Shown here: positions 1-47,240 of the stretch, in pieces
Numbering within the stretch: the first letter of the stretch is position 1
Layout of the letters: every line of letters begins with the position of its first letter
Made by a program: the position numbers and the translations under genes
Assembly (NCBI GenBank): GCA_026391295.1
Contig: JAPLDS010000028.1
Location: 7,020 to 54,259 of the forward strand
Origin: Bacteroidia bacterium
Lineage (GTDB): Bacteria; Bacteroidota; Bacteroidia; Bacteroidales; Prolixibacteraceae
DNA length: 47,240 bases
Reading direction: 5' to 3'
Notes under the pieces: model-generated
What the model was told of the DNA's origin: nothing
Database searches by the model: none
What the model saw: the letters and a program-made list of their open reading frames with translations, nothing else

Positions 1-1404
1 TAATGAGTCAGCGCATCATGGGGAAAGTTTCCTTTGGTGAACTTCAAGACGATACTGGAAGAATCCAAATATATATTAGTCGCGACGAGATCTGTCCAGG
101 TGAAGATAAAACACTTTACAATGAGGTGTTTAAGAAATTACTTGACATTGGCGATATCATTGGCGTTATGGGATACGTTTTCGTTACTCAGATGGGCGAA
201 ACAACCATTCACGTAAAAGAATTCGTCCTATTAAGCAAATCGATTAAGCCTCTTCCCGTTGTTAAGGAGAAAGATGGTAAAACGTTTGATGCCTTTACTG
301 ATCCGGAACAACGTTATCGCCAGCGCTATCTTGACTTAATAGTCAACCCACATGTGAAGGAGGTCTTTTTAAAACGGACTAAGATCATCAATGAGATGCG
401 TAACCTTTTTAATGAGCGCGGATACATTGAAGTGGAGACTCCAATCTTACAACCTATTCCTGGTGGTGCATCTGCTCGACCATTCATGACACATCACAAC
501 GCACTCAATATTCCGCTCTACCTTCGAGTGGCAAACGAGCTGTATCTTAAGCGATTAATCGTTGGAGGTTTCGATGGTGTGTATGAATTTGCAAAGGATT
601 TCCGTAACGAAGGGATGGATAGAACCCATAATCCTGAGTTTACGGTTATGGAGATCTATGTCGCGTACAAGGATTACAATTGGATGATGGATTTCACGGA
701 AGAGATGATTGAGCGAGTGGCTTTAGCGCTACATGGCAAAACTATCTTAACCGTTGGAGATAAAGAAATAGATTTTAAACGTCCATTCAAACGGATCACT
801 ATGTTTGACTCAATTCTTGAATTTACAGGGGTTGATATTTCCAACATGGATGAGCATCAGCTTCGCGAGACCTGCACTAAACTTGGTATCGCAAATGATG
901 CCACGATGGGTAAAGGGAAGCTTATCGATGAAATTTTTGGTGAGAAATGTGAAGGAAACTATATCCAGCCTACATTTATTACTGATTATCCAGTTGAGAT
1001 GTCACCGCTTTGCAAGAAACATCGGAATAATCCAGAATTAACCGAGCGATTTGAGCTGATGGTTAATGGGAAAGAGCTTTGTAATGCCTATTCCGAGTTA
1101 AATGATCCAATTGATCAGATGGAACGTTTTCAAGAACAACTCCGTCTTTCGGAAAAGGGGGATAATGAGGCTATGTTTATTGATCTTGACTTTGTCCGCT
1201 CATTAGAATACGGAATGATTTGAAGAACTTGGTATTCCAGCCGCATGGGTGGAGGTGCTTATGAATATGGGATATAAAAAAGTAGCTCAATTAAAGGAGG
1301 TTAAACCGAGTAAGTTGTTTAACGACCTTTGTGGCTACAATAAGAAAAATCAGTTAGGGATCCCTAATCCAGCTGCTGATGATGTTACAACTTGGTTAAA
1401 TTAA
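1..1404 (+). pseudogene. lysS: lysyl-tRNA synthetase (class II), 5'-partial, with internal deletion of motif 3 and frameshift
   Basis: This is class II LysRS, which charges tRNA-Lys in the cytosol. The window opens inside the gene: the first ATG (position 3) falls in the conserved anticodon-binding OB fold ([16 protein letters not shown]), so the true start lies upstream. Motif 2 is present ([20 protein letters not shown]), as is the C-terminal catalytic segment up to RSLEYGM near 1217. Family members continue with PPTSG and the motif 3 GxGxDRL block; here the frame instead meets TGA at 1221. From 1219, in the +1 frame, the sequence encodes the Bacteroidota-specific C-terminal extension (EELGIPAAWVEVLMNMGYKK, then a NKKNQLGIPNP stretch) to TAA at 1402-1404. 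About 40 codons, including the ATP-binding motif 3 arginine, are therefore missing and the frame is changed. The product could not be active. This is either a pseudogene or an assembly error; since the gene is normally essential, error is likely. gpsA follows after 12 nt. Confidence 0.9.
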
Positions 1405-1416
1405 AAACTCGGTAGG

Positions 1417-2421
1417 ATGACTGAAATAAGTGAGAAAAGCCGGGTCGCAATTATAGGAAGTGGAAGCTGGGCTACTGCGTTAGCTAAAATTCTATCCTAT
1501 AATTTACCAGAATTAAATTGGTTTATACGTAAAGAGGAGAATATTGAACTATTTAAAAAGTTTAGACATAATCCGAATTACCTGCGATCTGTAGAATTTG
1601 ACATGTCTAAGATTAATTTCTACACCGACATCAATAAAATTGTCGAGGATTCTGATATCCTGGTATTTGTTACTCCATCGGCATTTCTTAAAGATACTTT
1701 AAGTCACCTTACTGTTCCTATTGGAGAACGCTATGTCGTATCCGCAATTAAAGGGATAATCCCTGATGATAACTTGGTGGTAGGTGAATTTTTTCATGAG
1801 TTTTACGACTTGCCTTTCGACCAGTTTGCAGTCATTGCCGGACCTTGTCATGCTGAAGAGGTGGCTCGTGATCTACTCTCATACCTCACTATTGCCAGTC
1901 CAGATGTTAAACGGGCCCGTCAATTTGCGATGCTACTGGAGAGCCCTTCGATTCGCACCCATATCTCTGATGATATTTGGGGTACCGAGTATTCCGCAGT
2001 TTTAAAAAATATCATGGCCATTGCTTGCGGAATATCTCATAGTTTGCGCTATGGCGATAATTTCCAGGCCGTACTTATGTCGAATGCTATTCAGGAGATT
2101 AAGCGTTTTGTCGATACGGTTCATCCAATAACCAGAGATATCAAATCATCAGCCTATCTGGGCGATTTGCTAGTGACAGGATATTCCCATTTCTCACGCA
2201 ATAGGGCTTTCGGAACCATGCTCGGGAAAGGATATACGGTCCGTTCGGCGATGCTCGAAATGGATATGATTGCAGAAGGTTACTATTCCACAAAGTGTAT
2301 CAAAGAGCTTAACCTTCAGTATCATATTAATATGCCGATAACCGATTCGGTCTATAACATCATCTACGAGAATATCTCGCCAGCTATCGAGATTCGATTA
2401 TTAACCGAGCATTTGCGTTAA
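1417..2421 (+). CDS. gpsA: NAD(P)-dependent glycerol-3-phosphate dehydrogenase
   Basis: Reduces dihydroxyacetone phosphate to sn-glycerol-3-phosphate for phospholipid synthesis; cytosolic. The 334-residue length fits the family. The N-terminal Rossmann glycine motif is [11 protein letters not shown] (about residues 12-22). [10 protein letters not shown] matches the second NAD-contact region and SAIKGI is the conserved mid-domain motif. The segment [16 protein letters not shown] carries the catalytic lysine, and the C-terminal helical domain keeps [18 protein letters not shown]. The ATG at 1417 is preceded by GGTAGG. It lies 12 nt after lysS and 14 nt before pgi, which suggests one rightward transcription unit of central metabolism genes. 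Confidence 0.95.
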
Positions 2422-2435
2422 CACTATTTAATACC

Positions 2436-3785
2436 ATGACAAATATATCGTTGCAATTAGACAAAGTTTATGACTTTGTTTCAAAAGAGGAGATTCAGTC
2501 TTATAAGAAATCTGCTGAATTACAAGGTGTTGCTCTTCGAGGCAAGACCGGTAAAGGAAACGATTTCCTAGGTTGGGTAGACCTTCCTTCGAGTATCTCA
2601 GAATCTGTTCTTGAAGAGATCGAAAAAGTGACACTTAAACTTAAATCGAAGCATCTCGAAGTGTTTGTGGTTATTGGTATCGGAGGTTCTTACTTAGGCA
2701 GTAAGGCTGTTATTGATGCTCTATCAGACTCCTTTGCTCAAATTAAAGGGAGCTTTGAAGCCCCTTTAGTTGTTTTTGCTGGTCAAAATATTAGCGAAGA
2801 TTATCTTTTCGAATTGCGCGATCTGCTTGATACTAAAGAGTGGGCTTGTGCTATAATCTCTAAGTCTGGAACAACCACTGAGCCAGCTTTAGCATTCCGA
2901 CTTCTTAAACAAGATCTAGAAGAAAAATATGGTGTTGATGAAGCTCGTAAACGTATCATTGCCATTACTGATGGCGAACGTGGCGCATTAAAGACTCTAG
3001 CTGTTGAAGAAGGGTATAAAACATTTGTTATTCCAGATGATGTGGGTGGTCGATATTCGGTGCTTACTCCTGTTGGTTTAATCGCTATTTCTATTGCAGG
3101 TTTCGATGTGAGAGAATTGGTTCGAGGTGCTCAATCGATGGAGGTTGCTTGTGGTGCAGATGTGCCATTTGAAAAAAATATGGCAGCTCAATATGCAGCT
3201 GTCCGAAATGCCCTCTATGCAAAGGGTAAGAAGGTTGAGATTATGGTGAACTATAATCCAAAGCTTCACTTTTTTGCTGAATGGTGGAAACAACTTTACG
3301 GTGAATCAGAGGGAAAAGAATTTAAAGGAATCTTTCCTGCTAGCGTAGATTTTTCGAGTGATCTTCATTCGATGGGACAATATATTCAAGAAGGAGAGCG
3401 TATGTTATTTGAAACCGTTTTGTCTGTAGGTCAAGTAAACAATGAAGTTTTGGTTCCATCAGACAAGGACGATTTAGATAAATTGAATTTCCTTGCTGGA
3501 AAACGTGTTGACTACATCAATAAAATGGCTGAACTTGGAACTATGATCGCCCATGTTGATGGAGGAGTTCCTAATATAAAGATTAACATTCCACAGTTGA
3601 ATGAGTTTTACTTGGGCCAATTGATCTATTTCTTTGAAATAGCTTGTGGTATTAGTGGGTATTTACTTGATGTTAATCCATTTGACCAGCCTGGAGTAGA
3701 GGCTTATAAGAAAAATATGTTTGCCTTGCTTGAAAAGCCAGGGTTCGAAAAGGAGACTGCTGAACTAAAAGCTCGGTTGGGATAG
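2436..3785 (+). CDS. pgi: glucose-6-phosphate isomerase
   Basis: Interconverts glucose-6-phosphate and fructose-6-phosphate in glycolysis and gluconeogenesis; cytosolic. The 449-residue protein is the shorter Bacillus/Bacteroides type. Visible motifs are [12 protein letters not shown] (about residues 79-90), the sugar-phosphate loop [10 protein letters not shown] (about 144-153), [15 protein letters not shown] (signature 1 region), and near the C-terminus [12 protein letters not shown], the second PGI signature with its catalytic lysine. Glu in [10 protein letters not shown] is the likely catalytic base. It follows gpsA by 14 nt. The 69-nt gap to the next gene shows no clear terminator. Confidence 0.97.
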
Positions 3786-3854
3786 TTCGGAGCTACCGCG
3801 GATTGCGCTGATTCTGGATGTTGCATTTCAAGGATAGCTTAAAATTAAATTGTT

Positions 3855-4739
3855 ATGGCTATGCGTCAAGTTCTGTTGTTTTTTTGTTTTACGGTCCTCT
3901 TCGCTTGTGGCGTTAGGAACTCTTCAGAACCAATTACAAGTCTCAGAATGAATCACGATCAAATTCTGACTCCTGCAGAACTTTCAAAAGTTACTGTCCG
4001 GTCGGCTTCAGATTATCGTAAAGTGCTGCAGCAGATCGATCCAGCAGACCTTTCTTCTTTAGATGCGGCTAAAAACATCTTCCTTAAAAGTTCGTCTGAC
4101 AGTATCGTTTCGGATTCGATGTTTGTTAGCTTCTATGACTTTTATACTCGTCTTGCCGATATTTACATTGAAAGTAATGAGCAGGTGGCTTTGCAATTAG
4201 CTAATAATAAATCGCATACTTTATTGAGTTCAAACTTTGCAAGTCGTGGGTTGAAGTTGGTTTCAGATCGTGAACTATTTTCCTTGGCAAGGCAAAATAG
4301 CTATCTGTTAAAAGAATTTGGACCGAGGCTTTCTGCTTCTTTTCGCGAATATTTGACAATCGCCAGTATCGAACAAGATATTCCATTCCAGAAGTATGGG
4401 AAGATTGTTATTCCATCAGATTCTTTAGCATCTCGAATTTTAACCTGGGAGAATTTCATGGGGCGTTATCCTGATTTTATTGAACTTCGATTAGCGCAAG
4501 ATGAATACACACAATATCTGGGGGCCTATCTTTCGGGAACTGATAATGCACGAGCTTTTAATTCGAACACAAGTCAGCTACAAGATAGCTTAAAACTGTC
4601 GTTGGAATCTTTTGTTCTGAATAACCCAGAGAGTAAAAGTGCCAATTTAGTGAAGGATTATCTTGAAATGCTAAAGGGTACAAATTTTAATTACACGGAG
4701 AAGGTGGACTCATTTCTGCTAGAAAAAGTATATCATTGA
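3855..4739 (+). CDS. putative lipoprotein of unknown function
   Basis: I do not recognise this 294-residue protein. The N-terminus is a lipoprotein signal: a short charged region (MAMRQ), a hydrophobic stretch (VLLFFCFTVLF) and a lipobox-like LFAC with the acceptor Cys near residue 18. The mature part is mostly polar and predicted helical, with no metal-binding or catalytic motif that I can see. It probably sits in the outer or inner membrane facing the periplasm. It follows pgi in the same direction by 69 nt and precedes the pseudouridine synthase by 44 nt, so cotranscription is possible but tells nothing about function. The second Met (residue 3) would also keep the signal peptide. Confidence 0.75.
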   Translation: MAMRQVLLFFCFTVLFACGVRNSSEPITSLRMNHDQILTPAELSKVTVRSASDYRKVLQQIDPADLSSLDAAKNIFLKSSSDSIVSDSMFVSFYDFYTRLADIYIESNEQVALQLANNKSHTLLSSNFASRGLKLVSDRELFSLARQNSYLLKEFGPRLSASFREYLTIASIEQDIPFQKYGKIVIPSDSLASRILTWENFMGRYPDFIELRLAQDEYTQYLGAYLSGTDNARAFNSNTSQLQDSLKLSLESFVLNNPESKSANLVKDYLEMLKGTNFNYTEKVDSFLLEKVYH

Positions 4740-4783
4740 AAGCGATTTAACGCTAACGATTTTATCGATTAATAAACATAATT

Positions 4784-5704
4784 ATGCAACAAAAAACTTC
4801 CAGTTCAGAAAAAGGATCTCCTAAGCAGGTCTATTTAGAGGTTAAGGAGAACTCTGAATTGTTGAAATTCTTGTTAGAACAGCTTAAAGGGAAAAGTAGA
4901 ACTACCGTTAAGGCCTTGCTTGCCCATCGACAAGTGGCTGTGGGTAGCCATACCATTACACAGTTTGATTATCCTGTTCTAGTTGGCCAACAGGTGACGA
5001 TCACCTATGGCAAGATTCCTGAGCAGATCAGATACAAAGGCTTACGCATAATTTTTGAAGATCCACATATCATCGTAATCGAAAAAGAGGCCGGAATGCT
5101 CTCCATAGCTACCGCGAAAGAGAAATTGTTAACCACATATAGCATTTTAAGCGGCCATGTTAAACGCGAAGATCCTAATAATAGAATCTTTGTCGTGCAC
5201 CGTCTCGACCGGGATACTTCTGGTATTATGATGTTTGCAAAGAGCGAAGCTGTGCAGTCAACGTTACAAAGATCTTGGCAGGAAGCGATCATCGAACGCA
5301 CCTACGTTGCCGTTGTTGAAGGCGTTGTTGAAAAAGATGAAGGGACAATTCACTCGTTCTTAAAAGAGAACAAGGCCTTGATCATGTATTCAACAAAGGT
5401 TCCAGGAGAAGGCGATGAGGCGATTACGCATTATAAAGTCTTACGAAGAGGTGACGAGATTTCTCTTGTGGAGGTGAAGCTCGAAACGGGCCGTAAGAAT
5501 CAGATCCGAGTGCACATGAAAGAATTAGGATATCCAATTGTTGGAGATAAGAAATATGGCGCGAAGCTTAACCTGATTGGTCGAACCTGCTTGCATGCTC
5601 GAGTGCTTTCTTTCATCCATCCCGTAAGTGGTCAAGAGATGCGTTATGAGACTCCAGTTCCTGGCCGTTTTATGTCGGTCTTTGCACGACATGAGAAAAT
5701 CTAA
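4784..5704 (+). CDS. RluA-family RNA pseudouridine synthase
   Basis: Isomerises uridine to pseudouridine in rRNA or tRNA. An N-terminal S4-like RNA-binding region (about residues 20-80, with KSRTTVKALLAHRQVAVG) precedes the catalytic domain. The signature VHRLDRDTSGIMMFAKS (about 135-151) contains the catalytic aspartate of the HRLD motif. RKNQIRVHM and GDKKYGA further on are also conserved. The 306-residue length fits RluD-like members with S4; I cannot tell the target site from sequence. The first 15 residues (MQQKTSSSEKGSPKQ) are a polar extension. Confidence 0.92.
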   Translation: MQQKTSSSEKGSPKQVYLEVKENSELLKFLLEQLKGKSRTTVKALLAHRQVAVGSHTITQFDYPVLVGQQVTITYGKIPEQIRYKGLRIIFEDPHIIVIEKEAGMLSIATAKEKLLTTYSILSGHVKREDPNNRIFVVHRLDRDTSGIMMFAKSEAVQSTLQRSWQEAIIERTYVAVVEGVVEKDEGTIHSFLKENKALIMYSTKVPGEGDEAITHYKVLRRGDEISLVEVKLETGRKNQIRVHMKELGYPIVGDKKYGAKLNLIGRTCLHARVLSFIHPVSGQEMRYETPVPGRFMSVFARHEKI

Positions 5705-5752
5705 TCAGTCCTAGCAGCATGCTAATTTAGTGTTCAATTCTTGAATCTGACT

Positions 5753-7975
5753 ATGAAATACCTGTTGTCTTTATTCGCGCTGGCCTTATTGATCTCGTGT
5801 CATGTCAATCCGCCAGAACAACTGACCAATTATGTAAATCCATTTATTGGCACCGATGAAGATGGGCATACTTTCCCAGGAGCATTAGTCCCATTCGGGA
5901 TGGTTCAGCTAAGTCCTGATAATGGCGAACATGGCTACAACTGGTGCAGTGGATACCATTACAGCAGCAAAACTATCCGTGGCTTTAGTCATACCCATTA
6001 TAGTGGCACAGGTGCTGAAGATCTATGTGATATTTCAGTTTTTCCAACTCTGAATACCTCTCCAACGCCAAAGACTATTGTCAGTGAATTTGATCATCAC
6101 GATGAGCAAGCAAAGCCTGGATATTATTCGGTAAAACTAAAAGCTTCCAATATTAATGCTGAGTTGACTGCAACAACCCATTGTGGTCTGCATCGGTATA
6201 CATTCCCTGAAGGTAAACAACCAATTTTACGCCTTGATTTAGGGATCGGAAATGGCACGGAAGCACGCGTGGGCCATAATGGCGATTTGCCCCTTGAGTG
6301 TTATCTAAAGAAGATTGATGATCATACCCTTGTCGGATTTCGCCGTTCGGTCGGATTTGTAGGCGAGCGATGTGTTTTCTTTGCGGCTCAGACGAATAAG
6401 CCCTTCTCTAGCTTAACCATCTTTGCTGATAGCGTTAAAATTGGTTCTGATCAAGAAGGTCGAGCAGTCACCATCTCTTCTTCGTTGAGCTTTCCTAATA
6501 CCCAAGCGAATGATCAGCTTTTAATGAAAGTGGCTATTAGCACTGCAAACATTGAAGGAGCTTTGGCAGGTTTGGCCGAAATTAAAGATTGGGATTTTGA
6601 TGCCGTTCGGAAAATAGCCTCAGATAGTTGGGAGAAAGAACTTGCAAAGATTAAAGTTACCTCTGATGATAAGGCGTTTAAGGAGACTTTTTATACCGCG
6701 GCTTACCATTGCTATTTTGCCCCATTCCGTTTCGACGACGCTTTGGGTAACTATACTGGTGCTGAGAAGGAAATCCATGCTCATCCGAATATTTATACAT
6801 TGAGCTCTTTATGGGACACCTATAGAGCTGCGGCTCCTCTATTTACCTTAACTCAGACGGAGCGTTTGCCTGCAATTATTACATCTTTTCTTGAATTTTA
6901 CAAACAACATGGTCTTCTCCCTTCATGGGAACTATATTTCAATGAAGCCAATGTTATGCCAGGCTATCATGCTGTTCCAATTATCGCCGATGCCATGCTG
7001 AAAGGGGTTAAAGGTTTTGATTATCAGCTGGCCTTTGAAGCCATGGTTGTCACGGCAAATGAAGATATTCGAGAATCTAATTACTATCGACAATATGGCT
7101 ATATTCCTGATGACTTAGATCCTAGACAACGAGGTGTTACCAAAACTGTTGAATATGCCTTTGACGACTGGTGTATTGCGCAAGTGGCTCAGCAACTGAA
7201 TAAGAGTGCCGAATATGAGACCTTTATAAAACGAAGTGGATACTGGAAAAATATTTTTGATTCGCACACCGGTTTTGTAAGACCTAAAGACAAAACAGGC
7301 GCCTGGATGGTTCCATTTCTGCCTACTGAATCGGTTGGTTTTCAAGAGGGAAATGCCTGGATCTATACCTGGTATGTTCCTCATGATGTGAAAGGATTAA
7401 TCACTGCTATGGGTGGGGAGAAGCGTTTTGGTCAGAAACTAGATTCGCTGTATAATGCCCCCGACGCTCCATACCGAAAATTGAAAAATAATGGCTTCTA
7501 TGGATTGTCTGAATTTTCAAATGAACCAAGTCATCATGTCCCATACCTCTATAATTACATTGGTAAGCCTTGGTTGACAGCAGAAAAAATCAACCATATT
7601 CGGACTAAGTTTTATAGCAATCAACCCAATGGATTATGTGGAAACGATGATTGCGGTCAGATGAGTGCCTGGTATATCTTTAGCTCTATTGGTTTTTATC
7701 CAGTTAACCCTTCAGATGGAATTTATGTCTTTGGCACCCCATTGGCTACTAAGACTGAAATTGCATTATCAAATGGGAATAAATTTAGTGTTCAAGCGAT
7801 CGATCTGAGTTCGAAGAATATCTACATTCAAAAAGCCACACTGAATGGAGTCTCTTATTCCAACTCGTATATTAAGCACTCCGAACTTCTTAAGGGTGGA
7901 GAGCTTGTTTTTTATATGGGTGATAAGCCATCCGAATCGTATGGTGTGCTGCCAGAGAATCGGCCAGGAAACTAA
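5753..7975 (+). CDS. GH92 alpha-mannosidase, lipoprotein
   Basis: Calcium-dependent exo-acting alpha-mannosidase of glycoside hydrolase family 92, which removes mannose from N-glycans or mannans. The N-terminus after ATG 5753 is a lipoprotein signal (MKYLLSLFALALLISC), so it is exported and membrane-anchored. A TTG 12 nt upstream could extend the frame, but ATG gives the better signal peptide. The N-terminal beta-sandwich begins YVNPFIGTDEDGHTFPGA; the (alpha/alpha)6 domain carries EGNAWIYTWYVPHD, which holds the likely general-acid Glu, and GLCGNDDCGQMSAW, which holds the likely catalytic-base Asp. Length (740 aa) is usual. It is not in a polysaccharide utilisation locus here: no SusC/SusD pair is nearby. 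Confidence 0.95.
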   Translation: MKYLLSLFALALLISCHVNPPEQLTNYVNPFIGTDEDGHTFPGALVPFGMVQLSPDNGEHGYNWCSGYHYSSKTIRGFSHTHYSGTGAEDLCDISVFPTLNTSPTPKTIVSEFDHHDEQAKPGYYSVKLKASNINAELTATTHCGLHRYTFPEGKQPILRLDLGIGNGTEARVGHNGDLPLECYLKKIDDHTLVGFRRSVGFVGERCVFFAAQTNKPFSSLTIFADSVKIGSDQEGRAVTISSSLSFPNTQANDQLLMKVAISTANIEGALAGLAEIKDWDFDAVRKIASDSWEKELAKIKVTSDDKAFKETFYTAAYHCYFAPFRFDDALGNYTGAEKEIHAHPNIYTLSSLWDTYRAAAPLFTLTQTERLPAIITSFLEFYKQHGLLPSWELYFNEANVMPGYHAVPIIADAMLKGVKGFDYQLAFEAMVVTANEDIRESNYYRQYGYIPDDLDPRQRGVTKTVEYAFDDWCIAQVAQQLNKSAEYETFIKRSGYWKNIFDSHTGFVRPKDKTGAWMVPFLPTESVGFQEGNAWIYTWYVPHDVKGLITAMGGEKRFGQKLDSLYNAPDAPYRKLKNNGFYGLSEFSNEPSHHVPYLYNYIGKPWLTAEKINHIRTKFYSNQPNGLCGNDDCGQMSAWYIFSSIGFYPVNPSDGIYVFGTPLATKTEIALSNGNKFSVQAIDLSSKNIYIQKATLNGVSYSNSYIKHSELLKGGELVFYMGDKPSESYGVLPENRPGN

Positions 7976-8003
7976 TGTTTAATGCTATTTTGATTCGAGA
8001 CAT

Positions 8004-8474
8004 ATGAAAATATTTAACCCAATCCGGCTTTTACTTCTTCTAGAACTTCTTTTAAGTGCTTCCCTTTCGGAGGCTCAGGTTGCCCCTTTTTACGATGCCG
8101 CTACAAATCTATATGGTTATAAGGACCCTAAAGGGAGTGTGGTCATTTCGCCTAAATACGAATTGGCCTATCCTCTAAATGAAGGGTTTGCGGCATTTAA
8201 ACAGCAGGGTAAATACGGGTATGTCGATCAGAACGGAAAAGTAGTTGTTACAGCTAAATATGATGATACCTGGAAATTTATTGGCGGATATGCTGCTGTT
8301 CGTCTGGCGGGCAAATATGGTTTTATAAATGTCAAAGGTGAGGAAGTTGTCCCACTAATTTATAAGCGTGCTTACAACTACCATGGAGCCTGCTGTTATA
8401 AAGGTCAGGCACATGTGAAGGAGAATGGCAAGTGGAAAATTATCACGCTAGGATCTTTGCCTAAAGTTTATTAA
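8004..8474 (+). CDS. secreted WG-repeat protein
   Basis: A 156-residue protein with an N-terminal signal peptide (MKIFNPIRLLLLLELLLSAS, cleavage probably after SEA). The rest is built of WG-type repeats of about 22-25 residues with the pattern YGY-(I/K)D-x-KGxxVIxPKY: examples are LYGYKDPKGSVVISPKY, KYGYVDQNGKVVVTAKY and KYGFINVKGEEVVPLIY. WG repeats form beta-propeller-like or extended structures and are common in Bacteroidota; the molecular role is unknown. It starts 28 nt after the mannosidase stop, so it may be cotranscribed. Confidence 0.85.
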   Translation: MKIFNPIRLLLLLELLLSASLSEAQVAPFYDAATNLYGYKDPKGSVVISPKYELAYPLNEGFAAFKQQGKYGYVDQNGKVVVTAKYDDTWKFIGGYAAVRLAGKYGFINVKGEEVVPLIYKRAYNYHGACCYKGQAHVKENGKWKIITLGSLPKVY

Positions 8475-8519
8475 CTTTAATCGACTTATTTTCTGTCAAT
8501 TAAATTAATTCGTTAGGCG

Positions 8520-8720
8520 ATGAAAAAAAACATGGGAACACTAGACAAGACCATCCGTATCTTGATTGCACTAGTTATTGTAGCTCTTTTTGTAACGAAG
8601 GTTGTTTGCGGCACTTTAGCCATTGTCTTATTGATCTTCGCAGCAATTTTTGTAATCACAAGTTTTGTGAGTTTTTGTCCTCTTTATACCCTCTTTGGGA
8701 TAAAAACCTGCAAGAAATAG
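8520..8720 (+). CDS. small membrane protein, DUF2892 (YgaP-like transmembrane domain)
   Basis: A 66-residue protein with the pattern of DUF2892: a short amphipathic start (MGTLDKTIRILIALVIVAL) followed by two hydrophobic segments (about residues 11-25 and 30-50) and the C-terminal signature SFCPLYTLFGIKTCKK. In this family the CPLY-LxG-T motif is conserved; it also occurs as the membrane part of rhodanese YgaP. A free-standing copy has no assigned function. It ends the rightward gene run and is convergent with rlmD four bases away. Confidence 0.85.
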   Translation: MKKNMGTLDKTIRILIALVIVALFVTKVVCGTLAIVLLIFAAIFVITSFVSFCPLYTLFGIKTCKK

Positions 8721-8724
8721 TCGA

Positions 8725-10152
8725 TTATAGCTCGCTAGATTCTTTTATCTTTTCCAGTAAAACTATATTTTCAACATGATGGGTATGTGGAAACATATCC
8801 ACCGGCTGAACTTTTGTGACCATATAGATAGAGCTTAATAGACTTATGTCGCGTGCCTGTGTAGCTGGATTGCAACTTACGTAAACAATCCGCTCTGGCG
8901 AAGCAAATAAGATTGAATTGATCACCTCATCACTCATTCCGGCACGTGGTGGATCGGTAATGATCACATCGGGATGACCATGCTCGGTGATAAATTCTCT
9001 GGTTAGAATCTCTTTCATATCACCCGCAAAGAAATTCGTGTTCGAAAGTTTATTGCTTGAGGCATTTAACTTCGCGTCCTCAATAGCTTCTGGGACATAT
9101 TCGATACCTACTACTTTTTTTGCTTGTTTTGCTACGAAGCAAGCGATGGTGCCAGTTCCTGTATATAAATCATAGACTACTTCATTACCTGTCAGCGCTG
9201 CGAATTCACGCGTCGCTTTGTAAAGTTCATAGGCTTGTAGTGAATTTGTTTGATAAAAGGATTTTGGTCCGATCCTAAATTTTAGTCCTTCCATCTCCTC
9301 GGTAATAAATCCATCCCCTTTGAAAATATTTACCTCCTGGTCTGTTATCGTATCATTTCCTTTCTGATTGATGACATACAGCAGGGTTGTGATTGCAGGA
9401 AAGCTGTCAGTCAGAAATTGAAGCAAAAGTTCTCTTTTTTCTCGCTCCTCCCGAAAGAAATTTACAATCACCATAATCTCGCCAGTACTTGTGGTTCGGA
9501 TGATAAGATTTCGCAGGAAGCCTTCCTTGTTTTTTAGGTCGTAAAACGCAAGGTTATTTAATAATGCGTATTTTTTTACTGCATTTCGGATATCGTTCGA
9601 GCTATCTGTCTGAAGCCAGCATTTGTTTACATTAAGCACCTTATCAAACATGCCTTGAACATGAAATCCAAGGACATTCATATCCTCAAATTCATTACCC
9701 GACCGCACCTCTTCGTGGGTTAGCCAACGTCGATTTGAAAAGGTAAACTCAAGTTTGTTGCGGTAGAATGTTGAGGTTGCCGATCCAATGATTGGCATAA
9801 TATCAGGAAGCGTAATCCTCCCAATCCGACTTAGTTGATCGGAGACTTGCTTTTGTTTGTAGAAAAGTTGTTTTTCGTAGGGTAAGTATTGCCATTTGCA
9901 ACCACCGCAAATTTCGAAATGTTCGCAAAAAGCTGGAATCCTATCCGGAGAATCTTTTTGAATCTGAATAACTTTCGCTTCTTGGTATTTCTCTCTCTTC
10001 TTGGTAACCTGAAGGTCAACGATGTCTCCAGGGATTACATGGGTCGTAAAAACCACCACTCCATCAACTCTGGCTACAGCTTTTCCTTCCGATCCAATAT
10101 CTAAAATCTCTACGCCATCATAGCGTGGCAGTGGTTTATTCCCTCTTGACAA
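8725..10152 (-). CDS. rlmD: 23S rRNA (uracil-5-)-methyltransferase RlmD-like
   Basis: SAM-dependent 5-methyluridine methyltransferase of the TrmA/RumA family, acting on 23S rRNA. An N-terminal TRAM RNA-binding domain (about residues 1-70) is followed by an iron-sulfur cysteine cluster (CEHFEICGGCKWQ, with a fourth Cys further on). The C-terminal Rossmann methyltransferase domain contains VYDLYTGTGTIACF for SAM binding, DPPRAG, and VYVSCNPATQARD with the catalytic cysteine. The 475-residue length is normal. The start appears to be TTG at 10152, because the next residues, SRGNKPLP, match the usual N-terminus. The exact target (U1939 or U747) cannot be told here. Confidence 0.92.
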   Translation of the reverse strand: MSRGNKPLPRYDGVEILDIGSEGKAVARVDGVVVFTTHVIPGDIVDLQVTKKREKYQEAKVIQIQKDSPDRIPAFCEHFEICGGCKWQYLPYEKQLFYKQKQVSDQLSRIGRITLPDIMPIIGSATSTFYRNKLEFTFSNRRWLTHEEVRSGNEFEDMNVLGFHVQGMFDKVLNVNKCWLQTDSSNDIRNAVKKYALLNNLAFYDLKNKEGFLRNLIIRTTSTGEIMVIVNFFREEREKRELLLQFLTDSFPAITTLLYVINQKGNDTITDQEVNIFKGDGFITEEMEGLKFRIGPKSFYQTNSLQAYELYKATREFAALTGNEVVYDLYTGTGTIACFVAKQAKKVVGIEYVPEAIEDAKLNASSNKLSNTNFFAGDMKEILTREFITEHGHPDVIITDPPRAGMSDEVINSILFASPERIVYVSCNPATQARDISLLSSIYMVTKVQPVDMFPHTHHVENIVLLEKIKESSEL

Positions 10153-10175
10153 AGTCTTGAATTTTTAATTTGGTG

Positions 10176-10290
10176 CAAAGATATAAATTGATTCTGCACC
10201 TGAGCAGAAAGTTTACTTCTAGCTTAATTTAATTCGAGTTTAACGCAGTAAAAATAAATCCTCTAGCCCCTTCAAATTTTGGTATCTTTG
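10176..10290. promoter_or_regulatory. divergent promoter region between rlmD and the ABC-F gene
   Basis: Two copies of TATCTTTG, which fits the Bacteroidota -7 consensus TAnnTTTG, face away from each other: one on the minus strand at 10176-10183 for rlmD, one on the plus strand at 10283-10290 for the ABC-F gene. Neither has a clear TTTG -33 box at 19-21 nt, so the assignment rests on the -7 match and position. Between them the DNA is AT-rich with no other structure seen. Confidence 0.5.
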
Positions 10291-10311
10291 CACCGCTAAA
10301 ATAAGGTTTAC

Positions 10312-10368
10312 ATGATTGGTTGTTTTAACCAAGATCATGCATGTCCGAAAAGGCGAATAAATTTGTGA
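10312..10368 (+). CDS. possible 18-codon leader ORF upstream of ABC-F gene
   Basis: A short ORF (ATG 10312, TGA 10366) lies about 20 nt downstream of the -7 element TATCTTTG and ends 11 nt before the ABC-F start. It would encode MIGCFNQDHACPKRRINL. Its first half overlaps an imperfect inverted repeat (10311-10339; CATGAT-TGGTT paired with AACCAAGATCATG, with a 2-nt bulge). Leader peptides that sense stalled ribosomes are known upstream of some antibiotic-resistance ABC-F genes; here the link is inference. It could equally be a chance ORF: no ribosome binding site is obvious, and conservation has not been tested. Confidence 0.35.
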   Translation: MIGCFNQDHACPKRRINL

Positions 10369-10379
10369 GTAAGTAGATT

Positions 10380-12326
10380 ATGAGTGTTTCAGTAGAGGAA
10401 TTATACGTCGAATTTGGCGGGTTTGAGCTTTTTAAGCATGTGAATTTTATTGTCAATCCGCGCGATCGCATTGGTCTGGCGGGCCGAAATGGCGCTGGCA
10501 AGTCTACATTGCTTAAAATTTTAGCTGGAAAGCAAACTCCAACTTCGGGAAGGGTTATTGTCCCAAAGGATATCATGATTGGATACCTTCCTCAACATAT
10601 GGAACTGGCTGATTCACGAACCGTGATGGATGAGGCCATCACTGCTTTTGCCGAGATATTAGCACTTGAGAAAAAAATAGATTTTCTGAACTCTGAACTT
10701 AGCACTCGTACAGATTATGAGTCAGCGGCTTATCACCAGATCATCGATGATATGCATGAGGCAAATGAGCGTTTTCAGATGATGGGTGGGACGAATTTCC
10801 ATGTCGACATCGAACAAACCCTCATTGGATTAGGTTTTACACGGTCTGATTTTTCCCGACAAACATCTGAATTTTCTGGAGGATGGCGTATGCGCATCGA
10901 GCTTGCTAAGATCTTACTTAAGAAGCCAAATGTGTTTCTACTCGATGAGCCAACGAATCACTTAGATATTGAGTCAATCGAATGGCTTGAAGAGTTCTTA
11001 AAGGATTACGCTGGTGCGGTGGTCTTGGTTTCTCATGACCGGGCATTTTTAGATAATGTAACCAATCGGACGGTCGAGATTAGCTTAGGCAAGATCTACG
11101 ATTATAAAGTTAACTATACTAAATATCTTGAGCTTCGTGTCGAACGTCGCGAACAGCAGATGGCTGCATTTCGGAACCAGCAAAAGATGATTCAGGATAC
11201 CGAAGATTTTATCTCCCGCTTTCGCTATAAGGCTACAAAATCGGTACAGGTACAATCCCGTATTAAACAGCTCGATAAGGTTGATCGTATCGAGATCGAT
11301 GAAGAAGATACACGGGCATTAAATATTAAATTTCCACCTTCTCCGCGCTCTGGAGCCGTTGTTTTTGAAGGCAAAGAAGTTACCAAGCGTTATGGTGATT
11401 TGTTGGTGCTTGATAAAGTAGATCTAACTTTTGAGCGAGGTACTCGAGTTGCTTTCGTAGGGAAGAATGGGGAAGGGAAGAGTACGATGGCTCGTATCAT
11501 TATGCAAGATCTTGCATGTAATGGTGAACATAAACTTGGTCACAACGTCAAAATTGGATATTTCTCGCAAACGCAAGCTGCTGAATTAGACGAAGAGTTA
11601 ACCGCATTTGAGACTATAGATAAGATTGCTGTCGGTGATATTCGCACTAGAATACGAGATATTTTAGGTGCATTTATGTTCTCGGGTCAAGATGCAGATA
11701 AAAAAGTTAAAGTGCTTTCGGGTGGTGAACGGGCTAGACTAGCAATGATTAGCTTATTACTTGAGCCGGTTAATTTCTTAGTCTTGGATGAACCAACCAA
11801 TCACTTGGATATCCATTCAAAAGGGTTGTTAAAACAAGCCCTGATTAATTATGATGGTACGCTGCTGGTTGTTTCGCATGATCGTGAATTCTTAGACGGA
11901 TTGGTGGATGTTGTTTATGAATTTAAACATCGTAAACTTCGACAACATTTGGGTGGCGTTTATGAGTTCTTGCGCAAAAGAAAACTGGAATCGTTGCGTG
12001 AATTAGAGCAAGCTGCTCCTGAGAAGAAAGTCAAAAAGGAAGTAGTTGCTAAAGAGGCTGCTCCTGTTAGCTTTGATGATCGAAAAGAGATCAATCGGAT
12101 GATTAGCCGAGTTGAGAAGCAAATTACGGAGGCTGAATGGGAGATCTCTAAATTGGAAGAGGAGATTGCAGAGATGGACAAAATGCTAGCTGATCCTGCA
12201 ACTTTAGATGGTAGTTCACTGTTTAATCGTTATGGAGCAGCGAAGAAAGAGGTAGAGAAAGCAATGCTTGAGTGGGAGACACTCAATGAAGAACTTAAGA
12301 ATTGGGAAAGCAAAAGGACTTGGTAG
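10380..12326 (+). CDS. ABC-F family ATP-binding protein
   Basis: A soluble protein with two ABC domains and no membrane segments, of the ABC-F type that acts on the ribosomal E site. Domain 1: Walker A GRNGAGKST (about residues 36-44), signature FSGGWRMR, Walker B VFLLDEPTNHLD. The interdomain linker (about 240-320) includes the basic helical RRE-rich stretch. Domain 2: Walker A GKNGEGKST, signature LSGGERAR, Walker B FLVLDEPTNHLD. A C-terminal charged coiled coil (about residues 555-645, EISKLEEEIAEMD) resembles the Uup-type extension. Length 648 aa. It may be housekeeping (Uup-like) or protective; the sequence does not decide. See the possible leader ORF just upstream. Confidence 0.93.
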   Translation: MSVSVEELYVEFGGFELFKHVNFIVNPRDRIGLAGRNGAGKSTLLKILAGKQTPTSGRVIVPKDIMIGYLPQHMELADSRTVMDEAITAFAEILALEKKIDFLNSELSTRTDYESAAYHQIIDDMHEANERFQMMGGTNFHVDIEQTLIGLGFTRSDFSRQTSEFSGGWRMRIELAKILLKKPNVFLLDEPTNHLDIESIEWLEEFLKDYAGAVVLVSHDRAFLDNVTNRTVEISLGKIYDYKVNYTKYLELRVERREQQMAAFRNQQKMIQDTEDFISRFRYKATKSVQVQSRIKQLDKVDRIEIDEEDTRALNIKFPPSPRSGAVVFEGKEVTKRYGDLLVLDKVDLTFERGTRVAFVGKNGEGKSTMARIIMQDLACNGEHKLGHNVKIGYFSQTQAAELDEELTAFETIDKIAVGDIRTRIRDILGAFMFSGQDADKKVKVLSGGERARLAMISLLLEPVNFLVLDEPTNHLDIHSKGLLKQALINYDGTLLVVSHDREFLDGLVDVVYEFKHRKLRQHLGGVYEFLRKRKLESLRELEQAAPEKKVKKEVVAKEAAPVSFDDRKEINRMISRVEKQITEAEWEISKLEEEIAEMDKMLADPATLDGSSLFNRYGAAKKEVEKAMLEWETLNEELKNWESKRTW

Positions 12327-12373
12327 TTCTTTTAGACTATTAAAATATTTCGTGATCATAAAGAATTAAGACT

Positions 12374-13114
12374 ATGGAAAAGACAGATTATATCTTCGGA
12401 ATGCGCACCATTATCGAGGCAATCAACTCTGGTAAAGAGATTGAGAAAATATTAATCAAAAAAGGGTTGCAAGGGGAACTTTATCACGAATTGATGGATC
12501 TTGTTCATCAGTTTCAGATTCCTATTCAGCTTGTGCCGATAGAGAAACTTGATCGTGTAACGCGCAAGAATCATCAAGGTATTCTGGCTTTTATATCTCC
12601 GATATTTTACCAAAATATTGAAGAGATCATTCCTCGTTTGTATGAAGAAGGAAAAACAGCATTGATCTTAGTTCTCGATGAACTTACTGATGTGCGTAAT
12701 TTTGGAGCAATTGCAAGGTCTGCCGAGGTTGCAGGTGTTCATGCAATCGTTATTCCAGAGAAAGGTTCAGCCCAAATTAATGCAGATGCGATAAAAACTT
12801 CCGCAGGAGCACTGCATCTAATTCCTGTCTGTCGGACAAAAAGTCTCTCTGCCGTTTTAAAATTCTTGAAAAATAGTGGATTGAAAATTGTTGCTGCAAC
12901 AGACAAAGGTGACAAGGTCTATTCCGATATCGATATGAAAGATCCGGTTGCTATCATCTTAGGATCTGAAGATTTGGGTATTGAGGCTGGTCTTTTGAAG
13001 ATGTCAGATGAATGGGCTAAGATCCCTCAGTATGGACAGATTAAATCATTGAATGTTTCTGTTGCTGCTGGAATCATCGTGTTTGAAGCCCTTCGTCAGC
13101 GCTCGTTAGCCTAG
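12374..13114 (+). CDS. rlmB: 23S rRNA 2'-O-methyltransferase, SpoU/TrmH family (RlmB-like)
   Basis: SPOUT-class RNA ribose methyltransferase. An N-terminal substrate-binding domain (about residues 5-80, IFGMRTIIEAINSGKEIEKI) precedes the knotted domain with motif 1 LTDVRNFGAIARSAEVAG, motif 2 IILGSEDLGIE and motif 3 SLNVSVAAGIIVFEALRQR; the Arg and Asn/Glu of motifs 1-2 are catalytic in the family. Length 246 aa matches RlmB (Gm2251 of 23S rRNA). It follows the ABC-F gene by 47 nt on the same strand and ends immediately next to the convergent Lrp gene, with no intergenic base between the two stops. Confidence 0.92.
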   Translation: MEKTDYIFGMRTIIEAINSGKEIEKILIKKGLQGELYHELMDLVHQFQIPIQLVPIEKLDRVTRKNHQGILAFISPIFYQNIEEIIPRLYEEGKTALILVLDELTDVRNFGAIARSAEVAGVHAIVIPEKGSAQINADAIKTSAGALHLIPVCRTKSLSAVLKFLKNSGLKIVAATDKGDKVYSDIDMKDPVAIILGSEDLGIEAGLLKMSDEWAKIPQYGQIKSLNVSVAAGIIVFEALRQRSLA

Positions 13115-13582
13115 CTAAGAGAATATAGGAACTACTCGATTGAAAGTCTCTTCTAAGGAGATAAAGGTTTCTGTGCTCGATATCCCGGGTATACGTTGAA
13201 TCTTATCACTTAATATTTGTTTGAGATGTTCATTATCTCTTGCATAAACCTTGATAAATATCGCATATTCCCCAGTGGTGTAATGACATTCGACAATTTC
13301 TCGAATAGCTAGAAGTTGGTCCGCTACTTCATGAAATAACCCCCCTTTTTCTAAGAATATCCCCACATAGGTGCAGGTGCGGTAGTCGATCTTTTTAGGG
13401 TCGATGTAATAACCAGATCCTGTGATAACCTCCATCTCAATCATACGATTGACACGCTGGTGAACGGCTGCCCTTGAAACACCACACTCTGTTGCCACAT
13501 CTTTAAATGGAATACGCGCATTTTTGGTGATAATGTCTAAGATATGTAAGTCTGTATCGTCAAGTTGATTTCGTAGTGTCAT
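13115..13582 (-). CDS. Lrp/AsnC family transcriptional regulator
   Basis: A 155-residue regulator with an N-terminal winged helix-turn-helix (LDDTDLHILDIITKNARIPF, then DVATECGVSRAAVHQRVNRM as the HTH) and a C-terminal RAM/AsnC ligand-binding domain (about residues 65-150, EYAIFIKVYARDNEHLKQIL). These proteins form dimers to octamers and respond to amino acids. It closely resembles the second Lrp-type gene at 16443 (shared VECH-TTG-YAIFIK and TETFISLEE-F segments), so the two are paralogues. Its own target is unknown. Confidence 0.92.
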   Translation of the reverse strand: MTLRNQLDDTDLHILDIITKNARIPFKDVATECGVSRAAVHQRVNRMIEMEVITGSGYYIDPKKIDYRTCTYVGIFLEKGGLFHEVADQLLAIREIVECHYTTGEYAIFIKVYARDNEHLKQILSDKIQRIPGISSTETFISLEETFNRVVPIFS

Positions 13583-13695
13583 CGTTGCAAGTCTATAATC
13601 GAATTAATGTTGATCTATTTCTCTCTGGCGACCCAATTGCTCAGGTATCGAGGGTCAATGTCGGAAATAATTCTTGCACCTCAAAATATAAAGTC

Positions 13696-14982
13696 TTATT
13701 TAGTTTGTGACGAAATAACTTCCTCGATGGCCCGATAACAGACGGGGCAAAACAGAGGGGTTTTATTCGATTTCATTCGGCAGTCTTGCATCGGACTAAA
13801 GATCCCTTTCGCACTGTATCCTCCGCCCTCAAATGCTCCTACGACGTTCTCTTGATCTTTCTCTCGAGGTGTTGGTATCGCAGTCGATTTGTTCACTAAG
13901 TCTGCCCATTTAGACTTGAAATTAACCAAGGTGGTAAGGTTGGGTTCCCATGGCTCCGCTTTTAGATTGTAGTAATCTTGAAAAGCCACTTCTGAGGTGT
14001 AATATTCATCGGCTAACCCAACAAAGCCATGGCCGAACTCATGCACGAATACGTTGGGTGAGAGAAGATGGTCGGAAGTGCACACATTGATGAAATTATA
14101 GAAACCGCCCCCTCCATATCTAGACGAATTAACCAAGATCATGATTTGATCGTAAGGGACTACGGAAGCCATATCTGATACCGTTTTTAGATCAGATGTT
14201 GTTAGGTAACGTGAGATGTCGAACGTGAAAAATGTGGTGTTAAAGAGTGTGTTGCGATAAATATGCTCGCCTGGGATGTCGGTTCCTGATTCGCCTGAGG
14301 GCGTTTTAATGGCATAGATATTGAACTTGTCCTTAAGTGTTGAAAACGGCTTTACGACAAACAGGGAGTCGGTAAGTCTTTTGGCATCTGCGACGAATTT
14401 ATCCATCTCTTCAGCAGCATAACCTTCAGCTAAAATAGCCACGTCAATCTTATGCTCTGGTTCGCCGGAGTATAAGATTTTCTCAACCGGCAAGTTTCGT
14501 GGGTTCTCACGCACGATAAAATAGTTCTCTGGATTGATGGCTTGTGAGTAGATCTCTACAAACACACCACTTCGGTCTCTTTTTTGTATCGACAGTTTAA
14601 CGTTTTTCTTAGGAAATGGGAATCGTAACACTTGATAAAATGCTTTGTTGGTCATCTTCGCTTCAGGTGTAGCTTGCCATTCTTGAAATAATGGGGAGAA
14701 CCCTTTTGAAAAAATTAAGTCTCCACTGGCTTCGTCAAAAACTTCAAACTGATAAGTCCCCAAGTTAAGTTTGTTGAATAAAGAGTTATGAGAGCCGCCC
14801 CAAGCGTACTCTTTTATCAGTGCGTTAGGCATAACTGAAGTGCTCGTAGCATTGCCAGTAAGCAGATAATCAACTCGTAAAACCTCATTGGTAAAATATT
14901 TTTCGTAATTTGGACCAGCCCAGAGAGCCAAAGGACCACAAAGAAGTATTAACTGAAATAAAAGTTTCTTCATAATGAGCAT
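13696..14982 (-). CDS. secreted M64-family (IgA peptidase-like) metallopeptidase
   Basis: A 428-residue protein with an N-terminal signal peptide (MKKLLFQLILLCGPLALWAG; the ATG at 14973 may be the true start instead of 14982). An N-terminal M64 domain of beta character (about residues 20-160) precedes the zinc peptidase domain. The zinc motif is VHEFGHGFVGLADEYY (HExxH followed by the third ligand region). DVAILAEGYAAEEMDKF is the conserved start of the catalytic domain. The substrate is unknown; despite the family name most Bacteroidota members are not shown to cut IgA. It is divergent from the MscS gene. Confidence 0.9.
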   Translation of the reverse strand: MLIMKKLLFQLILLCGPLALWAGPNYEKYFTNEVLRVDYLLTGNATSTSVMPNALIKEYAWGGSHNSLFNKLNLGTYQFEVFDEASGDLIFSKGFSPLFQEWQATPEAKMTNKAFYQVLRFPFPKKNVKLSIQKRDRSGVFVEIYSQAINPENYFIVRENPRNLPVEKILYSGEPEHKIDVAILAEGYAAEEMDKFVADAKRLTDSLFVVKPFSTLKDKFNIYAIKTPSGESGTDIPGEHIYRNTLFNTTFFTFDISRYLTTSDLKTVSDMASVVPYDQIMILVNSSRYGGGGFYNFINVCTSDHLLSPNVFVHEFGHGFVGLADEYYTSEVAFQDYYNLKAEPWEPNLTTLVNFKSKWADLVNKSTAIPTPREKDQENVVGAFEGGGYSAKGIFSPMQDCRMKSNKTPLFCPVCYRAIEEVISSQTK

Positions 14983-14989
14983 CTTTCGT

Positions 14990-15016
14990 TACTTTTGCAT
15001 GAACGATTCAAAGCTA
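14990..15016. promoter_or_regulatory. overlapping divergent -7 elements between the M64 peptidase and MscS genes
   Basis: TACTTTTG on the plus strand (14990-14997) and TAGCTTTG on the minus strand (15009-15016) both fit TAnnTTTG. They lie 51 and 27 nt from the MscS and M64 starts. Transcription in the two directions would start close together and could interfere. No clear -33 boxes are seen, so confidence is modest. Confidence 0.4.
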
Positions 15017-15047
15017 GCTATTTTTTGATTAATTAAAATTTCAACCC

Positions 15048-16274
15048 ATGTCAGTATTTTACGATTATATAAAGGAGATTTTATTGGATTATGGATTTAT
15101 ATCTCGGATGGCTATTGATGGAGCTGCCCTTATCGGTTTAGCGACGATCCTAGCGGGATCATTTTTGATTTATTTGATCGCTCGTCTAATCTTCATTAAA
15201 GTTGTTAGTCGGGTAGTGGCTCGTACAAAAGGTATTTGGGATGATACACTTTATAACCATAAGGTTTTCCATGTCTTAGTCCATTTTATTCCTGCGATCC
15301 TAATATATAGTACTTCAACTATTGCGGGTGAAGATATCGTTTGGTTTCCTGAGCTTATTAGGGGATTGGCCCATATCTATATTGCGATTATAGTAATGGC
15401 GGCTTTTCTTCGATTTCTTAACGCGGTTCAAGAGATCTATAATACATACCCCTATTCAAAGGATCGACCTATAAAGGGTTATTTGCAAGTTGTCAAAATC
15501 TTAATTTATTTCTTTGGTTCTATATTCATTATTGCTGTTTTAGTGAATAAAAACCCTTCAACACTATTTGCAGGCTTAGGTGCCATTGCAGCTGTATTGA
15601 TGTTGGTTTTCAGGGACGCTATTTTGGGTTTTGTTGCCAGTATTCAGCTTGCTGCAAATAATATGGTAAAACCAGGTGACTGGATAATGGTCCCTCGATT
15701 TAATGTTGATGGAACAGTTTACGATATAACACTGACTACGGTTAAAGTGCAAAACTGGGATAAGACAATCACCACAATCCCTACCTACTCACTCGTCTCA
15801 GAATCGGTGATTAATTGGTCTGGGATGAAAGAATCTGGAGGGCGTCGTATTCAGCGTAGCATTTTCATTGATATGAGAAGTATTCGTCTTTGCGATAAGC
15901 CGATGCTTGATCAGATTTATGCACTGCCTATGTTTAAAGAGTTTATTACCACAGATGGTGCTATTGCCGACGATTATCAGGATGATGAAAATAGGGGAGC
16001 TTTGAAAATGCACCTTTTTGAGACACCAACAAATCTATCTCTGTTTATGAAATATCTTGAAGGCTATTGCGTCGCCCATCCAGGTATCCATGAGCATATG
16101 ACTCGCCTTATACGGATGTTGCAATCGACAGATAAGGGGCTTCCTATAGAGGTTGTTGTGTTTAGTAAAGCACAAGAGTCTTTGTTGTATGAAGCGCTTC
16201 AGAATGAGTTGTTTGATCATATCTTTGCAGTCTTGCCTGCATTTGGACTTCGGGTATTTCAGAATCCAACCTAA
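15048..16274 (+). CDS. MscS-family mechanosensitive ion channel (YbdG-like)
   Basis: An inner-membrane channel protein of 408 residues that would open under membrane tension. The N-terminal half holds about five hydrophobic segments (for example ALIGLATILAGSFLIYLIAR and VLVHFIPAILIYSTSTIAG). The pore-lining helix region is TLFAGLGAIAAVLMLVFRD (about residues 170-188). It is followed by the MscS beta domain (PGDWIMVPRFNVDGTVYDIT, TIPTYSLVSESVINWSG) and a C-terminal alpha/beta domain ending FGLRVFQNPT. The insertion around IRLCDKPMLDQIY is typical of the YbdG/MscM subgroup. Confidence 0.9.
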   Translation: MSVFYDYIKEILLDYGFISRMAIDGAALIGLATILAGSFLIYLIARLIFIKVVSRVVARTKGIWDDTLYNHKVFHVLVHFIPAILIYSTSTIAGEDIVWFPELIRGLAHIYIAIIVMAAFLRFLNAVQEIYNTYPYSKDRPIKGYLQVVKILIYFFGSIFIIAVLVNKNPSTLFAGLGAIAAVLMLVFRDAILGFVASIQLAANNMVKPGDWIMVPRFNVDGTVYDITLTTVKVQNWDKTITTIPTYSLVSESVINWSGMKESGGRRIQRSIFIDMRSIRLCDKPMLDQIYALPMFKEFITTDGAIADDYQDDENRGALKMHLFETPTNLSLFMKYLEGYCVAHPGIHEHMTRLIRMLQSTDKGLPIEVVVFSKAQESLLYEALQNELFDHIFAVLPAFGLRVFQNPT

Positions 16275-16442
16275 TGGAGTATTGGGAAGCCTGCATTCTA
16301 TTTATTTTTTTGACAGACGTGAATATTCGAGAACCCTTTCTTGGTGCAGCAAGAAACAAAAAAGCCGATTTGTTTAATTTTTTAATTAAAAAGTTAGAAA
16401 ATTAAAAATTAATAGCGATTTTTGTATCAAATTGAAAGCGCT

Positions 16443-16943
16443 GTGAAAAAACATACGACCGAATCAGAAGAAGATTTCAAAGAGCAGAGTGTGCATATCG
16501 ATGATCTTGATCGTAAGATTCTCAAGTTGATTACTGCAAATGCTCGAATCCCATTTTTAGAAGTAGCAAGAGAGTGCGGCGTATCAGGAGCTGCAATTCA
16601 TCAACGTGTTCAGCGCTTAGTGGCTGTGGGTGTTATTGTTGGTTCTGAGTTTATCGTAAGTCCACAGAAGCTAGGTTATAATACGACAGCTTACATGGGT
16701 ATTTACCTTGAGAAAGTGAAAGATGATACTCGGGTATTGGCTCAGCTTCGTGAGATCTCAGAGGTTGTAGAGTGTCACCATACCACCGGTCAATATGCGA
16801 TTTTTATTAAGATTCAAACAAAAACGAATAAGCATCTCATGAAGATTATAGACACCGATCTTCAAGCGATTGATGGCATTGCACGTACGGAGACATTTAT
16901 TTCTCTGGAGGAGGATTTCAAACGCCAGATACCTATTCGATAA
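16443..16943 (+). CDS. Lrp/AsnC family transcriptional regulator (second copy)
   Basis: A winged-helix regulator with the HTH at ARECGVSGAAIHQRVQRLVA and a RAM domain (QYAIFIKIQTKTNKHLMKII, TETFISLEEDFKRQ). The open frame extends to TTG at 16422, but GTG at 16443 gives a 166-residue protein and is more likely: the TTG lies inside a TTTG run that may belong to the promoter. Compared with the paralogue at 13115 it has an extra N-terminal charged stretch of about 20 residues (KKHTTESEEDFKEQ). A strong terminator follows. Confidence 0.9.
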   Translation: MKKHTTESEEDFKEQSVHIDDLDRKILKLITANARIPFLEVARECGVSGAAIHQRVQRLVAVGVIVGSEFIVSPQKLGYNTTAYMGIYLEKVKDDTRVLAQLREISEVVECHHTTGQYAIFIKIQTKTNKHLMKIIDTDLQAIDGIARTETFISLEEDFKRQIPIR

Positions 16944-16964
16944 TAATAGAATATACCTTATAAC

Positions 16965-16997
16965 AAAAAAGCCTCCAGAAATCTGGAGGCTTTTTTT
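16965..16997. terminator. bidirectional rho-independent terminator
   Basis: Arms GCCTCCAGA (16971-16979) and TCTGGAGGC (16982-16990) are perfectly complementary, flanked by six A on the left and seven T on the right. It lies between the rightward Lrp gene and the leftward DUF3127 gene and can serve both. Confidence 0.92.
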
Positions 16998-17012
16998 ATT
17001 CGTGTAGTGATA

Positions 17013-17387
17013 TTAAAACGGCAGATCGTCTTTGTCATCTAGATCAACCGATAAGGGCGTGCTAGTGAATTCTTGACCTGATGGTGGAGTGTTTGCAGGA
17101 CTGCCACCTTGAGGTGCTAGATCAACGCGAAAAGCATTGATGTTGCTGAACCATTTTTCGTTGTACTCACGTGATTCGATGCTAAACGAAACTTCTACTT
17201 CCATTCCTGGTTTAACTTTTTCGAACGTTCCATTCTTATCATTAAAAAGGGTGAAACAGATCTTCTTTGGATATTGATCTTCTCCTGTTTCAATAACAAA
17301 ATCTTGTTTTTTCCACTCTCCTCGTGCACTTGTTCCAGTGATTTCTGGAAGCACTTGCAATACCTTGCCAGTTGTTTTAAAGCTCAT
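17013..17387 (-). CDS. DUF3127 domain protein
   Basis: A 124-residue protein of the DUF3127 family, found mainly in Bacteroidota. The compact N-terminal domain (about residues 1-90; MSFKTTGKVLQVLPEITG, then GEWKKQDFVIETGEDQYPKK) has an OB-fold-like beta pattern, and the acidic C-terminal tail ends DLDDKDDLPF. That tail resembles the acidic tip of single-stranded DNA-binding proteins, which hints at nucleic-acid work, but no function is established. It is separated from the FKBP gene upstream by a terminator, so it probably has its own promoter. Confidence 0.85.
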   Translation of the reverse strand: MSFKTTGKVLQVLPEITGTSARGEWKKQDFVIETGEDQYPKKICFTLFNDKNGTFEKVKPGMEVEVSFSIESREYNEKWFSNINAFRVDLAPQGGSPANTPPSGQEFTSTPLSVDLDDKDDLPF

Positions 17388-17410
17388 ATTGTGTTTATTA
17401 AGTTACAGAT

Positions 17411-17446
17411 ATAAAAAAGGATCCGGAATGAAAAATCCCGGATCCT
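17411..17446 (-). terminator. rho-independent terminator of the FKBP gene
   Basis: Arms AGGATCCGG (17418-17426) and CCGGATCCT (17438-17446) enclose an 11-nt loop. On the minus strand the stem is followed by TTTTTT (17418 to 17413). It lies 41 nt beyond the FKBP stop and just before the DUF3127 start. Confidence 0.85.
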
Positions 17447-17487
17447 AAATACGGGGCTACTCCCCAAAAGTAAGTTAAAAAATCAAA

Positions 17488-18189
17488 TTATTTTTTGATT
17501 TCAAGAAGTTCTACTTCAAAAACAAGTACTGAGTTAGGTTTGATATCCGCACCAGCACCACGCTCACCATATGCAAGGGCAGCAGGAATAACAATTTTCC
17601 ATTTAGAACCTAAAGGCATAAGTTGTAATGCCTCAGTCCATCCTGGGATAACTTGGTTAACAGGGAAACTTGCAGGTTTGCCACGATCAACAGAGCTGTC
17701 AAATACTTTACCTTCAATCGTTGTTCCATGATAATGAACGACAACAGTATCCGTAGCAGCTGGTTTTGCGCCATTGCCTTCTTTAAGGATCTCGTATTGA
17801 AGACCACTAGCAGTTGTCTTAACACCTGAACGTTTTGCATTTTCATCAAGGAATTTCTTTCCTACTTCACCTGCTTTGCCAGCTTCTAATTGTTGGCATT
17901 TCATGAAGTATACTTGAGTAACACCACTAACTTTAGCACTTGGAATCTGTGATGAATCACCGTTAAGTGCGCTAGTGAAAGCTGCAAGAATAATTTTTTG
18001 ATCAAGATCTTTACCTCCTGGTGCAGTTGGTAGATTTTTCTTGATGTTGTTGCCGATGTCAATACCAATTGCATAGGCAGCTGAATCCGCAAGTGATTTC
18101 AGTTGTACTTTTGAACTTTTAATGTTGCCACATGACACTAACATAACTGTGCCTACAACTAAAGTCAGAACGAGAGATTTAATTTTCAT
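17488..18189 (-). CDS. FKBP-type peptidyl-prolyl isomerase, lipoprotein
   Basis: A periplasmic, lipid-anchored proline isomerase and chaperone of 233 residues. The lipoprotein signal is LVLTLVVGTVMLVSC with acceptor Cys at about residue 21. An FKBP_N dimerisation domain (about 30-115, SLADSAAYAIGIDIGNNIKK) precedes the catalytic FKBP_C domain (about 120-231; GSKWKIVIPAALAYGERG, PNSVLVFEVELLEI). This is the MIP/FkpA arrangement, expected to work on folding of exported proteins. It is flanked by a downstream terminator and a 205-nt AT-rich upstream gap. Confidence 0.95.
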   Translation of the reverse strand: MKIKSLVLTLVVGTVMLVSCGNIKSSKVQLKSLADSAAYAIGIDIGNNIKKNLPTAPGGKDLDQKIILAAFTSALNGDSSQIPSAKVSGVTQVYFMKCQQLEAGKAGEVGKKFLDENAKRSGVKTTASGLQYEILKEGNGAKPAATDTVVVHYHGTTIEGKVFDSSVDRGKPASFPVNQVIPGWTEALQLMPLGSKWKIVIPAALAYGERGAGADIKPNSVLVFEVELLEIKK

Positions 18190-18394
18190 ACCGTTTTCTT
18201 ATAAAATTTTAATTGTTTGTTCTAGAAGATGCGAAGATAGAAATTAAATTAGAATTTAAACAAATCAATATTTCATTAATTAGAGAGTCTTTTAATATTT
18301 TTGACTCTTGAATTTTTTAATTTTATTTAAAATAGGATTCGTTTGTCTATCCTTTTATTTATTGGGATTTTAAGTGAGATTTGTCTTTTAAATT

Positions 18395-19063
18395 TCACTT
18401 AAACGGCTTGGTTCCTCTAAGCATCTCTCTTTTTCCAGGTGGACCAGGCAGCCGTTCTACAATAAACCCAGACTCTATCATTGCTCTTCGAACTGATCCT
18501 TTCGCACAATAGGTGACAATTTTTGCACCGGGATTACAATGTTTGTAAAGTTGCTGGAAGATAACAGTCTGCCATAATTCTGGCTGCGATGTTGGCGAGA
18601 AGGCATCAAAGTAGATAAGGTCAAATGGGGGTAAATTATCCATTTTTAATTCAGTTAAATCGCCATTAATCTTGTAAAGGGATAGGTTATCATTGATTTG
18701 AATCTCGATCCCCCATTCGGCCAGATGGAGATTTTGGAATAACTTAGGATCAGGGTGAATAGCAATTTCTGGATAATTTAAATTTTCCCAGTCAGCTTTG
18801 TTAAGCGGGTGCTTCTCGATGGTTATGTACTGGATGATCTGATTTGTATTTTGGGCTTCAATGGCAGTCAGATAGGTGTTTAATCCAGTCCCAAAACCAA
18901 CTTCAAAAATCGTAACCGTCTTAGCATTTATCTCCGTTAGTCCTGAATGAATAAATACATGATTTGATTCTTGAATAGAACCATGTATTGAGTGGTAATG
19001 CTCTCCATAATGGGGATCAAAGAGTGTATCTGAACCATCTTCGGTCTTGAATATTTTAGGCAT
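18395..19063 (-). CDS. mnmD: tRNA 5-methylaminomethyl-2-thiouridine methyltransferase MnmD-like
   Basis: SAM-dependent methyltransferase for the last step of mnm5(s2)U formation at the tRNA wobble position, here as a stand-alone protein rather than the N-terminal half of MnmC. Motifs: YHSIHGSIQESNHVFI, the SAM loop FEVGFGTGLNTYLT, DLIYFDAFSPTSQPELW and the C-terminal signature VERLPGPPGKREMLRG. The open frame runs up to 19129, but the -7 element at 19107-19114 lies inside that extension, so I place the start at the internal ATG 19063 (222 aa). MnmA, which makes the 2-thio group, is at 25293. Confidence 0.9.
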   Translation of the reverse strand: MPKIFKTEDGSDTLFDPHYGEHYHSIHGSIQESNHVFIHSGLTEINAKTVTIFEVGFGTGLNTYLTAIEAQNTNQIIQYITIEKHPLNKADWENLNYPEIAIHPDPKLFQNLHLAEWGIEIQINDNLSLYKINGDLTELKMDNLPPFDLIYFDAFSPTSQPELWQTVIFQQLYKHCNPGAKIVTYCAKGSVRRAMIESGFIVERLPGPPGKREMLRGTKPFK

Positions 19064-19106
19064 ATCTGAGGTCTGAATTGTAGGCCAATTGATTCGAACT
19101 GTTTCG

Positions 19107-19114
19107 CAAAAATA
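19107..19114 (-). promoter_or_regulatory. -7 promoter element for mnmD
   Basis: TATTTTTG on the minus strand fits TAnnTTTG and lies 43 nt upstream of the ATG at 19063. It would be internal to the coding region if the longer start at 19129 were used, which is the reason for choosing the shorter one. No clear -33 box. Confidence 0.45.
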
Positions 19115-19177
19115 CCATGAAATATTCATACTTTCGTGATGTAGTTTATCTCTGCACTTTACAACCTGTCACTTGCT

Positions 19178-19792
19178 ATGCTGATTCGAATCTATCCTGA
19201 AAATCCTAATCCTAAAGAGATCCTGAAAGTTGTTGAGGTGTTGCGAAATGGGGGTGTTGTCATCTTCCCGACGGATACGATTTATGGCATCGGCTGTGAT
19301 ATAACCAATCCCAAAGCAATAGCCCGCGTGGCAATGATCAAAAATGTTAAGCCTGAGAAGGCAGATTTCTCATTCCTATTTTATGACCTAAGCACGATTT
19401 CTGAGTATTGTACCCCTATCCCTAATAGTATTTTTAAGCTATTGAAAAGAAATCTTCCTGGGGCGTTCACCTTTATTTTAAATGCCAATAGCAATATCCC
19501 AAAGCTGTTTCGTAACACAAAAAAGAGCATCGGTATACGTATTCCAGACAACTCAATAATTCGAGAGATCGTTCAGGAACTTGGAAATCCTATCCTTTCG
19601 ACCTCCGTAAAGGATGATGACCAGATCATCGAATATACAACCGATCCTGATCTAATTCATGAGAAGTTTCGCGATCTTGTTGATTTGGTTGTGGATGGTG
19701 GTTTCGGAGGAAATATCCACTCGACCGTAGTCGATTGTACCGATCATGAACCTACTGTCATCCGCCAAGGAAAAGGTGATCTGATCGAGTAG
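19178..19792 (+). CDS. YrdC/Sua5-family L-threonylcarbamoyladenylate synthase
   Basis: Forms threonylcarbamoyl-AMP from threonine, bicarbonate and ATP, the first step to t6A37 in tRNA. The 204-residue single-domain protein has the characteristic FPTDTIYGIGCDITNPKA (about residues 30-47), an RNA-binding basic cleft with a KRNLPGAFTFIL segment, IGIRIPDN and STVVDCT followed by IRQGKGDL. It lacks the C-terminal Sua5 domain. A YciO-like paralogue of less certain function is the alternative. It is divergent from mnmD. Confidence 0.85.
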   Translation: MLIRIYPENPNPKEILKVVEVLRNGGVVIFPTDTIYGIGCDITNPKAIARVAMIKNVKPEKADFSFLFYDLSTISEYCTPIPNSIFKLLKRNLPGAFTFILNANSNIPKLFRNTKKSIGIRIPDNSIIREIVQELGNPILSTSVKDDDQIIEYTTDPDLIHEKFRDLVDLVVDGGFGGNIHSTVVDCTDHEPTVIRQGKGDLIE

Positions 19793-19869
19793 GATGCATG
19801 TCAAAGTTGTCTGGGGATATCTTATTTTACCCACCTAGAGTTTTGTAACCTAATTTTAATCTTTTTTGA

Positions 19870-19900
19870 TTTGTTTAGTTACAATATTGACGTAAATTTG
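19870..19900 (+). promoter_or_regulatory. promoter of the fructose-bisphosphate aldolase gene
   Basis: A good Bacteroidota-type promoter: -33 TTTG at 19870-19873 and -7 TAAATTTG at 19893-19900, spaced 19 nt. It lies 26 nt before the ATG at 19926. Confidence 0.65.
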
Positions 19901-19925
19901 TACTTTACAAATTAATTATAGAGTT

Positions 19926-21005
19926 ATGAATAAAATATCAGATGTTGTAAAGCCTGGCGTAGTAACCGGTACTGATTTGCAGTATGTTTTTCAAGTTGCA
20001 AAAGCCAATGGATTTGCTATTCCTGCCGTTAACGTAGTTGGATCTTCAACAGTTAATGCAGTTATAGAGGCTGCAGTAGCAGTCAATGCACCAGTTATGA
20101 TTCAATTTTCTAACGGTGGTGCTGCTTTTAATGCAGGTAAGGGTTTGAAACTTGAAGGTCAGCAAGCTGCTATCTTAGGTGCCATTGCCGGAGCTAAACA
20201 TATACATACCTTAGCTGAAGCTTATGGTGCATATGTTATCTTGCATACCGATCATGCTGCAAAAAAATTACTTCCTTGGATAGATGGTCTTTTAGATGCT
20301 AGTGAAAAACATTTTGCTGAAACAGGTAAACCACTTTTCAGTTCTCATATGTTAGACCTTTCAGAGGAGCCAATTGAAGAGAATATCGAGATTAGCAAAC
20401 GTTATTTAGAGCGTATGTCTAAAATTGGAATGACTCTTGAAATAGAACTTGGTATTACGGGTGGTGAAGAAGATGGCGTTGACAACAGCGATGTTGATAA
20501 TAGCCTACTTTATACTCAGCCAGAACATGTTTGTTATGCTTACGAAGAGCTTAGCAAAGTGTCTCCTAACTTTACCGTTGCAGCTTCATTTGGTAACGTT
20601 CACGGAGTTTACAAACCAGGAAACGTTAAACTTGCCCCAGTGATTTTGAAAAATTCACAAGATTATATCAAAGCTAAACATGGCATGAGTGATTCTCATC
20701 CAGTTAACTTTGTATTCCACGGTGGATCAGGTTCTTCACATGCAGAAATTCGTGAAGCAATTGGTTATGGTGTAATTAAAATGAATATCGATACCGATAC
20801 TCAATGGGCTTATTGGGATGGCGTAAGAGGCTTTGAGGCTGCTAATCGTCCATACTTACAAGGTCAAATTGGTAACCCAGAAGGTGCTGAAAAACCAAAT
20901 AAGAAATACTACGATCCTCGCGTTTGGTTGCGTAAAGGTGAAGAGGCTCTTATCGCTCGTTTAAAACAAGCTTTCGATGACTTAAACGCTATCAATAGCC
21001 TATAA
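19926..21005 (+). CDS. fbaA: class II fructose-bisphosphate aldolase
   Basis: Zinc-dependent aldolase cleaving fructose-1,6-bisphosphate to DHAP and glyceraldehyde-3-phosphate; cytosolic. The 359-residue length is the FbaA type. Zinc and catalytic residues are in ILHTDHAAKK (about residues 106-115), FGNVHGVYKPGN (His ligand) and NFVFHGGSGSS (phosphate-binding loop with His). ELGITGGEEDGVDN is the conserved class II signature region. It has its own promoter and terminator, so it is probably monocistronic and strongly expressed. Confidence 0.96.
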   Translation: MNKISDVVKPGVVTGTDLQYVFQVAKANGFAIPAVNVVGSSTVNAVIEAAVAVNAPVMIQFSNGGAAFNAGKGLKLEGQQAAILGAIAGAKHIHTLAEAYGAYVILHTDHAAKKLLPWIDGLLDASEKHFAETGKPLFSSHMLDLSEEPIEENIEISKRYLERMSKIGMTLEIELGITGGEEDGVDNSDVDNSLLYTQPEHVCYAYEELSKVSPNFTVAASFGNVHGVYKPGNVKLAPVILKNSQDYIKAKHGMSDSHPVNFVFHGGSGSSHAEIREAIGYGVIKMNIDTDTQWAYWDGVRGFEAANRPYLQGQIGNPEGAEKPNKKYYDPRVWLRKGEEALIARLKQAFDDLNAINSL

Positions 21006-21025
21006 GTCGACTATCAATAAAATAT

Positions 21026-21061
21026 AAAAAGGCCGCTTCGAAGTTTCGAGGCGGCCTTTTT
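21026..21061 (+). terminator. rho-independent terminator after fbaA
   Basis: Arms GGCCGCTTCGAA (21031-21042) and TTCGAGGCGGCC (21045-21056) pair with one T-G wobble, flanked by A5 on the left and T5 on the right. It starts 21 nt after the aldolase stop. Confidence 0.93.
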
Positions 21062-21183
21062 GTTGGAGGTAAATAAATGAGTTAAAAAAAATTGTTCGGC
21101 TAATTATAATTGTTCGGTTTATTTATTTCTTTACGATTAACTTTGACTTAAATAAAGGTTCTAGTCTAACCACTCAAATTGCT

Positions 21184-23106
21184 ATGTTGCGTATTTTTTG
21201 TTTCCTGTTTTTTTATGGCATACTACTGACCGGTCAGGTTCAGAGTAGGGACGTGTTAAATAAGAAGTCGGTCAAACTCTATAATGATGCTAAATTCTAC
21301 GCTCAATCTGGTAACCGGACACATGCTGTAAATTTACTTCAGGATATCATAAAGAAAGATCCTCCCTTTTTTATGGCTTATTTTGGTTTAGCTGATATAT
21401 ACCATGAGTTAAATAACTTTCGGAAAGAGCAAGAGTATTTAGAGGCCGGTTTGAAACAAAGTGGAGAACAGTACCCTGATGGTTTCAAGTTTCTTGCTGA
21501 TCTTCAATATACGAAGGCCGATTATGAGGAAGCATTGATAAATATACTCCATTATGAGAAACTTAAACCCTCGCTTAATACCCTCGAAAAACGGTTGTTA
21601 GAATCTTGCCGCTTTTCGACTTCAGCCATTAAATCACCCATTGCTTTTCGTTCTGAAAATGCAGGTTCCGCTATCAATTCTGATCTCGATGATTATTGGC
21701 CTAGTTTAAATGGAGAGGGAAACTCCATCGTTTTTACCCGCTTGTTAAAAACCGATATTCAGGGAAGAACATTAACTCATCCACAAGAAGATTTTTTTAT
21801 CTCTAAAAAAGACTCCTCCGGTTGGCAGAAGGCAACTCCTTTAGGTCCTCCAATAAATACCGTTGACAACGAAGGCGCGCAATCGTTATCAGCCGATGGT
21901 CGATTGTTGTTTTTTACGGGATGCGGTAGGCCTGATGGACTTGGCAGTTGTGATATTTATATGTCGGTAAAACAAAATGGCATTTGGTCTGAGCCGGTTA
22001 ACCTTGGCGCTCCAGTTAATAGTAGTTCTTGGGATTCTCAGCCATCCATATCTGCAGATGGTAAGTGGCTTTATTTCACAAGCGGTCGTTCTGGAGGACA
22101 AGGGAAAAAGGATATTTGGCGTGCGGAGAGGCTAGGGGTGTCAACAACCGGATTTCCTGTTTATGGGAAGGTCTCAAATATGACGCAGCTTAATACACCG
22201 GGAAATGATCTCTCTCCTTTTATTCATCCAGATGGTCAGACGCTCTATTTTGCCTCTGACTTTTGGCCTGGTCTTGGCCGCAAAGATCTCTTTGTTATTC
22301 GTATAGATAGCATCGGAAAAATGCCACCTCAGAATTTAGGTTATCCATTAAATACAAATGCGGATGAGGAGGGTATGATTGTTGAGGTTTCAGGTGAACG
22401 TGCATGGTACACCGCCAGCGATCGAGGATTTGGAGGACGCGATATATACACCTTTATGATGCCTGAGAAATTAAAGCCGAATCGAACATCCTGGATAAAA
22501 TGTAAGGTCATAGATCGCAAAACAAATCAACCACTGGCATCTGATGTGGTACTAAATGATCTTACTAAAAGTTATCAAATTCAGCATCAATATCCTTTTG
22601 AGAACGAAGGGGAGTTTCTATTTTGTCTGACAAGTGGTCATAATTATGGGTTTAATATCTCCAAGGAGGGATATCTTTTCCATTCAGAAAACTATAATCT
22701 GATAGAGGCAGCCGACCGAATGAAACCAGTCAGCTTGATTATTTACCTTGATCCGATAGAGGTTGGGAAAATTACGGTCCTAAACAATGTTTTCTTTGAG
22801 ACCGATTCGTATCAATTAAAGCCAGAATCGAATGGACAGTTAAAAGAGATGGTTGAATTTCTAACTAAAAATCCTAAGGTTAATGTAGAGATAGGAGGGC
22901 ATACTGATGATCAGGGCACCGATGAATACAATAAGGTATTATCTGAGAAAAGGGCCTCTTCGGTAGCCAAATATTTAACGGATTTGGGCGTGGCACTCAC
23001 GCGGGTTCACAGCAAAGGATATGGTTTCGATCATCCCGTAGCGGAAAATAAAACCGAAGAAGGTAGGGCCAAAAATCGAAGAACTGAATTTAAAATAGTT
23101 GAATAG
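21184..23106 (+). CDS. OmpA-family outer-membrane protein with TPR and PD40 repeats
   Basis: A 640-residue exported protein with signal peptide (MLRIFCFLFFYGILLTGQVQS). After it come TPR-like helices (about residues 30-130, SVKLYNDAKFYAQSGNRTHA), then WD40-like PD40 beta-propeller repeats (about 165-440; examples DDYWPSLNGEGNSIVFTR, AQSLSADGRLLFFTG, QPSISADGKWLYFTSGRSGG). A short CarboxypepD_reg-like beta domain follows (about 445-520), then a C-terminal OmpA peptidoglycan-binding domain (about 530-640; IGGHTDDQGTDEYNKVLS, AKNRRTEFKIVE). This architecture is common in Bacteroidota, including gliding and secretion-related PorE-like proteins, but no type IX secretion genes are near, so I do not assign a specific role. 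Confidence 0.9.
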   Translation: MLRIFCFLFFYGILLTGQVQSRDVLNKKSVKLYNDAKFYAQSGNRTHAVNLLQDIIKKDPPFFMAYFGLADIYHELNNFRKEQEYLEAGLKQSGEQYPDGFKFLADLQYTKADYEEALINILHYEKLKPSLNTLEKRLLESCRFSTSAIKSPIAFRSENAGSAINSDLDDYWPSLNGEGNSIVFTRLLKTDIQGRTLTHPQEDFFISKKDSSGWQKATPLGPPINTVDNEGAQSLSADGRLLFFTGCGRPDGLGSCDIYMSVKQNGIWSEPVNLGAPVNSSSWDSQPSISADGKWLYFTSGRSGGQGKKDIWRAERLGVSTTGFPVYGKVSNMTQLNTPGNDLSPFIHPDGQTLYFASDFWPGLGRKDLFVIRIDSIGKMPPQNLGYPLNTNADEEGMIVEVSGERAWYTASDRGFGGRDIYTFMMPEKLKPNRTSWIKCKVIDRKTNQPLASDVVLNDLTKSYQIQHQYPFENEGEFLFCLTSGHNYGFNISKEGYLFHSENYNLIEAADRMKPVSLIIYLDPIEVGKITVLNNVFFETDSYQLKPESNGQLKEMVEFLTKNPKVNVEIGGHTDDQGTDEYNKVLSEKRASSVAKYLTDLGVALTRVHSKGYGFDHPVAENKTEEGRAKNRRTEFKIVE

Positions 23107-23130
23107 CAGCCTTTTAAAATAGTCGCTAAT

Positions 23131-23784
23131 CTAGGCTAATGCCAATTCGAGAAGGAAGTCGTAATGATCGCCTTTTGATGTTTCACAGACCTTAAAACCT
23201 ATCGACTGCGCACAATCTCTAAGTGTTTCTTGGTCGACAAATAGCCATGTAAAAGGCAGTCCTACGATTGTCTTGTCTTCAAATAAGTAGAGTAGATCAG
23301 AGGAATCAATGAGAATCTTCCCTTTGGGGTTAAGTAAGGTTTTAAGATGATTCAGTAGCGTTGATAGTCCAGGTAGCGTTCTCGCTAGCCCAGCGCCATT
23401 CATAAGCATTAATATGGTATCGTATTTTTGATCTTTGTATTCCCAGATATCTTGTAAAATGACATTTTTCACTCCTCGTTTTGTCATTGTATCACAGGAC
23501 AATTTCGATATCTCCAGCGCATCCACATCGTACCCTTTTTCTTGCAGCCATAAGACGTGAGCCCCTGCTCCTGCTCCCACATCGAGTATTCGTCCGTTAC
23601 AAAGGCTTAACGCTTTTTGTTCTTGAATAGGCATTTGATCGTATTCTCTGAAGAAATAGGAGGGGAGTAACACATCGTCTTCGGCTATCTCAGAGTTAAC
23701 GACGATTGAATCCTCACGTATGCCGTTTGCATAATCCCAAATAGCCTGGCCTATTGGATCATTTTCTTTCTTTATGAGAGACAT
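23131..23784 (-). CDS. class I SAM-dependent methyltransferase, possibly with an internal gap
   Basis: A 217-residue Rossmann methyltransferase of unknown substrate. The SAM-binding motif I is ILDVGAGAGAHVLWLQ (about residues 66-81); KYDTILMLMNGAGL is motif IV-like and LNPKGKILIDSSDL the following strand. From memory of the family, members usually have about 25 more residues between the segment here read as LLYLFED and the one read as GLPFTWLFVDQETL (a stretch with several Tyr and Gly residues). Its absence here leaves the frame intact. This may be a natural short form or another internal deletion like those in lysS and E1. The Nramp gene lies 14 nt upstream on the same strand. Confidence 0.8.
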   Translation of the reverse strand: MSLIKKENDPIGQAIWDYANGIREDSIVVNSEIAEDDVLLPSYFFREYDQMPIQEQKALSLCNGRILDVGAGAGAHVLWLQEKGYDVDALEISKLSCDTMTKRGVKNVILQDIWEYKDQKYDTILMLMNGAGLARTLPGLSTLLNHLKTLLNPKGKILIDSSDLLYLFEDKTIVGLPFTWLFVDQETLRDCAQSIGFKVCETSKGDHYDFLLELALA

Positions 23785-23798
23785 TCGTTAGTTGAGGA

Positions 23799-25073
23799 TT
23801 AATTGAAGAAGCTAATAAAGAGCGCAATGTTCAAAGCTGTAACGACCGCCCCTACGAAATATAAGGAGACTGAGTAGAATCTACTATTCTTATACTTGCC
23901 CATCACCTCTTCGGACGAAGTAAGCCAGACTTGAACAAATATGGTTATCGGCAGCTGAATACTTAAAACCATTTGAGAATAAATAAGACCATTGAAGGGA
24001 TTGGAAATAACAAATATCAAGAGTAAGGCAACGACAAATGAGATAGCAATCCCTAACCTTGAATGGTTGTCATTGCTATCATATGGTTCGCTGAATATAC
24101 CAGAAAAGATAGAGCCAGCAGCCATCCCTGAGGTTATAGTTGAAGCTATCCCCGAAAAGAGTAAAGCAATGGCAAATACAACACCTGCATGCTCCCCGAG
24201 CAATGGGCCTAATAAGCTTTTGGCTTGTTGCAATTCATTCACCTCCATTCCTGCATTGTAAAAACTAGCAGCAGCCAATAGTATCATTGCACTATTGATG
24301 GCCCAGCCAATAATCATGGATATGATGGTGTCTAGAAATTCGTAGTTCAATCTTTTCTTAATGGTCTCCTCATCTTGCAAGTTCCATTGCCTGCTTTGAA
24401 TAATCTCTGAATGCAAGAAGAGGTTGTGTGGCATAACTACGGCACCTAAAACGCTCATGATAATAATCATTGATCCTTTTGGAAAGCAAGGAGTAACCCA
24501 CGATCGAATAGCAGTATCCCAGTCTATATGGACTAAGGAGAGTTCATATAAAAAGGAGAGACCAATGATCGAAACAAAGGCTATGATCCATTTCTCGATC
24601 ATCTTATAGCCATTGGTGAATAGCATGATTAATACGAAAACAACCATTAGAACAGCGCCCGCTCGAATAGGAATACCTATTAGCATGTTTAAGGCAATGG
24701 CTCCGCCTAATATCTCCGCTAAGGATGTTGAGATAGAAGCTATGATGGCCGTCGATAATATCGCTAAGGAATAGCGAGGTTTCATATATTTTGTTGTGGC
24801 TTCAGATAAACAAAGACCAGTAGCGATACCTAGGTGGGCTACATTATGTTGAAGCAGGATCAGCATGATGGTCGATAGGGTAACCATCCATAAGAGTGCA
24901 TAGCCAAACTGAGCTCCAGCGCCTAGGTTAGCTGCCCAGTTCCCTGGATCTATAAAGCCCACAGTTACGAGCAAGCCCGGCCCAAGATATTTGAGAATCT
25001 CAAGACCTCCTAACTTTGGCCGATAGTCTTTCCGGTCAATGTTCTTAATATAGTGAGCTAACCAATTGAGCAT
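23799..25073 (-). CDS. mntH: Nramp-family divalent metal (Mn2+/Fe2+) transporter
   Basis: Proton-coupled divalent metal importer of the inner membrane, 424 residues with about 11 hydrophobic segments. The metal-site motifs are both present: DPGNW in helix 1 (GFIDPGNWAANLGAG, about residues 40-54) and MPHN in helix 6 (GAVVMPHNLFLHSE). The methionine of MPHN favours transition metals over Mg or Ca, as known for canonical Nramps. No metal-responsive regulator is adjacent. The methyltransferase at 23131 may be translated from the same message. Confidence 0.92.
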   Translation of the reverse strand: MLNWLAHYIKNIDRKDYRPKLGGLEILKYLGPGLLVTVGFIDPGNWAANLGAGAQFGYALLWMVTLSTIMLILLQHNVAHLGIATGLCLSEATTKYMKPRYSLAILSTAIIASISTSLAEILGGAIALNMLIGIPIRAGAVLMVVFVLIMLFTNGYKMIEKWIIAFVSIIGLSFLYELSLVHIDWDTAIRSWVTPCFPKGSMIIIMSVLGAVVMPHNLFLHSEIIQSRQWNLQDEETIKKRLNYEFLDTIISMIIGWAINSAMILLAAASFYNAGMEVNELQQAKSLLGPLLGEHAGVVFAIALLFSGIASTITSGMAAGSIFSGIFSEPYDSNDNHSRLGIAISFVVALLLIFVISNPFNGLIYSQMVLSIQLPITIFVQVWLTSSEEVMGKYKNSRFYSVSLYFVGAVVTALNIALFISFFN

Positions 25074-25292
25074 AGAGCAAAGTTAACTTTTTTTGCTTTT
25101 GTTGGTTTTCTAAATTCTCGTCTTAGATCAAATAACTTTCAATTTTGCTTGATCTTTTTTGCAGATTTATCTTTTTTTTGTTCGTTCATTGAATGTTGAT
25201 GATGCTCAATTAGACTTGATATTTTTTTAGAATTAAGTTTTCCGCTTCCAAATACACTCTTTGTGAACCAAAAGCGGTAAATTTGTCGCTTA

Positions 25293-26477
25293 ATGAGCAA
25301 AGGCAAAGTAGTAATTGGACTTTCTGGTGGCGTTGATTCAAGCGTTGCTGCGTACCTCTTAAAAAAAGAGGGGTATGAGGTGATCGGTGTGTTTATGATT
25401 AACTGGAAAGAAAATACAGGATCAATAACCGCGGGGTGCACCTGGGAAGACGATCTGACCTTTGCCGAGATGATCGCTAAGAAACTAGATATCCCTTTTC
25501 ATGTGGTGGATCTTTCTGACGACTACCGTAAAAGAGTGGTTGATTATATGTTTTCGGAATATGAAAAAGGTCGTACACCCAATCCTGATGTGCTTTGCAA
25601 TAGAGAGATAAAATTTGATCTATTTATGGCAAAAGCCATGGAGTTGGGTGCTCAATATGTAGCAACAGGTCATTATTGCAGAGGCGGTGTGGTTGAGGTA
25701 AACAATAAGAAATATTATCAGCTTCTTGCAGGTACCGATGGGAACAAAGATCAGAGTTATTTCCTTTGCCAGTTAAATCAATATCAGCTATCAAAATCAT
25801 TATTTCCTATAGGCCATCTTCTAAAGCCAGCCGTTCGCGAAATTGCTCGTGAACAAGGACTAATAACTGAAGAACGTAAAGACTCGCAAGGTATTTGCTT
25901 TGTTGGGAAAGTCGATCTTCCAGTTTTCTTGCAACAACAACTTGAAGCGAAAAAAGGGAATGTCATCGAGATCTCGGCCTCTTTTATGGAGAAGAAAAGA
26001 ATCTCGATCGAGAAACCTGAAGATCTGATTAAGGCTTGCTCTGCTTTTCCTTATAAACCGTGGAATGGTAAAGTAATAGGAGAACATAATGGGGCTCATT
26101 TTTATACGATCGGCCAGCGTAAGGGGTTGAATATCGGTGGTTACGAAGAGCCACTTTTTGTGCTCGCTTCCGATGTTAGCCGCAATATTCTCTATGTTGG
26201 AGAGGGAAAAAACCATCCAGGCCTGTTCCGACAAGGTTTATTTATCCCAACTGCGGACCTTCATTGGGTGCGCCCAGATTTAGAATTGTCAGTGGGTCAA
26301 GAGCAAGAGTTTTCATTCCGAATTCGTTACCGTCAACCGCTCGAAAAAGGGACCATGATGATCCATCCTGAAGGTGCATTTGTGGTTTTTCACGACGATC
26401 AACGCGGAATTACCTCCGGACAGTTTGCTGCTTGGTACCTCGATGATGAGCTGGTCGGCTCAGGAGTTATAGCCTAA
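25293..26477 (+). CDS. mnmA: tRNA-specific 2-thiouridylase MnmA
   Basis: Adds sulfur at C2 of U34 in tRNA-Lys, -Glu and -Gln, using ATP. The PP-loop is VIGLSGGVDSSVAAYLLK (about residues 7-24). The two catalytic cysteines are in NPDVLCNREIKF (about residue 105) and DSQGICFVG (about 205). The C-terminal beta-barrel (about 300-394) ends DDQRGITSGQFAAWYLDDEL. At 394 residues it is slightly longer than the E. coli enzyme, with an insert near GSITAGCTWEDDLTFAE as in one of the two Bacteroidota MnmA types. A TAAATTTG element at 25278-25285 lies only 8 nt before the ATG and may be its -7 box, giving a nearly leaderless message. Confidence 0.94.
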   Translation: MSKGKVVIGLSGGVDSSVAAYLLKKEGYEVIGVFMINWKENTGSITAGCTWEDDLTFAEMIAKKLDIPFHVVDLSDDYRKRVVDYMFSEYEKGRTPNPDVLCNREIKFDLFMAKAMELGAQYVATGHYCRGGVVEVNNKKYYQLLAGTDGNKDQSYFLCQLNQYQLSKSLFPIGHLLKPAVREIAREQGLITEERKDSQGICFVGKVDLPVFLQQQLEAKKGNVIEISASFMEKKRISIEKPEDLIKACSAFPYKPWNGKVIGEHNGAHFYTIGQRKGLNIGGYEEPLFVLASDVSRNILYVGEGKNHPGLFRQGLFIPTADLHWVRPDLELSVGQEQEFSFRIRYRQPLEKGTMMIHPEGAFVVFHDDQRGITSGQFAAWYLDDELVGSGVIA

Positions 26478-26559
26478 AAAATAAACTGCCCTCTAATAAT
26501 CAACAAAGTCCACCGATGTCAATCATCAGCAGCCTTTGTTAGATATTTATTAATCCTTA

Positions 26560-27834
26560 TTATAGATTCTCTGAGTGTTCGAGAAGATAGGTCTCAGCTT
26601 CCGTACTCCATAACCCTTTATGACGATCACAGATCTTAGCTAGTTCCGCATAAGTCGGATTGGTTTGTCCTTTCGCTGCAAAATCTACGATAGGTGTAAG
26701 CGGCATCTCCACATGGTTGTAGATTAATTTTTTTCCACCTGGAATCTCAGGAAGATGCAGCGTCGCATCAATAACTGCGTTAAGTCCACCAACATGAGTT
26801 ACAAGTCCTGCAGGATCTAATCCAGCCGACATAAGTTTGATTGCCTCTTTCATGTCGTCGGTATTTCCACCACTTGTACCAACAATATGGGTGTACTCGT
26901 AATGCACGTTGTAAAAGTTCAAGGTCGCTTTGAAATTAGGATCCGATGGTCCAGCAAAGAAGTTCAGACAGCCATCGAAGGCTAATAAAGCATCCGCTTG
27001 TTCAACGACAGGAGCGACTGGTGCAAAAACGAAAATGTCGTTATACCCTGTGCCGCCAGAGATCGCTCTAAGCTCTTCAATTACATTGGTGAATTTTGAA
27101 GTATTAATATATTGAAGATCAATTCCTCTTGAGGCTGCAAAGTCAACCGTATAAAGGGTAGCAGCACGATCTAATCGTGTTTGATCAATATCGGTTACTA
27201 CCAATAAACCAGGCTTGCGGTCTTCGCGATGAAGCACATAATTAATAGCCGCAAGACCCATCGGTCCAACGCCAGCCAATAAAGCCATCTTGCCTCCATC
27301 GACAATCTCCATCTGATGCACATACGACCCTGGAGTGGTATGGTAATTGGCATGAATTGCCCCAATAACACAGGAGAGTGGTTCAGATAATGAGGCCGGA
27401 TAGAATCCTTCACCGGTAAACGGCAGTAAACAATCGAGCTCCATCACCTCATTGGGGATGACCACATAGGTTGCATCACCTCCAATGTGCTGGTATGAAT
27501 AGCCTGGTGCACCCATTACGCCAACTGGACTGTCGGCATAGTTAAGGGCTGGCTGTATAGAGAATTTATCTCCAACTTTAAATTTGTCTTTCCATTTTGA
27601 TCCAACTTCAATAAGAGTGCCTGCAAATTCATGTCCAATAATTACAGGTTTAACATCACAATCGTTTGGAATACGTTTGTGGTCGGATCCTTGACTTGCA
27701 GCTTTGTATGATGACATACATAAGCTATCGCAAATTACTTTGGCAAGTATCTCGTTATCTTTGATCTGTGGCAATTCAAACTCTTCTAAGCGTAAATCTT
27801 TCTTGCCATATAATCTTACTGCGCGTGTCTTCAT
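26560..27834 (-). CDS. zinc-dependent MDR dehydrogenase, L-sorbose-1-phosphate reductase-like
   Basis: A medium-chain dehydrogenase/reductase of 424 residues. The catalytic zinc region is recognisable (ICDSLCMSSYK with Cys near residue 38, VIIGHEFAGTLIEVGSKW with the His-Glu pair), and the Rossmann coenzyme motif is ALLAGVGPMGLAAINYVL. The four-cysteine structural zinc lobe is absent. The overall pattern resembles SorE-type enzymes that interconvert L-sorbose-1-phosphate and glucitol-6-phosphate; the real substrate is unknown. It is the last gene of the leftward operon that begins with E2 at 35446 and starts 35 nt after the SDR gene's stop, so it probably acts on the same compound as its neighbours. 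Confidence 0.85.
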   Translation of the reverse strand: MKTRAVRLYGKKDLRLEEFELPQIKDNEILAKVICDSLCMSSYKAASQGSDHKRIPNDCDVKPVIIGHEFAGTLIEVGSKWKDKFKVGDKFSIQPALNYADSPVGVMGAPGYSYQHIGGDATYVVIPNEVMELDCLLPFTGEGFYPASLSEPLSCVIGAIHANYHTTPGSYVHQMEIVDGGKMALLAGVGPMGLAAINYVLHREDRKPGLLVVTDIDQTRLDRAATLYTVDFAASRGIDLQYINTSKFTNVIEELRAISGGTGYNDIFVFAPVAPVVEQADALLAFDGCLNFFAGPSDPNFKATLNFYNVHYEYTHIVGTSGGNTDDMKEAIKLMSAGLDPAGLVTHVGGLNAVIDATLHLPEIPGGKKLIYNHVEMPLTPIVDFAAKGQTNPTYAELAKICDRHKGLWSTEAETYLLEHSENL

Positions 27835-27869
27835 TGATATGTTGTTATTAAGTTAAGCTCTTGTGATAT

Positions 27870-29054
27870 TTAATTTAACATGTTTTGTCCTCCAGTAACT
27901 GGAATGGCTTGACCGGTCTCGTATTCTTGCTCAATCACATAGAATATCGCTCTGACCACATCGATCACCCGACAACCTCTTCCTGCTGGTACTTGTGCTT
28001 CGTAAAAAGCTTTGACATCTTCAATTTCTTTTGCACCAGGCACTTTGCCTGCTCTGAGGTATTGCACAAATAAACCCTTCTCTGGATCGCTCCATAATGG
28101 ACCTTCGAAGAAGTTTCCTGGACAGATTGAATTGACTTTAATCTTATTGGGCATTAGTTCCATTGCAAAAGATTGCGTTAATCCAATGCCGCCAAACTTT
28201 CCGCCCGCATAGGCGAAATTCCGATTGCTCCCTTTTAGTCCAGACTTGGAGTTGATCTGAATGATATCGGTGAAATAGTTCTCTTTATATTTTGATTGCG
28301 CCTTCATTACGACTGAGGCATATTTCGCACAAAGAAAATAGCCGTTGTAGTTAACATCAGTCATCAATGCAAACGTTTCGGGTGTCATCTCGTCAAGGCC
28401 ACCTGCACGCAGAATCCCCGCATTGCTTATGATCGCATCTAACCCTCCGAAATGTTTTACTGTCGCTGCAATCATTAGCTCAACAGATTCTGCATTTGAT
28501 ACATTGACAGGGGTAAAAAAGGCTTGATTTGTCTGATTATTCGAATTTAAGGCATCCGCCATAGCAGTGCCAGTTTGTTCATTGAGGTCCGCGATAACCA
28601 CATTAGCCCCCTGCGCATAAAGCAATTCGGCTATACCTCCTCCAAAACCTTGGGCTCCACCTGTGACTAGAATGATTTTTTGTTGAACTCGACCATTGAT
28701 ATTTTTCAGCTCTTTCGGTGATGCACCCAAAAGCACATCTAAGTCATATGCATTGTCTGCAATAGCAATGAGTCCAATTCCTTTTAAAAGAATATAGTCA
28801 GGTTGATTGTTATTAGATGTTGACCATGCTGATAATTTAACTGTTAAATCATCCAATATTTCAGTTGGATCAATTGTCTCGTCGACAACAAGAATACCGG
28901 ATCCTTTTTTTATAAAAGAGATTGCTCTAAGGTCTTCTTCGTCTTCGACTGCAACAAGTTCTGAACGCTGATCAAAGCGAACAACCTTAATTGCCGCTGT
29001 TGAGGTTAACATCCGTATCGCAGGAATAACGCGTGTAATAATCGGATTGGTCAT
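27870..29054 (-). CDS. short-chain dehydrogenase with aldolase-like N-terminal remnant
   Basis: A 394-residue protein in two parts. Residues about 135-394 form a classical SDR: cofactor motif VTGGAQGFGGGIAELLYAQG, NNAG-equivalent ISNAGILRAGG, catalytic Ser-Tyr-Lys region with INSKSG and YAGGKFG, and C-terminal PVTGGQNML. Residues 1-130 contain a stretch (YILLKGIGLIAIADNAYD) like the region just before the SDR in bifunctional rhamnulose-1-phosphate aldolase/dehydrogenase proteins, but too short to be a full class II aldolase and without its zinc histidines. I infer a relict or recognition domain. The coding sequence starts 3 nt after the PHP gene's stop, so this start is likely real. Confidence 0.82.
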   Translation of the reverse strand: MTNPIITRVIPAIRMLTSTAAIKVVRFDQRSELVAVEDEEDLRAISFIKKGSGILVVDETIDPTEILDDLTVKLSAWSTSNNNQPDYILLKGIGLIAIADNAYDLDVLLGASPKELKNINGRVQQKIILVTGGAQGFGGGIAELLYAQGANVVIADLNEQTGTAMADALNSNNQTNQAFFTPVNVSNAESVELMIAATVKHFGGLDAIISNAGILRAGGLDEMTPETFALMTDVNYNGYFLCAKYASVVMKAQSKYKENYFTDIIQINSKSGLKGSNRNFAYAGGKFGGIGLTQSFAMELMPNKIKVNSICPGNFFEGPLWSDPEKGLFVQYLRAGKVPGAKEIEDVKAFYEAQVPAGRGCRVIDVVRAIFYVIEQEYETGQAIPVTGGQNMLN

Positions 29055-29057
29055 AGC

Positions 29058-30287
29058 TTAATTTTTAATCAGGTATTCGATAAGTGCTTTCCCGATTTTT
29101 GCAAATTCATCTCTTTTTTCAAGGGTTGGTTTGCCATCGATCGAAACATATCCTTTCCCTTCAGTCGCCATTAGGTATTGATGTGCTGCCGTAATACAAG
29201 CCCCTTCGTAATTTATCTCAAGTAAGAGCGGTGAAAGGGGTGTGCTGTGTCTTGCAAATAGCTCAATTGGCTCCATCGATGGTGTATTGTGCTCCGATCC
29301 GAAGGTTACAACTAAACCGTTGTTTTTAAAATATGAGGCATATTCCTCCAGTACAGCAAGGCTATTCCGAGTGGTAATAAATTCAATAGAGCAGATATTT
29401 CGTTCTCTTAGAATCTCTAGTACTCGCTCTTTAGGGGCTTCGAAATCGGTGAAATTACCATTCGCATCATCGGCTAAGAAGGGGTAGGTAGGTATTCCTC
29501 CAGCTTGCAAGAGCATTTCGCAAACTTCTGTCATATCAAGAAAAGCTTCTGGACTCTCTGCAATAAATGCAGCACCACCAGCTTTTAATAGATTTCCTCT
29601 GATCTCATTTTCAATAGCTGCAAAATTGTCAATGCCAGACTTTAAATCTTTGCCACCAAAGATCGAATTGTAGATCTCTTTTTGTTCTTCCGGTGTCTGA
29701 TAGTGAGCAGAAATCTTTTCGCGTAACGCCTTGGCAAGATGACGTTCTCTTACCATCCCCTTGGTTAACTCCGTCTGAATGGTTTTATAATCAAGAGAAA
29801 ATTTGATCTTCTTCTCAAGCAAAACTTCATTTAGCTTGGTACACATCTGCTCCACTTGAAGATTTGTTTCGTGAAGCACTGAGGCTAATTTCGAAGCGAA
29901 TGGTTCCTTTAGTTGAGGTGGAAAGCTAAGACCTTTACCGCTTAAATAGGTCCGTCCAGGATTGTTTGGATCGTTAACTTTGATCCCTGCAGACTGGTCG
30001 TCGCGGTTAAGACTAATATATTCGATGTTAAATAGCGGAAAAATCTTCCGATCTGCGCAACCTGCGGCCCATTCTGAATACCCATTCGTGGTGTAGAAAT
30101 CATTAATTCCCACCACTTTTACGTTTTCAGCTACGGCCATGTCAAGCGCCTGTGGTATATTCTGAAAAGCACTGAATGAATGAGGGGTGTGCATATGTGC
30201 ATTCACAAGCCTTACCTTCCCATCTCCGTGTTTCTCGAACCAGTTTAGTAATTCATCTTTTTTTGGAAAAATGCTCCAGAAACTCAT
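29058..30287 (-). CDS. PHP-domain metal-dependent hydrolase/phosphoesterase-like protein
   Basis: A 409-residue protein with the PHP first motif NAHMHTPHSFSAFQNIP (His-x-His, about residues 29-45) and later candidate metal ligands VVGINDFYTTNGY and VTFGSEHNTPSMEP. A helical insertion (about residues 130-230) separates the PHP halves. PHP proteins hydrolyse phosphate esters using two or three metal ions; histidinol phosphatase and polymerase PHP domains are known relatives, but this one does not match HisJ closely. Its place between E1 and the two sugar-type dehydrogenases suggests dephosphorylation or hydrolysis of a pathway intermediate. The substrate is not known. Confidence 0.75.
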   Translation of the reverse strand: MSFWSIFPKKDELLNWFEKHGDGKVRLVNAHMHTPHSFSAFQNIPQALDMAVAENVKVVGINDFYTTNGYSEWAAGCADRKIFPLFNIEYISLNRDDQSAGIKVNDPNNPGRTYLSGKGLSFPPQLKEPFASKLASVLHETNLQVEQMCTKLNEVLLEKKIKFSLDYKTIQTELTKGMVRERHLAKALREKISAHYQTPEEQKEIYNSIFGGKDLKSGIDNFAAIENEIRGNLLKAGGAAFIAESPEAFLDMTEVCEMLLQAGGIPTYPFLADDANGNFTDFEAPKERVLEILRERNICSIEFITTRNSLAVLEEYASYFKNNGLVVTFGSEHNTPSMEPIELFARHSTPLSPLLLEINYEGACITAAHQYLMATEGKGYVSIDGKPTLEKRDEFAKIGKALIEYLIKN

Positions 30288-30352
30288 ACGTTATTATTTA
30301 TTGACAAATGAAAATCCATTGATTAACTTCTGATTGGCTACTTCTAGTTGAA

Positions 30353-32690
30353 TTAAACGCCAAGTTTAGCTCTGCGAATTTGTTCTGAATCGCTGAAATT
30401 CTGGTTTGAGATATGACCTTTTAGCGGTACTATTTTTTCATGTATCGCATCGATAAACCAGTCTGGCTGTGGGAAGAAAGCTTCTTCTAGCTCGTAAGCT
30501 GGAGTAATCCAGTTTCTTGATCCGACCACAACTGGAGGTGCATCTAGATAATCAAAGGCAAGTTCAGTGATGTTGCGAGCTAACTCATTTAAGAATGATC
30601 CACGCGAAGTGGCATCACCTGAGATGATAATTCGTCCAGTCTTTTTAACCGATGCAATAACTTGTTCATAGTTAAATGGAACAAGTGAGCGAGCATCGAT
30701 AACTTCAGCCGACATGTTGTATTTCTCTTTTGTGGAACTGTTCTCCGATATCATAAACACGTTGACTTTCAAAGAATATAACAGGATCAGTACCTTGTAG
30801 AGCGCTATTCATTAATCCTTTGGCATCGTATGGAGTGACTGGGAAAACAACTTTTAAACCTGGAATATGTGCGACTAATGAGGTCCAGTCTTGTGAATGC
30901 TGAGCTCCGTATTTTGAACCTACAGAGACACGCATAACAACTGGCATTTTTAGCATATTGCCACTCATGGCTTGCCATTTTGGAAGTTGGTTGAACACTT
31001 CGTCACCACAACGACCAAGGAAATCGCAATACATAATCTCAGGTATCACACGTCCACCACACATTGCATATCCAATTGCAGTTCCAATGATAGATGCTTC
31101 AGAAATTGGCGAATTGAAAAGTCTGTTATAAGGAAGGGCCTCCGTAAGACCACGATAAACGGCAAATGCACCACCCCAGTCACGGTTTTCTTCACCGTAA
31201 GCGATCAAGGTAGGGTCTTTATAGAATCGGTCTACAATGGCATCAAAGATTCCATCGCGTAACTGATATTGTTTCATTTTCGAGAAGGGTTTTCCTTCTG
31301 CATCAAAAGCAAATCGCTCTTTTTTCGAGATTTGGATAACCCTTGGGTTTTCTTCCATTGGGTGATTGACCTCTGGTACACGATCGTCCATCTTATCGAC
31401 AGACTGATTCGAGAAGATCATCTCACCAATCTGTTCTGGTCGTTGCTTGATGTCCATCCTCGGTGACACCTCATCATTGATAGAGAGTTTTAGCATCTCA
31501 ACCATGATCTCTTTGATATCAGTCCAGATGGTGTCTAACTCTTTTTGAGTCGTAATCTTCGCATTAACGATAGTATGACCAAAGGTTGCAATACTATCTT
31601 GTGCTTGCCATGCTTCAATCTCTTCTTTTGAACGGTATGATGATGCATCAGAAGGGGAGTGGCCGCTATAGCGATAAGTCAGGACTTCAAGAAGCACTGG
31701 CCCTTTTTTCTCTTCGATCAGTTTTCTTTTTCGACGATAAGCATCGATAACCGCAAGTGGATTGTAACCATCTACACGCTCAGCATGCATCTGGTCTGGG
31801 TTAACACCGGCTCCAATGCGTGCCACTTTGCCAAATCCCATCGTCTCACCACAGGTTTGTCCACCCATTCCATATTGGTTGTTCATGACATTGAAAATGA
31901 CGGGTAGACCGCCTTTCATGTCACCTTCCCATAGCTCAGTAAACTGATCCATGGCGGCGAAGGACAATCCTTCCCAAACTGGACCACATGCCATAGAAGC
32001 ATCTCCGATATTGGCTACAACCATTCCTGGTTTACGATTGACTTTTTTATAAAGAGCTGCTCCGACAGAAATATCGCCGCTACCACCTACGATGGCATTG
32101 TTTGGATAAACTCCAAAAGGGGTAAAGAAGGCATGCATACTGCCGCCTAATCCTTTATTGAAGCCTGTCTCACGCGCAAATATCTCAGCTAAGGTGCCAT
32201 AGATTAAAAAGCGACGACCAAGCTCTTTTGTTGTTCCTTTGAAATCTTTTTTAACCACATTAAGAACTGTGCCATTAAAGAAAGTCTCCATGATCTGCAT
32301 TAGATCAGCATCGCTTAGCTTTTGAATGGCACTTAATCCTTTGGCTAGAATCTCGCCATGACTACGATGAGATCCGAAAATAAAATCTTCAACATCAAGT
32401 AAATAAGCCATTCCTACCGCAGCTGCCTCTTGTCCTGCAGAGAGATGGGCAGGTCCAGGATGGTCATAAGGTACACCACTGTACTCTCCAGTAGTCTTGA
32501 TAAGATTTAGCATGGTCTCAAATTCGCGGATTACAACCATGTCGTGGTAGATGCGCACTAGATCATCATTAGAGAAATTGTCTTTCTCTTGTGCGATCGT
32601 TTTCGCATATTGGTTTACCGGAATTGGCTTAAACGTAATCTCGCTTGCTTTTCGTGCTAAGCTTGGGTCAATGAATTGAACTTTAGGCAT
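30353..32690 (-). pseudogene. fused 2-oxoacid dehydrogenase E1 alpha/beta subunit, interrupted by internal deletion and frameshift
   Basis: Thiamine-diphosphate E1 component with alpha and beta subunits in one chain, of the acetoin/branched-chain/pyruvate type. The alpha part (about residues 1-400) includes ThDP-region IGDASMACGPVWEG and NNQYGMGGQT; the beta part begins KMKQYQLRDGIFDAIVDRFY. The first frame (30705-32690) runs through FFESQRVYDIGEQFH and then ends with ten unrelated residues. The C-terminal part (KEKYNMSAEVIDARS onward, to 30353) continues in another frame. Family members have about 40 residues between these segments, so about 120 nt is missing near 30725-30737 with a net frame change. 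It may be a real inactivation or an assembly fault; the intact E2 and E3 next to it favour the latter. Confidence 0.85.
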
Positions 32691-32733
32691 ATTTGCTTGT
32701 AATTGATGTTGATAGGTTGGATAATGGACTTAA

Positions 32734-34098
32734 TTAAAAAGAGAAAATTGTTTCTTTGAAGATCTCTGAAATGGTTGGATGAGGGAAAATAACTTCTTCC
32801 ATCTCTTTGATTGTCATCTCCATCTCGATGGCCATCGATGCGCCATAGATAATCTCGCCAGAAGGATTTCCTAAGATGTGAACTCCTAAAACTTCACCGT
32901 ATTTAGCTCCGATAAGAACCTTGCAAAGTCCACTTCCAGTTTCGTTTTCTGCAATAAATCGACCTGCATAAGCTAATGGCAATTTCGATACTTTGTATTC
33001 AATGCCTTTTGCTTTAGCTGCTTCTTCAGTTAGTCCAACACCTGAGAATTCAGGATTCGTATAGACAACGCCTGGGATCGCATTGTAACGCATCTGATCA
33101 GAACGGCCAGTTAAATTATTTACCACTACTTCGCCTTCGCGACTTGCGGTATGTGCTAATAATGAGAATCCAGTGACATCACCTGCTGCGAAGACATTTG
33201 GTACATTGGTACGCATCTTTTCGTCAACTTTAATTCCGCCACGGTCTAATTCAACACCGATATTTTCAAGTCCAAATCCTGATGTATTTGGTTTGCGACC
33301 TACGCTGACAAGGATTTTTTCACCTTTGATAGATTCTTTTTTACCATCTTTCTCGAAGATCACTTCGTTGCCCTTAACTTCCGTAACTTTTGAAGATAAG
33401 TTGAAAACGATTCCCTTCTGGGTGTAGTGCTTACGAAGCATCTCACTCATCTCGCGATCCATTCCTGTAAGGATTTCGTCAAGCATCTCGATGATGGTTA
33501 CTTGAGTGCCAAGGCTATTGTAGAAACTTGCAAATTCAAGACCAATAACTCCACCGCCAATGATGACAAGAGATTCAGGTCTGTCTTTTAATTGCAGGAT
33601 TTCTCTATTGGTAAGGATTAGATCACCTGGTTTTCCAAGTCCTGGAATTGGAGGCATAAATGCTTCAGATCCAGTGCAGATTAATAGGTTAGTTGCTAAA
33701 ATCTCTTCTTTCCCTGCCGTTATTGCAATCCCTGCAGCTGAGCGTCCTTTGATTAAAGCTGAGTCTTTGATAACCTCTACTTTGTGCTCTTTCATTTTCA
33801 TGCCAACACCGCCGACAAGTTTCTTCACCACTTTCTCTTTGCGAGCCATCATTTTGGTGAAGTCGAACGTTACGTTTGACGTTTCAACGCCATATTTACT
33901 TGCGCTTAAGGCATTGTCGTATAGTTTGGCACTGTAAAGCAAAGTTTTTGTTGGAATACATCCTTCATTAAGACATACACCGCCTAGTTCGCTTTTTTCA
34001 ATCAATACAACTTTAAGCCCTTTTTTGCCAGCTCTCTCAGCGGCAACATAACCGGCAGGTCCCCCGCCAATAATTGCTAAATCGAATGTTTTACTCAT
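32734..34098 (-). CDS. lpdA: dihydrolipoyl dehydrogenase (E3)
   Basis: Flavoprotein that reoxidises the dihydrolipoyl groups of E2 using NAD+. FAD motif LAIIGGGPAGYVAAERAG, redox disulfide GGVCLNEGCIPTKTLL, NAD motif LVIIGGGVIGLEFASFYNSLG, FAD motif VPNVFAAGDVTG, and the C-terminal active-site HPTISEIF (the His-Pro of the catalytic dyad region). The frame stays open to 34128, but ATG 34098 is preceded at good spacing by AGGAGA and starts the conserved domain, giving 454 residues. It begins 19 nt after the E2 stop. Confidence 0.95.
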   Translation of the reverse strand: MSKTFDLAIIGGGPAGYVAAERAGKKGLKVVLIEKSELGGVCLNEGCIPTKTLLYSAKLYDNALSASKYGVETSNVTFDFTKMMARKEKVVKKLVGGVGMKMKEHKVEVIKDSALIKGRSAAGIAITAGKEEILATNLLICTGSEAFMPPIPGLGKPGDLILTNREILQLKDRPESLVIIGGGVIGLEFASFYNSLGTQVTIIEMLDEILTGMDREMSEMLRKHYTQKGIVFNLSSKVTEVKGNEVIFEKDGKKESIKGEKILVSVGRKPNTSGFGLENIGVELDRGGIKVDEKMRTNVPNVFAAGDVTGFSLLAHTASREGEVVVNNLTGRSDQMRYNAIPGVVYTNPEFSGVGLTEEAAKAKGIEYKVSKLPLAYAGRFIAENETGSGLCKVLIGAKYGEVLGVHILGNPSGEIIYGASMAIEMEMTIKEMEEVIFPHPTISEIFKETIFSF

Positions 34099-34117
34099 TT
34101 TGGTGTCTCCTATTTTT

Positions 34118-35446
34118 TTAAAGTTCAAATTCTAAATTTTCAATCTCTGTAGCTATTTGTTTTAAAAAGCGGGTAGCCTCGCCTCCATCAAGTGCTTGAT
34201 GATCGTAGGTTAAGCTTAAGCCGATATAAGGTACGAAACCATAAGCTCCGTCGCCTAAATCTTTTGGTCGTGGCACAATTGTGTTGACCCCAAGAATCCC
34301 TACCTGAGGAAGGTTGATAACTGGTGTGAACATTTCAACGCCATAGTTGCCTAGGTTTGATACGGTAAATGAGGCGGCTTCAGATGAGAGTAACTCTGGA
34401 TCAATCGCCCCTTTCCGACAAGCGGCAGCAACGTCACGCATATTATTTGATAGTTCTTGAATCGTAAGATTACCTGCATTCCGAATCGCTGGAACCATTA
34501 ACCCACGGTCTGTATCGACAGCTATTCCAAGACTTATATTGTTAAAGTATTTGACGCTATCTCCTAAGAAATGAGCGTTTACTTGAGGATATTGTTTCAA
34601 AGATTTAATCACCGAATAACAAACCATATCATTAATGGTGATGTTTACAGGGTAACCGCCATCGGTAGCTTTTTTGATTTTCCTGCGCCATTCTAACATT
34701 CTGCGTGCATCGGCTCCAAGGTGATGTGTGAGCTGAGCTGAATTTTGCAGAGACTGATGCATCGCTTTGGCAATTAGCTTGCGGATATTTGATAGTTTCT
34801 TTATTTCGAAGTCAGTTCCCGAAACTTGATTCTGTTGAGTTAAATCTTTCGATGTGATAGATCCGCCAAGGCCGCTTCCAATGGTTGAACCTTGCAGATG
34901 TTCTTGTCCCGCTTTCTTCTTGGCCAACGGGGTCGACTTTGGCTGTTTTGCTAATATGGCTTGAATATCTTGCTCGATAATTCTTCCGTTGGGTCCCGAC
35001 CCGCGCACACTATTTAGATTGATCCCCTCTTCGTCGGCCAGAATACGAGCTCTAGGTGAAACAGCTTCTGAACTTGAACTATTCGAAGATTCATTAGTTG
35101 CTATTGCAGCGGTTGCTTCTTCTTTAGTTGTAGATGAAACGGTTGGTTCAGTTGCTTCTACTTTAGCGGGTGCAGCTCCTCCAGGGTCAAAGCCGTCTGT
35201 TGATTCGCCCGGTTCACCAATGACGCATACATTGGTTAAGACAGGAACTTCGTCCCCAGTATTATAAAACACAGCTAAGAGAACTCCGTCGACAGCAGCT
35301 TCTTCTTCAAATGAAGCCTTGTCTGTTTCGTAGGCAAATAGGATATCGCCTTTTTTTACTTGGTCACCTTTATTCTTGTTCCACTCAGTAATAATGCAGC
35401 TTTCAACAGATTGCCCCTGCTTAGGCATGATAACGACAACGGCCAT
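34118..35446 (-). CDS. 2-oxoacid dehydrogenase E2 (dihydrolipoamide acyltransferase)
   Basis: Core acyltransferase of a pyruvate, branched-chain or acetoin dehydrogenase complex. One N-terminal lipoyl domain (about residues 1-78) carries the lipoyl lysine in FAYETDKASFEEEA. A Ser/Thr/Ala-rich linker (about 90-125) leads to the E1/E3-binding domain (VSPRARILADEEGINLNSVR, then GSGPNGRIIEQDI). A second short copy of that motif (STIGSGLGGSITSKDL) follows. The catalytic domain (about 205-442) has the active-site motif SLTYDHQALDGGEATRF. The acyl group is not predictable from sequence. It is the first gene of the operon, 26 nt after the promoter -7 box. Confidence 0.93.
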   Translation of the reverse strand: MAVVVIMPKQGQSVESCIITEWNKNKGDQVKKGDILFAYETDKASFEEEAAVDGVLLAVFYNTGDEVPVLTNVCVIGEPGESTDGFDPGGAAPAKVEATEPTVSSTTKEEATAAIATNESSNSSSSEAVSPRARILADEEGINLNSVRGSGPNGRIIEQDIQAILAKQPKSTPLAKKKAGQEHLQGSTIGSGLGGSITSKDLTQQNQVSGTDFEIKKLSNIRKLIAKAMHQSLQNSAQLTHHLGADARRMLEWRRKIKKATDGGYPVNITINDMVCYSVIKSLKQYPQVNAHFLGDSVKYFNNISLGIAVDTDRGLMVPAIRNAGNLTIQELSNNMRDVAAACRKGAIDPELLSSEAASFTVSNLGNYGVEMFTPVINLPQVGILGVNTIVPRPKDLGDGAYGFVPYIGLSLTYDHQALDGGEATRFLKQIATEIENLEFEL

Positions 35447-35463
35447 AATTAAAATATTTTCCG

Positions 35464-35496
35464 CAAAGATATTTTATTTCACTTGTATTTACAAGT
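35464..35496 (-). promoter_or_regulatory. promoter and overlapping palindromic operator of the E2-E3-E1-PHP-SDR-MDR operon
   Basis: On the minus strand, -7 TATCTTTG (35464-35471) and a -33 CTTG (35492-35495) are 20 nt apart. The -33 box lies inside a perfect 16-bp palindrome, ACTTGTATTTACAAGT (35481-35496; 7-bp arms, 2-bp centre). TGTA-N2-TACA fits operator shapes known for GntR/HutC proteins, and the GntR gene is divergent from here. I infer repression of the operon by that regulator, relieved by a ligand bound to its UTRA domain. Confidence 0.65.
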
Positions 35497-35584
35497 AAAT
35501 AGTATTTTAATTTTAATCAAAGGGTTGTTTGTGTTGCAATATTCAGGTTTATAGTAATTTGTAGTTGTTTTGTGTGCCGTGTCA

Positions 35585-35629
35585 TGTAAATACAAATTTT
35601 GTTTTTGTAAATTTATTTATCTATTTTTG
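35585..35629 (+). promoter_or_regulatory. gntR promoter with a second TGTA-N2-TACA site
   Basis: -33 TTTG at 35598-35601 and -7 TATTTTTG at 35622-35629, spaced 20 nt, fit the Bacteroidota consensus. Just upstream, TGTAAATACA (35585-35594) repeats the core of the operon operator, reading as its reverse complement. It could let the regulator control its own gene. Confidence 0.55.
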
Positions 35630-35657
35630 CACTTCGTACCCTTAAAAATTTTGTGTC

Positions 35658-36380
35658 GTGTTAAAACAGCAAGAGACTTCAATTCCACAACATCGTAAAG
35701 TTTATGAGATCCTTCGGTCTCATATTACCGGAGGTGTGTTTGGGGAAGGTGACTTTCTCCCTTCTGAGAATGAGCTGTGCACCGTGCATCATGTTACCCG
35801 ACCAACCATTCGAAAAGCGCTCGATCGTTTGACCAATGAAGGCTATATCGTGCGGCATCAAGGTAAAGGGAGTATCGTGAAGGGTTCGCCAAAAGGGGTG
35901 GGAATCTTATCTATGACTGGTACCACATCGGCTATTGGACAAGATAACTTAACAACAACGATCATCATAAAGCCAGAGATTCGGACTTGGAATCAGGCGT
36001 TTACTTTTCCCCTTACGAAGGCAGAAATTGAATCTGGGTGCGTCTATATCGAGCGATTACGTTTGGTAAATGGCAAGCCTGTGTTTTATGATATTACCAT
36101 GATCCCGAATGTGAACCTTCCCCGGTTTACCTCGCGGAATTTTGAGAATAAGTCGCTATTTGACATCCTTCGGAAGCATTACCATATTGAGGTTCGGGGA
36201 GGTGAGCAACAACTGCTTGCCATTGTTGCTGACGAAAAAATGAAGGGCTATTTCAATGTTGGGCAAGGTCATCCCATACTTCAACTAAATCGTAAAATTG
36301 AGACTAGCCGTGCTGGATTTTATATCTACAGTCAGGTTTTTTGCAACACCGATGAATATGTGCTATACGGCACATTCTAA
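35658..36380 (+). CDS. GntR-family transcriptional regulator (HutC/UTRA type)
   Basis: A 240-residue regulator. The N-terminal GntR winged helix (about residues 10-75) reads HRKVYEILRSHITGGVFGEG, SENELCTVHHVTRPTIRKAL and LTNEGYIVRHQGKGS. The C-terminal UTRA effector-binding domain (about 95-238) has IESGCVYIERLRLVNGKPVF and ends YSQVFCNTDEYVLYGTF. UTRA domains bind small metabolites, often sugar phosphates or amino-acid derivatives. Start is GTG at 35658, after a good promoter. Its divergent position and the shared palindromes make it the likely regulator of the operon at 26560-35446. Confidence 0.92.
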   Translation: MLKQQETSIPQHRKVYEILRSHITGGVFGEGDFLPSENELCTVHHVTRPTIRKALDRLTNEGYIVRHQGKGSIVKGSPKGVGILSMTGTTSAIGQDNLTTTIIIKPEIRTWNQAFTFPLTKAEIESGCVYIERLRLVNGKPVFYDITMIPNVNLPRFTSRNFENKSLFDILRKHYHIEVRGGEQQLLAIVADEKMKGYFNVGQGHPILQLNRKIETSRAGFYIYSQVFCNTDEYVLYGTF

Positions 36381-36517
36381 TTCTCCTTTTTGAATTATTG
36401 TGCTTGCCTTTAAATCTGGCAAATAGATCTTAGCAGGGCATTTTTCCCCTTAAGTGTTGATTTGAATTTCAATCCCGGATATCTTGTTTATTTTTGTGCT
36501 GTAATCTATAATTAGGC

Positions 36518-39004
36518 ATGGGTATTTATCCTTCAAATTTTGAGAGTAAAATTGGCTTTGAAAAGGTGCGTGAATTTCTTCAGGCTCGCTGTCTGAGCTC
36601 ACTTGGGAAAGAACAGGTCGAAGCGTGCCAATTTACTCCCGATAAAGATGTCGTTGAGCGTCAGTTGGATGAAACCATCGAATTCGTTAAGATCGTTGGC
36701 GATGGGATGAGCTTTCCCAATGGCTATTTTATAGATATGCGACCGGCTCTTCAACGATCTAAAGTTGAAGGCTCATTTATGGATGTTATTGAGATCTTTG
36801 ATCTGCGTCGTTCACTCGAAACTATTCGTGCGATCGTGGCATTCTTCCGAAATACAGAGCTTGAATCTTTCCCTCGATTAAAAGAGGTTGTAAAAAATGT
36901 TCAGGTCTTCCCATTTATCTATGAGCGTATCGACCAGATTTTGAATAAACATGGTCAGATAAAAGACAATGCCTCTCCTGAATTAGCACAAATCCGCAAA
37001 GATATTTTCTCCCTTCAATCGAGTGTTTCAAAGATCATGAGTGCGATCTTGCGAAAGATGCAAGCTGAAGGGTTAGTAGATAAGGATATTGCCGTTTCTA
37101 TGCGCGATGGTCGGGCGGTGATTCCAGTGGGTGCAGCCAATAAGCGTAAGATCAAAGGGATCATTCACGATGAATCGGCTACAGGAAAAACTTCGTATGT
37201 TGAACCTGAAGAGATCGTTGAGACAAATAATAGAATCCGCGAACTTGAATCGGCTGAACGTCGAGAAATCGTGAAGATTCTTACCCGATTTACCGACGAT
37301 GTGCGTCCTTATGCCGATGATATCGCCTACTCATACCAGGTATTAGCGGTGCTTGATTTTATTCGAGCAAAGGCTATTTGGAGCATTGAAAGCAAATCGA
37401 ATAGACCTGTAATAACTAAAGAACTTGAGATCGATTGGATTGCTGCACGACATCCATTGCTGGAAATCAACCTAGCCCGCGAAGCGCGAAAAATCGTTCC
37501 TTTAAATATTCGCCTCGACAAACAAGATCGTATCTTGCTGATTTCAGGGCCCAATGCAGGTGGAAAATCTGTCTGCCTTAAAACGGTTGGACTATTGCAA
37601 TATATGGTACAATGTGGCATCCCAATACCTGTTCAGATTGATAGTCGAACAGGGTTGTTTAAGTCTATCTTTATGGATATTGGCGATGATCAATCTCTTG
37701 ATAATGATCTAAGTACATACAGCTCTCACCTCTATAATATGAAGTACTTTGTCAAAAATTGCACCCCCGAATCATTGGTGCTTATTGATGAGTTCGGCAC
37801 TGGGACAGAGCCAATGTTAGGAGGTGCTATTGCCGAATCAATCTTGAATAAGATCAATGCACTGGGCACATTTGGTGTGATCACAACCCATTATACAAAC
37901 TTAAAACATTTTGCTTCATCTGCTCCTGGTATTGCGAATGGTGCGATGATGTACGATTCGCATCGGATGGAGCCTCTGTTTCAGCTTCAGAGCGGAAAGC
38001 CTGGCAGTTCATTTGCCTTCGAGATTGCTCGCAAAATCGGATTGCCGGAAGATATCTTGCAAGATGCAACGGCTAAGATTGGCGTCGACCACATCGATTT
38101 TGACAAACATCTTCGGGAGATCATTCGCGATAAAAAATACTGGGAGAGTAAGCGTCAAAAGATCCGGCAAGAAGAGAAGAGACTCGAAGAGCTGGCTGTC
38201 ACCTATGACGCAGGAATGGCCGATACAAAAAGATTGCGAAAAGAGATTTTAGATAACGCAAAGCGGGAAGCTGAAGAGATTCTCTCTGGTGCGAATAAAA
38301 TTATTGAACGGACCATCCGGGATATCAAAGAAGCTGAAGCAGAGAAAGAGAAAACGCAGGAAGCTCGTCAGAAATTTGAGGCATTTAAAAGCGAAATCTC
38401 CAAAGATCAAGACCTGCAAGAAGACAAGATCTTGCGGAAGATGGAGAAGCTAAAACAGCAAAAGATCACACGCAGTGAGCAACAGCCGAAAGTAGAGGAG
38501 AAGAAAAAAGAGGTGATTGTTCCGAAAAAAGCACCTGCTGAGATTGCTGTTGGTGGCTGGGTTCGCTTGATTGGACAGGAGACCTTAGGTGAAGTTTTGG
38601 AGATGAAAGCCAATAAGATCACCTTGGCTTTTGGACATCTGCGTTCGTTTGTTGATCGAAGTAAGATCGAATCAGTCTCTCATAGCGAGGTTAAGAAGAA
38701 TAAGGTAGAAAATCGAACTATAGGACGTATTAACCAAGAGATTGGTGAGCGAAAGTTGGTTTTTAAGCCGAGCATCGATGTTCGAGGAAAGCGAGCGGAG
38801 GAGGCATTGCAAGAGATTCAGGCTTTCGTCGATGAGGCAATCATGGTTGATGCCAACGAGCTACGCATCTTGCACGGCAAAGGAAATGGCGTGCTTCGTG
38901 ATTTGATACAGAAATACTTAAGGACTGAACCTGCCGTAAAAAGTGTTCGTGATGAACAAATTCAATTTGGAGGCTCCGGAATTACAGTGGTTGAATTAGG
39001 TTAG
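36518..39004 (+). CDS. mutS2: MutS2-family ATPase/endonuclease
   Basis: An 828-residue MutS2 protein, linked in different bacteria to suppression of recombination and to rescue of collided ribosomes. Core and lever domains (about 1-300) precede the MutS ATPase with Walker A ISGPNAGGKSVCLKT (about 344-358), Walker B LVLIDEFGTGTEP and signature DDQSLDNDLSTYSSHL. A long charged coiled coil (about 520-660) is followed by a KOW-like segment and a C-terminal Smr domain (IDVRGKRAEEALQEIQAF, LRILHGKGNGVLRD, about 755-828). All expected parts are present. Confidence 0.95.
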   Translation: MGIYPSNFESKIGFEKVREFLQARCLSSLGKEQVEACQFTPDKDVVERQLDETIEFVKIVGDGMSFPNGYFIDMRPALQRSKVEGSFMDVIEIFDLRRSLETIRAIVAFFRNTELESFPRLKEVVKNVQVFPFIYERIDQILNKHGQIKDNASPELAQIRKDIFSLQSSVSKIMSAILRKMQAEGLVDKDIAVSMRDGRAVIPVGAANKRKIKGIIHDESATGKTSYVEPEEIVETNNRIRELESAERREIVKILTRFTDDVRPYADDIAYSYQVLAVLDFIRAKAIWSIESKSNRPVITKELEIDWIAARHPLLEINLAREARKIVPLNIRLDKQDRILLISGPNAGGKSVCLKTVGLLQYMVQCGIPIPVQIDSRTGLFKSIFMDIGDDQSLDNDLSTYSSHLYNMKYFVKNCTPESLVLIDEFGTGTEPMLGGAIAESILNKINALGTFGVITTHYTNLKHFASSAPGIANGAMMYDSHRMEPLFQLQSGKPGSSFAFEIARKIGLPEDILQDATAKIGVDHIDFDKHLREIIRDKKYWESKRQKIRQEEKRLEELAVTYDAGMADTKRLRKEILDNAKREAEEILSGANKIIERTIRDIKEAEAEKEKTQEARQKFEAFKSEISKDQDLQEDKILRKMEKLKQQKITRSEQQPKVEEKKKEVIVPKKAPAEIAVGGWVRLIGQETLGEVLEMKANKITLAFGHLRSFVDRSKIESVSHSEVKKNKVENRTIGRINQEIGERKLVFKPSIDVRGKRAEEALQEIQAFVDEAIMVDANELRILHGKGNGVLRDLIQKYLRTEPAVKSVRDEQIQFGGSGITVVELG

Positions 39005-39012
39005 ATCCTAAT

Positions 39013-39405
39013 TTAACATCCGCAAACGATAGGGGTCCCAGCTGCTCCTTGAGTGCCAATTGTCTCATAACCTTCAAGCTTCCACCAAGCAATTCCTCCA
39101 ATTAATTCTTTCACTTGAAATCCTAACTTTACTAAGTTATAAGCTCCTTTGGTAGACGCGTTGCAACCTACACCATCGCAATAAACGACATACAAAAATT
39201 GCTTATCAAGATGAGATGTAGTTGCTTCCGACATTGTTCGATGAGGTATGTTGATGGCATTTGGGATATGTTCAGCTTGATAAAAATCGGGTGTGCGTGA
39301 ATCGATAACAATGATAGCATGCCCATCTTTAAGCGCATTGAAAAGATCAGAAGCATCAAGCTCGTAGGCGAGCTTAGATGCGTAAAAACTCAGTTGGTTC
39401 TCCAT
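39013..39405 (-). CDS. rhodanese-like domain protein
   Basis: A single-domain 130-residue rhodanese. The N-terminal CH2A-like part is VIDSRTPDFYQAEHIPNAIN and the active-site loop is VVYCDGVGCNASTKGA; either Cys of CDGVGC may carry the persulfide. It ends with a Gly-rich tail and VCGC, which adds two cysteines and could bind metal, though this is only a guess. Single-domain rhodaneses move sulfane sulfur or sense it; no partner gene is apparent. It is convergent with mutS2, 8 nt apart. Confidence 0.88.
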   Translation of the reverse strand: MENQLSFYASKLAYELDASDLFNALKDGHAIIVIDSRTPDFYQAEHIPNAINIPHRTMSEATTSHLDKQFLYVVYCDGVGCNASTKGAYNLVKLGFQVKELIGGIAWWKLEGYETIGTQGAAGTPIVCGC

Positions 39406-39430
39406 GATGTATTTCGTTAGGTTTGATTCA

Positions 39431-41481
39431 TTATTGAATGATCTCCATCTCTTTTAAAAGATAGCCTGCTCCTGCAAATTTGTCAATCACAAAAAGGGCA
39501 TACCTGATATCTAAGGCGATATTACGACATTGATCGGGATCATATTTAAGATCGCTCATCGTCCCTTCCCAACATCGGTCGAAATTAACCCCGATAAGCT
39601 CCCCTCTGCCATTGACAACTGGACTTCCGGAGTTTCCTCCCGTCGTATGATTGGACGCGCAAAATGCCACCGGAACATCCCCTGTTTGATTGGCATAAGG
39701 ACCAAAATCCTTCGCTTGATACAGTTGCTTTAGTTTTAAGGGTACGTGATAATCCTCGATAGCAGGATTGTCTTTTTCAATGATTCCTTTTAGTGTTGTG
39801 GAATAGGAGTACGACACTCCATCGGCAGGCTTGAATCCCTCTATTTTGCCATATGCCACGCGTAAAGTTAGATTTGCATCGGCTAGCATCTGTGCACCTG
39901 CATGCTGCTCTAAAAGCGCTGCCGTATAGTTCCGCTGATTGGCATCTATGGCATAAAATAATCTCTTGTATTGTTGCTCTACCTTCGATGTGTAATGGTC
40001 AAGCAACAAGGTATAAAGCTTGTAAACGGGGTCTTTGTGAAGCCTAGCTTTTGCTTTTGGATTAAATTCAGCAATCAATTTGGTTAGTTCTACACTGTCT
40101 TTAAGGATCGATTTTCGATAAGTTTTATCTAGAAATCGGTCTGAATTCAATTTGGCTAACGACTGTTTTAATTCTGGTGAAAGTGAATTTAAATTCATCC
40201 GATCAGTAAAGATTTTCAGCAGTGCAAGCCATACTTTCTCATCGGTCTTTTGATTGTAATCTTTGAAGTAGCCTGAAAATGATTCTTTTGCTTTTGGTGG
40301 ATCGTTGGTGACTGATTTTGAATTACTGGATCTTGACTCCATATTCTCAAGCCGTAAGGCTAGTGCGAAAATATCGGATCCTCTAAAGATACATTCCGTA
40401 TAGGCGTCGTAGGCCGCTTGAAGTGGCTTGAACTCACCATATAGCTCAGCACCTCTAATCGCTCTAATCCTTTGATCTCACCTTGCCATTTTTTCCAATA
40501 GTTGGCATTACTCACATATTTACTGGAATACTGAATGCGAACCCCTGGATCGGCTTTCATCTCATCTGCCCAGATGTTTAGTTTCGTGGTGCGGATAGCT
40601 ACTTTTACTGGATCGCTTTGATTTAGAATTAAGTCAATGGCTTGCGAAGGGATGTATCGCTGCGTGCTTCCTGGGTTTCCAAAGACCATGGTAAAATCAC
40701 CCTCTTTAAATCCTTTTATATTTATTGGGAAGTGCTTTTTAGGGTGGTAAGGGACGTTCTGAGGTGAGTAAGCCGCTGGTTTATTGTCTTTTCCAGCATA
40801 GATTCTAAAGAGTGAAAAATCTCCAGTATGTCTTGGCCAGATCCAGTTGTCGGTGTCGCCACCAAATTTGCCGATCGACATGGGTGGCGCTCCAACTAAC
40901 CGCACATCTTTAAAAACTTCATAGAGATAAAGGTAGTATTGGTTTCCATTGAATAATGGTTTGATGTCTGCCAAGTAGCCTGATTTTCCTATGAACCGTT
41001 TCTTAACTCGCTCTGTATTTTTGGCGATGGTGTCAGCCCTAACTTCGGGTGTCATCATTGAAGTTGTATTCGTTAAAACGGCAGCCGTAACATCTTCCAT
41101 TTTAACTAAAAACTGAACTGTTAATCCAGGGTTTGTTAACTCTTCACTTTTATTCATAGCCCAGAATCCATCTGTTAGGTAATCGTGATTGATGGTACTA
41201 TGGTTCTGTATTTGACTGAAGCCGCAATGGTGATTCGTGATCAGTAGTCCATCATCTGATATAACTTCACCCGTGCACCCGCTACCAAAGAGAACAACGG
41301 CATCTTTCATACTGGCATGATTCACACTATAGATGTCTTCGGCGGTAAGCTTAAAGCCCATTTGTGTCATCTCCTCGATATTATACTTCTGCAATAAGGT
41401 GGGGATCCACATCCCTTCTTTGGCAAAGGTTGAGGAGAAAATGGTGAAGAGAAAAATCAGCGAAAGTGTTAATCTTTTCAT
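39431..41481 (-). pseudogene. S46-family dipeptidyl peptidase (DPP11-like), interrupted by internal deletion and frameshift
   Basis: Exported serine peptidase that removes dipeptides from the N-termini of peptides in the periplasm. The N-terminal part (40360-41481) has a signal peptide (MKRLTLSLIFLFTIFSSTFA), the catalytic His in LLITNHHCGFSQ and the catalytic Asp region WIWPRHTGDFSLFRIY. It stays in frame to GEIKGLERLEV and then runs out. The C-terminal part (from about 40450 down to 39431, AELYGEFKPLQAAYDAY onward) is in another frame and holds the catalytic Ser, GGNSGSPVVNGRGELIG. NFDRCWEGTMSD places Arg at the position that gives acidic specificity in DPP11. About 20-25 codons appear missing at the junction, beside a direct repeat (CTCTAATC at 40453 and 40462). 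Pseudogene or assembly error. Confidence 0.88.
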
Positions 41482-41505
41482 ATTGAAATGTTTATGCGTG
41501 ATTTT

Positions 41506-42075
41506 TTAGAAATTCTGAAGCTCTTCGTAAAGTCGCTGGACTGGAAGTCCCATCACATTAAAGTAAGAACCTTCAATTTTTGTTATCGCAATATAGCCAA
41601 TCCATTCCTGAACGCCATAAGAACCTGCTTTGTCATATGGTCTATAATTGTCGAGATAATACTTAATCTCACTGTCGGTAAGCTCTTTGAAATAAACCTC
41701 TGTGGTGTCGCAGAAGCTAACTTGTTTCAATTTTGTGGTTAGGCATACGCCTGTTGCCACGATATGCTTCTTGCCAGATAATTGACGCAGCATCGCGGCC
41801 GCGTGCTCATAATCGAGTGGCTTACCAAGTACCATATCGTCAACCCAGACTATGGTGTCTGCCGTGATGATTAGCGCATCGTGACTTATCTCTTCGGTAA
41901 ATGGCTCAGCCTTCAGTTTTGCAAGATAAACCGGTATCTCTTCCAATGATAGACCTTCTGGAAACACCTCGTCAACCTCATGGATAACCACTTCGAATGG
42001 TATGTTAAGTCCATCTAATAATTGTCGTCTTCGTGGCGATTTAGAAGCAAGTATAACGTTGTAATCTTCAAGCAT
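41506..42075 (-). CDS. maf: Maf-family nucleotide pyrophosphatase (dTTP/UTP type)
   Basis: House-cleaning nucleotide pyrophosphatase of the Maf/HAM1-like fold. The N-terminal signature ILASKSPRRRQLLDGL (about residues 8-23), ALIITADTIVWVDD (catalytic Asp region), GKPLDYEHAAAMLRQLSGKK and YDKAGSYGVQEWIGYI are all conserved. The frame extends to 42108, but MLEDYNVILASKSPRR from ATG 42075 is the usual N-terminus, giving 189 residues. It is preceded by the long tandem repeat, so its promoter may lie within or beyond that array. Confidence 0.93.
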   Translation of the reverse strand: MLEDYNVILASKSPRRRQLLDGLNIPFEVVIHEVDEVFPEGLSLEEIPVYLAKLKAEPFTEEISHDALIITADTIVWVDDMVLGKPLDYEHAAAMLRQLSGKKHIVATGVCLTTKLKQVSFCDTTEVYFKELTDSEIKYYLDNYRPYDKAGSYGVQEWIGYIAITKIEGSYFNVMGLPVQRLYEELQNF

Positions 42076-42149
42076 AGAATTCAGATAAAAAAGAACCACA
42101 TTAGGCACAATAGTACAAAATAGGTTTAAGAGTTTTAAATTGATTTAGC

Positions 42150-42610
42150 GATTTTAAAAAAATCACGTTAATATTTTTTCTATTGTGACCTATTGTGCCT
42201 ACTGTGTTTAATTTTTCTTTATTAAAAAATCACGTTAGTTATTTTATTCCTATTGTGACCTATTTCATTAGAAAAAAATCACGTTAGTATTTTTTTCTAA
42301 TGTGTCCTATTGTGACTATTGTGTTTAATTTTTCTTTTTTAAAAAATCACGTTAGTTATTTTATTTCTAATGTGACCTATTGTGCCTATTGTGTTTAATT
42401 TTTCTTTTTTAAAAAATCACGTGAGTTATTTTATTTCTAATGTGACCTATTGTGCCTATTGTGTTTAATTTTTCTTTATTAAAAAATCACGTGAGTTATT
42501 TTATTCCTATTGTGACCTATTGTGTCTACTGTGGTTAATTTTTCTTTATTAAAAAATCACATTAGTATTTTTTCCTAATGTGTCCTAATGTGCCTACTGT
42601 GGTTCTTTTT
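42150..42610. repeat. tandem repeat array, about seven units of 67-70 bp
   Basis: This fills most of the 536-bp gap between maf and the KdsC-type gene. Units begin with A-rich AAAAAATCACGT; the TCAC anchors are at 42163, 42230, 42279, 42347, 42417, 42487 and 42557, giving periods of 67, 49, 68, 70, 70 and 70. Each full unit holds three or so sub-repeats of the kind CTATTGTG or CTAATGTG (minus strand CACAATAGG or CACATTAG), followed by GTTTAATTTTTCTTT. Two copies have TCACGTGA, a palindrome; the others have TCACGTTA or TCACATTA. There is no ORF, and there are no unique spacers, so it is not a CRISPR array. The role is unknown. Confidence 0.93.
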
Positions 42611-42611
42611 T

Positions 42612-43142
42612 CTAAAATAAATCCCAGTTCATCTTCTCGCAATCGATCCATTTTCCTTGGGCTCGAAGAACTTGCTCGAGCACATCGCGAACGCAACCAT
42701 GACCTCCATCTTTATCGGATATATAAAGTGATATGGCTTTAATCTCAGGCGCTGCATCTCTCGGGCAGACTGGCACACCAACAGCTTTCATAACTGGATA
42801 GTCGGGCAGGTCATCACCCATGTACATAATCTCTTCGGCTTTCAGATTGTGTTTCTCTAAGAAGTCGATCAAACTTGGTAGCTTTTTTAATGAACCAATA
42901 TAGACGTCTTTAATGCCAATTTTCTCACACCTTTTAATCACTTCAATGGTCTTTCCTCCTGTGATCACACAAAGGGGAAATCCAATCCGGACGGCATACA
43001 TCAACGCGAATCCATCTTTGAGATTTGAAGTCCTAATCGTTTCGCCTTCAGGCGTCAATACTTGGGTGGCGGCAGATAGTACGCCGTCGATATCAAAGAC
43101 AAATGCCTTTACTTTGGTTAGTTCTTCTTTGAAAAATGTCAT
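42612..43142 (-). CDS. HAD-family phosphatase, KdsC-type (3-deoxy-manno-octulosonate-8-phosphatase-like)
   Basis: A small HAD phosphatase without a cap domain (C0 type), 176 residues from ATG 43142. Motif I VFDIDGVLS (Asp nucleophile and acid), motif II CVITGGKT, motif III/IV region IMYMGDDLPDYPVM. KdsC removes phosphate from Kdo-8-phosphate for lipopolysaccharide; related C0 enzymes act on acylneuraminate phosphate. No other Kdo gene is nearby, so the substrate is uncertain. The ATG lies one base after the DUF2520 gene's stop codon, so translation is probably coupled. Confidence 0.87.
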   Translation of the reverse strand: MTFFKEELTKVKAFVFDIDGVLSAATQVLTPEGETIRTSNLKDGFALMYAVRIGFPLCVITGGKTIEVIKRCEKIGIKDVYIGSLKKLPSLIDFLEKHNLKAEEIMYMGDDLPDYPVMKAVGVPVCPRDAAPEIKAISLYISDKDGGHGCVRDVLEQVLRAQGKWIDCEKMNWDLF

Positions 43143-43143
43143 G

Positions 43144-43911
43144 CTAATTGATTGTAGATTTAATGATTCGTTCACTAAGTTGTTTATATATAATCTGCAG
43201 ATCCGGATGTTGATCTAACATGGCTAGATGCTTATCCATGACCAGATAATCTTTTCGTGCTGCAGGTCCAGTCTGGACCGATTTTGGCGCTTTTAGCACC
43301 CCTTTAGTTGCTGTTTCCAGGATCAACGGTTTAAGAATTTCAAAGTCTATCCCTTTTTCTTCCACTAAATCTTTGCCTATCGCAAACAGATGGTTGACGA
43401 AATTACAGACAAAGGCGGAGGCAAGGTGTATCTGTTGACGTTGTTCTGAGTTGTAAATCTGAATGTTGTCTGAAATTGTAGCAGCAAGATCTGTGAGGAT
43501 TTTAAGATTTTCAGCTGAACTTGCTTCAAGGCACATGGGGATATTTTGAAAATTAATTCGTTTGTCGATTGAGAACGTTTGAAAAGGATAAAAAACGCCG
43601 TAGTTTTTGCAATTGGCAGCAAAAACATCCATCGAAATGCTCCCTGCAGTATGCACAACAAGCGAAGAACCCCACTCTCCTGACTGAATAAATGACTCAA
43701 TCGCTTGATCTTTAATTGCAATTATGTAGAGATCTGCATTTTTGACTAAGTCGTTAGGATCTTTTGTAAACGAACAATTAAGAGCCGATGCTAGGTCTTT
43801 AGCTCGCTTCTCAGTCTGCGAAAACACTTGTAAAACCTGGTGTCCTTTGTCAAAAAGCGTTAGACTTAGCTGTGTTGCTAAGTTGCCGGCTCCGATCATA
43901 CAAATCTTCAT
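43144..43911 (-). CDS. Rossmann-like and DUF2520 domain protein
   Basis: A protein of 255 residues from ATG 43911. The N-terminal Rossmann fold has KICMIGAGNLATQLSLTLFD and LYIIAIKDQAIESFI, like NADP-binding oxidoreductases of the ProC/F420 type; the C-terminal DUF2520 helical domain includes HLASAFVCNFVNHLF and the end segment TGPAARKDYLVMDKHL. A reductase function is suggested by family but the substrate is not established. The frame could start at 43932, but the -7 element at 43930-43937 overlaps that codon. Confidence 0.88.
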   Translation of the reverse strand: MKICMIGAGNLATQLSLTLFDKGHQVLQVFSQTEKRAKDLASALNCSFTKDPNDLVKNADLYIIAIKDQAIESFIQSGEWGSSLVVHTAGSISMDVFAANCKNYGVFYPFQTFSIDKRINFQNIPMCLEASSAENLKILTDLAATISDNIQIYNSEQRQQIHLASAFVCNFVNHLFAIGKDLVEEKGIDFEILKPLILETATKGVLKAPKSVQTGPAARKDYLVMDKHLAMLDQHPDLQIIYKQLSERIIKSTIN

Positions 43912-43929
43912 CTTACTTAATTTTTTATG

Positions 43930-43937
43930 CAAAATTA
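43930..43937 (-). promoter_or_regulatory. -7 promoter element for the DUF2520-KdsC pair
   Basis: TAATTTTG on the minus strand matches TAnnTTTG and lies 18 nt before ATG 43911. It supports the shorter start of the DUF2520 protein. No clear -33 box. Confidence 0.45.
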
Positions 43938-44001
43938 TCTTTTAATAGTTACAAAATAGAAACATCTGTTATTCAGCACTCGAAGATTTAAAAAATAACC
44001 T

Positions 44002-44009
44002 TAAATTTG
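44002..44009 (+). promoter_or_regulatory. -7 promoter element for ppdK
   Basis: TAAATTTG, 49 nt upstream of the ppdK ATG at 44059, fits TAnnTTTG. The -33 region has no TTTG, so the promoter call rests on the -7 box and position. Confidence 0.45.
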
Positions 44010-44058
44010 CCACCCGAAATAAGAATCTAATATTACTCTTAAATTAATACTTTACATT

Positions 44059-46773
44059 ATGACCAAGTACGTTTATACATTCGGAAATGGACAGGCAGAA
44101 GGCGGAGCAGGGATGAAAAATCTGCTCGGAGGAAAAGGTGCCAACCTAGCTGAGATGAACCTGATTGGTGTTCCGGTTCCTCCGGGATTCACCATTACCA
44201 CCGAAGTTTGTACCGCTTTTGTTGAGCATGGCAGGACTGCAGCTTTTGAAATGATCAAGAAAGAAGTTCAAGATGCAGTAGCTTATGTTGAAAAAATTAC
44301 CAACACCAGCTTTGGATCGAAAGATAATCCTTGCTTGCTTTCTGTTCGTTCAGGAGCTAGAGCATCGATGCCTGGTATGATGGATACCATTCTTAATCTT
44401 GGATTGAATGATTTAGCAGTAGAAGGAATTGCAAAAAAATCGGGTAACGATCGTTTTGCATGGGACTCTTACCGTCGTTTCGTCCAGATGTATGGTGACG
44501 TAGTAATGGGTTTAAAACCTCAAAGTAAAGAAGACATTGATCCTTTTGAAGAGATTATTGAAACTCTTAAAGAGGAACGCGGAATTCATCAAGATACTGA
44601 CTTTACTGTTGCTGACCTTAAAATGTTGGTTCTTCGCTTTAAACAAGCGGTATTGGCTAAGACAGGAAAAGAATTTCCTTCAGATCCATGGGAACAATTA
44701 TGGGGTTCAGTAGGTGCAGTTTTTGAAAGCTGGATGAACGAAAGAGCAATTTATTACAGAAGACTTAATAATATTCCAGTAGAATGGGGAACTGCGGTTA
44801 ACGTACAAGCCATGGTATTTGGAAACATGGGAAATAACTCAGCTACTGGTGTTGCATTCACACGTGACGCATCAACAGGTGAAGATATTTTCAATGGCGA
44901 ATATTTGATCAATGCACAAGGAGAAGATGTGGTAGCTGGTATTCGTACCCCACAAGAGATCACACTAGAAGGATCACGCAGATGGGCTGCTTTGCAAAAT
45001 GTTAGCGAAGAAGATCGTGCTGCAAATTTCCCTTCGTTCGAGGAAGCAATGCCTAAATCATACGCTGAGCTACTTGAGACTCAACAGAAATTAGAAAATC
45101 ACTACCGTGATATGCAAGATATCGAGTTCACTATTCAAGATGGTAAACTTTGGTTGTTGCAGACTCGTAATGGAAAACGGACTGGAGCAGCAATGGTAAA
45201 AATGGCCGTTGATATGCTTGCAGAAGGATTTATCGATGAGAAAACCGCACTTATGCGTGTTGAACCAAATAAATTAGATGAATTACTTCATCCAGTATTC
45301 CATACCGAATCGTTATTATCTGCAAAAGTAATCGGTAAAGGTTTGCCAGCTTCTCCTGGAGCTGCAACTGGTCAGATTGTCTTCTTCGCAGACGAAGCAG
45401 CGAAATATGAAAACTCTATCCTAGTTCGTATCGAAACATCTCCTGAAGATCTTGAAGGAATGGTTATCGCTCGTGGTATTCTTACTGCAAGAGGTGGTAT
45501 GACTTCTCACGCAGCTGTTGTAGCTCGTGGAATGGGTAAGTGTTGTGTATCTGGTGCGGGAACAATGCGTATCGACTACAAAACTAGAACCTGTGAAGCA
45601 GGTGGTAAAATATACAATGAAGGCGACTGGATCTCATTAAACGGATCAACAGGTGAAGTTTATGAAGGTAAAGTAAAAACGCAAGAGGCAGCTCTTAGCA
45701 ACGACTTTGCTAAGTTGATGACACTTTCTGATAAGTTCTCTCGTATGACCGTTCGCACAAATGCTGATACACCGAAAGATGCAGTTATTGCGCGTGAATT
45801 TGGTGCTAAGGGTATTGGTCTTTGCCGTACCGAGCATATGTTCTTCGAAGGTGATCGTATCAAAGCGATGCGTGAGATGATCCTCTCTTCTGATATCGTT
45901 GGTCGTAAGGCTGCTTTGGCGAAATTATTGCCTTACCAGCGTTCTGACTTTGAAGGAATTTTTGAAGCGATGGCTGGATATGGCGTAACTGTTCGTCTAT
46001 TAGATCCACCACTTCATGAGTTTGTGCCTCACCAACAAGCTACTCAAAAAGAACTAGCTACTGAAATGGGCATCTCTATCGAGCAGATCCGTATTAAAGT
46101 ATCTGAATTAGAAGAGTTCAACCCAATGTTAGGTCACCGTGGTTGCCGTTTAGGTATTACCTATCCGGAGATCACTGAGATGCAAGCGCGTGCAATCATT
46201 GAGGCAGCAATGAATCTTAAGGCTAAGGGCATCGATGCTCGTCCTGAGATCATGGTTCCATTGATTGGTACTGTGGCTGAGTATAAAAATCAAGCTGACA
46301 TCATCAATGCAACAGCAGAACAAGTTTTTGCTGAGCGTGGTGATAGGATCGCTTATCTTGTAGGTACAATGATTGAAGTGCCTCGAGCAGCACTTACAGC
46401 TGAAGGAATCGCTAAAGAGGCTCAGTTCTTCTCTTTCGGTACCAATGACTTGACTCAGATGACTATGGGCTTCTCTCGTGATGATGCTGGTAAATTCTTA
46501 CCTGCTTATCTTGACAAGGGAATTCTAAAACAAGATCCATTCCAAGTTCTTGATCAGCATGGTGTTGGTCAGTTAATTGAGATGGCTGTCTCTAAAGGTC
46601 GCTCTACTCGTCCTGATATCAAATTGGGTATCTGTGGAGAACACGGAGGTGAGCCTAGTTCAGTAGAATTCTGCGATGGAGTTGGTCTTGACTACGTTAG
46701 TTGCTCTCCTTTCCGAGTGCCTATCGCACGTCTAGCTGCTGCTCAAGCAAATCTTAAAAAACAAAAAGCTTAA
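44059..46773 (+). CDS. ppdK: pyruvate, phosphate dikinase
   Basis: Interconverts pyruvate + ATP + phosphate and phosphoenolpyruvate + AMP + pyrophosphate, used in glycolysis or gluconeogenesis of anaerobes. The 904 residues cover the full protein: N-terminal ATP-grasp domain (GGKGANLAEMNLIGVPVPPG; SVRSGARASMPGMMDTILNL), the phosphohistidine domain with catalytic His in GGMTSHAAVVARGMGKCC (about residue 477), and the C-terminal PEP/pyruvate TIM barrel (GIGLCRTEHMFFEGDR; FGTNDLTQMTMGFSRDDAG; GICGEHGGEPSSVEFC with the catalytic Cys position). No regulatory PDRP gene is near. A long terminator follows. Confidence 0.97.
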   Translation: MTKYVYTFGNGQAEGGAGMKNLLGGKGANLAEMNLIGVPVPPGFTITTEVCTAFVEHGRTAAFEMIKKEVQDAVAYVEKITNTSFGSKDNPCLLSVRSGARASMPGMMDTILNLGLNDLAVEGIAKKSGNDRFAWDSYRRFVQMYGDVVMGLKPQSKEDIDPFEEIIETLKEERGIHQDTDFTVADLKMLVLRFKQAVLAKTGKEFPSDPWEQLWGSVGAVFESWMNERAIYYRRLNNIPVEWGTAVNVQAMVFGNMGNNSATGVAFTRDASTGEDIFNGEYLINAQGEDVVAGIRTPQEITLEGSRRWAALQNVSEEDRAANFPSFEEAMPKSYAELLETQQKLENHYRDMQDIEFTIQDGKLWLLQTRNGKRTGAAMVKMAVDMLAEGFIDEKTALMRVEPNKLDELLHPVFHTESLLSAKVIGKGLPASPGAATGQIVFFADEAAKYENSILVRIETSPEDLEGMVIARGILTARGGMTSHAAVVARGMGKCCVSGAGTMRIDYKTRTCEAGGKIYNEGDWISLNGSTGEVYEGKVKTQEAALSNDFAKLMTLSDKFSRMTVRTNADTPKDAVIAREFGAKGIGLCRTEHMFFEGDRIKAMREMILSSDIVGRKAALAKLLPYQRSDFEGIFEAMAGYGVTVRLLDPPLHEFVPHQQATQKELATEMGISIEQIRIKVSELEEFNPMLGHRGCRLGITYPEITEMQARAIIEAAMNLKAKGIDARPEIMVPLIGTVAEYKNQADIINATAEQVFAERGDRIAYLVGTMIEVPRAALTAEGIAKEAQFFSFGTNDLTQMTMGFSRDDAGKFLPAYLDKGILKQDPFQVLDQHGVGQLIEMAVSKGRSTRPDIKLGICGEHGGEPSSVEFCDGVGLDYVSCSPFRVPIARLAAAQANLKKQKA

Positions 46774-46784
46774 TTGCTCGAATA

Positions 46785-46827
46785 TATTCATAAAAAAAGG
46801 TGCTTCTGGCACCTTTTTTTATGAATA
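46785..46827 (+). terminator. rho-independent terminator after ppdK
   Basis: Perfect 19-bp arms (46785-46803 and 46809-46827) around loop TTCTG; the core is AAAAAAAGGTGC paired with GCACCTTTTTTT. It starts 12 nt after the ppdK stop and, being symmetrical, could also stop leftward transcripts. Confidence 0.93.
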
Positions 46828-46858
46828 ATAATTTGAATCAGGACCTTCTTCACGGATC

Positions 46859-46913
46859 ATAATTCATCATTTTTTTAGTCACCCTCACCTTTGGGGAGGG
46901 CCGGGGTGGGGTT
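46859..46913 (+). repeat. GC-rich REP-like element, copy 1
   Basis: A 55-bp unit that differs from copy 2 by one base (C/T at 46902). It starts with an AT-rich part (ATAATTCATCATTTTTTTAG) and continues with a GC-rich hairpin, CCCTCACC-TTT-GGGGAGGG (one A-G mismatch), and a tail GGGGTGGGG that could pair alternatively with the left arm. Between 46773 and 47137 there is no gene; this gap holds the terminator and these repeats only. Confidence 0.88.
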
Positions 46914-46987
46914 TAATCAGGTTCTTCCGATCTGAAGTTAGATAATAGCTTACCCATATTTAATGATGACAATAGTCTGAAGAGGTT

Positions 46988-47042
46988 ATAATTCATCATT
47001 TTTTTAGTCACCCTCACCTTTGGGGAGGGCTGGGGTGGGGTT
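46988..47042 (+). repeat. GC-rich REP-like element, copy 2
   Basis: The second 55-bp copy, same orientation, 129 bp after copy 1, identical except for one base. Its position next to the DUF559 gene end and the inverted third copy suggests a family of mobile or dispersed palindromes. Confidence 0.88.
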
Positions 47043-47084
47043 CGAGACTTGATTCTGGAATTATTTTTTTCATCCTGTTTTTTA

Positions 47085-47113
47085 CCTCCCCCAACCCCTC
47101 CAGAGGAGGGGAG
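47085..47113 (-). repeat. GC-rich REP-like element, variant copy in inverted orientation
   Basis: A shorter copy reading on the minus strand: it has a hairpin CCCCTCC-AGA-GGAGGGG and a CCTCCCCCAA head (G-rich tail on the minus strand). It lies 23 nt beyond the stop of the DUF559 gene and could act as its transcription terminator or as a repeat end. Confidence 0.75.
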
Positions 47114-47136
47114 TCTTAAAAGTTTAGATTTAGAAA

Positions 47137-47240
47137 CTAAGTTGTATTTCGTTTCTTGTTCAGAAACTTTTTTATTTTTTCTGCTACCATTGCTGGATCC
47201 CTTATTACCTCATCATTGTTAAATCTGATAATCTCATATC
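47137..47240 (-). CDS. DUF559 (Vsr-like endonuclease fold) protein, C-terminal fragment cut by window edge
   Basis: The last 33 codons of a leftward gene, ending TAG at 47137-47139; the rest lies beyond the window. The fragment begins YEIIRFNNDEVIRDPAMVAE and ends FLNKKRNTT. This matches the usual C-terminus of DUF559 proteins (YxVIRFxNxEV), which have a fold like very-short-patch-repair endonuclease. The call rests on a short segment. Proteins of this family in Bacteroidota are, as I recall, often beside GC-rich palindromic repeats like those here. Confidence 0.7.
   Translation of the reverse strand, partial: YEIIRFNNDEVIRDPAMVAEKIKKFLNKKRNTT

Follow-up and report, generated by a model that had tools for sequence, protein, structure and literature searches.

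Related systems and the layout of the locus

Known bacterial routes that break down rhamnose and fucose through phosphorylated intermediates share DHAP and L-lactaldehyde and end in the reduction of lactaldehyde to propanediol or its oxidation to lactate. In enterobacteria, the sor/srl systems combine SorE with SorD or SrlD; SorE and SrlD natively pair to take L-sorbose-1-phosphate to fructose-6-phosphate, and the specificities of SorE, SrlD and FSA belong to the sorbose/glucitol/fructose series. The locus considered here lies in a 47,240-nt window (the whole stretch of DNA that was analysed) from a member of the Prolixibacteraceae and has points in common with these systems. Its MDR is about half identical to SorE, SrlD (32-37%) is the nearest relative of its SDR among the proteins compared, and the two form the same pair of reaction types, whereas SorD is only 25% identical to the window SDR, no PTS was recognised near the module, and the pair is coupled here to an acyl-CoA-forming complex. 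The acetoin dehydrogenase complex (Aco) likewise consists of a thiamine-diphosphate E1, a lipoyl E2 and E3, but E1 of the window family is 32% identical to an Enterococcus E1 encoded beside 2,3-butanediol dehydrogenase, is fused (822 aa) and works alongside an E2 with a 2-oxoacid acyltransferase fold. A closer likeness, 52-53% over 97-100% of the length, is to the fused E1 of Rhizobium and Agrobacterium plasmid sugar operons (for example RL_RS25565 of pRL8), which is accompanied by a kinase, a lipoyl-domain protein and a SorC-type regulator; there, however, a separate lipoyl protein and an alpha/beta hydrolase replace E2, and PHP, SorE and SDR are missing from the annotated neighbours shown. 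With the RhaEW pathway, as outlined in the main text of Rodionova et al. (2013; PMC3870299), the set shares RhaA, FGGY kinase, a RhaE-type class II aldolase, a rhamnose gene context and, in its distant members, an aldolase-SDR fusion. It differs in that the SDR is SrlD-like rather than RhaW-like, the window lineage has lost the aldolase domain from this protein, and a SorE-like MDR, E1-E2-E3, PHP and GntR are added; the words "GntR" and "lipoamide" are absent from that main text.

Six genes, all on the minus strand and separated by short gaps, encode the E2 dihydrolipoyl acyltransferase (34118-35446), with lipoyl, E3-binding and catalytic domains (Pfam PF00364, PF02817, PF00198), the E3 dihydrolipoyl dehydrogenase (32734-34128; TIGR01350, 514 bits, cut-off 408.8), a fused alpha/beta thiamine-diphosphate E1, a PHP-fold protein (29058-30287), the SDR (27870-29054) and the MDR (26560-27834). 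A GntR/UTRA regulator of the HutC type is encoded divergently on the plus strand (35658-36380), with both domains over the Pfam cut-offs (GntR 62.6 bits, UTRA 66.5 bits). ORF coordinates and Pfam domains bear out the unit and regulator of the first-pass annotation, and its operator is present as well; a frameshift in E1 had been overlooked. The first part of E1 (30705-32690, minus strand; Pfam E1_dh and Transket_pyr) is a 661-aa frame, and a C-terminal piece with the transketolase C domain (PF02780) continues in another frame at 30353-30772. In two close relatives (L024 and L025) E1 is intact, with 131 more nucleotides at the break point, and L024 shows 97.6% identity across the part of E1 that aligns; the window E1 is therefore interrupted by a 131-nt frameshifting deletion that these relatives lack. 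The deletion may be genuine or may stem from a fault in the assembly, and a broken E1 in the very window studied counts against the route proposed below. An apparent split of E1 in another relative (L037/G001) was traced to a run of N.

Between the regulator and E2, the palindrome ACTTGTA-NN-TACAAGT (ACTTGTATTTACAAGT, 35481-35496) has no second match in the window at one mismatch or fewer (mean expected 0.01) and is the sole perfect site in its genome. The divergent GntR gene adjoins E2 in relatives too, and 26 of the 29 GntR-E2 intergenic stretches examined carry the operator at no more than one mismatch. It adjoins TATCTTTG (35464-35471, minus strand), a candidate -7 promoter element of E2, so read on the basis of TAnnTTTG, which we take to be the Bacteroidota -7 consensus. 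A sigma-70-type scan of the window returned 24 sites against 23.1 in shuffles and is therefore uninformative on promoters. A wider regulon in the same genome was rejected, since sites with two mismatches (10) were not above the reversed-pattern control (25); rhaT-rhaA, a rhamnulokinase-like gene and a free aldolase lie on other contigs of this genome without the operator, and none of 12 stretches (12 loci) where PHP lacks an upstream E1 has it at two mismatches or fewer, both of which count against the route. In one relative (G042), operator-like sites with one mismatch precede a rhaB-like kinase gene with rhaA and also a unit of two genes, the last of which encodes an alpha-L-rhamnosidase; these sites are suggestive only, because the reversed control there yields one site. 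CG-centred sites in relatives were set aside, as they stand at paralogous GntR genes, mostly (by eye) beside a DeoC-like gene.

Conservation of the module and its link to rhamnose and fucose

The order E2-E3-E1-PHP-SDR-MDR recurs in Bacteroidales. PHP, SDR and MDR are adjacent in 23 of 26 loci; in the remaining three (L043, L045, L049) the contig stops just after or within the gene that follows. E1 lies immediately upstream of PHP in 23 of the 26 (exceptions L043, L044, L045). In a set of 61 genomes, and with no account taken of shared ancestry, close E1 homologues (at least 72% identity) were present in all 34 genomes with PHP and in one of the 27 without (G013, whose contig ends just past E1); the co-occurrence holds even where the two lie on separate contigs (in G022, G025, G026 and G034, among others). 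The first-pass annotation would have been refuted by a PHP-SDR-MDR trio not kept with E1, or by a housekeeping complex; instead, the trio is kept with E1, the E1 pattern is not housekeeping-like, and the reading as an uncharacterised catabolic unit is supported. In a sample of 296 genomes from the phylum, the PHP protein was found in its own genome only, and it had no match in a plasmid collection.

RhaA or FucI was encoded in all 34 PHP genomes and in 12 of the 27 others (shared ancestry uncorrected). In two cultured relatives, Natronoflexus and Alkalitalea (L039 and L040), E2-E3-E1-PHP-aldolase/SDR-MDR-RhaT-RhaA-FGGY kinase are encoded on one strand, and a genome without RhaA (G035) encodes an FGGY kinase and FucI on the same contig as its GntR-E2. 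The gene set belongs with 6-deoxyhexose (rhamnose/fucose) catabolism. The first-pass annotation had recorded no transporter or kinase, which is true of the window; in relatives, genes for RhaT, a FucP-like protein and FGGY kinase adjoin the module. These genomic links are to rhamnose and fucose and do not support the free polyol, ketose or sorbose that it had suggested as the substrate. An aldolase-SDR and MDR also occur without PHP or a close E1 match (G032), which counts against the route, as does the presence in L067 and L173, between SDR and MDR, of a HAD phosphatase for which the proposed scheme has no need.

Family relationships of the enzymes

The MDR, a SorE/YggP-type zinc dehydrogenase resembling ketose-1-phosphate reductases, is 51.1% identical over its full length to the annotated sorE product of a Klebsiella plasmid, in line with its first description as sorbose-phosphate-reductase-like, and 54% to E. 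coli YggP. Such identity to SorE is no proof of its substrate. An IolM-like inositol role was rejected (NF041097, 65 bits, cut-off 450), SorE fitting far better.

The SDR scored best, among 208 NCBIfam families, with NF009050, sorbitol-6-phosphate dehydrogenase, at 211 bits (below the cut-off of 307). Its SDR domain starts at about residue 122, and the preceding stretch of about 120 aa aligns to the tail of the aldolase part in the fused relatives: residues 5-393 align to 220-653 of the fused Natronoflexus protein, whose SDR domain is 65% identical and which has both Aldolase_II (72 bits) and adh_short, while Pfam detects adh_short only, and no aldolase domain, in the window protein. Fusion to a RhaE-like aldolase occurs in distant members of the set and was found in 13 genomes; free-standing aldolase frames occur in 23, beside rhaA in five (G019, G024, G029, G033, G036). 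The motifs QINSKSG..GS and KFGG.GLTQS, picked after inspection of the alignment with E. coli SrlD, are kept in the window SDR and absent from Rhizobium RhaW. SrlD matches the window SDR at 32.5% and 129 bits, above the 77 bits between the window SDR and RhaW; SrlD is about as close to RhaW (31.5%, 112 bits), which counts against an SrlD-type reading.

A gene resembling that of FSA (fructose-6-phosphate aldolase) is present in 11 of 46 loci, a count that includes one contig twice; its absence from the window and most loci counts against the route. Its protein scored 201 bits to TIGR00875 (below the cut-off of 245.95) and aligns with E. coli FsaA at the Gln59 and Tyr131 positions. FSA takes hydroxyacetone as a substrate, according to a passage in PMC7767278, and known specificities therefore converge on the sorbose/glucitol/fructose-phosphate series.

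The complex is supported as one of the 2-oxoacid/acetoin type. In the E1 tree, the family forms its own long-branched clade, separated by a 100/98 split from two BKD-type E1s and one PDH-labelled E1, and groups with the rhizobial sugar-operon E1s on the acetoin-enzyme side, again across long branches. A sorbose, polyol or acetoin operon, towards which the first-pass annotation leaned, would fit this placement and the SorE identity, with SorE and SrlD as the native pair for L-sorbose-1-phosphate and the complex cleaving acetoin; but the neighbourhoods read showed no recognisable sorbose or glucitol PTS, acetoin regulator or butanediol dehydrogenase, acetoin and sorbose breakdown need none of each other's enzymes, and the module is linked to rhamnose and fucose, making this reading very improbable. 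Methylglyoxal and hydroxyacetone were considered as direct E1 substrates, with nothing in support.

A more ordinary account would make the aldolase-SDR a RhaEW protein (L-rhamnulose-1-phosphate aldolase/L-lactaldehyde dehydrogenase), with lactate passing to pyruvate, E1-E2-E3 as a co-transcribed pyruvate dehydrogenase (PDH), and MDR and PHP in side jobs. According to the main text of PMC3870299, RhaEW has been characterised from Chloroflexus and Bacillus, and Bacteroidetes are reported to have it as well. The fused relative scores 220.8 bits with TIGR02632 (window SDR, 126), yet both are under the cut-off of 567.75; the E1 likewise reaches 191 bits with PDH_E1_alph_y (cut-off 394) and 136 with PDH_E1_alph_x (cut-off 411), scores taken from the broken window copy, whose alpha part is whole. 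Close E1 homologues occur in only 35 of the 61 genomes, 34 of them with PHP, unlike a PDH independent of the sugar module, and because PFOR exceeds its cut-off in 56 of the 61 genomes, including 33 of the 34 with PHP, a PDH is not needed. PFOR matches were only weak in G002, G007, G037 and G046 and just under cut-off in G047; G007 has the module, a point in favour of this account, and the complex may serve there as a housekeeping PDH, which as the main reading was rejected. Against it also stand the E1 identities (at most 35.5% to others than the rhizobial proteins among the matches listed) and the better alignment of the SDR with SrlD than with RhaW; no lactate dehydrogenase was recognised among the neighbouring genes read by eye, and the SorE-like MDR and PHP are left unexplained. 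We consider this account unlikely.

The PHP protein has no Pfam match at E<=0.001, including PF02811, and no NCBIfam match; it was recognised as PHP-fold from its AF2 model (pLDDT 93), for which the top Foldseek match is RNase AM (E 2.6e-12, TM 0.50/0.69). It shares with the RNase AM/cv1693 branch the fold, HxH and an R..H..A helix region, the C-terminal motifs being matched by eye and the ligand residues placed through a weak hhalign match to E. coli RNase AM (probability 1.6%, E 0.032). In all 34 aligned members HxH is retained, but DHD has become DF(Y/F) and the other metal ligands that we take to be canonical are replaced. A nucleotide phosphatase of the cv1693/RNase AM fold was rejected on this ground, and the dephosphorylating or hydrolysing role first assigned to the protein is not upheld. 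With its remodelled active site, it is a candidate for a C3/C4 stereo-inversion or an aldol step; that its place is conjectural counts against the route.

A possible route to acetyl-CoA

The observed linkage, co-occurrence, domain fusion, operator and family relationships suggest that the operon supplies the lower half of a route for 6-deoxyhexoses (L-rhamnose, L-fucose) that ends in acetyl-CoA. We advance this tentatively, at a little under an even chance; each reaction with its stereochemistry, the directions in which the dehydrogenases work, the repression and a role for PHP are inferred. RhaA and RhaB (or FucI and its kinase), with a class II RhaE-like aldolase that is SDR-fused in relatives and free-standing in this genome, would yield DHAP and L-lactaldehyde. 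Either an FbaA-type aldolase or the remodelled PHP protein would rejoin these with opposite stereochemistry, yielding 6-deoxy-L-sorbose-1-phosphate. The same window has a gene for an FbaA (69% to E. coli) at 19926-21005, and an aldolase can join DHAP and lactaldehyde into a 6-deoxyhexose, as mentioned in PMC6749365 (citing Wong, 1983). The SorE-like MDR would reduce C2 to give 1-deoxy-D-glucitol-6-phosphate, and the SrlD-like SDR would oxidise the opposite end. The product, 1-deoxy-D-fructose-6-phosphate, is an alpha-hydroxylated methyl ketone and so an acetoin analogue, which E1-E2-E3 could cleave in the style of acetoin dehydrogenase to acetyl-CoA, NADH and D-erythrose-4-phosphate. No lactate, pyruvate or 1,2-propanediol would be made on the way, and the GntR/UTRA protein would keep the operon repressed at ACTTGTANNTACAAGT in the absence of a sugar-phosphate effector. 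A search of open-access papers, with subscription journals mostly outside its reach, found no description of this route.

The aldol detour might be dispensed with if the MDR reduced L-rhamnulose-1-phosphate (or L-fuculose-1-phosphate), the SDR oxidised C5 and the complex cleaved the 1-deoxyketose phosphate to acetyl-CoA and D-threose-4-phosphate or L-erythrose-4-phosphate, with PHP epimerising or isomerising the tetrose. This would make an extra aldolase unnecessary, give the ever-present PHP protein a job, and suit both the aldolase-free SDR of the window lineage and the linkage to rhaA/rhaB. Yet the specificities of SorE, SrlD and FSA fit the sorbose series and not rhamnulose, the aldolase is SDR-fused in many members and retained free-standing in others, the tetrose products would need inversion, and two epimeric ketose phosphates are served (from rhamnose, and from fucose in G035) that have only DHAP and L-lactaldehyde in common; we judge this scheme improbable.

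The preferred route, through rejoined DHAP and L-lactaldehyde, has a wider form: rhamnose or fucose has its methyl end rebuilt into 1-deoxy-D-fructose-6-phosphate, an acetoin-dehydrogenase-like complex cuts this to acetyl-CoA and erythrose-4-phosphate without carbon loss, the PHP-fold protein has turned from phosphoesterase to aldolase or epimerase, and the rhizobial E1 likewise acts on sugar ketols; taken together, this is somewhat unlikely. If true, it would constitute a new route by which carbon from lactaldehyde reaches acetyl-CoA and erythrose-4-phosphate and no CO2 is released, assign a substrate to a widespread clade of fused E1 and give a PHP protein a role other than phosphate hydrolysis. 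It would bear on how Bacteroidales of freshwater and sediment break down sugars derived from pectin and fucan.

The operon and its conservation

The six minus-strand genes (E2, E3, E1, PHP, SDR and MDR) and the divergent GntR/UTRA gene of the first-pass annotation were borne out at their positions, on contig G000:C34 of a 2.9-Mb draft genome (97% complete) whose closest named relatives are, by their titles, Prolixibacteraceae-like Bacteroidales from water and sediment. Compared with two relatives in which E1 is intact at 822 aa (L024 and L025), the E1 of the window is without 131 nt in its C-terminal half, and this frameshifting deletion leaves a piece on either side (30705-32690 and 30353-30772); the interruption may be a real lesion or an assembly error. 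About 5.5 kb past the operon end, at 19926-21005, lies a class II fructose-bisphosphate aldolase that is 69% identical to E. coli FbaA.

The proposal that these genes form one unit held up in a contig scan with the PHP protein as query, which returned 26 loci: PHP, SDR and MDR stand together in 23, contig ends cut off the remaining three, and E1 is immediately upstream of PHP in 23 of the 26. Across 61 genomes (our own and 60 relatives), PHP is present in 34 and E1, at no less than 72% identity, in 35, namely all of those with PHP plus G013, whose contig stops directly after E1; the remaining E1-like matches reach at most 39%. Because E1 and PHP occur on separate contigs in several genomes (including G022, G025, G026 and G034), their link is more than adjacency. 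Some PHP-negative genomes may reflect assembly gaps, since module genes stand at contig ends in G008 and G017 (GntR and E2 in both, E3 also in G008). In a phylum sample of 296 genomes, PHP was found in our own genome only. Two genomes have a HAD phosphatase gene between SDR and MDR (L067:12003-12659 in G043; L173:2158-2901 in G032), and in some others the same place holds a small ORF (L028:10635-10994, L029:12312-12875, L063:1769-2131), by eye of the four-helix-bundle type.

Relationships of the module proteins

Over nearly its full length, the module E1 is 52-53% identical to plasmid-borne fused E1s of Rhizobium, Agrobacterium and Pleomorphomonas; their gene neighbours are sugar transporters, kinases, a mannitol dehydrogenase, lipA and SorC-type regulators. 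Among 60 E1 records spread over a total of 734, the others reach at most 35.5%. A 19-row tree, which carries a long-branch warning, grouped the plasmid and module E1s with full support on the acetoin-enzyme side. On the plasmids of Rhizobium johnstonii, Agrobacterium tumefaciens, Pleomorphomonas and Rhizobium sp. (L182-L185), the fused E1 belongs to operons for sugar uptake that also encode a lipoyl-domain protein, an alpha/beta hydrolase and, varying by record, lipA, mannitol dehydrogenase or xylulokinase.

MDR is 51% identical to a Klebsiella protein annotated as sorE and 54% to E. coli YggP, the gene for which (L189:6180-7457) lies between cmtA and yggF, near tktA, epd and fbaA. The best NCBIfam match of SDR is sorbitol-6-phosphate dehydrogenase, at 211 bits, under the cut-off of that family. 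SDR is 35-37% identical to plasmid SrlDs and 32.5% (129 bits) to E. coli SrlD, versus 25% (80 bits) to SorD and 26% (77 bits) to Rhizobium RhaW. Because E. coli SrlD and the same RhaW are themselves 31.5% identical (112 bits), the argument for an SrlD-like SDR is moderate; it is strengthened by the motifs QINSKSG and KFGG.GLTQS, common to SDR and SrlD and absent from Rhizobium RhaW.

In distant members, SDR is fused to a class II aldolase domain and makes up the C-terminal half of a protein of 650-660 aa. This fusion resembles RhaEW, the fused L-rhamnulose-1-phosphate aldolase/L-lactaldehyde dehydrogenase described in PMC3870299, but misses its family profile TIGR02632 (221 bits against a cut-off of 568). 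The aldolase domain was matched in 40 of the 61 genomes, in frames of 657-702 aa (13) or 370-401 aa (23), with two cut by contig ends and two weak; the PHP genomes G005 and G010 gave no match. The free-standing aldolase adjoins rhaA in five genomes (G019, G024, G029, G033 and G036); the free copy in the genome of the window, on contig C81, lies apart from rhaA.

The AF2 model of PHP is confident (pLDDT 93), and Foldseek groups it with RNase AM and cv1693 at a TM score of about 0.5 by query length. A weak hhalign alignment with E. coli RNase AM (probability 1.6%, E 0.032) sets HxH on HxH and DHD on DF(Y/F), and C-terminal correspondences were matched by eye. The changed residues are common to 34/34 members, which have invariants of their own, such as K118, H183, H333 and H369. 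We regard PHP as a remodelled PHP protein that is probably no classical phosphoesterase.

Operator sites and association with rhamnose and fucose genes

The E2-GntR gap contains the palindrome ACTTGTATTTACAAGT (35481-35496), the only match within the window at up to one mismatch. This operator, ACTTGTANNTACAAGT, recurs at that threshold in 26 of 29 GntR-E2 stretches; in our own genome the site is unique, and two-mismatch matches number 10 versus 25 in the reversed control. G042 has three such sites, against one in its reversed control: a perfect one precedes E2, another precedes a rhamnulokinase-like gene followed by rhaA, in a gap common to a divergent gene, and the third precedes a unit of two genes, the second of which encodes a GH78 alpha-L-rhamnosidase. 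Against these findings, no operator at up to two mismatches was found in the 12 loci with PHP but no upstream E1. A related operator, ACTTGTACGTACAAGT, belongs to a paralogous GntR/UTRA gene (L233-L239) that mostly neighbours a DeoC-like gene; two of the seven sites have one mismatch.

RhaA was found in 44 of the 61 genomes (32/34 with PHP versus 12/27 without), and FucI matches of at least 100 bits in 31/34 versus 8/27, of which those in G001 and G020 (frames of about 475 aa) may not be fucose isomerases. One or the other is present in 34/34 PHP genomes versus 12/27 others, counts that ignore kinship and whose contrast is weak inside our own family (30/30 versus 6/7). On one strand, the module continues into the transporter RhaT, RhaA and an FGGY kinase in L039 (Natronoflexus pectinivorans) and L040 (Alkalitalea saponilacus); in G043 its contig also carries rhaA, a rhamnulokinase-like gene, RhaT and the free aldolase. 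In G035, a 96% complete genome without a RhaA match, the contig with GntR and E2 also encodes FucI and an FGGY kinase. Past GntR, L048 has genes for a class II aldolase, a FucP-like MFS protein and a lactaldehyde-reductase-like protein; immediately past it, L035/L036 have a FucP-like transporter, a kinase and a gene like fructose-6-phosphate aldolase (FSA). In L052 and L067, alpha-L-fucosidases are close to the module. Several genomes have, with their rhamnose genes or with the module, a protein of 431 aa (cluster c19; L040:19334-20629 and relatives) that contains two stretches of class II aldolase.

A candidate route for deoxyhexose carbon

Rhamnose and fucose are both degraded, by established pathways, to DHAP and L-lactaldehyde, which an aldolase of FBA-type stereochemistry would join to 6-deoxy-L-sorbose-1-phosphate. 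If MDR and SDR act with the stereochemistry native to SorE and SrlD, this compound would be converted by way of 1-deoxy-D-glucitol-6-phosphate to 1-deoxy-D-fructose-6-phosphate, an acetoin analogue that the TPP/lipoamide complex would cleave to acetyl-CoA and erythrose-4-phosphate; PHP may supply a stereo-inversion. The plasmid fused E1s of L182-L185 may cleave 1-deoxyketose phosphates as well. Of 46 loci, 11 have an FSA-like gene before or after the module (L046 and L062 are the same contig); in alignment this gene keeps FSA-type residues. Hydroxyacetone is accepted as donor by FSA, according to a passage of PMC7767278, so the FSA-like gene fits a 1-deoxyketose phosphate. The joining of DHAP and lactaldehyde by aldolase to a 6-deoxyhexose is on record in a passage of PMC6749365 that cites Wong 1983, and no description of the present route was found in the open-access literature searched. 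The gene set and its connection with the use of deoxyhexoses have good support; the deoxyhexose chemistry is a specific, testable proposal, which we consider quite possible but short of probable.
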